Positions 1 to 40,820 of a DNA stretch of 40,820 nt are shown one piece after another (position 1 is the first letter of the stretch; each line of letters begins with the position of its first letter). A program made the position numbers and the translations under genes. The DNA comes from Bacteroidales bacterium (GTDB lineage Bacteria; Bacteroidota; Bacteroidia; Bacteroidales; UBA12170): NCBI GenBank assembly GCA_016744655.1, contig JADGDY010000018.1:1-40820 (forward strand), given 5' to 3'. The notes beneath the pieces were generated by a model, which saw only the letters and a program-made list of their open reading frames with translations, made no database searches and was not told where the DNA came from.

Positions 1-48
1 TTTGAACTGCTTTAGAAAATCACTGTTTAATAAATCTTTCTTTTCCAT
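1..48 (-). CDS. Transposase N-terminus, IS256/mutator type (partial)
   Basis: The minus strand from ATG at 46-48 encodes 16 codons, MEKKDLLNSDFLKQFK, and runs off the left edge of the window. This resembles the N-terminus of Bacteroidota IS256-family (mutator type) transposases, which carry a DDE catalytic core further downstream. No catalytic residues are in view, so the family call comes from the N-terminal pattern and the adjacent terminal-repeat-like sequence. Whether the gene is intact cannot be judged. Confidence 0.5.
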   Translation of the reverse strand, partial: MEKKDLLNSDFLKQFK

Positions 49-65
49 ATGTGTATCTGTTTGCC

Positions 66-129
66 AAAGTTATCTCCAATTTTTTAATTGAACTTTTTTT
101 AGGAGTTCAATTAAAATTAGGATAACTTT
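66..129. repeat. Long imperfect hairpin upstream of the transposase
   Basis: AAAGTTATC at 66-74 pairs with GATAACTTT at 121-129. Inside it, a 13-bp perfect stem (82-94 with 104-116, core TTAATTGAAC) closes a short loop. Together these give a stem of more than 20 bp within the IS end. Such structures near transposase starts often limit read-through transcription or translation from outside promoters; that role is inferred here. Confidence 0.6.
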
Positions 130-165
130 TTACAGTTTACACACTTCTTGGGATACTACCCAGAG

Positions 166-315
166 GCGCAAAGACCAATATAACTCATATTTATCCATTC
201 GATCATTGTATCATTAATTCCTTCACTCATTCTTCACTAAAAAATCACGCGACGGCGCAAAGTATACCCTATGCAAAACTTTACCATCCTTTACAATTCT
301 TTACAATTCTTTACT
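166..315. repeat. Degenerate direct repeat, copy 1
   Basis: This begins GCGCAAAGACCAATATAACT and ends with CTTTACCATCCTTTACAATT. The same order of motifs (an ATCATTGTATCATTAA block, a TTCACTCATT block, a CGCAAAGTATA block) recurs at 435-588. It is non-coding in all frames. Between the copies, ACTTT occurs three times at an 8-bp period (341-361). Confidence 0.75.
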
Positions 316-434
316 AAATATGCCACGTCAAGCCGCAAAGACTTTGGGACTTTGGGACTTTGAGATACGGAGACTAGGGGCGTTGTTGGGATATTGACAC
401 CTTCTAAAGGGAACATTCACAAATAACTGCAGGA

Positions 435-588
435 GCGCAAAGACCAATATAACTCAAATTCCCCCATTCAATCATTGTATCATTAACTTCTTCACTCATT
501 ATTTACAATAAATCTCACACAAAGCAACAGAGACGCAAAGTATATCCTTTACGAAACTTTACCATCCTTTACAATTTTTCACTATTTC
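435..588. repeat. Degenerate direct repeat, copy 2
   Basis: Second copy of the roughly 150-bp unit at 166-315, collinear with it and with scattered substitutions and small indels. The remaining sequence up to 780 is AT-rich, with short repeats of the type CCATTAACCATTAAT, and no gene is visible. The copies look like remnants of an intergenic repeat family, not a tandem duplication of a gene. Confidence 0.75.
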
Positions 589-795
589 TTCCCCTTAAAC
601 CCATTAACCATTAATAATTAACCATCGCTATCATTAACCATTAATTTGATACACTCCTCAAAAGATATAAACACATTCTTAATAAAATGATTTTGATTTT
701 TTCTTAATATCTTCTATATTCGCTGATTAGCCAAAAAATCTTGTTTCTTAACATAAACATTACATTGGAATACCTATCCAAAAATCCTATTTGTT

Positions 796-803
796 TATGT
801 TTG
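796..803 (+). promoter_or_regulatory. Candidate -7 promoter box (TATGTTTG)
   Basis: Matches the Bacteroidota -7 consensus TAnnTTTG, about 105 nt upstream of the ATG at 908. No TTG lies at the usual distance for the -33 element (nearest at 765-767), so support is moderate. Confidence 0.4.
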
Positions 804-907
804 CGATCTATTAATTAGAGATTGTACTTCTAGAAAGACTCACCAAAATTATCCACTGTTTTGCAGCTGGATTTTCAATTAACGTATACATTTAAACTTA
901 TATTTAT

Positions 908-3900
908 ATGAAAAAGATTTATTTTTTATTGTTTTTTGTTGGGATTGTATTTTTTGGTTTTGGGCAAGCTAACTTACCTGTGAATCAATCATCTTTAGAT
1001 CCTGTTCCTGCAAACTTTACAAATAATGGAACCGATACATACAGTGGAGGATCAAGAAAGTTTAATACTCAAGGAGATTGGTTTTCATTGTTTTTTGATT
1101 CAGCACCTGGGGAACTGACTTTTGATGTTGGAATTAATAATGGTTATTCAGGGTCTATTCCTAGTTCTGTCACTTTTTCCCTAGAAGAGTCTTCTGATGG
1201 TTCTTCTTGGACAAATGTGTCTTCTTATTCTGATGAGCCAAGAGGAACTAAAACAGTATCTTCCTTAAATAGCGCAACAAGATATATAAGATGGATATAT
1301 GATGTAAAACCTTCTGGTTCCAATGTGGCTTTGAAAAATGTTATTTTGTTAAAAGCAGCTTCGTCAAACAACACCGATACTGAAATATACGACCCAGCAG
1401 GACAACCTGCAGCAGCAAATATTGGTTCTTTAGTAGATACCGAAGGAGAAGCTGTTGATGTTTTTAAAATGGAAATTGAAGATCAAGGTTCAGGAGATGG
1501 CCTTGTTACTGATGTCACAAATATTAGAGTTAAACCTCATACATCAAATACTGCCGATTGGTCAGATAATATTGGAGGAATTTTAATAGATGATGGTAGT
1601 GTTTTTATTACTCCAGCAAGTGTTGATATCACAGATTCTTATATTGATATAGCTATTAGTTCAGGTGATTTACAAATTGCTGATGGTGGGTCTGAGGTTG
1701 TAACATTAGCAGTTTATTTAAATACATCAAATATTGATGATTATGGTGTTCTTTCATTTATGGTAGATGCGGATGACCATGGATTTGCAGCAGATGCTAG
1801 CGGATCAGGTTTTATATCAGAATTAACATTAGGAGATTTTAACTCAAATGATTTTACGATTCAAGTGGATGGAACACAGTTTTCATATGTTCAACAGCCT
1901 TCAAATGTAAATATTGATGTGGCTATGAGTCCATCAGTTCAAATTGCTTTTGCAGATGCAAATGGAAATGCTGATGAGGATTACAATGGAGTAGGCTATG
2001 GTATTAGTTTAACGACAACAGGAACTTTTGCAGCAGGTGCTACAACATCTGTTGATGCAGTAAATGGTGTGGCTACGTTTGATAATATTAAATTATCAGC
2101 TACAGGTACAGGATATGCAATATCGGCAAATGATGAGGATGGTTGGGGAATGAGTACTTTAGAAAGTGACGAGTTCGATGTTACGAACCTACCTTCAGAA
2201 CCAAGTTCAGGTGATTTAATTATTACCGAATTATGTGGAGATGGTATATCTGGTACTGCTTCTGATGATGGTTATATAGAGGTTTTTAATAATACTACAA
2301 GTGTTGTTAGTTTAGATAATATAACTGCTCGATATTATAATTCAAACCCGGGAGGTGTTACAGAATCTTTTGAATTAAATGGTTCTATAAATCCTGGAGA
2401 ATCTGTTGTTCTAACGCAAAATGGTTCTAATTTCTTAAGTACATATGGTATTGCTGCTGATTTTTCAGGTATTGGAGATTTCTATTTTAATGGCGGTGAT
2501 GATGGAGTAGATATTTATCATAATACAAATGGTGTGATTGATGAGTTTAATTCTGCAGGTTCATGGAACTGGAATGATGACTATGTTTACGAAAGGATTA
2601 GTAATGGATCTGGAGCAGTAGAGAGCAACTGGTATCAATATCAAACTGGAGTCGGAACTCCTAAAGCTCTGTTAGAAATTACTTGGGATGGTAGTACCGA
2701 TAATGATTGGGGTAGTTCAAGTAACTGGGATAAATTTGAACCAGGTGATTTTCAGAATTCTATTATACCAGTAGGGTTGATAAATTATCCAACAATATCA
2801 GGAGCAAGTAGTTGTTATGATTTAACTATCAAATCCAACGCCACAGGTGATGCATCAATACTAGGTCAAGCAAACCTTACAGTAAATGGAACAACAACAG
2901 TAGAAAGATACATTTCAGGTTATTCAAGTAGTTCAAATGGATGGCATTTTTTAGCTTCACCAGTGAACTCTATGACTATTGCCGGTTCTGATTTTGCGAC
3001 TGGTACATTTGATTTATACAGATGGGGAGAAACTACTTCAGCTGATGAAAAATGGTTGAATTTTGAAGGTGGAACTTTTGGACATACAGAATTTGAAAGT
3101 GGATTAGGTTATTTACTTGCTCATAATACTGGAGGAACTTTTAAATTTACTGGAGCTCTAAATTCTATGTCATTTGTTGATGATGATGGTGACGTTGATA
3201 ATAATAAACTACCGTTAACCTATACTGCTGGTGAAGGTGATGGTTGGAACTTAATCGGAAATCCTTATCCTTCTGGATTAGACTGGGCAGCATTGGATAA
3301 ATCTGCAGGGAACATTGGAGGTTCATTCTATATTGTGAATCCTGCAGATGGTACTTATAAGTCATCAAATGGTGCAGCTATTAGTGATTTCCCTAATGGT
3401 CAAATTCCTCCACATCAAGGATTCTTTGTACAAGTAAGTGCAGCTTCTTCAATAGGTATAGCAACTTCTGATCAGGTGCATACTTCAAATCAATATGAGA
3501 AGTCATCAAATGCTTTTGAAGAAATCTTAGTCTTAGACTTAAACGGAGATAACTCCTCAAATAAAACATACTTCCAATTTAGAGACGATGCCACTGAAGA
3601 ATTCGATTTCCATGCAGATGCATACAAACTTTTCGGTTGGGCAACCATTCCACAAATCTATTCTGAAATAGAAGGTACTCAGTATTCTATCAACTGTTTA
3701 AATCATTCTGAGGAAACAGTAAGTGTTCCTCTAGGAATATATTTGAAAGAAGATCAAGAGCTAACATTAGATTTCTCTGGAATGGATTCTTTCTATAATA
3801 CCGTAAGAATTGATTTGGAAGACAAGGAAACTGGTTCTATGATCAATATTATTGAGAATCCTAGTTACACCTTCCAAGCCACAACAGAAGACAACGCAAA

Positions 3901-4180
3901 TCGTTTCCTATTGCATTTTAATGGCGTAACTGCTGTTGAAGAATTAAGCGATGAAAATGCTCCTCAGATATATGCTGTTGAGGATGTTGTTTATATCAAT
4001 CATGCTCAAGATTTAGATGCTGATGTCTTTATTTATAATACCAATGGTCAGTTGGTAGGACAAGATGAAATGAGTAAGGAAAGTATGAAGCGAGTTTCTG
4101 TTATTGGAAGTGCTGGTATTTACTTGGTGACTATCCAAACAGAAAATTCAGTTTATACAGAGAAAGTTTATATTAAGTAG
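908..4180 (+). CDS. Large T9SS-exported surface protein with lamin-tail-like domain
   Basis: 1090 aa with a signal peptide (about 1-20, ending FGFGQA), so it is probably secreted across both membranes. The middle part (about 433-560, LIITELCGDG start, then repeated short beta segments) resembles a lamin tail domain (LTD), found in many extracellular Bacteroidota proteins. Upstream of it are Gly/Ser/Asp-rich beta-sandwich-like regions, and downstream is a long all-beta region. The last ~75 residues (IYAVEDVVYI to EKVYIK) form a type A T9SS C-terminal sorting domain, so the protein should pass through the PorU/PorV machinery. No catalytic motif was seen. A structural, adhesive or matrix role is possible, but function is unknown. 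A strong hairpin lies just after the stop, and two mini-proteins follow. Confidence 0.85.
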   Translation: MKKIYFLLFFVGIVFFGFGQANLPVNQSSLDPVPANFTNNGTDTYSGGSRKFNTQGDWFSLFFDSAPGELTFDVGINNGYSGSIPSSVTFSLEESSDGSSWTNVSSYSDEPRGTKTVSSLNSATRYIRWIYDVKPSGSNVALKNVILLKAASSNNTDTEIYDPAGQPAAANIGSLVDTEGEAVDVFKMEIEDQGSGDGLVTDVTNIRVKPHTSNTADWSDNIGGILIDDGSVFITPASVDITDSYIDIAISSGDLQIADGGSEVVTLAVYLNTSNIDDYGVLSFMVDADDHGFAADASGSGFISELTLGDFNSNDFTIQVDGTQFSYVQQPSNVNIDVAMSPSVQIAFADANGNADEDYNGVGYGISLTTTGTFAAGATTSVDAVNGVATFDNIKLSATGTGYAISANDEDGWGMSTLESDEFDVTNLPSEPSSGDLIITELCGDGISGTASDDGYIEVFNNTTSVVSLDNITARYYNSNPGGVTESFELNGSINPGESVVLTQNGSNFLSTYGIAADFSGIGDFYFNGGDDGVDIYHNTNGVIDEFNSAGSWNWNDDYVYERISNGSGAVESNWYQYQTGVGTPKALLEITWDGSTDNDWGSSSNWDKFEPGDFQNSIIPVGLINYPTISGASSCYDLTIKSNATGDASILGQANLTVNGTTTVERYISGYSSSSNGWHFLASPVNSMTIAGSDFATGTFDLYRWGETTSADEKWLNFEGGTFGHTEFESGLGYLLAHNTGGTFKFTGALNSMSFVDDDGDVDNNKLPLTYTAGEGDGWNLIGNPYPSGLDWAALDKSAGNIGGSFYIVNPADGTYKSSNGAAISDFPNGQIPPHQGFFVQVSAASSIGIATSDQVHTSNQYEKSSNAFEEILVLDLNGDNSSNKTYFQFRDDATEEFDFHADAYKLFGWATIPQIYSEIEGTQYSINCLNHSEETVSVPLGIYLKEDQELTLDFSGMDSFYNTVRIDLEDKETGSMINIIENPSYTFQATTEDNANRFLLHFNGVTAVEELSDENAPQIYAVEDVVYINHAQDLDADVFIYNTNGQLVGQDEMSKESMKRVSVIGSAGIYLVTIQTENSVYTEKVYIK

Positions 4181-4191
4181 AAATATTTATT

Positions 4192-4225
4192 CAGAAGAGG
4201 CAGGCTACAAAGCTTGTTTCTTCTG
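4192..4225 (+). other. Strong 15-bp RNA hairpin between two genes
   Basis: 4192-4206 pairs with 4211-4225 over 15 bp with three G-U pairs around an ACAA loop. The hairpin begins 11 nt after the large T9SS gene and ends 17 nt before the next start codon. No T-run follows, so it is not a classic intrinsic terminator. It could stabilise the upstream mRNA 3' end, or control read-through into or translation of the mini-protein gene. G-U pairs replace G-C only if the RNA is the plus strand, which supports a role in the plus-strand transcript. Confidence 0.65.
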
Positions 4226-4242
4226 GATGATTAAAATCATAT

Positions 4243-4467
4243 ATGATGAAGAATTTAATCAAATCAATTTTAGTGACTTCAGTAATAGCTGTAGCTTTTT
4301 TAATAGCTACTCCAGTGCAAGCCGATCCTCCAGGAATGCCTGGTGATCATGGTGGTGATGGTGATGCCCCTCCTGGTGGTGGTGCGCCTATAGCTTCCGG
4401 TGTGGGTATCTTAATTGCTTTTGGTGGAGCTTATGCAGGAAAAAAAGTCTATCAACATAAAGCATAA
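4243..4467 (+). CDS. Exported mini-protein with C-terminal sorting-like tail (paralog 1)
   Basis: 74 aa in three parts: a signal peptide (about 1-27, ending VQA), a short Pro/Gly/His/Asp-rich stretch (about 28-48), and a tail with PIASG followed by a hydrophobic segment and a basic end (GKKVYQHK). The tail resembles the small C-terminal sorting signals of Bacteroidota (PID-CTERM type: proline signature, transmembrane helix, basic residues). After processing only about 20 residues would remain. The next gene encodes a paralog of the same layout. No -7 box was seen just upstream, so it may be co-transcribed with the large T9SS gene through the hairpin. Function is unknown. Real-gene status is supported by the paralogy and the well-formed signal peptide. 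Confidence 0.8.
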   Translation: MMKNLIKSILVTSVIAVAFLIATPVQADPPGMPGDHGGDGDAPPGGGAPIASGVGILIAFGGAYAGKKVYQHKA

Positions 4468-4477
4468 GTTTATGACA

Positions 4478-4515
4478 TGAGGTTTTTTTACAAAAAATCT
4501 CAGGCCTATTTTTTT
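4478..4515 (+). terminator. Probable intrinsic terminator after mini-protein 1
   Basis: TGAGGTTTTTT at 4478-4488 can pair with AAAAAATCTCA at 4492-4502 (one G-U), followed after a few bases by a run of seven T at 4509-4515. The stem is AT-rich, so strength is uncertain. Confidence 0.5.
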
Positions 4516-4530
4516 AAACACATTTAATCT

Positions 4531-4538
4531 TATATTTG
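4531..4538 (+). promoter_or_regulatory. -7 promoter box (TATATTTG) for mini-protein 2
   Basis: An exact TAnnTTTG match, 59 nt before the ATG at 4598. A small perfect inverted repeat, ACAAC-A-GTTGT (4557-4567), lies just downstream of the expected transcription start and could be an operator or a 5' hairpin. No clear -33 TTG was found. Confidence 0.5.
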
Positions 4539-4597
4539 TCACAATAAAAACTGCTGACAACAGTTGTTATTATTGCATTAAACACACTTAAAATAAT

Positions 4598-4846
4598 ATG
4601 ATATTGCCATTCCTTAAGAACCAAAGGTATTTAGTTATTCTTTTTGCTTTTATCCTGTTTTTTCAAATTCAACCCATTACTGCTCAGCCAGAACCTCCAG
4701 GTGGTGGTCATGGTCAAACAGGAAACCAAGTGCCAGGTGGTGGTGCTCCAGTAGCATCAGGACTTACTATTCTATTAGCTTTGAGTGGTATCTATGGTGC
4801 TAAGAAAATCCTTAACCAAAAGGAAGAGGAAGACTCTGTTTCCTAA
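4598..4846 (+). CDS. Exported mini-protein with C-terminal sorting-like tail (paralog 2)
   Basis: 82 aa. Signal peptide about 1-29 (ending ITAQ), then a Pro/Gly-rich linker of about 20 residues with one His, then PVASGLTILLAL, a hydrophobic helix, and a basic-acidic end (KKILNQKEEEDS). It shares PGGGAP-V/I-ASG and the Y-x-x-KK block with the preceding gene, so the two are tandem paralogs that have diverged mostly in signal peptide and linker. It differs in having its own promoter box and a Glu-rich extension after the basic cluster. As with its neighbour, nearly the whole protein is targeting signal. Function is unknown; a sortase-like enzyme that would process the tail is not in this window. 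Confidence 0.8.
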   Translation: MILPFLKNQRYLVILFAFILFFQIQPITAQPEPPGGGHGQTGNQVPGGGAPVASGLTILLALSGIYGAKKILNQKEEEDSVS

Positions 4847-5394
4847 TCCTTTCTATGGTAGAATTAGGCAGTCAGTTCCTTACACTTTTTATTTCTGCTG
4901 ATTTCAATCTATAAATTCAATTCATTTTTTTATTAAGAAAGGTTACTTATTCAAGTAATTAGATTGTGTGACACTGCTTTACTGCAAAATATCGCCTAGA
5001 TAACTATACGGGGTTAAAGATATTTGTGGAGTAGACTTTGATATATAGCAGAGGTTTTTGTAATACTTTTTTGAAAAAGTGTTGAAGAAAAATATACTTT
5101 ACGTTGTTTCAATATATCTGAATATTTTGGGCAATACTGTTAATAGATCCCTAAACTAACAAGAGTACAGTATGTCTAGATTGGTCATCCCCCAGAAAAA
5201 TACTTTGATCCCTTAAAGCTCACTTTTTATTACAAATCGTATAACTATAGTAATCTCCAAACTTGCTAATGTGACGTTTGAAAATACAACTTGGATAAAA
5301 GGCAATCCTTTACTATGAGAAACATTTGAGTGTTTTACAAACCATGAATATATCATTCAGATAATAGACAAATTGAAAGAATATGAATAGTTTT
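4847..5394. other. Intergenic stretch without recognisable gene
   Basis: About 550 bp of AT-rich sequence with stops in all frames. I see no tRNA, repeat copy, convincing terminator or gene remnant. CCTAAT...ATTAGG just after the mini-protein stop (around 4843-4869) is a weak hairpin only. Confidence 0.5.
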
Positions 5395-5451
5395 ATTTTA
5401 ACATAAAGAAGGTTAAAATCAGGATACTAGGAGAATTAGTGTTTATATTTG
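5395..5451 (+). promoter_or_regulatory. Promoter with upstream inverted repeat for the lipoprotein run
   Basis: A -7 box TATATTTG lies at 5444-5451, 22 nt before the ATG at 5474. Upstream, ATTTTAAC (5395-5402) and GTTAAAAT (5412-5419) form a perfect 8-bp inverted repeat with a 9-nt spacer, centred about 40 nt before the -7 box. That position suits an activator or repressor site. No canonical -33 TTG is present, which would fit an activator-dependent promoter; that is inference. Confidence 0.5.
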
Positions 5452-5473
5452 AGGTGTATAAATACTAAACGCT

Positions 5474-6328
5474 ATGAAATATTTCTATTTATTGAGTCTG
5501 GCTATTTTAGTTTCTTCTTGTGGGATATTTAAAAGAACATACTATCATGAATATGTAGTTACTGTAATTGATGATTACAAAGGTATCCCAATTGATAGTG
5601 CAGAAGTTAAGCTGGTTATTTTGAAGGATAATGTGAATCTCATTGATGAAGTTTACTATACTGATTCTAGCGGTAAGTGTGAATTTAAAATTGCAAGTCC
5701 AATTCCATCTCATAACCATCTTGTTATTAGTAAACCAGGGTATTGTAAACATTTATCTTTGAATAATGAGGAGAGAATCCCATGGTATATTTCTATTCAT
5801 GAGAAAACTCCTAAAGAATTAACCTATAAACTAACTTCAGATTCTCTAAATCATTATAAATATTTCAAAGTTAATAGGCCTAGGTATGAAATAGATGAGT
5901 TTCTGGAAATGCTTAGAATAAATCAATTCCCACAGCAGAGAACACTACCTCAATTGAAATGGGATGATATTCCAAGTCTGTTAAATACAGGAATGGATAC
6001 GACCATCATTAATCGCTATCCTGTAAATCCTATTTCTTCGCTGAGTTCAACCGAATGCTATATGGGAATCGTGACTCTCTGGTTTGTTGAATGTATTAGG
6101 TTAACAGAGCAACAAGGCGAATATGCTACTAGAGTTCTTTATCCATCTCAAACTCCATTTTTGCTGTATACTAACTCAGATTTATATAATTATCCAGGTA
6201 ACAGCAAAGAACTTATGGAATTAGCATATACAGAATATTATTCTTGGTGGCAGAAAGCAAAACATATGGATAGAACTGAAGCATGTAAAATAGACCCACT
6301 TAAAGATTCAAAAGTTAAGTGGAAATAG
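5474..6328 (+). CDS. Uncharacterised lipoprotein
   Basis: 284 aa. Residues 1-16 are a lipoprotein signal with lipobox (LVSSCGIF, Cys16), so the mature protein should be membrane-anchored. Residues about 25-105 look like a carboxypeptidase-regulatory-type or transthyretin-like beta domain (VTVIDDYKGIPIDSAEVKL pattern, then a YTDSSGKCEF strand). The C-terminal half (about 130-284), with NPISS and LWFVECIR motifs, resembles uncharacterised Bacteroidota families (DUF4943 is a possible match, not certain). It is the first gene of a three-gene run and has its own promoter box. Function is unknown. Confidence 0.75.
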   Translation: MKYFYLLSLAILVSSCGIFKRTYYHEYVVTVIDDYKGIPIDSAEVKLVILKDNVNLIDEVYYTDSSGKCEFKIASPIPSHNHLVISKPGYCKHLSLNNEERIPWYISIHEKTPKELTYKLTSDSLNHYKYFKVNRPRYEIDEFLEMLRINQFPQQRTLPQLKWDDIPSLLNTGMDTTIINRYPVNPISSLSSTECYMGIVTLWFVECIRLTEQQGEYATRVLYPSQTPFLLYTNSDLYNYPGNSKELMELAYTEYYSWWQKAKHMDRTEACKIDPLKDSKVKWK

Positions 6329-6436
6329 GGTTTAAGCTGTAGTGTTTAATAGATTTGATTTTGAAATTTGGATGAAATGAGCTATTGTTATACATTTGTG
6401 AAACAGTATATATTTTACCAAATAGTCCAAATTCTG

Positions 6437-6790
6437 ATGAAAAAAACCTACCTGTTTTTCCTAACGGTTCCTATCTTTCTCTTATGCTCCTGTAATCCAC
6501 AGGGTATTTCGAAAATAGAAAAAAGCTATCCCATATTAGCCTATCATGAATATGTGAAAGTATATAATATAGATGATGAAGTTCCTTTAGGAGCAGAAGT
6601 GCTAGGCACGGTAAAAGTTATTAATTCTGATTATAGTTCTAAATGCAATTACGAAAGTGCTGTTGATGAGGCTTGTTTGGAAGCTAGAAAAGTAGGAGGC
6701 AATGCAATTAAGATTATAGAGCACATGAAACCTAATTTCTGGGTCTCTTGTCATAGAGTAAATGCGGAAATTTTAAGGATAGAAGAATGA
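6437..6790 (+). CDS. Small uncharacterised lipoprotein
   Basis: 117 aa from ATG at 6437. This start is chosen because it begins a normal lipoprotein signal (MKKTYLFFLTVPIFLLCSCN, lipobox Cys19), whereas upstream in-frame starts would put 23 non-signal residues before it. The mature part has a beta-rich segment (about 30-60, with GAEVLGTVKV) and a helix with ACLEARKVGGNAIKI, a pattern like small YbjQ/DUF4156-type lipoproteins that share the 'AK..GAN' motif; the relation is tentative. It overlaps the next gene by 4 nt (ATGA), implying translational coupling. Confidence 0.7.
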   Translation: MKKTYLFFLTVPIFLLCSCNPQGISKIEKSYPILAYHEYVKVYNIDDEVPLGAEVLGTVKVINSDYSSKCNYESAVDEACLEARKVGGNAIKIIEHMKPNFWVSCHRVNAEILRIEE

Positions 6791-7677
6791 TAAATCAAAT
6801 GATAGCTCGCATAATATTTATAAGCATTTTTGTCACTCTATATTCTACTTCTATTTTAGCTCAGGATTTAATAGTTACAATACAGAACGATTCCATAAAT
6901 TGTAGAATTACAAAATATAAGGATAGTTATATCTATTTCACTTATAAGAATGGAGATGATTATAGGTCTACCTTATTATCACAAGATCAGGTTGAAAAAC
7001 GAGAATTAGGCTTCTTTAAAGTTGACCTAATTCCCAAAGAAAAAATAATTGGTTATGAAGAGTATCAGAAATTTAGATTTGGATTGGATTTTGGAATTAG
7101 TTATAGATTAGCACAACCTTCAGAAGAACTACCTTCAGAATTTCATGAATATGCAAAAGATTTAAAACGGGGTTTTTATCTTGGAGGAGAGTTTAGTTAC
7201 TTTTTTCATCGAAAAATTGGTTTTGGAGTTAAAAGTGATTGGACTAAGTCTTCTAATAGCATGAATAATATTTATATTGAGGATGAAGATGGAAATAGAG
7301 AATATGGAGTAATGCGAGATAAAATATCTATTGTTTATGTAGGACCTCATTTATTATTTAGACATACTTACGACAGAAATGATAATGTTTTCTTGTTTGG
7401 AGTGGGTATGGGATATATGTCCTATAAAAATGATGCAGTAGTTATTGAAAGTTTTATTACTACTGGAAATACAACAGGTTTAACGATTGATTTTATGTAC
7501 GACATTGCCTTGAATAAAAATTCGGCTATTAGTTTTAGAGCATCTATGTTATCAGGCTCATTGTTTGAAATTGAAATTGATGATGGAGCTAATATTGAAA
7601 AAATAGATTTGGAGCAAGAACAAATTATTGGTTTAAGTCGAGTTGATTTTACCATAGGTTTCCGATTTGGATATTGA
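6787..7677 (+). CDS. Outer-membrane beta-barrel-like protein
   Basis: 296 aa; signal peptide about 1-26 (ending ILAQ). The 4-nt overlap with the lipoprotein gene supports ATG at 6787, although an internal Met5 would also leave an intact signal. Residues about 27-85 form a small N-terminal domain (NDSINCRITKYKDSYIYFTY), a common feature before Bacteroidota barrels. From about 95 onward, alternating aromatic and polar strands (FGLDFGISYRL, FFHRKIGFGVKSDW, FLFGVGMGYMSY) end in FTIGFRFGY with a terminal aromatic, as expected for an outer-membrane barrel. Probable partner of the two lipoproteins upstream. Confidence 0.75.
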   Translation: MINQMIARIIFISIFVTLYSTSILAQDLIVTIQNDSINCRITKYKDSYIYFTYKNGDDYRSTLLSQDQVEKRELGFFKVDLIPKEKIIGYEEYQKFRFGLDFGISYRLAQPSEELPSEFHEYAKDLKRGFYLGGEFSYFFHRKIGFGVKSDWTKSSNSMNNIYIEDEDGNREYGVMRDKISIVYVGPHLLFRHTYDRNDNVFLFGVGMGYMSYKNDAVVIESFITTGNTTGLTIDFMYDIALNKNSAISFRASMLSGSLFEIEIDDGANIEKIDLEQEQIIGLSRVDFTIGFRFGY

Positions 7678-7715
7678 TTTAATGATAATGTAAGCGACTA
7701 ATTCAATAAATAGTA

Positions 7716-7762
7716 AAACCCTGATTTGTAATTTTTTTACTGCAAATCAGGGTTTCTTTTTT
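7716..7762. terminator. Bidirectional terminator between convergent genes
   Basis: AAACCCTGATTTG (7716-7728) pairs perfectly over 13 bp with 7743-7755 and is followed by CTTTTTTT. An A/T-rich loop separates the arms. It ends the plus-strand run and could also serve the minus-strand peptidase gene, whose stop lies 38 nt further on. Confidence 0.85.
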
Positions 7763-7799
7763 TAGGAGTTTATTACTATTTCATTAAGTGGCAAAATAG

Positions 7800-9632
7800 C
7801 TATTTCCTCAAACTCTTCAACAATACTTCTAGCTCTCCAACTTGAGCATCCAAATCATCAATAACAGCTTTAATAGTAGCTTCTTTTGTTAAATCAGCTC
7901 CAGCAATTTTAAGCTGCTCTACCGGGTAATTATTACCACCCGATTTGAGGAGGTTTAGGTAATTATCTAGGCTAGAATTATCGCCTTTGGCTAATCCTTG
8001 TTTTACCTGTTGATATAAACTAGCAGAAGCAGCAAAGCTGGTGGCATATTGGTAAACATAGAAAGGTGAGCGGTAGAAGTGAGGAATACGTGCCCAGAAA
8101 ATATTCTTTTGGTCACGGGTAAAAACCTCCGTTCCGTAATATTTCTCATCTAGCTTTTCGCAAAGTTCAGTTAAGCTATCAGCTGTCATGGCTTGATTGT
8201 TTTCTATCATCTGGTGGGCTTGCCACTCAAAATCAGCAAACATGGTTTGGATAAAGAAAGTGCCAATGATATTCTCAATGCTCTGTTGTAGTAATGCTGC
8301 TTTTTCTAATGGGTCATTACTGCGTTCCAACATGAGGTCTAGGAGGAGCCTTTCGTTAAAAGTACTGGCTACTTCAGCTACAAATATGGTGTAATCGTGA
8401 ATATTGAAAGGCTGATTCTCTTCTGAGAGCATGGTGTGTAAACTGTGTCCTAGCTCATGAGCCAAAGTAAATACATGATCTTGTGTTCCATTATAATTCA
8501 TCAAGATAAAAGGATGAACGCCATAAACGCCCATGCTATAAGCTCCAGAAGATTTTCCTTCGTTCTCGTAAACATCTATCCACCCGTTCTCCAAAGCTTT
8601 TGAAAACTTATTTTTATAGTCTAGTCCAAGTGGTTTTATGGACTCCGAAACTAGTTTCTTGGCCTCCTCGAAATCGTATTTTTTATCGTGCTCTACTAGA
8701 GTTAATCTGGAATCATAGGCGTGATAATCACCCAATAAATCTATATGTTCTGCACGTAGCTTGTGATATTTTTGTAAAGCTTGTGTATTTTCTCCAACCG
8801 TTTTTACCAAGTTCGCATACACTTCCAAAGGAATATTGTTGCTGTCTAACTTGGCTTCTAGGCTACTATTGAACTTTCGGCTACGAGCAAAAGCCACATC
8901 TTTATCGCAAATGCCTTTATAAATTGCAGCAATGGTATTTTTAATATCACCATAAAGTGGATAGAAGCTTTCTGCAGCCAGTTTTCTGTCTTCTCTGACT
9001 CTAGAAGTATTTAGTATTTCAGAATAATTTCCATGGGTGAGTTTTGTTTTCTCTCCGTTTTTTAATTCTATTTCTGGAAATTTCACATCGGCAGTGGTGA
9101 GCATGGTATAAGTATTTGCTGCAGTTCCCGATGGGCTAGAAAAATAGGAGAGGAGCTTTTCCATTTCTTCCGAAAGAATATGAGCTTTTCTCCTATAAGT
9201 TTTTTCTAAATTAAACTCATAGACTTTTAATCCTGCATTCTCGTTCATCCATTTTTTGCATTCCTCCTCCGGAATTTCCATTATTTCTGGAGTAATCCAA
9301 GAAGTAGCGGTATTAAAATCAGCAAGGAACATACTCACTTCTTGCATTTTTCCCAAGACTTCATTATTGCTATTATCGGTACTTTTTTGCAAAGCAGGAT
9401 AAGCATAAACCTTATAGAGGATTTTTTCAATCTGATCCATTAAAATAAAAGCACTTAATAATGAATCGGCTCCTTGCTTTAATTTCCCTTTAAATTGGGT
9501 GAGTTCATCAGTTTGGGATTTGATGTTTTTAAAATCTTCCTCCCATGCTTTCCAGTCTGAATATATATGAGTGAAATCCCATTTGTATTGGGCGTCTATT
9601 TGGTTTCTATCTTGAGTTTTTGGACTTGTCAT
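7800..9632 (-). CDS. pepF: Oligoendopeptidase F (M3 family zinc metallopeptidase)
   Basis: 610 aa, close to the usual ~600 aa of the family, with no signal peptide, so cytoplasmic. It cleaves short peptides of about 6-20 residues, a step in peptide turnover. An N-terminal helical region (about 1-200) precedes the catalytic M3 domain. The zinc motif HELGH is at 392-396 (ligands His392 and His396, catalytic Glu393), and a downstream Glu in VAEVASTFNE is the likely third ligand. The gene stands alone between a terminator and an unrelated hydrolase gene. A TATTTTTG box (9678-9685) lies about 45 nt upstream of the ATG. Confidence 0.93.
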   Translation of the reverse strand: MTSPKTQDRNQIDAQYKWDFTHIYSDWKAWEEDFKNIKSQTDELTQFKGKLKQGADSLLSAFILMDQIEKILYKVYAYPALQKSTDNSNNEVLGKMQEVSMFLADFNTATSWITPEIMEIPEEECKKWMNENAGLKVYEFNLEKTYRRKAHILSEEMEKLLSYFSSPSGTAANTYTMLTTADVKFPEIELKNGEKTKLTHGNYSEILNTSRVREDRKLAAESFYPLYGDIKNTIAAIYKGICDKDVAFARSRKFNSSLEAKLDSNNIPLEVYANLVKTVGENTQALQKYHKLRAEHIDLLGDYHAYDSRLTLVEHDKKYDFEEAKKLVSESIKPLGLDYKNKFSKALENGWIDVYENEGKSSGAYSMGVYGVHPFILMNYNGTQDHVFTLAHELGHSLHTMLSEENQPFNIHDYTIFVAEVASTFNERLLLDLMLERSNDPLEKAALLQQSIENIIGTFFIQTMFADFEWQAHQMIENNQAMTADSLTELCEKLDEKYYGTEVFTRDQKNIFWARIPHFYRSPFYVYQYATSFAASASLYQQVKQGLAKGDNSSLDNYLNLLKSGGNNYPVEQLKIAGADLTKEATIKAVIDDLDAQVGELEVLLKSLRK

Positions 9633-9677
9633 GCGTATTTGTTTAAACTATGATTTCATTCGAAGAATTTCGAATGG

Positions 9678-9685
9678 CAAAAATA
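9678..9685 (-). promoter_or_regulatory. -7 promoter box for pepF (TATTTTTG on minus strand)
   Basis: Reads CAAAAATA on the plus strand, an exact TAnnTTTG match, 45 nt upstream of the start codon. No clear -33 TTG was found. Confidence 0.45.
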
Positions 9686-9757
9686 GGAATTAAAGAGCAG
9701 TATGAATTGTGAAAAAAGCCAAAATATATTCTTAAATAATGACTGAACTCAATAATA

Positions 9758-10774
9758 TCATTTTATCCAGTTTGTAAATCCTTCCATTACTTCATTCCAG
9801 TGACTTTTTTCATAATTCACTTTCCCATTTTCTACTTCAAAAAAATTATGTTCTAATCCCAAGTGTCTTTTTAGGTATAGGTTTGTTTTTTGTTTTTCAA
9901 TGAAAAATAGAGGAATTATATCACATAAAGCGGCTGATTGATCTTCAGTTCCATATGTAAGATATATTGGGATATCTAAACTTAGCCAATCATCATAGTA
10001 GGTTTCGTTGAAAGTTTTCCATGCCTTTAAACTTGGATATACTATTATTGAATCTTCATTATTGACTTGCTCATAAAATCTATAATTATCATTCATTACG
10101 GAATCGGCTTTTCCCCAACTAGTTTTTCCTAATTGGGCGTCTAATCGAGCTTCTCTGATAAACTGATCAATCCTTCCAAAAGGGTTGGCAGCAAAAAGAC
10201 CAAGATGTGTGACATCACTATTGGTAACTGCTATTTTTGTAGCTACTTTTGTTCCTTGAGAATGACCGGCAATAACCAACTTATTCGCATCTACCCAAGA
10301 TTTATCTTTCAGAAAGTTTAAAACTATATTTGCCCTATCCACATAATTTTCAAGGTAATTACCATCTATAAAATCATCGGAAAAAGCATTAGGCATTTTT
10401 GGATTTGGGATATAATTATATTGATTATCTAAGTTTTCTATTTTAGCTTTTATAGGAATCATTGGCATAGAAATGACTACCAAATGATATTCTTTTATAA
10501 TATCTTGATAACTGAAATTGTTAATTCCGCCACCAAAAAAGCAAAAGCCATAATTTTCTATTTCACAAAAAAGAGGGACAGGCTGTGAGCCTTGGCACCA
10601 TAAGAAGATAGGTTTCTCTTGGTTTATGTTCTTATCAACAATAATAAAATCAATGGTGTCTTCTTTGTTTTCCAATGAGAATAATGTGGCTTGATTCTCT
10701 ATAATGTTTCTTGTTTGACTATAGCCGAAAAGCGAATAGAGGATTATGTTCAGTATGAAGAATGCTTTTTTCAT
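9758..10774 (-). CDS. Exported alpha/beta hydrolase
   Basis: 338 aa from ATG at 10774. This start gives a proper signal peptide (MKKAFFILNIILYSLFGYSQ) and lies downstream of the promoter box at 10859-10866; longer frames would begin above it. The fold is indicated by the nucleophile elbow GHSQG (Ser about 172), an acidic residue in YGTEDQS and a late His in LEHNFF, which together make a plausible Ser-Asp-His triad. The protein is probably periplasmic or secreted. Substrate cannot be read from sequence; esterase or peptidase-like S9/DLH-type enzymes are possible. It is transcribed away from a small outer-membrane-type protein. Confidence 0.8.
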   Translation of the reverse strand: MKKAFFILNIILYSLFGYSQTRNIIENQATLFSLENKEDTIDFIIVDKNINQEKPIFLWCQGSQPVPLFCEIENYGFCFFGGGINNFSYQDIIKEYHLVVISMPMIPIKAKIENLDNQYNYIPNPKMPNAFSDDFIDGNYLENYVDRANIVLNFLKDKSWVDANKLVIAGHSQGTKVATKIAVTNSDVTHLGLFAANPFGRIDQFIREARLDAQLGKTSWGKADSVMNDNYRFYEQVNNEDSIIVYPSLKAWKTFNETYYDDWLSLDIPIYLTYGTEDQSAALCDIIPLFFIEKQKTNLYLKRHLGLEHNFFEVENGKVNYEKSHWNEVMEGFTNWIK

Positions 10775-10858
10775 TTTATAAATGTCATATAGGTTTTCAG
10801 TCAGGTGATGAAAGTCATCTATAATTTTTAACATCCATCTAGTTTTTATTGTTAAATG

Positions 10859-10866
10859 CAAATATA
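10859..10866 (-). promoter_or_regulatory. -7 promoter box (TATATTTG on minus strand)
   Basis: Plus strand CAAATATA, 85 nt upstream of the hydrolase ATG. It decides that start, because the longer reading frame would begin upstream of the expected transcription start. Confidence 0.5.
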
Positions 10867-10923
10867 TGCAATACAATTCTTGGTTATGATTTTGGCAACA
10901 GTGTAATAATATTATTAATTCTT

Positions 10924-10931
10924 TAACTTTG
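10924..10931 (+). promoter_or_regulatory. -7 promoter box (TAACTTTG)
   Basis: An exact TAnnTTTG match, 36 nt upstream of ATG 10967. It is divergent from the box at 10859-10866, so the two genes share a 57-bp promoter interval. Confidence 0.5.
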
Positions 10932-10966
10932 CTGATAAATATATTGTTTTGAATTTTATATGTTTT

Positions 10967-11527
10967 ATGAAAACAGCCCTCTGCCTCATTATTGCAATCA
11001 TTATCCCATCAATAATTTTTGCCCAAGAAAACATCGGAAAGTCTTTTTGTGTTGGTAGTTCGCTCACGTTTCTACATTATTACGAAGATGAACCAGGCTT
11101 GCCTAGATATAACGAGTACACTTGGAATGTAAATGCAGCCATGCAAATTACAAAGCGATTAGATATGGGTGTTCAGGCTTTGGCTATTTTTATGAAACCA
11201 GAGGGGAACCCTTCTGAAAATCATCATATTATTGGTGTTTTTGGTCAGTATCATTTCATCAAAAAAGAGAAGATAAAAGTATTTATTGAAACCTCTATTA
11301 ATACAGGGAATTACAAGTTGTCAAGAAATGATTTTTATCCTAGCTATGAAAATGGGATTGTATATATTGGATTTGGAGGAGGTGTTGAGCTTAAAATCTC
11401 AAGAAGGATACCTCGCCTATTTTTAGACTTATCTTTTGTAAACTACGAACAGCTCCATATAGAAAAATCTTATGCTTATACTCAATATATTGTTGGCTTG
11501 AATTATCGTTTTGGTAAAGGGTTTTAA
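10967..11527 (+). CDS. Small outer-membrane beta-barrel-like protein
   Basis: 186 aa from ATG at 10967, which starts a standard signal peptide (MKTALCLIIAIIIPSIIFAQ). A TTG start 18 nt upstream is less likely. The mature protein is built of alternating strands (CVGSSLTFLHYY, MDMGVQALAIF, IIGVFGQYHFI, VYIGFGGGVELKI) and ends YIVGLNYRFGKGF, the pattern of an 8-stranded OmpW/OmpX-like barrel. No specific function can be assigned. It ends in a perfect hairpin terminator shared with the convergent lipoprotein gene. Confidence 0.7.
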   Translation: MKTALCLIIAIIIPSIIFAQENIGKSFCVGSSLTFLHYYEDEPGLPRYNEYTWNVNAAMQITKRLDMGVQALAIFMKPEGNPSENHHIIGVFGQYHFIKKEKIKVFIETSINTGNYKLSRNDFYPSYENGIVYIGFGGGVELKISRRIPRLFLDLSFVNYEQLHIEKSYAYTQYIVGLNYRFGKGF

Positions 11528-11561
11528 TGAATTTTTTGATAAGTCATTGGTATAAAACAAA

Positions 11562-11598
11562 AAAACAGATGATGATATAATTTATCATCATCTGTTTT
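11562..11598. terminator. Bidirectional terminator
   Basis: A perfect 16-bp stem (AAAACAGATGATGATA, 11562-11577, with 11583-11598) around a 5-nt loop lies between convergent genes. A-rich and T-rich ends flank it in both directions, so it suits both strands. Confidence 0.85.
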
Positions 11599-11658
11599 GG
11601 AATTCCTTTAAAATTCTCTTGTAGGCCTTACGAAAAGCCAATTTAACTATTCTTAATC

Positions 11659-12978
11659 CTATAAAAACTCCTTATAAATAGTCCAGCCCTCAGTCCAATC
11701 ATAAGTACCAAAAGCTCCTTTGTAATTGGTGATTTCAAACCAATCATCTAATGGATATAAATTATCACCTGTTGGCACATCTGGTGCTAACTTTATATCT
11801 TCATCTATACTTAACCCCAAATTGATAATTTCATTCTTTCCAATGGTAAAATAGTCGGACCATAATTGAGAAGCCTCCTCATTTTGGTTTCCATATAGTT
11901 GAAAAATATTTGCTTCTTCATTATTAGCAATATTATAGAAGATATTACTTTCTATTTTCAATAATTCTCTTCTCCATTGCGAATAAGAATCGGTGGAGCC
12001 ATTATGATATTCGTTCCAAACTCCAGCAGATGTATTATAAAGTATAGAATTTGCGGTGATGCCAGCTGCAAAATTAGAATAGCTAATACAGCTATTTGAT
12101 GATCTTGAGTTTCCTATAAACGTTGCATTTGCCATGGTTGGTTTAGTAATAGGAAGTCCATTAACAGCTTCAATACCTCCATTGGCCTCCACTAAATTAT
12201 CACCCACTTGCTCTTTTTGCAGGCCAAGAATAAATTGCATCTTACCTTGGTAGCCTAAATCGTAATCAATAATATCATCATGTGAGTTGATACAAATGGC
12301 GTGTTTGATGTTTACAGTGCCGCCAAATATTTCAATTCCATCATCAGCACTATTAATGATCTCAATATTATTAATTTTAGTACTACTTCCAACTCCGCCT
12401 AAAGTAAGTCCATTTATCTCGTTGCCTTCGTTGAGAATAGTACCAGGATAGCGAATGGAAACATATGAAAGTTCTCCTGAGTTATCAACTGGATTTAGTC
12501 CACCAAATAAAGCACGAGGCTCGCTAGTGGGAATCCCTTCGATAAAGGCTTCGCCGCTTTCGGTATTAAGAGGCGCGTCTCCCAAAATGATAAGTCCGCC
12601 CCATAATCCAAATGATTCTTTAGAAAGTGTTCCATCTAATGGGTCTAATTCCGAAGTAAAGATGATAGGTTCATCAGCATTACCATTTGCAATAATCTTT
12701 CCGCCACGAGCAATGATTAAAGCACTGGCTGTAGCACCTTGTCCTTCTTTAAAGTTGATAATGGCACCGGGTTCAATGGTTAAAACTTGTCCGTCATTAA
12801 CAAAAACAAAACCTTGTAAGGTGATGTCTTCTCCTTTTTTCCAAGTTACAGTTCCAGTTCCGCTTCCACTATCTGAAATTACAGAGGCATCCTCAGGAAG
12901 GTTATAATCACTTTTTCTACAAGATTGTGAAAAAATGAGGAGGGTAATTATAAATGTTATCGTGATTATCTTTTGCAT
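11659..12978 (-). CDS. Exported beta-helix lipoprotein, porin partner
   Basis: 439 aa. Lipoprotein signal about 1-20 with lipobox FSQSC (Cys20). The body reads as repeated short beta rungs (VNDGQVLTIEPGAIINFKEG, then GGKIIANGNADEPIIFTS, later INNIEIINSADDGIEIFGGT), typical of right-handed parallel beta-helix proteins of Bacteroidota. It lies 12 nt downstream of a porin gene on the same strand, so the two are almost certainly one operon, and a surface capture or binding role for the porin's substrate is likely. Related lipoproteins often sit next to OprO/P-like porins or TonB receptors. The link to phosphate is only suggested by the porin type. Confidence 0.75.
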   Translation of the reverse strand: MQKIITITFIITLLIFSQSCRKSDYNLPEDASVISDSGSGTGTVTWKKGEDITLQGFVFVNDGQVLTIEPGAIINFKEGQGATASALIIARGGKIIANGNADEPIIFTSELDPLDGTLSKESFGLWGGLIILGDAPLNTESGEAFIEGIPTSEPRALFGGLNPVDNSGELSYVSIRYPGTILNEGNEINGLTLGGVGSSTKINNIEIINSADDGIEIFGGTVNIKHAICINSHDDIIDYDLGYQGKMQFILGLQKEQVGDNLVEANGGIEAVNGLPITKPTMANATFIGNSRSSNSCISYSNFAAGITANSILYNTSAGVWNEYHNGSTDSYSQWRRELLKIESNIFYNIANNEEANIFQLYGNQNEEASQLWSDYFTIGKNEIINLGLSIDEDIKLAPDVPTGDNLYPLDDWFEITNYKGAFGTYDWTEGWTIYKEFL

Positions 12979-12990
12979 TTTACTAGGGTT

Positions 12991-13989
12991 TTAGAAGTTT
13001 AACTCAATATTAAAATACAAATAATGCGAATCAGTTCCGTTTTCAGCATAAGCAATATAATCTTGGTAGTTTAAAGCCATTTTTACATTTTTTATGGGCT
13101 GGTATTCTATCCCTGAAGTAATATTACTTCCGTCTTTTGCTAAGTTCCAAGGTATATCATCGCCTTCAAGCTTGTTAGAGTATAGATAGTCGTAACGAGC
13201 AAAGAATTTAAGTTTATCAATAAGTTTTACTGTAGAATAAAAAGACAAGCCATAACGATCATGGTTTTCAACATGAGAACTATTGGCTTGGTAATTAAAT
13301 TCGTTTCCAAGTGTAAAGTATTTAGTGATTACGCCTATAAATCCATTAGCAGAATATTGGGTGATGTCTTCTGATTGGTAAGCATCAACATACCCTCTAA
13401 TAACTAATACTTTAATAGGTTTGTAAGTTAAGCCAAAAGAACCTTTAAAATACTCATCTTGCTGAATATTAGAATAACCTTCTCCATTGGTGAATGAAAT
13501 ATCTGTAGATAATTTACTGCAGATTTTATAGGAGGCAAATATTCCTAGGTCAGCACTAGAACCAAATTTATTTCTGTCCTGAAAACTTTGCATGATGTAA
13601 CGGTAACCCCAAAACTTTTCCTGAACTTTAAACTGAAAAGCATCAGCAATTCCAAACTGAATCTTTAAACCCTTATATTTATATTGTACAAAAGCATTTT
13701 TGAAATAGGCAAACCTCTTCTTTGCGGCGTAATCTTGAATATCGTTTTGGTTACCAATATCTAGTTTAATATTTCCAGAGAAATGTTCATCTAAATCTGC
13801 TTTGTATCCGAAATAAGCTCTTTTTACTTCAAAAGCTTTGTCTTTAGTATCACCTAAGCCGTAATGTACATTGGAAAATACCTTTCCATATACTTTGCCT
13901 ACATCGTACCAAGCCTTTTCTTTTGTCTCTTGCGCTAGCAGTCCTAATGGCATGATTGCTAACAGAATAATTAGTCTTAGATTCTTCAT
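12991..13989 (-). CDS. OprO/P-like porin
   Basis: 332 aa from ATG at 13989. Starting there gives a clean signal peptide (MKNLRLIILLAIMPLGLLAQ), whereas the longer frame adds eight residues. The mature protein shows amphipathic strands throughout (VYGKVFSNVHYGLGD, FAYFKNAFVQYKYKGLKIQFGIAD, LKFFARYDYLYSN) and ends LYFNIELNF with a terminal Phe, matching outer-membrane porins of the phosphate-selective OprO/OprP family. Selectivity cannot be judged from sequence alone. A weak -7-like box (CAAGTATA on plus, 14011-14018) lies just upstream. It forms an operon with the beta-helix lipoprotein. Confidence 0.78.
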   Translation of the reverse strand: MKNLRLIILLAIMPLGLLAQETKEKAWYDVGKVYGKVFSNVHYGLGDTKDKAFEVKRAYFGYKADLDEHFSGNIKLDIGNQNDIQDYAAKKRFAYFKNAFVQYKYKGLKIQFGIADAFQFKVQEKFWGYRYIMQSFQDRNKFGSSADLGIFASYKICSKLSTDISFTNGEGYSNIQQDEYFKGSFGLTYKPIKVLVIRGYVDAYQSEDITQYSANGFIGVITKYFTLGNEFNYQANSSHVENHDRYGLSFYSTVKLIDKLKFFARYDYLYSNKLEGDDIPWNLAKDGSNITSGIEYQPIKNVKMALNYQDYIAYAENGTDSHYLYFNIELNF

Positions 13990-14018
13990 TTGTTTTGATT
14001 TAAAAAAATGCAAGTATA

Positions 14019-14390
14019 GTGATATTGTGATAATTATTAAGTTTCTATGAATTTAATGTAAAGTGAAAGTTGATTGGTTTTGTAGTAGGTATATTGTGAT
14101 TATAAAAACATTAAGTGTGATCTTAAGTGGCAGGAATTAAGATCTTTATGGATGGTTTAGCTGTTTTGTTTAATATGTCAGTTAGCTAACAGTTTTTCTT
14201 GTTTTTTAAATAGTTGTGTGAAAAATGATAAATCTCTCAATATTAAGTTTATGTTAAGTATTCCTAAGAGGTGATTAAGAGTTGAATTTCCTGGAAAATC
14301 GTCCCAGAAAATAACATTTGGTATTCTTGCTTTAGAATTAAAAACATAAATTGTCTATTTTAGATAATTGGATATTAGGCCTTGAAATAT
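14019..14390. other. Intergenic stretch upstream of the porin operon
   Basis: Roughly 370 bp of AT-rich sequence with no gene. The only notable item is a perfect 10-bp palindrome, GTTAGCTAAC (14181-14190), about 190 nt upstream of the porin start, which could be a regulator site but is short enough to be chance. Confidence 0.5.
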
Positions 14391-14424
14391 AAAAAAGAGC
14401 ATCAGTAATCTGATGCTCTTTTTT
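14391..14424 (-). terminator. Intrinsic terminator after the POT-like transporter
   Basis: A perfect stem of GAGCATCAG with CTGATGCTC around a TAAT loop, extended by six A-T pairs on each side. On the minus strand it ends in a T-run, 46 nt beyond the transporter stop. Confidence 0.9.
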
Positions 14425-14469
14425 ATAATTTTTTTAGTCTTCAAATAACCTGGAGCTAAGAATTGTTTT

Positions 14470-15840
14470 CTATATCGGATTATTCTTTAACCAACGATTA
14501 TACAACCACATAGACAAGGCAGAAATAAAACCAATGCCCATTAACAATACCCAACCCATAGAATTCCAGAACGGATCCAATTCTAATAATCCAGACTCTA
14601 AAGGAGTAGCGTTTTTACACATAATCTCATGGAAAATAAACGCACCGGCAGGACCGCCGATTAAAGCTCCAATAGCTAAAGGAAGATTAGCATAACCTAA
14701 GAATAACCCTTCTTGACCTTTAGGTGCTAAGGCTCCAATATACTCATAGGTCCTGGCTGAGGTAAATAATTCACCAAATGCAATTAATCCTACAGTAAGA
14801 GTGATAAATAGTGTTCCAAGAGGAATGTATTCGCCAAAAGTTAAAGCTCTAACGCCACCATTCATAAATATTGGAACCAAGTTAATACTCATAGAAACTC
14901 CAATGATGATAATACCGACAATGATAGATTTAATCGGCTTCATCTTTCCAAACTTTTTAGTTACAAGTAATTGAAAAAATACAATAACAAATGGATTGGC
15001 CATAGTGACTAGATCTACCGCTGGATTTAATTCCACCACTTTTTGAAGATAAAGAGGTAATACATTGTATACCTGAGCATAAATAAAGAAGAATCCACTA
15101 GAGACAATCATAAATAAGGCAAATCTTGAATTCTTGAGAACCAAGACCATGTCGGCTAAAATTTGGAGGATAGATTTTTTAGGTTTTTCTTCAGTAATTT
15201 CGCTTTTAGGCTCAGTATAGAAGAATAAAACTGCAAAAAATGCCAGTATAGAAAAGAATACTGAGACTGCGAAAATATAACTCAAATCAAATTCAGTTCT
15301 TACTAAATAACTAATTCCTCTTCCTAAGAGGGAGCCAATATTAATAATCATATAGAAAATACCAAAGCCTAAAGTAATATTTGCTCCAGCAGTTTTTTGC
15401 ACTGTACCAGCAATACATGGTTTAATAATAGAACCACCAATTCCGATAAAAGTGATGGCGAGAATCACGGGGAGTAGAACTCCAATTCCTGCAGTCATCT
15501 CACTGTCAATGATAGGATTTAATGTTTGATTTCCGAACCAAACTGGATATCCCATAGTAAAATAACCAGCAGCTAAAAGAACGAAGGCAATAAGCATTGA
15601 TTTTTTAAATCCGATTTGGTCGGCAATAGTTCCTGACAGAATTGGAAGGAAAAATACTAAAGTCCATAAAATACCATTTAAATTACTGGGCCAATAATCG
15701 CCAAGGCCTAATTGACCAAGGTATAATACCACAAAACTGGCCATGGCATAATAGGCTCCTCTTTCAAATAATTCTGTTAGGTTTGCTGTCCAAAAACTTC
15801 TTGGGAAGTCTGCTTTTTTACTTTCGGTAGAATTTTCCAT
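14470..15840 (-). CDS. POT/MFS-family transporter
   Basis: 456 aa, with about 12 hydrophobic helices expected across the inner membrane. The N-terminal motif ELFERGAYYAM resembles the ExxERFxYY signature of proton-dependent oligopeptide transporters (POT/PTR2), although the Phe is replaced by Gly-Ala. A conserved loop motif follows TM2-3 (GTIADQIGFKKSM, the classical MFS GxxxDRxGRR position). A POT-like MFS symporter of peptides or related small solutes is likely; the substrate is unproven. It sits between the porin operon and a sulfatase on the same strand, 155 nt downstream of the latter, and is followed by its own terminator. Confidence 0.82.
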   Translation of the reverse strand: MENSTESKKADFPRSFWTANLTELFERGAYYAMASFVVLYLGQLGLGDYWPSNLNGILWTLVFFLPILSGTIADQIGFKKSMLIAFVLLAAGYFTMGYPVWFGNQTLNPIIDSEMTAGIGVLLPVILAITFIGIGGSIIKPCIAGTVQKTAGANITLGFGIFYMIINIGSLLGRGISYLVRTEFDLSYIFAVSVFFSILAFFAVLFFYTEPKSEITEEKPKKSILQILADMVLVLKNSRFALFMIVSSGFFFIYAQVYNVLPLYLQKVVELNPAVDLVTMANPFVIVFFQLLVTKKFGKMKPIKSIIVGIIIIGVSMSINLVPIFMNGGVRALTFGEYIPLGTLFITLTVGLIAFGELFTSARTYEYIGALAPKGQEGLFLGYANLPLAIGALIGGPAGAFIFHEIMCKNATPLESGLLELDPFWNSMGWVLLMGIGFISALSMWLYNRWLKNNPI

Positions 15841-15995
15841 TTCAATATTCGGTTGTTTATGTTTAAGGCAACATAGATACGAAATATTTTACAAAAAAAT
15901 CATGTGCTATCGCAATATGGTCAAAATGTGATGTCTGTTAATAATAGAACTAAGTAATTGAATTAGAAAGTCCGTATTGTTTAGCAACAATAAAC

Positions 15996-17639
15996 CTATT
16001 CAAACACACCAACTTGCCGGCTGTAATTATTCCAATCATCTCGCAGTTCTTTAAGTATCATTGGCTCTTTCTCTGAAAGGTTTTGAGTTTCTCCTGGATC
16101 TAAAGTGATATTATAAAGTCGCCACGCTTCATCACCAAAAGGTTTTGCAATTTGGGTTGCTTTGTAATCGCCTTTTATTACCCATCTTCCGTTAAGCATT
16201 TCGCCACACATGACTTCATCTTTTGCACGCACTGTATTTTTGATTCCGGAGGTTATTGGAATAAGTGAATGACCCAATAGAGGTTTAACCTCTTTGTTTT
16301 TATAAGTGCTTGGGTGTTCTGTATTTGTATATTCTAGAAGGGTGGGAAGAATATCAATAATGTATGTGAAAGCATCAGATTTACCTCCTTTTTTAATCTT
16401 AGGACCACTAATAATTAATGGTGTTCGTATTCCTCCTTCTCCTGTGGTCATTTTAAAGTAATCTAATGGTCCAGCACATGCTTGAGCCCATCCTAAACCA
16501 ATACCAACAAAAGAGTTTGGATGGCCAATATTATCTAAGCTGTTATCAAATTGTTCAAACCATTCTGAACCTTCATTACTAATGTATTCTTCTGCTTCAT
16601 AGGGATTGGGTCCATTGTCTGTACAGAAAATTATGATAGTATTATCATATTGGTTTATATCATTCAAGTAATCAATAATTCGGCCAACATGGTAATCTAG
16701 ATTGTCGATTTGACCAGCATACGCTTCCATTGTTCTCGCTTTTATTGCTCTATCTTTTTCATTTAGTTTTTTCCAGGTTGATACTTGGCTAAGGAACTTT
16801 GGTTGTATTGCATCTTTATGAACAATCCCTAAATCTTTTGCACGTTTAATTCTCTGAGATTTTAGTACCTCATATCCTTCATCATAATTGCCTCTATATT
16901 TACTGAGCCAAGGTTCGGGAACATGAATAGGGTCATGAGCTGCAGTTGGTGCGTAATAAGCTAGAAACGGTTTGCCATCACTAATTTGGCTTCTAATGGC
17001 ATCAATCAGAAAATCGGAATATGAACGACTGGAATAGAAGTCTTTAGGAAGTTCTGTAAGCTCTTTGTCGTCCATTGCATATTTTGCATTAGGTTGGTTA
17101 GCTGCTTGAATACCTTTCATATCGGACCAATGGCTTGCTCCACCTTGTAGCATGCTAAAAGAACGTTCGAATCCTCTAGCGTAGGGAAAGTGCTCTGGTT
17201 GATCCCCTAGGTGCCATTTACCAGCCATATATGTATGGTAACCTTCCTGTAGGAAGATTTCAGCTAAAGAAACCACATTGTCATTTAAGTATCCTTCGTA
17301 TCCAGGTTTTCCTTTTTGATTATTGGTTAAAAGTTCTGCCATATTTCCCAAGCCGGCAATATGATTGTCGGTCCCACTCATTAACATGGATCGAGTGGGG
17401 GAACAAGAAACAGAAGTATGGAAATTTGTAAATATCAATCCTTGCTCAGCGAGGGCATCAATATTGGGGGTTTCAACTTCACTTCCAAAGCAACCAATAT
17501 CAGAATATCCCATATCATCTCCCATGATAAGTAGAATATTAGGAGGCTTATGTTCTTTATTTTGACTGTCGGGATTCGATTTTTGTTTGCATGAGAAAGA
17601 TAATGCGATAATTAGGATTAGGAATAGTGTTTTTTTCAT
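15996..17639 (-). CDS. Lipoprotein arylsulfatase (formylglycine type)
   Basis: 547 aa. Lipoprotein signal with lipobox LSFSC (Cys17) places it in the periplasm or at the outer membrane. NILLIMGDDMGYSDIGCFG (34-52) holds the two Asp metal ligands (about 41-42). The sulfatase signature CSPTR (Cys79) is intact; Cys79 must be converted to formylglycine by an anSME-type enzyme that is not in this window. Later motifs FCTDNGPNP and GEGGIRTPLI are typical of the alkaline-phosphatase-like superfamily, S1 sulfatases. Such enzymes release sulfate from sulfated glycans or aryl sulfates, common in marine Bacteroidota. Exact substrate is unknown. No glycan-import genes (SusC/D) are adjacent. Confidence 0.9.
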   Translation of the reverse strand: MKKTLFLILIIALSFSCKQKSNPDSQNKEHKPPNILLIMGDDMGYSDIGCFGSEVETPNIDALAEQGLIFTNFHTSVSCSPTRSMLMSGTDNHIAGLGNMAELLTNNQKGKPGYEGYLNDNVVSLAEIFLQEGYHTYMAGKWHLGDQPEHFPYARGFERSFSMLQGGASHWSDMKGIQAANQPNAKYAMDDKELTELPKDFYSSRSYSDFLIDAIRSQISDGKPFLAYYAPTAAHDPIHVPEPWLSKYRGNYDEGYEVLKSQRIKRAKDLGIVHKDAIQPKFLSQVSTWKKLNEKDRAIKARTMEAYAGQIDNLDYHVGRIIDYLNDINQYDNTIIIFCTDNGPNPYEAEEYISNEGSEWFEQFDNSLDNIGHPNSFVGIGLGWAQACAGPLDYFKMTTGEGGIRTPLIISGPKIKKGGKSDAFTYIIDILPTLLEYTNTEHPSTYKNKEVKPLLGHSLIPITSGIKNTVRAKDEVMCGEMLNGRWVIKGDYKATQIAKPFGDEAWRLYNITLDPGETQNLSEKEPMILKELRDDWNNYSRQVGVFE

Positions 17640-17790
17640 GATAATATACTATTTGAATTATGATTTAAATGAGAAATATAAAAGCCCTAATTTTTAAAAA
17701 AAAGATATCTGGAATGAAAACCGGATTTTTAAAGTGGGGATTTACGTTTCATACATGATAGTTTTAAAATATACTAATGTGTTTTGCGAT

Positions 17791-17943
17791 ATTATACCAA
17801 TTGTACATCAAAATACGCCTTAAGCGATTTTGCTTGTTACAATAGCTTGTCCCGAGTTTCGGGAGTAAATGTCGATACATAATCAAAGCGACTTAATGCC
17901 TAAAAGGATTTTAAGGCGCATTTCAATTAGTCATCGGTATTAT
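17791..17943. repeat. MITE-like inverted-repeat element A
   Basis: The left arm starts ATTATACC and reads into AATACGCCTTAA. The right arm, read on the minus strand, starts ATAATACC and reads into AATGCGCCTTAA. The two are collinear base for base over 33 positions with about a third substitutions. A perfect internal hairpin CCCGA-GTT-TCGGG (17851-17863) lies in the middle. It is non-coding and about 150 bp, the size of a small non-autonomous element. No transposase is nearby. Confidence 0.65.
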
Positions 17944-17993
17944 ACCATTTGTTAAATGAAATTAGCGGTTTAGTTTCATTATTTAAGCGGTAT
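17942..17993. repeat. MITE-like inverted-repeat element B
   Basis: A second, shorter inverted repeat begins where element A ends: ATACC at 17942 to GGTAT at 17989-17993, with arms AAATGAAA (17954-17961) and TTTCATTATTT (17974-17984). The two elements share the border GGTATTATACC. The rest of the 17640-18096 gap holds no gene. Confidence 0.5.
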
Positions 17994-18096
17994 TACTCAA
18001 AGTTAAAACTTTTATTTATTTATAACTAAATAATAAAATGAAAAAAATAGAGAGATTTAGGAAGAATTCCTTCTGAGGATTAAGAGTTTTGTTTTA

Positions 18097-19143
18097 TCAC
18101 TTACTCAATAAATCATATTTACGCTGTCGAGCTTTCCACTTTTTGCGTGCATACTCTTGCATATCAGTTATTGTATCTTTTTCATCAAGAATTTCTAGGC
18201 CTAATAATGTTTCAATAATATCTTCCATGGTTACAATACCATCTAATCCACCATATTCATCCACAATAAGAGCAATATGTTCCTTGCTCTCGAGAAGAGT
18301 TTCCCACATAGAAAATAAGGCTACTGAGTTTGGAGCTACAATAATCTTTCTTCTAATATCTTTTAATTTAATATGATCATTATCCTCCGCCAAATTCTCA
18401 AATACTGTATCTCTTAGTATATACCCCGTAATGTTTTCATCATCAACATCAAAAACAGGAATTCTTGAGAACTTCAAATAATCTTTATGTTCTAAGAAAT
18501 CATTAAGGTTCATGTTTTCATCGGCAAGTGTAACAACAACTCGAGGAGTCATTATTTCTTTTACCTTAACATTTTTCAACCTGAGTAGGTTTTGAATAAT
18601 TTTTTCTTCTTTTTTTGAGAATACACCTTCGTCTGCTCCTATACTGGTGAGTGCAGCAATCTCTTCTCTACTAGTAGTTTGTCCTTTGTTTTTCTCTGAG
18701 AATAGTTTTGTTATTAAGGATGAAAAAACAACCAATGGGTAAGCAATTAAAATGGTAGACTTTATCAGAAGAGTTGAGCTTTTAGCTAATCTTCTCCAGT
18801 ATCTAGCACCTAAGGTCTTGGGGATGATTTCAGTAATAATAAGTATTAAAATAGTTAATATGGCAGATACCAAACCAAAATAAGCCTCCCCAAAAACATG
18901 TACTGCTTGTGAACCTACTCCAGCAGCACCAACTGTATGTGCAACGGTGTTTAAAGACAGAATCGCCGATAATGGTTTGTCAATATCTGTTTTGAATCCT
19001 AAAAAGGTAGCAGCCCATTTTTCATTCTTATCTTGTTTAACAATTAAAAAAGATTGCGGTGTAGAAAGCAAAACAGCTTCCATTATTGAGCATAAAAATG
19101 AAATGATTAAAGCGAGAAATAAATATACAAATAGTAGAAACAT
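18097..19143 (-). CDS. CNNM/CorC-type CBS membrane protein
   Basis: 348 aa. Residues about 1-160 form a DUF21 (CNNM) transmembrane domain with four hydrophobic segments, including the motif TEIIPKTLGARYW. Residues about 190-320 carry two CBS modules (VKEIMTPRVVVTLA and LIVDEYGGLDGIVTMEDIIETLLG). The family includes CorC/HlyC-like proteins linked to Mg2+/Co2+ efflux or resistance. The C-terminal CorC_HlyC domain seen in longer members is absent; the protein stops shortly after the second CBS. A well-spaced promoter lies upstream. Transport activity is inferred from the family. Confidence 0.9.
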   Translation of the reverse strand: MFLLFVYLFLALIISFLCSIMEAVLLSTPQSFLIVKQDKNEKWAATFLGFKTDIDKPLSAILSLNTVAHTVGAAGVGSQAVHVFGEAYFGLVSAILTILILIITEIIPKTLGARYWRRLAKSSTLLIKSTILIAYPLVVFSSLITKLFSEKNKGQTTSREEIAALTSIGADEGVFSKKEEKIIQNLLRLKNVKVKEIMTPRVVVTLADENMNLNDFLEHKDYLKFSRIPVFDVDDENITGYILRDTVFENLAEDNDHIKLKDIRRKIIVAPNSVALFSMWETLLESKEHIALIVDEYGGLDGIVTMEDIIETLLGLEILDEKDTITDMQEYARKKWKARQRKYDLLSK

Positions 19144-19161
19144 ATCAATATTTTGGGTTCA

Positions 19162-19193
19162 CAAATATACATTATTGTAGACATCTATAACAA
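19162..19193 (-). promoter_or_regulatory. Promoter with -7 and -33 elements for the CNNM gene
   Basis: On the minus strand TATATTTG (plus 19162-19169) is preceded 21 nt upstream by TTG (plus CAA, 19191-19193), matching the Bacteroidota consensus spacing. The leader to the ATG would be about 12 nt. Confidence 0.6.
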
Positions 19194-19238
19194 TACCACT
19201 TCCTAGTATCATTTATTAATTATACTTCATAATAGCAC

Positions 19239-19269
19239 AAAAAAAACACAATACTAAAACAGTATTATG
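19239..19269 (-). terminator. Intrinsic terminator after the propeller gene
   Basis: AATACT-AAAAC-AGTATT hairpin with two further outer pairs, followed on the minus strand by an eight-T run. It lies about 70 nt past the stop at 19338. Confidence 0.7.
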
Positions 19270-19337
19270 CTTTTTATAAAAGGTTAATTGAATTTGTGGA
19301 AACGATAACTTTTAGTTACAAAATGTTTAATTAAAAA

Positions 19338-20894
19338 TTACTTTTTGATTATTTTACCTATTTGTGTTTGAGATTTGTATTTTAATTCAATGATATATTG
19401 GCCGTTATCCATATTGTTTAGTAAGATTTCAGAGTTCTCGAAATGATCTTGAGAATATACTAGCTGGCCCATCATATTATATATAGTTATACTTTGTAAT
19501 CCATTAATATCTCCAATATGTATGTTGTTTTGAGTTGGGTTTGGAAAAACGAGTTTGTCTTGTGAAATGGTTTCTATACCATCAAATATGTCAACATGCA
19601 CAGTAATATTGAAACGTAAGTGCCCACCATTTGAATTGATAAACAAATGTGAGTTTAATGTAGTTGGTTCTGATATATCAGTAACGTCAATTATTAGAGA
19701 ATGGTTCGTAGAGCTGCCATTAAAAGTGCCATTGGTCTCGTCAACAGATAACCAAGATTCTGATTCTGAAAGATCTATTTCATAGGATAAGGTACCAGCG
19801 CCATTATTTAATATTGGAAGCTCCACCTCTTGTAATGAACCAGCTGTAACATCAAATTCCATATTTCCAGACTCAAGCGAAATGAAAGGGCTTTCGTTTA
19901 AGTCTATTTTTGCTAGACCCATATTATCCAAGCAGATCCAATAAACATCCTCTTCAAAGAAGAAACTTCCAGCTCTTGTACCTGGCATTCCGCTTTCTGT
20001 ATCTAGTATTTGAAAATATTCTTTGTCTGTATTGTAAATGCAGATAACACCATCTTCTAAAACTAACTCAGAGGTTCTGAACCAAATTTCGTTGTCAATG
20101 TTGTTGTTAAAAGCATTTCTATATACTCTAGGGAAGGGTATTAATGAATTATTGGGATTGAAAGATTGTACTTCTTCAAATTCAGAATTATAAACATGAA
20201 GACCTTTCACATGATCTTCTGCCCAGCCACCTGACCAATAATTACCCTCTTCATCTCCACAAATTTCAAAGTTGATTACTGCTTCATGCGCAACAAAGTT
20301 TGTTCCGTCAAATTCAATTAATCCACCTTCATTTCCGGCAAGAATAATTTCATTGTTATCATTGACAAATATATCTTGAATAATATCATCTAATAGAGGG
20401 TGATCATCACGATTAAAATAAGTAAATGTCATGGTTGAGAGGTCGACAGTATAAATCCAAGACCATACCGTGTTTCCACCACAAATAACCATTTGGTTAT
20501 CCTCTGTGATAACCATGTCGTTAAATTGATCAGTGTATAGCTCAATCCCAGGAGTTCCTTCACCAAAATAGAACCAGTTTTCGCCATCAAATTTATGTAA
20601 TCCACCTCCACCAGCAGCCCATATGTTTCCTTCTGCATCTTCTTGAATTGAATATACCCAAAGATACTCCCAAGGACAATTGATATCTGTATAGATAAAT
20701 CTTTCCCAATTTGTTCCATCAAATTTGTTAATGGCTATATCTTCACCAACCCAAAGGTTATCCCCAATTCTTGTGACTGCTGAAATTCGGTTTTGTGAAT
20801 CAAAAGGAGCATTTTCATGATTGTATAATGTTACATTTTGAGCATTCAGAAATCCAAATAACGTAACTAAAATAATAACGAATAGGTTTTTCAT
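19338..20894 (-). CDS. T9SS-sorted propeller protein with BACON-like domain
   Basis: 518 aa from ATG at 20894, chosen because it begins a standard signal peptide (MKNLFVIILVTLFGFLNAQN); the longer frame adds 39 residues without signal character and spans the operator region. Residues about 20-340 contain repeated W/F-D-G blocks (INKFDGTNWERF, LHKFDGENWFYFG, GLIEFDGTNF) like the two-component-regulator propeller repeats. About 345-435 is a BACON/Ig-like domain (WLSVDETNGTFNGSS). The last ~75 residues (LVFPNPTQNNIHI...GKIIKK) are a T9SS type A sorting domain. It is probably a surface or secreted protein. The TPR-LuxR regulator lies immediately upstream in the same direction. Confidence 0.85.
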   Translation of the reverse strand: MKNLFVIILVTLFGFLNAQNVTLYNHENAPFDSQNRISAVTRIGDNLWVGEDIAINKFDGTNWERFIYTDINCPWEYLWVYSIQEDAEGNIWAAGGGGLHKFDGENWFYFGEGTPGIELYTDQFNDMVITEDNQMVICGGNTVWSWIYTVDLSTMTFTYFNRDDHPLLDDIIQDIFVNDNNEIILAGNEGGLIEFDGTNFVAHEAVINFEICGDEEGNYWSGGWAEDHVKGLHVYNSEFEEVQSFNPNNSLIPFPRVYRNAFNNNIDNEIWFRTSELVLEDGVICIYNTDKEYFQILDTESGMPGTRAGSFFFEEDVYWICLDNMGLAKIDLNESPFISLESGNMEFDVTAGSLQEVELPILNNGAGTLSYEIDLSESESWLSVDETNGTFNGSSTNHSLIIDVTDISEPTTLNSHLFINSNGGHLRFNITVHVDIFDGIETISQDKLVFPNPTQNNIHIGDINGLQSITIYNMMGQLVYSQDHFENSEILLNNMDNGQYIIELKYKSQTQIGKIIKK

Positions 20895-20958
20895 AATATT
20901 TACTTTTTGTTTGTGTGCTGCGAATGTAATATCCGTAAAATAGGGAAGTGTGTTTTTA

Positions 20959-21006
20959 ATCATAGAATACTCTGTTGCAATATTAAATTGATCATAGAAT
21001 ATTCTG
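20959..21006. promoter_or_regulatory. Two spaced copies of a palindromic site upstream of the propeller gene
   Basis: ATCATAGAATACTCTG (20959-20974) and ATCATAGAATATTCTG (20991-21006) differ at one base and repeat at exactly 32 bp, about three helical turns. Each contains a palindrome, AGAATATTCT (perfect in the second copy, one mismatch in the first). They lie about 70 and 102 nt upstream of the propeller start. Two same-face palindromes suggest dimer binding sites, perhaps for the adjacent LuxR-type regulator. Confidence 0.6.
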
Positions 21007-21046
21007 AACAAGGTGGGTAAAGTGTCAGAAGATGAGTGTGATATGC

Positions 21047-22948
21047 CTAGCTTGTGATTTGCCTGATAAAATCGGAAAGTATGATAGAGGAATCTGAAAT
21101 ATTTAACTTTTTGCGTAATCTAGATCTAGCAGTGTCTATACCTGCAGCTGACTTGTGAGTGATGTGAGCTATTTCTTTTGTACTCATGTCCATGCGTAAA
21201 AAGGCACATAAGCGTCTTTCGGCCGCAGATAGTTCAGGAAATGTTTCATGAAGCTTTTCATAAAAACCATGCTGTATTTCATTAAACATCACATCAAATT
21301 CTTGCCAAATATTATCATTTGAATTCTGTTTTAACTCATGAATCACAAAATTGATTTCTTTTGTTTTTTTGAGGTTTAAATCAGTTTTTATAAGGTCAAG
21401 ATTAGAGATTAAGCTTTCAATAAATTCATTTTTTTCACTGGCTTGAATAATATGATTAGTAAGCTGGATATTTTTGGCTGATAGCTCATTCGTTAGTTTT
21501 TCTTGTTTAACTCTTAAAATTTCTTTTTCTTTTTGGTGCAGAAGTTCTTGCTGTTTGATAAGAGCTTGAGAGTTTCTTTTGTTGGATTTCGATTTTCTAA
21601 TTAACAGAAGAATCAATAATACTAAAAGCAAAGTGCTGGCCACGAGAGCTAGGTTAATCTTCTTGTTTCTGATAAGTTTAAATTCTTTAAGCTCATTACT
21701 CTTCTTCAAAAGTTTAATTTGACTTAAGTTCAGTTCTTTTTCATGTTTATGTTTAATATTCTCAATTCTCTTAATTAACTCTGTGTTTAATAATGAATCC
21801 TTGGCCTGACTATAAATGTGGTGATATTCAAGAGCTTTTTTGAATTCTTTTATGTGGCGATAGTAGTAGGATAGGCTCAGGGATGAGGATTTTATGTGTT
21901 CTAATTCTTTATTTTTTGTTGCGTTTTGATAGGCCTTGGTATAATTAAAAAATGCAGCATTTAAATTATCCAAAGTCATGTATTCACCTCCTAAATTATT
22001 ATAGACTACACTATTGTTTTCTGTTAAAGAAGACTCGAGAGCATTTTGATAATATTTTATAGCATTTTGATGATGGCCTTCTTTACTTGCGATATATCCT
22101 AAGTTTAGCAGAATGGCCGGAATAGCCACGTTATCATTTATGCTTTTAGCAATATGAAGAGCATTTTGATAGTACTCATGGGCATTTGAATGTTTATTTT
22201 GTAATGCATATACATTCCCTATATTGATAACGGTCCTCATTTGGCCTTTAAGATCTTTACTTTCTTGTTTTTGCTCGGATGCAATATTTAGATATTCCAG
22301 AGCTTTTAAATAATCTTTCAATCGAAAATGGACAATTCCTATATTCTGATTGATTTGAGATTCTAGGGTTAAGCTTTTCTCTTCTGATTTTATAGCCTTT
22401 GCCATATAAAACTGCTTTAAAGCTTCTTCATAATCTCCCAAGCTTAAATATGCAACACCGATACTATTATATGTTTTTGCCTTGGTTTCTTGGTTATTTG
22501 TTAATCCTATTGCTTGTTCTGCAAAGAATATCGATTCATCATAGTTTTTTAATTGTTGATAAGCATATGCATAATCTAATAGTAATAAGGCTTGTAATTT
22601 ACCTTTAGTATTGAGGGTTTGGTATATGGATTTGGTTTTATTCAGATGTTTGAAAATATTTGAGGAGTCCAACTTACTTATATAATAAACTGCCAGATAT
22701 GTGTGAATTTTAGATTGAAGGAATAGCAACTCCTTATTTTCAGCTTCAAGCAATGATTCTTTTAATAGACTAAATTTAGTCTCTTTGTTGTTTTTAATTG
22801 TTAAAGCTTCCTCAAATAATTGATAGGCATGTACGGAGTCTTTTTTCTGTTCTTGACAGACCGAAGCTTTATTTATCATGGAGAATGATAATAAAATTAT
22901 GAAAATGATGGTTTTGTGCAGAGTTGGGTTTTTAGAATTTTTCATCAC
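21047..22948 (-). CDS. TPR-containing LuxR-type transcriptional regulator
   Basis: 633 aa. A signal-like hydrophobic start (about 12-30) is followed by seven or more tetratricopeptide repeats (about 40-385, e.g. SIGVAYLSLGDYEEALKQF). Next come a transmembrane helix (431-450), a coiled coil (about 455-510) and a C-terminal LuxR-type helix-turn-helix (about 572-625, SAAERRLCAFLRMDMSTKEI). This architecture, with a periplasmic TPR sensor joined through the membrane to a cytoplasmic DNA-binding domain, is known in many Bacteroidota regulators. The likely target is the propeller gene downstream, whose promoter region carries a repeated palindrome. The ligand is unknown. Confidence 0.85.
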   Translation of the reverse strand: MMKNSKNPTLHKTIIFIILLSFSMINKASVCQEQKKDSVHAYQLFEEALTIKNNKETKFSLLKESLLEAENKELLFLQSKIHTYLAVYYISKLDSSNIFKHLNKTKSIYQTLNTKGKLQALLLLDYAYAYQQLKNYDESIFFAEQAIGLTNNQETKAKTYNSIGVAYLSLGDYEEALKQFYMAKAIKSEEKSLTLESQINQNIGIVHFRLKDYLKALEYLNIASEQKQESKDLKGQMRTVINIGNVYALQNKHSNAHEYYQNALHIAKSINDNVAIPAILLNLGYIASKEGHHQNAIKYYQNALESSLTENNSVVYNNLGGEYMTLDNLNAAFFNYTKAYQNATKNKELEHIKSSSLSLSYYYRHIKEFKKALEYHHIYSQAKDSLLNTELIKRIENIKHKHEKELNLSQIKLLKKSNELKEFKLIRNKKINLALVASTLLLVLLILLLIRKSKSNKRNSQALIKQQELLHQKEKEILRVKQEKLTNELSAKNIQLTNHIIQASEKNEFIESLISNLDLIKTDLNLKKTKEINFVIHELKQNSNDNIWQEFDVMFNEIQHGFYEKLHETFPELSAAERRLCAFLRMDMSTKEIAHITHKSAAGIDTARSRLRKKLNISDSSIILSDFIRQITS

Positions 22949-23107
22949 CTTTATTATTTGCTACATAAGTAGTGACAAAATAAATAGAAAACAAATATTT
23001 ATGTGTATTTAGTACACTAAGTGATCGTTTTGGTTAACTTTCGAAAATATTTCAGAAAGTAGGCAACCTTTCTTAAAAACATTTGTATTATTGATGTTCA
23101 GAACAAA

Positions 23108-23201
23108 CAGAGGGGACGGAACTGGTGTTCCACCCGGTCTTCAACACCGGTAGCAGACGGATAAAACCGGCTGTGGCAGGTTCGATCCCTGCCCTCTCGG
23201 C
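23108..23201 (+). tRNA. selC: tRNA-Sec (anticodon UCA)
   Basis: The anticodon arm CCGGT-CTTCAAC-ACCGG (23134-23150) carries TCA at the centre of a 7-nt loop. The D arm is a 5-bp stem with a four-base loop (GGAAC-TGGT-GTTCC), as expected for tRNA-Sec. A long variable arm follows (AGC-AGA-CGG, loop ATAAAA, CCG-GCT) with a 3-nt bulge on one side. The T arm is GCAGG-TTCGATC-CCTGC. The acceptor can be drawn as 8 bp with one A-G mismatch and one G-U (23108-23115 with 23193-23200), giving the bacterial 8+5 architecture. The exact ends are uncertain by a few bases. No CCA is encoded. selA, selB and selD lie 4-13 kb downstream. Confidence 0.9.
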
Positions 23202-23226
23202 TATTTCTTATTATTCTCTAGAATAA

Positions 23227-23254
23227 CAAAAAAGCCACTCATTAAGAGTGGCTT
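23227..23254 (-). terminator. Intrinsic terminator of the 392-aa protein gene
   Basis: AAGCCACTC-ATTAA-GAGTGGCTT is a perfect 9-bp hairpin, followed on the minus strand by a T-run. It lies 33 nt past the stop of the minus-strand gene and only about 30 nt from the tRNA-Sec 3' end, so it also separates convergent transcription. Confidence 0.9.
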
Positions 23255-23287
23255 GAAGGGAAGTAATTTATTGACCAACTGTGTGGT

Positions 23288-24466
23288 TTAGCCAATAAAA
23301 TCTTTTGTATCAGTTACAATAACCCCTAATAGTTGAGGATTACCTGCAGGACAGTTGATTTCCACTGTCATAGCTCCGCTATCAGAAAATGTAACTGTAG
23401 TTTGTGAGCCCCCCGATCCTTTAACACTAAAGAATGGCCAAATTCCAGCACTTGCTTGTCCTTTAATGGTAGTTTGTTCCGATGAAGAATAATTAGTGTT
23501 CGATGTCATTTTGATACTAATTCCATCAACTACTACCACAGCACTTGCGGCACGTTGCATATTTCCATCAGGGCCAAAAGTCGTATCCCAAGAAGGTTGA
23601 CCATTTTTCCAAACGGTATTGTCTTTGGTTCCATAAGCTCTTGAAAAAGCAGCACTATTGTACCAAGGCGTGTATCCACTTAAAATAGGATTGGTAGAAA
23701 CCTTTGCCAATGGTGCTCCAGGTAAGGTTGTTACATGATCGAAGCTGGCAGCTATAGTAAGACCTGCCGATGTTGCTACTTTGGTAAGCTTGTCATAACT
23801 AGAAGAGCCACCGAAAGAAAAAATATCGAAGAAAACAGATGTTCCGCCACTAGCCCAAGTATGTGATACATCACTTGATTCAGTTAGACTGTTCATGGTG
23901 AACTTTTTAGAAGGAGCACTCTGTAGTGCATTGTTAAGATCATCAATAGTAGCATTATATGCATAGCCTTTTCCTGCAGATTGTGCTGATGCAAACATGG
24001 TGTTTGCAATGGTGACAATATCATTATAGAAAGATTGGATGAGTGATGCCGCACAACCAGATTTGGTTGGAGCATTTATCATTGCCCATTTTTTAAATCC
24101 AGCACTCATTTGGTCCGGGCTGTCAAAAATGCTTGCTGGGCAATCGCTTGATTTCAAATAGCTGAGCCATTGTGTATAATAGTCGCCCATGCACATTTGG
24201 AAACTATTGTCTGATAACGGTTTCAGGTTGGCGATTACTGCTTGATAATCCTGGGAGAAATTGTTGGCCTGACTTGGGTTGAAAAAACTATTCACAGCTT
24301 TAGGAGGAATAGCATCTAGAATATTCCATAGCCAATCAGATGTAGGTCCTACTGATTCAGTACCTTGATATAGTTGAAAATTTTCAGGGCTTAGAGATAA
24401 GCCAGTTACAAGGGCATTATACCATTGATTTGTTAATGTGTTCATTGCGTTTTGAGCTTCTGACAT
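23288..24466 (-). CDS. Unrecognised 392-aa soluble protein
   Basis: 392 aa with no signal peptide and no long hydrophobic helix. Residues 1-180 are helical with several Cys (e.g. FQMCMGDYY, SSDCPAS, SGCAASL). Residues about 185-392 are Ser/Thr/Gly-rich and beta. Two segments resemble each other: ASGGTSVFFDIFSFGGSS (about 209-226) and ASAGIWPFFSVKGSGGSQ (about 341-358). Between them is a PWYNSAAFSRAYG block. Alternating polar-hydrophobic strands of this kind occur in some pore-forming proteins, but I do not recognise a family and make no functional claim. It is the last gene after a 7-TM/kinase/regulator set, 168 nt from the response-regulator gene, with a GATTTG-ATT-CAAATC site in between. 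Confidence 0.7.
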   Translation of the reverse strand: MSEAQNAMNTLTNQWYNALVTGLSLSPENFQLYQGTESVGPTSDWLWNILDAIPPKAVNSFFNPSQANNFSQDYQAVIANLKPLSDNSFQMCMGDYYTQWLSYLKSSDCPASIFDSPDQMSAGFKKWAMINAPTKSGCAASLIQSFYNDIVTIANTMFASAQSAGKGYAYNATIDDLNNALQSAPSKKFTMNSLTESSDVSHTWASGGTSVFFDIFSFGGSSSYDKLTKVATSAGLTIAASFDHVTTLPGAPLAKVSTNPILSGYTPWYNSAAFSRAYGTKDNTVWKNGQPSWDTTFGPDGNMQRAASAVVVVDGISIKMTSNTNYSSSEQTTIKGQASAGIWPFFSVKGSGGSQTTVTFSDSGAMTVEINCPAGNPQLLGVIVTDTKDFIG

Positions 24467-24527
24467 AATAAATTGATTTTAGGTTTTTCTTACTCTAGTT
24501 ACACATGGTTTTTCAGATACCACCATA

Positions 24528-24542
24528 GATTTGATTCAAATC
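24528..24542. promoter_or_regulatory. Inverted repeat upstream of the 392-aa protein gene
   Basis: GATTTG-ATT-CAAATC is a perfect 6-bp inverted repeat with a 3-nt spacer, 62-76 nt upstream of the start codon at 24466. Size and symmetry suit a dimeric HTH regulator such as the NarL-type protein encoded next to it. No TAnnTTTG box was found between site and start, so an activator-dependent promoter is possible. Confidence 0.4.
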
Positions 24543-24634
24543 AATAATCTGATTTTATCATTAGTGTGGTACAAACTAAGCTGAAATTATTTGTTGGTTT
24601 TAGAGTAGATATTACTAAAATCGAAAATCAGTAA

Positions 24635-25318
24635 TTATACGGTATCAATTTGTGGAGGTAATTGGTATATTTCATTAGCAATGGCATAAAGGACAATTCC
24701 GACAGTGTTTTTAGCGCCGATTTTTTCAAGGATTCTTTGTCTATGACTTTCAACAGTCCGTTTGCTTAAAAATAGTTTGTCTGCAATTTCTTGGTTGGTA
24801 TTTTCATGACATATGAGTTTTACTACCTCTTTTTCTCTTGCCGTTAGTTGGCATTGGTTAGTCATTCTAAGCTTGGGCTTCTCTTTCATGAAATTGACTA
24901 GCATTTGATGATCATTTTTTGAGAAATAAACCCCACTATTATATACTGATTGAATGGCTTCTGTGAGCTGTTTCGTATTTGATGTTTTGGGGAGAAAAGC
25001 TGAAACTCCTAGCTTAATCATATGCCCAAATATATTGTTTTTATAGTGAGACGATAGGATGATGATTTTTAATTCAGGATGGTTCTCTCTTAGCTTCTCA
25101 ACCAATTCGAATCCGTCCATTGGTTTCATTTGGATATCAATTAAAGCAATATCTGGAGTTCTTTCAACCGGGGCTAGTTTTAATTCTTCTAAAAACTCAT
25201 GACCACCGCCAGCTTTTATAATTACCGAGATTTTTTTATGGGAAGTAAATAATTGGCTAAGGCCTTCTAGAATTAAGGCCTCATCATCTATTAGAGCTAT
25301 TTTAATTGGATTCGTCAT
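24635..25318 (-). CDS. NarL/LuxR-type response regulator
   Basis: 227 aa. Receiver domain about 5-125 with the acidic pair Asp11-Asp12, phosphoacceptor Asp61 (ALIDIQM), Ser89/Ser90 and Lys111 (FLPKTS) all present. A linker leads to a LuxR-type HTH (about 158-215, LTAREKEVVKLICHE and LSKRTVESHRQRI). It should be a DNA-binding output protein activated by phosphorylation. The start codon overlaps the histidine kinase stop by 4 nt, so the pair is co-translated and cognate. The closest candidate target is the 392-aa protein gene downstream. Confidence 0.93.
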   Translation of the reverse strand: MTNPIKIALIDDEALILEGLSQLFTSHKKISVIIKAGGGHEFLEELKLAPVERTPDIALIDIQMKPMDGFELVEKLRENHPELKIIILSSHYKNNIFGHMIKLGVSAFLPKTSNTKQLTEAIQSVYNSGVYFSKNDHQMLVNFMKEKPKLRMTNQCQLTAREKEVVKLICHENTNQEIADKLFLSKRTVESHRQRILEKIGAKNTVGIVLYAIANEIYQLPPQIDTV

Positions 25319-26076
25319 TTCTTTGGTATGATAATTATTAGTCGTGAACCTTTGCTTTTAAAGCTCTTCCATTTTGTTTTGGCATTAATAGATTCTAAGC
25401 GTAAATCTATATTCTTTAAGCCCATACCTTTTTTTACTTTTTCAATATCGAAACCAATTCCATTGTCGATTAGTATGATTTGTAAAAATGGATTTCTATC
25501 CTTTATTATGATTTGCATTTCAGTGGCTTTTGAGTGTTTTAAAACATTGCTTAAAAACTCTTGAATTACTCTGTAAATTTGCAAATCAAGCGATATGTCA
25601 TTTTGAGGATACTCAGTTAATAGATTTAGTTTAACTGATAAAGAGTTTTCGATATTATTTATCAGCTCCTCAATAGTTAATATCAGTCCAAATTGCTTGA
25701 AATTAACCGGATATAAAGAGTGAGATATATTTCTGGTGACATCAATTAGTTTTGGGATTTGGCCGAGAACTATGTTTTTAGACTTTTCATTATTCCAAGT
25801 ATCTTTATTGTTTAGCCAAACAGATAAAATATTTAATTTGTTCCCAATGTCATCATGAAGTAATGTTGCAATTCTTTCTCTTTCAGATTCTTGTATGATG
25901 ATGTTCTGCTGGAGTAATTCTTTCTGATGATTGAGGTCTTTTTGAAATTGGATGTTTTTCTCCTTCATAATCCGACGCATAAAAGTCAAGTATACTAGTA
26001 AACTAAATGTGACTACTATTGTAATGACAATTACTATGATGATTAAGAAGCTGATATTTATTGTTATTTCTTCCAT
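25315..26076 (-). CDS. Histidine kinase of the HisKA_3 (NarL-partner) family
   Basis: 253 aa from ATG at 26076. An alternative start 63 nt upstream would lie inside the preceding gene. One transmembrane helix (about 8-31), a coiled coil, then the HisKA_3 dimerisation region with phospho-acceptor His74 (ATLLHDDIG) and a HATPase_c domain (about 160-253) with N box near SNVLKH, G1 box DNGIGFD and G2 box KGMGLKNI. There is no extracytoplasmic sensor domain of size, so sensing may come from the 7-TM protein whose gene it overlaps by 13 nt. The kinase and the response regulator downstream are a matched pair. Confidence 0.92.
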   Translation of the reverse strand: MEEITINISFLIIIVIVITIVVTFSLLVYLTFMRRIMKEKNIQFQKDLNHQKELLQQNIIIQESERERIATLLHDDIGNKLNILSVWLNNKDTWNNEKSKNIVLGQIPKLIDVTRNISHSLYPVNFKQFGLILTIEELINNIENSLSVKLNLLTEYPQNDISLDLQIYRVIQEFLSNVLKHSKATEMQIIIKDRNPFLQIILIDNGIGFDIEKVKKGMGLKNIDLRLESINAKTKWKSFKSKGSRLIIIIPKK

Positions 26077-26693
26077 ATTAAAAAAGTATATAATGAAGCG
26101 CCATATAAAAAGGCGGATAGTATATTGTTCATTCCCCAAATAATATAAGCATTGAATTTACTTAATGTATCAAGCTGATGAAGTAGTGAGAAAAAAATTA
26201 AGGATATAGAATAGTAAAGAAAGAGGCTTGTGTATATAATTGCTAATTTAGCTCCATTATCAGATTTTCTTAGACTTCTAATCATAATGAATCCAGCAAA
26301 AAACACAATGCACAAGTGTGATATGGTTTTTCCATAACCCATGGATACATCTTGTTCATTCAGCCATAAATATATTCCTTCTGATAGTATGATGATGGCA
26401 ATGAATAATGGTATAAGAAACCATTTTTGTTTTATCTTTAAACTTGAGTAAAACACCTTCATTAAAATCAAAAACTCTCCAAAGATATAAATGGGATAGA
26501 GAAAACTAATATCACTGTAGTTGAAAATATAAATACATGATTTAATAATAATCTCTATCCCAAGTATAAATCCGATGTAAACTACAAACCATCGCTTTTC
26601 AATCTCAAAAACATTTCGATTTCTATATCCAAGAATAAATGCCAGAATTAAAATGAGGTTTGCAAAAATTAATGATATCGTATAAAAAATCAT
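26064..26693 (-). CDS. Polytopic membrane protein, possible sensor of the two-component system
   Basis: 209 aa with about seven hydrophobic segments (e.g. ISLIFANLILILAFILGY, ISHLCIVFFAGFIMIRSL, ILSAFLYGASLYTFLIW) and few charges in between. No enzymatic motif was seen. It overlaps the kinase start by 13 nt and is encoded just upstream, so the two are translated together. Small multi-TM proteins paired with a kinase that lacks a sensor domain commonly act as its sensory partner; that is inferred. The family is not recognised beyond this. Confidence 0.75.
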   Translation of the reverse strand: MIFYTISLIFANLILILAFILGYRNRNVFEIEKRWFVVYIGFILGIEIIIKSCIYIFNYSDISFLYPIYIFGEFLILMKVFYSSLKIKQKWFLIPLFIAIIILSEGIYLWLNEQDVSMGYGKTISHLCIVFFAGFIMIRSLRKSDNGAKLAIIYTSLFLYYSISLIFFSLLHQLDTLSKFNAYIIWGMNNILSAFLYGASLYTFLIWKK

Positions 26694-26723
26694 TTGAATT
26701 TTTACCTATTAGGAATATTTCAA

Positions 26724-27479
26724 TTATATGAAATCCTTACAAAATGGAGGGCACGGTTGTGACCAATCATAAACATTACTCTTTGTATCAGGATCTTCAT
26801 TTGTTACTATCTTGGCTTCCTGAGTGTCTTCATTTATTGAAACGAATATCAGAACAGGAACTAGCCTTTGATAAATCTCAGACATTTTAAAAGCAAAAAA
26901 GCATATTACACTATGGTAACCTTCATCGGTCCTTACTAAATCTGAAAAAGGAACAATAAATGATTTGAAGATTCTCTCCCCTTTATAATCTGTACACTCA
27001 TGATAAAACCAATCAAGACATGAATTTTTCCATCTTTCAATATCTACCACTGAGAGTTTTTCTGGCATTTTGGGTTCGTTTAATGTTGTGCTCTGATTAC
27101 ACGTATTTAAGTTTAGAACTTCTAGGTTTTTAGAAAGGATAGTTTTTTCTGTAATAACAATAGTTTGTGTTTCCACAAGCGAGATGTCGTTTTCAAGAGG
27201 AGCTACAGCCTTAGCTAAATAGGAATCTAATATCTTCTGCTTGCCATGTAGGTCAAGAGGATAAACGATCAAAATAAGTTCTGAATTATAAACTCCAGTA
27301 TACATTCTGAATTTTCTATTACTACTCTTGTCTTCATGAGTATTTAGCCATTTGCAATCTTCTTTAGTAAAATGGAAAGCATCAGTAGGTGAAATTAAAT
27401 CTTTGATTTTAGAATAATTGGGTCTTGTTTGATTCCACTGCTCGATAGCGATGGAGCATTTTTCTTTTGATAAATACAT
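26724..27479 (-). CDS. Unrecognised 251-aa protein
   Basis: 251 aa from ATG at 27479 (MYLSKEKCSIAIEQWNQTRP). A longer frame starts 69 nt upstream, but its extra residues carry no signal character and begin close to a promoter box. No transmembrane helix. Features seen: an internal YTGVYNSELILIVYPLD block, a WFYHEC block, and a C-terminal CPPFC motif that might bind metal or form a disulfide. It lies 30 nt upstream of the 7-TM protein gene, so it is likely the first gene of the same operon. I do not recognise the family. Confidence 0.65.
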   Translation of the reverse strand: MYLSKEKCSIAIEQWNQTRPNYSKIKDLISPTDAFHFTKEDCKWLNTHEDKSSNRKFRMYTGVYNSELILIVYPLDLHGKQKILDSYLAKAVAPLENDISLVETQTIVITEKTILSKNLEVLNLNTCNQSTTLNEPKMPEKLSVVDIERWKNSCLDWFYHECTDYKGERIFKSFIVPFSDLVRTDEGYHSVICFFAFKMSEIYQRLVPVLIFVSINEDTQEAKIVTNEDPDTKSNVYDWSQPCPPFCKDFI

Positions 27480-27559
27480 AATTAGAATTTTGAATTGATA
27501 ATTTGATTTATTTAATTTCAGAAATATAATATTACTTATTATATACATAGGTATTGAAG

Positions 27560-27567
27560 CAAATATA
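27560..27567 (-). promoter_or_regulatory. -7 promoter box (TATATTTG on minus strand)
   Basis: Plus strand CAAATATA, an exact TAnnTTTG match, 81 nt upstream of the chosen ATG at 27479. It could drive the five-gene minus-strand block. No -33 TTG at usual spacing. Confidence 0.45.
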
Positions 27568-27965
27568 CCAAAAAATATTTTGCTTTAGAATGTGCATTGT
27601 CAATTCTTGCTTTAATTTAGGGAATCATATTTTTAATTCGATTTTTATTCTTCTGGAATGTTTGTGGTGCTTTATTACTGTATTGGTGGCTGATTTGTAT
27701 TGGTATCAGCATTTTGATGATGAATACAGTATTAGCGTATGTTATTAAACCGTGATTTCTGTTTTAGAAAAAATATTTTTACTATGAAATATTCATTTCG
27801 ATAAACCATCTTAAATATCGTATGGTATAATTCACATTGTTTTTGTGCAAAATGATGACCTTTTCACAAAGTTTTTATTATCACGGTTTTATTTTGTCAC
27901 CAATAAATCATTTTTCTATATTGCAGTCGATATAAATTAGCATTGTAATTAGACTATTATAAATA
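27568..27965. promoter_or_regulatory. selA upstream region with a distant inverted repeat
   Basis: No gene in this 400-bp gap. AAACCGTGAT (27747-27756) and ATCACGGTTT (27880-27889) form a perfect 10-bp inverted repeat 123 nt apart, upstream of selA. Such spaced sites can be two operators joined by looping, or pairing arms of an RNA leader. A near-match to the -7 box, TATATTGC at 27917-27924, is weak. Confidence 0.45.
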
Positions 27966-29378
27966 ATGTACAATCAGATGGATTCTTCTAAACAACAATT
28001 TCAAAATCTCCCGGGTGTAGATAAAGTTCTACAGTATACTGGCATTAAATCTTTGGTTGATAGATATAGTAAAGAATTGGTGACTAGTGTGATTCGTAAA
28101 GTAGTTAGTGATTTTCGACACAAGGTTTTGCAAGGAGATGCAAATGTTAAATTTGATGAAATAGAAAATGTTGTAATAGCTAAGTGTGAGAAAATTGCGG
28201 AACGAAGCTTAAAGCCTGTTTTTAATGGATCTGGAATAATAATTCACACCAACCTAGGAAGAGCGCCCTATGGTGAAGAAATATTAGAGGAGGTTTTTGA
28301 TGTGTTGAAAGGCTATAATAATCTGGAATTTAATCTGGAAAAAGGAAGCAGAGGACAAAGAAACGATCATGCCAGCGAAATCCTGAAATATCTTACTGGA
28401 GCCGAGGATGTGGTGATTGTAAATAATAATGCTGCGGCAGTGATGCTCATCCTTCGAGCGTTTGGTAGAGGAAAAGAAGCTATTGTTTCTAGAGGAGAAT
28501 TGATAGAAATTGGAGGTTCTTTTAGGATTCCTGAAATCATGGCAGCATCAGATTGTGGAATGGTAGAGGTTGGAGCCACCAATAAAACCAAAGTGTCTGA
28601 TTATGAAAAAGCCATTAACGAAAATACCGCTTTACTTTTCAAAACACATACTTCTAATTATGTGATTAAAGGCTTTACCCAAGAACTTTCTTTGGAGGAT
28701 CTCTCCAGGTTAGGAAAGAAGCATGGTGTAGCAACAGTCTATGATATTGGTTCTGGTTTATTAAGAAAAGTAGACGAGAAAGCTTTGAAAAACGAGCCAG
28801 ATGTGAAGCAAGCGCTAAATTCTGGAGTCGATATGATTTGCTTTAGTGGGGATAAGCTACTGGGAGGACCACAAGCTGGAATTATAGCGGGTAAAAAGGA
28901 ATTCATCCAAAAGCTAAAAAAAGAACCCATGATACGTGCTTTAAGAGTTGGGAAAACTACTCTCGCCATACTCGAAAAAGCTTGTTCTTACTATCTCAAC
29001 GATAAAGACTTGTTTAAACATAATGTGCTATTTAGAACTTTAAACAAGCCAAATGCTGAAATAAAAGCCTCCTCAGAATATTTACAAAATCTATTAGCGA
29101 AACAATCTATCTCATCTAAGATAGAGGCCACAAAAGGACAATATGGAGGTGGTACATTGCCGGATTTAGAGCTGGATTCATATTCTCTTAAACTAGATTT
29201 AGGAAAAGGAAAAAGTACTGGCAAGCAATTCTATCATCAATTATTAAATCAAAAGCCAGCCTTGTTGACCAATTTAAAAAGCGGTAGTATTTATATCGAT
29301 TTGCTTTGTCTTCAAGAAAAAGATTTGGATGAAGTGGCCGAGTTAATTAAAAAAGCATATAAAAAGCTAGCTTTATGA
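27966..29378 (+). CDS. selA: L-seryl-tRNA(Sec) selenium transferase
   Basis: 470 aa, matching bacterial SelA (about 460). This PLP enzyme converts seryl-tRNA(Sec) to selenocysteinyl-tRNA(Sec) using selenophosphate. The N-terminus (QNLPGVDKVLQ) is the typical SelA start. The large PLP-dependent domain includes IIIHTNLGRAP (91-101), NNNAAAVML (153-161) and the PLP lysine Lys297 in FSGDKLLGGPQAG. ATG 27978 is an alternative start. It overlaps selB by 4 nt (ATGA), which couples translation of the two. tRNA-Sec lies 4.8 kb upstream on the same strand. Confidence 0.96.
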   Translation: MYNQMDSSKQQFQNLPGVDKVLQYTGIKSLVDRYSKELVTSVIRKVVSDFRHKVLQGDANVKFDEIENVVIAKCEKIAERSLKPVFNGSGIIIHTNLGRAPYGEEILEEVFDVLKGYNNLEFNLEKGSRGQRNDHASEILKYLTGAEDVVIVNNNAAAVMLILRAFGRGKEAIVSRGELIEIGGSFRIPEIMAASDCGMVEVGATNKTKVSDYEKAINENTALLFKTHTSNYVIKGFTQELSLEDLSRLGKKHGVATVYDIGSGLLRKVDEKALKNEPDVKQALNSGVDMICFSGDKLLGGPQAGIIAGKKEFIQKLKKEPMIRALRVGKTTLAILEKACSYYLNDKDLFKHNVLFRTLNKPNAEIKASSEYLQNLLAKQSISSKIEATKGQYGGGTLPDLELDSYSLKLDLGKGKSTGKQFYHQLLNQKPALLTNLKSGSIYIDLLCLQEKDLDEVAELIKKAYKKLAL

Positions 29379-31336
29379 AGCATTTAATAATGGGGACAGC
29401 AGGTCATGTGGATCATGGAAAAACCTCGCTGATTAAAGCTTTAACAAATATCGATTGTGATACTCACAAAGAAGAAAAGGAAAGAGGAATCACCATAAAC
29501 TTAGGGTTCTCCCATATTGATTTGTCATCGGGTCATTCTGTTGGAATTATTGATGTTCCTGGCCATAAAGATTTTATCAATACCATGGTGGGTGGTGCAT
29601 GTGGAATCGATTTCGTTTTACTGGTGATTGCCGCGGATTCTGGTTTAATGCCTCAAACTAAAGAGCATTTTAATATCATCAGAGCTCTAAAAGTGAAGAA
29701 AGCCATTATTGCATTAAATAAAGTGGATTTGGTGGACGAAGAGATTGCAGAGCTTGCCAAGCTAGAGATTATGGAATGGCTAGAAGGAACCGAATTTGAG
29801 GATTCTCCAATAGTGGGTGTGAGTAGTATAAGTGGACAAGGTTTAGATGAGCTGAAACAAGAAATAGATCATATTATTCCTCAAATTGAAACTCAGAAGC
29901 AAGATCAGTTTTTCAGATTGTTTATAGATAGAATATTCACTGTGAAAGGGATGGGTTCTGTAGTTACAGGTTCTGTTTTAAATGGTGAAATTGCTGTGGA
30001 CGATGAGGTGTTTCTGCTTCCAGGTTCCAATGATAAGCTGCGCTTAAAAAGCATTCAACGCCACGGTAAAGTTGTGGATAAGGTGATTTCGGGAGATAGA
30101 GCTGCATTTAATCTCTCAGGAATTAAACCTGACGATTTTGAGCGGGGGATGCTATTGAGTAATCAGGAATTGGAAACTACCCAAATGATAGATACGCATA
30201 TCACATTATTCGAGAATTCTGTAGATATTGGAGTTTGGTCAACAGTGGTATTTCACTCAGGAACATTCGAAACTCAAGCGCGTATGCATTTGCTCAATAA
30301 GGATAAACTCAGACCAGGGGAGTCTGGGATTGTGCAATTGGTTCTCGAAAAAGAGAGTATTTTAATTCACAAGGATAAGTTTATCCTTAGAAATTCTTCT
30401 GGAGATAAAAGCATTGGAGGCGGAATCATTATTGATGCTAAACCTTTGCATCATAGAAAAAGAACTCAAAAATTACTCAAAGAGCTCGAATTACTAGTTG
30501 ACGGAATCCTAAACGAAGGAAAAACAGCGGAGCTTATTCTAATCGAATTGAAAAAAGAAAACCTTCCTCTAAGTTTAGCTTTATTGAAAGATAGGCTAAA
30601 AATGACCGAAGAGGAATTGCTTCAAGAAGATAAAAACCTAAAGGGCGTTTCGCTATATCCGAATCATATATATATTGCTGAAATTGCAGAATGGGAAATA
30701 GTGAAAAAGATACAAGCATTTATCTCTGAATTTCATGCAAAAAACCCGATGCTCACCAAAGGCTTAAATGAATTAGAGCTTCTCGGAAAATTAGGCCTCA
30801 ATAAAAACAAAGTTTTTAAAGAATACCTTCCTCATCTATTGCAAAAAATGGAGGAGGATCAACAAGTTAAATCTGTCTTTAAAACTTGGGCTTTGTCTTC
30901 GCATAAAGTCAAGCTTGGTAAAAAAGAAAAAGAAGACTTGGAGTGGTTGGAGCAAATCATAAAAGATTATGGTCCACAAAAACCAATTTATGTTGACATT
31001 AATCAGGCAGCCTACCAAAGGAAGATCAGTAAAGAAAAACTAGCTTCTTATATTGATTATTTAATACAAAATCAGAAATTGAGCCAGCATAAAGGTGAAT
31101 ATGCACATATTGTTTTGGTTGGAAAATATCGAAAAGAATTACTAAAGATTTTAGCGAATCATAAAGAGGGTTTATTCCTTCAGCCTTTTCGTCAAGAATC
31201 AGGCTTATCAAAAAAGATGCTCCCCTTTTTAATAGAGATGTTTGAGGCAGAGGGGTTGCTCATCACTTCAGAGTATAAAAAAGAAAATTATAAAACTCAG
31301 ATTACTGAATTAGGCTTGAGGATACTTAGCTTGTAA
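29375..31336 (+). CDS. selB: Selenocysteine-specific elongation factor
   Basis: 653 aa. SelB delivers Sec-tRNA to the ribosome at UGA codons by binding the SECIS hairpin. The GTPase domain shows G1 GTAGHVDHGKTS (8-19), G3 DVPGHKDF and G4 NKVD; the EF-Tu-like domains II-III follow (up to about 370), then the four winged-helix repeats that bind mRNA (about 400-653). Length and order fit the family (E. coli 614 aa). It overlaps selA by four nucleotides. Its presence with tRNA-Sec implies that UGA is decoded as Sec in some transcripts of this organism, though none is visible here. Confidence 0.96.
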   Translation: MKHLIMGTAGHVDHGKTSLIKALTNIDCDTHKEEKERGITINLGFSHIDLSSGHSVGIIDVPGHKDFINTMVGGACGIDFVLLVIAADSGLMPQTKEHFNIIRALKVKKAIIALNKVDLVDEEIAELAKLEIMEWLEGTEFEDSPIVGVSSISGQGLDELKQEIDHIIPQIETQKQDQFFRLFIDRIFTVKGMGSVVTGSVLNGEIAVDDEVFLLPGSNDKLRLKSIQRHGKVVDKVISGDRAAFNLSGIKPDDFERGMLLSNQELETTQMIDTHITLFENSVDIGVWSTVVFHSGTFETQARMHLLNKDKLRPGESGIVQLVLEKESILIHKDKFILRNSSGDKSIGGGIIIDAKPLHHRKRTQKLLKELELLVDGILNEGKTAELILIELKKENLPLSLALLKDRLKMTEEELLQEDKNLKGVSLYPNHIYIAEIAEWEIVKKIQAFISEFHAKNPMLTKGLNELELLGKLGLNKNKVFKEYLPHLLQKMEEDQQVKSVFKTWALSSHKVKLGKKEKEDLEWLEQIIKDYGPQKPIYVDINQAAYQRKISKEKLASYIDYLIQNQKLSQHKGEYAHIVLVGKYRKELLKILANHKEGLFLQPFRQESGLSKKMLPFLIEMFEAEGLLITSEYKKENYKTQITELGLRILSL

Positions 31337-31424
31337 TATTTTGATTTTGAGAGGACTATTGGGATATTGAAAATATTGTATATTTATACTCTAGTAATCA
31401 GTCATAGAATATAAACGCAATACC

Positions 31425-33479
31425 ATGAGAGCTATTCTTATTATTTCCTTCATTTTCTTTGTTAATTCAATGTTTGCACAAAATCTCAATGTAATCCTCT
31501 GTGAAAAAGATACCAAAGAGGCTGTCTTGTATGCGAACTTGTTTAATACAATCTTAGGCTTTGGAACGGTAAGTGATTTTAATGGGTCATCTACGATTAA
31601 TTATCAGTCTGTTCAGAATTCCATTAAGATTTCTCACATTGGTTATGCCACGAAGGTTCTTTTGGTTTCGGACTTATTGAAAATGGATACGTTGTTTTTA
31701 GAGAGGGGAGTTGAACTGAATGAAGTACAGGTGCTTGCAGAGGAAGTGAAATTATATAAAGAATTACATAAAGTAATAGTAAAAACTAAAGCACAATTGA
31801 AAGCAATTAATGGAAAAGCTAGCCTTTTAGTTGAGTCTTTTCAGAATGATTCTATTCCATTAGAGCGTTTGGAAGCCATTGGGAATTTGAATTACTCTAA
31901 AGGAAAACTCAATGCTTTTGATGTGAAAATGGGTCGTTTTGGTCAGAATAAATTCTACTCTTTTTTTACATTAACACCCGATAAGGAATTAGGAGAAATT
32001 GATTTGTTTCTATATAAATATCCCACCCCTTTGATTATTACTCAATGTTCCAAAAGCCAAATAAAAAAATACTATAAATTGAAAAGAATTATATACAAAG
32101 ATTATACGATTTATAGTTTTGAATCAAAAAATGGAAAACAATTCTCAGGAGAAATTACGGTTTATAATTCCTCAAATACTATTGGTAAGCTGGTTTGTCT
32201 AATGGAAGATATTCCAAACTCTAATTTAGTTTCTGTTTACGAAGGCAATGACTTAAGTATAAAATATATGCAATTGGATTTGCAATTTGACGAAGATCAT
32301 CGATTGGTATATTTCTTTAAAAAACAATTAATACAATTGGTTTCTTCAACTAGAACCAGTGATATTAGTAATGTCATTTTCCTTTCAAATAATGAGGATA
32401 ATGAAAAATATAATATTCCAACTACAAGCCCCGAATCGGATTTGTTATGGACTATGTATGAGAAAATTGCCCGATTTCCATTTGATTTAGGTTTATGGAA
32501 TCGGAATTTTGTGTTTTCTGAAAATGCCAGAGCGAATAAGTCTTTCGAGTTTTTTCAAACTCAAGGATATGTGGCGAATATCTCTAATTATTTCTCTGGC
32601 GAATTAGAGGAGGAATTAGATTTTAATACCCGAAAATGGGGGGGTCGATTAGATTATATCGATTTCAATAGCAATATGCAACAGTTAGGGTTTCAGTTGA
32701 AAGATATATGTTTTGCTCCAGGTTTCGATGGGAGTCTTGTCCTGCCCGATCAGTTATCAAATACTTCGAGAATCGTTTTTAATGAGAGGTCCATGTCTTT
32801 GGTAAATCCTTTACCTGAAGTATTTAATTTGCTACCTGTCATTTCGTATACGCCAATTGGTAATTCCAATTTTATAGAAATTGAAAACATGAGTCCCATG
32901 TGGGATAGAAAGCAATCTTATTTCTTTATGGAGAAAGATTATTCTAACCTTGTTGGGGTTAATCTTTTCTATGATTGGCTTGAAATATCTACACGAAATT
33001 ATATGGACTCCGTAGCTCTAATTTATCCTAATAAAAAATATCCTGTTGAGCTTACCGATGATTTTATTGTAATGGCAAATGAAGCTTTTCAAAAGTTCAA
33101 TAAATACAATAATGGACTTAAAAAAGATGTGCTATTTTTAGTGGATTGGAACGAAAAGATTAAGCTTGAATTAGAGGTGAATAATTGTAAAGAAATAGCA
33201 GAATTAGTAATGCAAAACCCAGAGAAATATCAATTAAAACTATTTGTTGAGGATTTAAATCATATTGCAGATATTTATTTTGATATGTGGGATTATGAAG
33301 AGGCCTTATATTTTTATGGGTCAGCTTTAAAGTATTCCAAGAATTTTGAGGAGGATCAAGAGCAAAAATCACATGCTTACAAAAGGCTAATTAAGTGCTA
33401 TCGGAAAACTGGGAAAAGTGATTTGGCTGATCGAGTAAAACAGCAAGCTGTACGAGATGGCTATGAAATGGGTAATTAG
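31425..33479 (+). CDS. Exported protein with carboxypeptidase-regulatory-like domain
   Basis: 684 aa; signal peptide about 1-19 (ending MFAQ). Residues about 20-95 resemble a CarboxypepD_reg-like beta domain (EAVLYANLFNTILGFGTVSD..., then IKISHIGYATK). The long middle has no recognised fold. Near the end (about 605-665) a TPR-like pair appears (YEEALYFYGSALKYSKN). No membrane helix besides the signal. It sits 88 nt downstream of selB and in the same direction, but has nothing obvious to do with selenium. Probably envelope-associated; function unknown. Confidence 0.75.
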   Translation: MRAILIISFIFFVNSMFAQNLNVILCEKDTKEAVLYANLFNTILGFGTVSDFNGSSTINYQSVQNSIKISHIGYATKVLLVSDLLKMDTLFLERGVELNEVQVLAEEVKLYKELHKVIVKTKAQLKAINGKASLLVESFQNDSIPLERLEAIGNLNYSKGKLNAFDVKMGRFGQNKFYSFFTLTPDKELGEIDLFLYKYPTPLIITQCSKSQIKKYYKLKRIIYKDYTIYSFESKNGKQFSGEITVYNSSNTIGKLVCLMEDIPNSNLVSVYEGNDLSIKYMQLDLQFDEDHRLVYFFKKQLIQLVSSTRTSDISNVIFLSNNEDNEKYNIPTTSPESDLLWTMYEKIARFPFDLGLWNRNFVFSENARANKSFEFFQTQGYVANISNYFSGELEEELDFNTRKWGGRLDYIDFNSNMQQLGFQLKDICFAPGFDGSLVLPDQLSNTSRIVFNERSMSLVNPLPEVFNLLPVISYTPIGNSNFIEIENMSPMWDRKQSYFFMEKDYSNLVGVNLFYDWLEISTRNYMDSVALIYPNKKYPVELTDDFIVMANEAFQKFNKYNNGLKKDVLFLVDWNEKIKLELEVNNCKEIAELVMQNPEKYQLKLFVEDLNHIADIYFDMWDYEEALYFYGSALKYSKNFEEDQEQKSHAYKRLIKCYRKTGKSDLADRVKQQAVRDGYEMGN

Positions 33480-33552
33480 TATACAATAGATTTCTGCTGA
33501 ATGCGTTAAATAACTAATAATAAATATATTATCTTGTGTTTAATCGCGTATT

Positions 33553-34443
33553 ATGAAAACGACATCACTTAAATTACCATTCTTTATTTTTCTTGTTATA
33601 CATCTTTTATTAATGATATGCTGCACACCAAAGCTCGAAAACGAATTAAGTATTGAAGATGTTCAAGGCCATTGGATAGGAGGAACTGGTTCTGGATTAC
33701 AAGTCTTAATCACACCTGATTCTCTATATTGGAGTCTAAATGATAAACTAACAATTGAGCAAAATTATGAATATAAGATAATTGGAGATTCTGTTTTCCT
33801 AGTTTCCGAAGATGGAATTATAGATAAACTGCTCTTATTGCCAGAAAAAGACAAAATAGTATGTTGTAATTTCAAATCTCATATCGATTCATCTCGAATT
33901 GATGAGGTAATTGCTTTATATGAGATGAATGATATTCAAAACTTTTCTGAAAAACAATCTCAGAATAATGATTTAAAAAAGGACATCATCATAGTTCCCG
34001 AAAACCAGATTGGAATATTTTTGATAGCTTTTTCAAAAGAAGAGGGTAGTGAAGCGGTTTATGATAAAGATGGTAATCGGGTTTTTACTTTTGAGATTGG
34101 CTCAAGTATTCTCTATTCTCAAGCAAAAGAAGATATTAGGAAATTAGCTTTAAATCAATATGAAGTATTCCAACAGACAGAAAGTGGAAAGTTAAAGCCG
34201 TATCCGCTTTTATCAAAACAAGAACTAAAAGAAGAGCTAACAGAAACAGGATTAGTGGCTATTATAGAAGGGTTTAATCAAGGACCAAGAGAAAATCTAA
34301 ATAGACTTGTTGATAAAGAAATTTCAGGTAATGTTTTGTGGCTTAATATTGGATCAGAAGCATCAATTTCAAATACATACGATAGTTTATTCTATAATGA
34401 TCAGTACTATAAAATGGATTATAAAGGTAGATGGATACAGTGA
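33553..34443 (+). CDS. Uncharacterised lipoprotein-like protein
   Basis: 296 aa. The N-terminus (MKTTSLKLPFFIFLVIHLLL then MICCTPK) is a lipoprotein signal, with lipidation likely at Cys23 or Cys24. The mature part begins with a lipocalin-like beta segment (VQGHWIGGTGSGLQVLITPDSLYWSLN), as in small Bacteroidota lipoproteins, and goes on to a helical region. It is 73 nt downstream of the preceding gene and 147 nt upstream of yedF, which has its own promoter. No relation to selenium is visible. Function unknown. Confidence 0.7.
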   Translation: MKTTSLKLPFFIFLVIHLLLMICCTPKLENELSIEDVQGHWIGGTGSGLQVLITPDSLYWSLNDKLTIEQNYEYKIIGDSVFLVSEDGIIDKLLLLPEKDKIVCCNFKSHIDSSRIDEVIALYEMNDIQNFSEKQSQNNDLKKDIIIVPENQIGIFLIAFSKEEGSEAVYDKDGNRVFTFEIGSSILYSQAKEDIRKLALNQYEVFQQTESGKLKPYPLLSKQELKEELTETGLVAIIEGFNQGPRENLNRLVDKEISGNVLWLNIGSEASISNTYDSLFYNDQYYKMDYKGRWIQ

Positions 34444-34532
34444 TAGGAATGCATTTTAACCTCTTTTTGGTTTTTAGCAACCCTTGGTGTAATCCTTAGT
34501 GTGAGCTTCATGGTAAAACAACTTTTGGAGAT

Positions 34533-34562
34533 TTGTTGTTAAGGCCTATTAGTGTACATTTG
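34533..34562 (+). promoter_or_regulatory. Promoter of yedF-selD (TTG-N19-TACATTTG)
   Basis: -33 TTG at 34533-34535 and -7 box TACATTTG at 34555-34562 are spaced by 19 nt, a full match to the Bacteroidota consensus. The expected transcription start near 34570 rules out the longer reading frame beginning at 34552 and supports ATG 34591. Confidence 0.75.
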
Positions 34563-34590
34563 CTCCACAAAACCACCAAAAAGTACAATA

Positions 34591-35199
34591 ATGAAAACGA
34601 TAGATGCCAAAGGTAAACTTTGTCCACAACCTTTAATCATGACAAAAAAGGCACTTCTAAATATGGAGGAGTCTGAAACACTACAGATTCTAGTAGATAA
34701 TGAAAGCGCGAAGTTTAATGTAAGTCGGTTTCTCTCCGATAATCAAATGGAAGTGCAAGTAAACGAGAATAATGGAGTTTACGAGATTTTGGTAGTAAAA
34801 AAAGGAGGAAGCTTCGAGCAAAGTACACCTGAAGAATACTGCGAAATTCCATCAGCTACTAATAGCGATTATATGGTTTGTGTAAAGAAAAATACTTTTG
34901 GTGATGGTGATGAAGAGCTCGGTAAATTATTACTGACTGGTTTCTTTAATACATTACCGAATGTGTCAAAGCTCCCATCATGTATCGTGTTTGCTAATGT
35001 TGGAATATTTCTTGCACTAAATGATTCAATTGTTTTAGAACCTCTGAAAAAACTTGAAGAAATGGGTGTCGATATCTTAATTTGCGGTACTTGTTTAGAA
35101 TATTATAAAAAGATGGATGATTTAGGTGTTGGTCAAGTTTCTAATATGCTCGATATCTTAGAAAAAATCACTTCAGCAGGAAGTATTATTTATCCTTAA
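34591..35199 (+). CDS. yedF: Selenium metabolism protein YedF (TusA-DsrE fusion)
   Basis: 202 aa from ATG at 34591, the start set by the promoter just upstream. An N-terminal TusA/SirA-like domain (about 1-70) has the CPxP motif LCPQPLI (Cys11), and a DsrE/DsrF-like domain follows (about 85-202, GKLLLTGFFNTLP, then LICGTCLEYYKKM). This fusion is the 'sulfurtransferase-like selenium metabolism protein' usually encoded beside selD; its exact role in selenium donation is unknown. selD follows after 9 nt, so they form one operon with its own promoter. Confidence 0.93.
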   Translation: MKTIDAKGKLCPQPLIMTKKALLNMEESETLQILVDNESAKFNVSRFLSDNQMEVQVNENNGVYEILVVKKGGSFEQSTPEEYCEIPSATNSDYMVCVKKNTFGDGDEELGKLLLTGFFNTLPNVSKLPSCIVFANVGIFLALNDSIVLEPLKKLEEMGVDILICGTCLEYYKKMDDLGVGQVSNMLDILEKITSAGSIIYP

Positions 35200-35208
35200 T
35201 TAGAAATT

Positions 35209-36243
35209 ATGATTTACGATTTATTGGCCTCAGGTCAAGAAGGTGGCTGCTCGGCTAAACTTCCAGCAAAAGAATTAGATAAGGCCTTAGCCGATTTGCC
35301 ACAAATTACTGGACCAGAATTAATGGTGGATATCAGTACCCACGATGATGCTGGCGTATATAAAATTAATGAGGAAACAGCACTTATTCAAACCACTGAT
35401 TTTTTTCCTCCAGTTTGCTCCGACCCTTATGAGTTTGGGCAAATAGCTGCAGCAAATGCATTGAGTGATGTTTATGCCATGGGAGGTAAAGTGATTACTG
35501 CCATGAATTTATTAGAATTCCCTGCTGATCAACCATTAGAAGCCTTAAAGGAAATCATTAGAGGAGGACAAGATAAAGTTGCTGAATCTGGTGGGTATTT
35601 GGTAGGAGGACATACCATCACCGATAAGGTTCCCAAATTTGGTCTGGCAGTTAGCGGACTTGTTCACCCTGATAAAGTAATCACCAATTCCAATGCTAAA
35701 GAAGGTGATGTTTTAATTCTAAGCAAACCCATTGGAGCTGGCATTATTCTAGCAGGAAAAAAAATAGGGGAGGCCAAGCCAAAAGATTATCAAGCCTGTT
35801 TGGATAATATGAAGTTGCTGAATAAAAAAGGTGCCGAAATCATGCAGAAATATGGCGTGAAATGTGCTACCGATGTCACAGGATTTGGATTGATTGGTCA
35901 TGCTTATAAATTAGCTTTAGCTAGCGATGTATGTTTGGAATTAGGTACTCATAATCTTCCCTTACTAAATGGGGCTTATGATTTAGCTGAGTTAGGCTGT
36001 TTGCCAGGAGCTTGCTTTAGAAATCAAGAGTTTGTTGAGGAGTTTTGCCAATTCAGCGATGATGTAGTTTATGAAAACAAAATGCTCCTTCACGATGCCC
36101 AAACCTCTGGTGGCTTGCTAATGTGTGTACCTAAGGAATCAGTAAATATAGTATTGGAGGAATTGAGAAATTCTGATTATCCTTATTCTGCAGTTGTGGG
36201 AGAAGTAAAGGCTAAGGGAGATTTCTTAGTGGAAGTGTCTTAA
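35209..36243 (+). CDS. selD: Selenide, water dikinase (Cys form)
   Basis: 344 aa, the normal SelD length. It makes selenophosphate from selenide and ATP, the selenium donor for SelA. The catalytic loop GQEGGCSAKLP has Cys14 and Lys17; in selenoprotein versions of SelD the Cys is Sec, so this SelD is made independently of the Sec machinery. The AIRS-type N-terminal domain with STHDDAGVY (metal/ATP binding) and the C-terminal domain with ATDVTGFGLIGHA follow. It is the second gene after yedF and ends 222 nt before a convergent epimerase gene. Confidence 0.96.
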   Translation: MIYDLLASGQEGGCSAKLPAKELDKALADLPQITGPELMVDISTHDDAGVYKINEETALIQTTDFFPPVCSDPYEFGQIAAANALSDVYAMGGKVITAMNLLEFPADQPLEALKEIIRGGQDKVAESGGYLVGGHTITDKVPKFGLAVSGLVHPDKVITNSNAKEGDVLILSKPIGAGIILAGKKIGEAKPKDYQACLDNMKLLNKKGAEIMQKYGVKCATDVTGFGLIGHAYKLALASDVCLELGTHNLPLLNGAYDLAELGCLPGACFRNQEFVEEFCQFSDDVVYENKMLLHDAQTSGGLLMCVPKESVNIVLEELRNSDYPYSAVVGEVKAKGDFLVEVS

Positions 36244-36248
36244 GTACA

Positions 36249-36290
36249 TAGAGTTCATAAAGTCCGTAAAGTGGCTAAAGTATTTAAAGT
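36249..36290. repeat. Short tandem repeat, 9-bp period
   Basis: The core TAAAGT occurs at 36258, 36267, 36276 and 36285, with a degenerate fifth unit TAGAGT at 36249. The intervening three bases differ. It lies directly after the selD stop. The same AAAGT core, on the other strand, forms the 8-bp-period ACTTT repeat at 341-361. Confidence 0.7.
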
Positions 36291-36311
36291 TAATACTTGT
36301 TTTGGTAGTTG

Positions 36312-36397
36312 TCGAGCTTTCTTAGTATTTCTTGGGTATTATTGAAAAAATAAATTAGTATTCATAATTCTTAAAATGGATGATAAGAAAGCTTCGA
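36312..36397. repeat. Inverted repeat in the selD/epimerase gap
   Basis: TCGAGCTTTCTTA (36312-36324) pairs with 36384-36397 over 13 bp with a single bulged base. The arms are 59 nt apart. It may be the remnant of a small mobile element or part of the 3' UTR of selD. Confidence 0.5.
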
Positions 36398-36408
36398 GAA
36401 CGAGGCTT

Positions 36409-36466
36409 TGGTTTTTTTTGAAAATCAAGGAGTTTACATGTGTAAATGACTGTTTTCAAAAAAAGC
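36409..36466. terminator. Hairpin at the convergent selD/epimerase junction
   Basis: TTTTTTTTGAAAA and TTTTCAAAAAAA form an outer AT-rich stem, and GTTTACATGTGTAAAT forms an inner stem-loop. The arms reach the epimerase stop codon (36466-36468). Likely a bidirectional terminator, with the T-run on either strand. Confidence 0.6.
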
Positions 36467-37497
36467 TATAACGAAGTTGACGGAGTTTTCTTGCAGTCAT
36501 TCAAATAGCAATCCCCAATCAACATAATAGCCTTCTGCAAAGCAGTAAACTCAAAATCCAATGTGTCTACTATTTTCCTACTCGAATAACTATAGGAACT
36601 CATAAACGAACGAGCTGTAGACTTCGTTAGCTCAGGTGTTTTTCCAGTGAGAATTCCTTTTAGATAGGCTCCTCTCCAAGCCAAATTCATCATCCAAGGT
36701 TTTGCTTCAGCGCTTGGGAATGGTTTATTGAGAGTTTTGGCCATCATATTAAAGAATTCCAAATAGGTAAGGTCTTCTCCGTTTAAAACAAATCTTTCAT
36801 TGCAAATATCAGACTCCATGAGCTCAATCATGGCTCTAGTCACATCTCTCACATAAACATAACCATTCATTCCATGGCTATAGTATTTCATTCCTTTAGC
36901 CATCATTTTAAAGAAAGAAGGACTGCCTTTGCTCCAATCACCAGGGCCAAGAATTACAGATGGATTTACAATAACAGCATTTAAACCTTCTGCTATTCCT
37001 CTCCAAACTTCCATCTCCGATTGGTATTTGCTGATGGAATAAGGGGAGTCTTTGTCGCCATCTTTCCATGGGGTTTTCTCGTTGGTACTTTCTCCTTGTT
37101 CTGCTCTTCCCAAGGCTGCAATGGAGCTCACATGAACCAATTTCTCAATGTTGTGATGCAAACAGGCATTGACCAGATTTTTAGTTCCTTCAATATTGGC
37201 AGTTAGCATTTTCTGCTTGTCTTGCTTCTTAAAAGAAACCATAGCAGCACAATGGTAGACTTTTGAAACCCCTTTTAAGGCTTCCTCAAGAGAAAAATAG
37301 TCTAGTAATTCTGCTTCAATCCATTCGATTTTAGAAAGCAGGTTTTGCGGAGAGGCAGAATAGAAAGAAAAAATCTTTTCTAATTGTTTCAGAGAAGAAT
37401 GACTTCTTTTAATGGCTCTAACTTGTTCTCCTTTTTTCAAAAGATCGAAAAGCAAATGTGCGCCCACTAAACCTGTTCCTCCTGTTATGAGTATCAT
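36466..37497 (-). CDS. NAD(P)-dependent epimerase/dehydratase (extended SDR)
   Basis: 343 aa. The Rossmann glycine motif GGTGLVG is at 6-12, the catalytic YxxxK at Tyr153-Lys157 (SPYSISKYQSE) with Ser124/Ser125 upstream (VSSIAALG). This is the extended short-chain dehydrogenase fold, similar to dihydroflavonol-4-reductase-like or sugar epimerase proteins of Bacteroidota. The substrate is not deducible. A TATCTTTG box on the minus strand (plus 37502-37509) lies only a few bases upstream of the ATG, so the transcript may be leaderless or nearly so. Confidence 0.9.
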   Translation of the reverse strand: MILITGGTGLVGAHLLFDLLKKGEQVRAIKRSHSSLKQLEKIFSFYSASPQNLLSKIEWIEAELLDYFSLEEALKGVSKVYHCAAMVSFKKQDKQKMLTANIEGTKNLVNACLHHNIEKLVHVSSIAALGRAEQGESTNEKTPWKDGDKDSPYSISKYQSEMEVWRGIAEGLNAVIVNPSVILGPGDWSKGSPSFFKMMAKGMKYYSHGMNGYVYVRDVTRAMIELMESDICNERFVLNGEDLTYLEFFNMMAKTLNKPFPSAEAKPWMMNLAWRGAYLKGILTGKTPELTKSTARSFMSSYSYSSRKIVDTLDFEFTALQKAIMLIGDCYLNDCKKTPSTSL

Positions 37498-37560
37498 TGA
37501 GCAAAGATATAAAATTACTCATGCCAGTTAAATGGATGATTGTTGTTTGTCATTTTATTA

Positions 37561-37584
37561 TGATTAATTAGTACTAGTTAATTA
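37561..37584. promoter_or_regulatory. 24-bp near-perfect palindrome between divergent promoters
   Basis: The sequence reads the same on both strands over 12 half-positions, with only two G-T type mismatches; the core is AATTAGTACTAGTT. It sits between the epimerase start (37497) and the -7 box of the SIR2 gene (37624), where a repressor dimer could control one or both. The AT-rich composition makes short palindromes likely by chance, but not one this long. Confidence 0.45.
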
Positions 37585-37623
37585 TTGATTTATCTTAGAA
37601 GAATAATCATTTGGATTAATTAA

Positions 37624-37631
37624 TATCTTTG
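37624..37631 (+). promoter_or_regulatory. -7 promoter box for the SIR2 gene (TATCTTTG)
   Basis: An exact TAnnTTTG match, 31 nt upstream of ATG 37663. The expected transcription start near 37638 makes the TTG at 37639 an unlikely start codon. No -33 TTG at usual spacing. Confidence 0.5.
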
Positions 37632-37662
37632 ACTGAGATTGCACTTCCAAATAACGCCAAAA

Positions 37663-40600
37663 ATGAGAAGAAGTATTTTTAGAAATGAATTTGAAGTTTT
37701 TAAAGGAAAATTAAACAGCTTAAATGAACATCTGTATTTAGATTTAAAACATGAATTATTCAGGATAGAAACTGAATTGATTGGAGAAACTTTCCTTTTT
37801 TTAAAGCCAGAAATTAAATCGGAAAATTGCCTTGTAGATGTAATCAGTAATAAAATAGAAGATATTGACCTTGTTGATAATCTTAAGAAATTATTTATTA
37901 TTGAAGATGACCTTGACTTGCCGCCACATCTACTTGGTGAGTTTGTAGCAAAGAATGTAGTTTTATTCATTGGTGCAGGAGCATCTGTTGGTTTAGGGTA
38001 TCCAAATTGGTGGGCCCTAGGGAAAAAAGCAATCAAAAAACTTGAGTCTAATGGCCAGATTAGTAAATACACCGCTGAAAATTTGTTGAATAGTAATACG
38101 GATCCGAAACAACTTTTATCTGTTTTTGAGGGGTTTAATCCTAAAGAAACAGAAGAGTGCAAGGGTTTTTATGAAGGGATATTTAAGCATAAGGGTCTTG
38201 AAAAGGCAGATGAAAACAAAGAAAGAGGTGTTTATGATATAATAACTGATTCTTCTTTTGGCGGTAAAATCATTACTACTAATATTGATGAAGAAGTAGC
38301 TTTGGCTTTCAATGAGAAATACTCTAGAGTAAAGCATAACGAGTTGGTAGATGTTCAGAATGGGGACCAAGAAGTGAAAGATAATCTATTAGTTCAGGAT
38401 GAATATGAAACGCTAGGGGATTTTAGGTTTAATAATAAGCAGGATCAAATTGTTTATTTGCATGGTTCTGTAAATAAAATAGCAAATACAATTTTTACTA
38501 TTAAGGATTATAGTAATAGATATTTCCACAAAGACTCTGAAATAGTGGCTTTTCTGGAATATGTTTTTAATAAATATACTGTATTATTTATAGGATATGG
38601 TTTAGCTGAATTTACAATTTTGGAATCTATTTTGAACTCTAAAACAAAAAAGATACATTATTCATTAGAAGCTACTTTCCTAAGTGATATAGAAACAATA
38701 GATGTTAAAACAAGGGCGTTTAAGGAACTAAATGTAAGTGTAATTCCTTACTATAGAGATAATAAAGATTATGCAAGACTATTAGATGTTCTTGAAAGTT
38801 GGATGAGAAAAATTATTAATACGCCTAATACTTTTTTGGCAAGAATTCATAAAATCAATGAAGTAAAAATTGCAAAAGAAATAGATGTAATAGAGAATTC
38901 GACAATTGCATTGTTGAAGGAGGATGCTGCTTTGCGTAAATTATTTTTACAAGAAGTCGATAATTCTGACTGGTTGTTTTCATTGAGAAATGCTAACCTT
39001 TTTTGTACAGATGTCTATAAGATTCCTGATACAAGAAATTTAAAAAAAGGTGATGCAATTATTTGGGAGCAAATTCTTTTTTTGCAAAAAATATCTGAAT
39101 TGGAAGGCTTTGTAAATAAACAAAACCTGGTAGATGGGATTTTGATAATCTTAGATAAAATAATTAACAGTGGTTATTGTAATTATTGGGTTGATGATAG
39201 GATTTCACTTATTTTAGGGAAGGTTCCTCAAGAAGTAATTGAATACAAGTTATTAAAAACACATTTAAGTAATATTTCTAAGAATCCATTTGAATCTCAG
39301 AAGTCAGATTTCTGGTCAATTAGAGATTTGGTTTATAATTTATTTATGTCAAATAGTTATAATGAGATAAAGCTTATTTGTAATCACCTATGGGGTTTTG
39401 TTGCAATCAAGCCAAGCAAGAGAAAAATGAAATATGAGCCAAACTCATTCATTTATAACTTTAAAAAAGAAGAGTTTCCTGTTGCTATTTGTAGAGATGC
39501 CTACATGAAAATCTTTGATAACATTTCTAAGTTATTACTAATTGAAGGGAAGTCAAGTATTTATTCCTTTAAAAATCATTTTATCTTCGAGGATACCAGA
39601 TATAGTTTAGTATTTGAACTACAAAAATCTTTTAACATAAAAACTGTACTGACAAACGGAGATAAAAAGATTTTTGAATTTAAAATTGAAAGGTTTTATG
39701 ATAAATCTATTTCAGAAATAGATTTATTAATAAAAAATAAGCTTGTTGCTAATGATATTGACCCATTGGAAATTAAATTCGAAACATTTTATTATAGTGA
39801 ATTAAACTTAGTACAAATTATAATACATTTATTTGAAGAAAATTATCAGCTTCGAGATTTAGATTTGATAGATTTATCAGAGACAAGTGATGAGAATGAT
39901 ATTTTGAGTCTAGTTAAGATTTATATCCAACTCATTGAGCTATTTTCAACTCAATACTTTGATGATTTTAGATCGTATATTGGTCAACTATTCGATAATA
40001 AAAAATTTTATTTGCCTGTATTTAAGAAAGTTGGATTGTATTTTATTAATTTGAATTTTAAAGAACTAGAGGATTTGTTTTGGGAAAATATCAGTTGTTA
40101 TGATTTCTTAAGTAAGTACGAATATAACGAACTTACTTATAATTTGCTAAATATGAATAGTCAATTAATTGGACTAGAGGGTGTAAGTGCTTTGAGGCAA
40201 TTAATTGTAAATGGTCCAAATCTAGAATTTGACTACAATAAGGAGAAGAATAAAGAGTCGTGGCAATTAAAATGGGTTTCAATATTTAAGGATAATCCTA
40301 GTTTTAATGATCTATATGAACAGACGCTAAGAGCTAATAATGGAGAAGTGTATTCCCATCGAAGACTCGGGAAAATGTACTTTTCAAGTCCTACCTCACC
40401 ATATTCCATTTCAGAGTTAGGTGTCATGAGCATTCAAGAGATTGTACAAAAAATTGAAGAATTTGAGCCTAATAAGAAAGGTTTTAATGAACCTGACGAA
40501 TTTGGATTTGCATCTGCCATTCAGGAAGATTCGAATAGAAATATCAATAAATATGTCAATCATTTGGATTTATTTTTAACTGTTGAAAATAGAATCCTAA

Positions 40601-40812
40601 GTGCGATTATTGAATCAATAGGATCCCAAATAGAAATCTGTGTGATATCTTTAGATCTCATCCTGAAATTTTTCAATGATTTATTTGAAGATGAATCAAG
40701 TGTAGAGAGCTTTGAGCGTAAAAAAATGATTTCTAATATAATTGAACTTCTATCTAGAATAATTAAGACTGATAATGTGTCATTGACAATTAGAGAGATG
40801 AAACAAATTTAG
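37663..40812 (+). CDS. SIR2-domain protein, probable antiphage NADase (DSR-like)
   Basis: 1049 aa from ATG at 37663. Residues about 1-95 are an extra helical N-terminus. About 96-385 form a SIR2-like domain: the NAD-binding GAGAS (104-108), the catalytic-site asparagine in TTNID (Asn207), the catalytic histidine in YLHGS (His267) and GYGLAE (311-316). All key residues are present, so NAD hydrolysis is plausible. The remaining ~660 residues are helical, with no family that I recognise. Size and layout resemble defence sirtuins DSR1/DSR2, in which the SIR2 domain depletes NAD+ after the C-terminal part senses a phage protein. Only 8 bp follow the stop in this window, so a partner gene cannot be excluded. 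Other SIR2 defence types (Thoeris, SIR2-HerA, AVAST) have different partner or fused domains. Confidence 0.85.
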   Translation: MRRSIFRNEFEVFKGKLNSLNEHLYLDLKHELFRIETELIGETFLFLKPEIKSENCLVDVISNKIEDIDLVDNLKKLFIIEDDLDLPPHLLGEFVAKNVVLFIGAGASVGLGYPNWWALGKKAIKKLESNGQISKYTAENLLNSNTDPKQLLSVFEGFNPKETEECKGFYEGIFKHKGLEKADENKERGVYDIITDSSFGGKIITTNIDEEVALAFNEKYSRVKHNELVDVQNGDQEVKDNLLVQDEYETLGDFRFNNKQDQIVYLHGSVNKIANTIFTIKDYSNRYFHKDSEIVAFLEYVFNKYTVLFIGYGLAEFTILESILNSKTKKIHYSLEATFLSDIETIDVKTRAFKELNVSVIPYYRDNKDYARLLDVLESWMRKIINTPNTFLARIHKINEVKIAKEIDVIENSTIALLKEDAALRKLFLQEVDNSDWLFSLRNANLFCTDVYKIPDTRNLKKGDAIIWEQILFLQKISELEGFVNKQNLVDGILIILDKIINSGYCNYWVDDRISLILGKVPQEVIEYKLLKTHLSNISKNPFESQKSDFWSIRDLVYNLFMSNSYNEIKLICNHLWGFVAIKPSKRKMKYEPNSFIYNFKKEEFPVAICRDAYMKIFDNISKLLLIEGKSSIYSFKNHFIFEDTRYSLVFELQKSFNIKTVLTNGDKKIFEFKIERFYDKSISEIDLLIKNKLVANDIDPLEIKFETFYYSELNLVQIIIHLFEENYQLRDLDLIDLSETSDENDILSLVKIYIQLIELFSTQYFDDFRSYIGQLFDNKKFYLPVFKKVGLYFINLNFKELEDLFWENISCYDFLSKYEYNELTYNLLNMNSQLIGLEGVSALRQLIVNGPNLEFDYNKEKNKESWQLKWVSIFKDNPSFNDLYEQTLRANNGEVYSHRRLGKMYFSSPTSPYSISELGVMSIQEIVQKIEEFEPNKKGFNEPDEFGFASAIQEDSNRNINKYVNHLDLFLTVENRILSAIIESIGSQIEICVISLDLILKFFNDLFEDESSVESFERKKMISNIIELLSRIIKTDNVSLTIREMKQI

Positions 40813-40820
40813 TATTTGAT

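Follow-up and report, generated by a model that had tools for sequence, protein, structure and literature searches.

The gene that runs to the end of this contig is very probably a divergent Dsr1-family gene gained by horizontal transfer. Its product would join a SIR2-like NAD+ hydrolase to a helical solenoid sensor for phage defence, and in the contig it is cut about 350 residues short. The window, by which we mean the whole stretch of DNA analysed, is an entire contig (G000:C246, 40,820 bases) of a genome that is 87% complete in 273 contigs. The gene itself is a divergent form within a defence family already described; of more interest are its relatives, some of them split and some with another effector. 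The features discussed below are as follows.

37560..37585, no strand: imperfect 26-bp palindrome between divergent genes; weak, role unproven
37663..40812, + strand: DSR1-family open reading frame, 1,049 aa, ATG start; C-terminally incomplete compared with all relatives
37663..37926, + strand: N-terminal extension, about residues 1 to 88, no Pfam family; shared with the SIR2 protein of locus L018
37927..38832, + strand: SIR2-like NADase domain, about residues 89 to 390, from Pfam SIR2_2 (E-value 2.5e-12) and the predicted fold
37972..37986, + strand: GAGAS motif, residues 104 to 108, NAD-binding loop, from the translation
38275..38289, + strand: TTNID motif, residues 205 to 209; N207 and D209 unchanged in all 27 family members
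38455..38469, + strand: YLHGS motif, residues 265 to 269; H267, also unchanged in all 27, aligns with KomC H146
38860..40809, + strand: Dsr1-type helical sensor, about residues 400 to 1049, incomplete; from the PDLC04166 match and our own profile
39541..39777, + strand: insert in the sensor, about residues 627 to 705, predicted beta-meander plus helix; from alignment and model
40810..40812, + strand: TAG stop, 8 bases short of the contig end and within the conserved sensor

A SIR2 effector joined to a Dsr1 sensor

The PADLOC Dsr1 model PDLC04166 matches the window protein with an E-value of 6.6e-60 in two stretches. The first covers residues 86 to 587 (model positions 12 to 493), and the second covers nucleotides 39802 to 40809 (model positions 533 to 875 of 1227, E-value 7.6e-15). 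Both parts of a PADLOC Dsr1 protein are present: a front SIR2-like NADase domain, which has the active-site Asn and His, and a helical sensor, which is colinear with the model across these positions. The first-pass annotation had proposed a defence protein with a SIR2-like NADase, built like DSR1 and DSR2, and an intact active site. Both descriptions stand, and translation confirms the frame that it gave, with an ATG start and 1,049 codons.

The GAGAS, TTNID and YLHGS motifs are all present, and G311 and G313 are, like the Asn, Asp and His of the motifs, invariant in 27/27 family members. The correspondence of H267 to KomC H146 comes from a phmmer alignment. In DSR2, NADase activity needs the conserved SIR2 residues N133 and H171 (PMC10981675). 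The structure predicted for the window protein (mean pLDDT 72.9) has an NADase-type SIR2 fold at residues 82 to 385, closest to KomC (Z 22.6), ThsA (Z 22.6) and DSR2 (Z 22.1). The best Foldseek matches are DSR2, then ThsA, KomC and FAM118B, and the family profile retrieves KomC, DSR2 and ThsA by sequence.

The C-terminal 660 or so residues had been considered impossible to place. This does not hold, for about 650 of them are placed by PADLOC Dsr1 and by our own profile, which was built from 26 relatives with the window protein left out. The independent profile gives 328.8 bits, aligning residues 80 to 1044 with positions 5 to 873 of 1227. The sensor part alone scores 89.1 bits, whereas none of 200 shuffles exceeded 4.4, and the last 150 residues score 47.6 bits. 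As judged by these profiles, the supposedly unplaceable tail is an incomplete copy of the known Dsr1 module. The strands of its insert (residues 634 to 675) are predicted at middling confidence; an insert of similar length occurs in L019, L021, L024, L025 and L044 and is missing in most fused members.

The intact sensor of L018, the nearest relative found, is predicted to be a nearly all-helical solenoid (mean pLDDT 85.9). Sequence searches with this sensor recovered designed helical proteins and no natural relative of known structure. In fold it is similar to Avs4 and to many solenoids of the HEAT type, but no more than the background. The comparison with Avs4 bound to a phage portal (8dgf; Foldseek E-value 6.1e-5, TM 0.32; Z 10.2 over 583 residues at 8.2 Å) lies within this helical-repeat background and is a lead only.

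The gene is incomplete at the contig end

Profile homology reaches the final residues of the window protein (position 873 of 1227), the PDLC04166 positions beyond about 875 are absent where the contig stops, and 26/26 relatives continue for another 283 to 376 residues after the last aligned column. With every relative longer and just 8 bases left after the stop, the copy in the contig lacks part of its C-terminus, which changes the meaning of the 660 C-terminal residues counted earlier. A profile of the missing sensor part found no match in the source genome at an E-value of up to 10, while it matched 4/4 control genomes known to carry that part; the remainder is therefore either unassembled or absent. 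Most likely, the natural gene continues and the contig end marks an assembly limit or error, but the stop may be a real nonsense mutation.

Two other readings of the stop were discarded. By eye it seemed to replace a conserved Trp, but the wider alignment has no conserved Trp there. Read-through by selenocysteine insertion is ruled out because the stop is TAG.

An N-terminal extension common to one other system

Most relatives have about 17 to 36 residues before the GAGAS strand, compared with an extension of about 88 residues in the window protein. The unfamiliar N-terminal stretch noticed earlier, then put at about 95 residues, is real. It is 34% identical to the N-terminus of the L018 SIR2 protein (Nitrospirae MAG MYbinv3), and blastp against that protein gives 1e-16 over residues 1 to 127, the start of the SIR2 domain included. 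No further convincing match was found among 296 genomes of the phylum or viral contigs. The proteins that did come up, among them a glycosyltransferase and one resembling a histidine kinase, matched by chance only.

Fused, split and effector-swapped relatives

Single-sequence scans of genome and viral contigs returned no relative and tblastn against phages gave no match, so an alignment query was needed. It recovered 60 loci among 84,980 species genomes; the carriers belong to Bacillota, Pseudomonadota, Nitrospirota, archaea and other groups, and one viral contig was recovered as well. The 26 aligned systems, among which L012 and L030 are near-copies, comprise 10 single proteins (1,178 to 1,354 aa) and 16 pairs of adjacent genes. 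The usual pair consists of a SIR2 protein of 270 to 400 aa and a sensor of 857 to 1,074 aa; two of the 16 have lengths of 503 to 506 and 746 to 750 aa. L034, L038 and L078 are split after residue 503 to 506, which falls within the sensor; the stop codon of the first gene overlaps the start of the second, and the 506-aa length recurs in a viral contig.

Fused and split forms cluster in the SIR2 tree. The window protein pairs with L018 (support 94/81) in the half where split forms predominate, and its branch is long, at 2.15 changes per column. Its closest relatives are mostly two-gene systems in which the second gene is the sensor and not HerA, TIR or SLOG. Two of the split systems adjoin restriction-modification genes: in L021 (1554-12088) the pair lies directly downstream of type I R-M-S genes, and in L004/L011 directly downstream of a type IIG enzyme-methyltransferase. 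The two-gene system L012 (12001-15742) is on the mobilizable plasmid pOCN014 of Vibrio coralliilyticus, near a McrBC-like pair and a SLATT protein.

In L015/L017 (G980), SIR2 is replaced and the Dsr1-type sensor is fused to an N-terminal PIN_12 domain, possibly a nuclease version of the system. Dsr1-type sensors with other N-termini of about 130 to 150 residues were seen in L005 (1498-4728) and L007 (841-4149). These N-termini gave nothing above the Pfam cut-offs, and both show a FNKLAHR/FHRIAHR-like motif.

The chances are about even that Dsr1 is a modular system, a SIR2 effector and a helical sensor that are fused or encoded by adjacent genes, the sensor also occurring with other effectors (the PIN nuclease fusion). 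The window gene would then be a fused member, either re-fused or ancestral, of a branch that is mostly split, and would have gained an N-terminal regulatory domain that one two-gene relative also has. This modularity (fused, split and effector-swapped) is undescribed in the open literature searched, which is weak evidence of novelty. We found no description of the DSR1 trigger in open papers. A sensor that is encoded apart from SIR2, or carried on a PIN nuclease, offers a direct route to purify the sensor alone and find its phage ligand, and the split and PIN-fused relatives provide a test of whether effectors are exchangeable. To this the window gene, though incomplete, adds a conserved N-terminal extension.

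Comparison with known systems

Compared with fused PDLC04166 members such as that of Clostridium ganghwense (L026, 1,210 aa), the window protein likewise has a SIR2_2 effector in front and the same helical sensor behind it, and it is colinear with them over positions 12 to 875. It differs by about 88 extra N-terminal residues, by the sensor insert of about 90 residues and by the absence in the contig of the last 350 or so positions, and it scores 201 bits against 1,522 for L026. L018 of Nitrospirae bacterium MYbinv3 has the N-terminal extension (34%) and the SIR2 domain (35%, best segment) in common with it. However, L018 consists of two adjacent genes (SIR2, 400 aa; sensor, 952 aa), its sensor is complete and the insert of about 90 residues is absent.

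DSR2 of Bacillus subtilis (8wy8 and others) resembles the window protein in having a front SIR2 NADase (Z about 22) and a long helical C-terminal sensor. The structural comparison with DSR2 that the first-pass annotation proposed bears out the likeness of the SIR2 fold but goes no further, as Foldseek alignments over the whole length reach a TM of just about 0.22 and no sequence match links the sensor to DSR2. The Dsr1 sensor profile finds no DSR2 chain among PDB sequences, and the PADLOC Dsr2 model does not match the window protein at an E-value of up to 1. Activation by a phage tail tube protein is a mark of DSR2. KomC and ThsA are alike in SIR2 sequence and fold, with the catalytic His aligned, but KomC works with KomB and ThsA has a SLOG domain, and neither has a Dsr1 sensor. 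Pfam and PADLOC scans found no SLOG-type model, the trait of Thoeris ThsA, in the window protein.

PADLOC holds three Dsr1 models with little mutual similarity, and the DSR1 protein studied by experiment may fall under one of the two models other than PDLC04166. The Vibrio cholerae SIR2 paper (PMC11559045) treats SIR2-HerA and not the Dsr1 family.

Proposed action and alternative explanations

We hypothesize, by homology to the family, that the sensor of the intact protein would bind a phage component during infection and, once triggered, release the SIR2 domain. The freed domain would hydrolyze NAD+, and the loss of NAD+ would stop phage replication and thereby protect the cell. According to a review of Garb et al. 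2022 (PMC10952713), DSR1 differs from DSR2 in that it halts phage replication and the cell does not die; abortive infection is therefore not to be assumed.

Whether the window copy could act in this way depends on the stop, and possibly the copy is broken. If the stop is real, the gene would be a decaying Dsr1 pseudogene with a complete SIR2 domain and a sensor about 350 residues short, probably unresponsive, and the window copy may be inactive. The stop is present in the assembled sequence, the remainder was found nowhere else in the genome with controls working, and the gene stands alone among household genes. However, assemblies are at their least reliable near a contig end, here 8 bases away, the frame stays open for all 1,049 codons before the stop, and in a genome of this completeness the remainder may simply be missing. 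On balance we regard a decaying gene as rather unlikely. The first-pass annotation also raised a new subtype with a different trigger, and here the N-terminal half of the argument fares better than the C-terminal one, as the extension is real and common to one other system, whereas the C-terminus is the known Dsr1 module ended by the contig. In a distinct subtype, the extension and the sensor insert would alter sensing or the restraint of SIR2, and the trigger would be unlike that of other Dsr1 proteins. The conservation of the extension in the Nitrospirota two-gene system L018, the pairing of the two proteins in the SIR2 tree and the confinement of the insert to one part of the family are consistent with this proposal. 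Yet the extension occurs in two proteins only, the model of it has low confidence values (pLDDT about 42 to 67) and L018 is without the insert, which leaves such a subtype a tentative and doubtful prospect.

It is most improbable that the protein is a non-defence sirtuin, that is, a deacetylase or a metabolic NAD+ enzyme. The fold is that of the SIR2 superfamily, and the classical sirtuin 1ici appears in the same fold list, but with a lower score (Z 12.2); the anti-phage NADases KomC, DSR2 and ThsA come closest both in sequence and in fold. Moreover, Pfam gives SIR2_2 and not SIR2, a Dsr1-type sensor is attached, and relatives occur in restriction-modification operons. A Dsr1-family defence protein, incomplete in this contig, is thus the reading that we prefer.

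Genomic setting and upstream region

The window gene has a GC content of 28.7%, compared with 35 to 40% in most of its neighbours. The distribution of the gene is patchy: at an E-value of up to 1e-8, relatives were found in 0/10 other genomes of the genus and in none of the others among 393 genomes of the order. In the nearest genome (G002), the selD-epimerase order is kept and sugar-metabolism genes take the place of the window gene. Together, the low GC content, the patchy distribution and this gene order fit horizontal acquisition. The upstream neighbour is the epimerase and no HerA ATPase, the downstream side lies beyond the contig end, and no other defence genes were recognised in the window. 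With that flank missing and the closest relatives mostly gene pairs, the single-gene system that the first-pass annotation put forward stays a candidate.

The gene had also been credited with a promoter of its own and a 24-bp palindrome upstream. A search of the + strand ahead of the start codon found no sigma-70-like site, and the region holds three such sites, as many as its shuffles (3.1 expected), so the promoter claim falls. The sequence TATCTTTG at 37624-37631 fits the −7 half of the Bacteroidota promoter consensus, and there is no −33 half at the usual spacing from it. The palindrome exists, but it is an imperfect and weak one of 26 bp; palindromes with at least 11 of 13 pairs appear in 1.2% of Markov shuffles of the AT-rich gap. 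Because it lies between two divergent genes, it can be assigned to neither.

Inside the gene, at 39694-39735, there is a near-perfect inverted repeat with an 88% match to its own reverse complement. The neighbours of the gene are household genes, among them a full selenocysteine machinery, made up in the contig of tRNA-Sec (23108-23201), SelA (27966-29378), SelB (29375-31336) and SelD (35209-36243).
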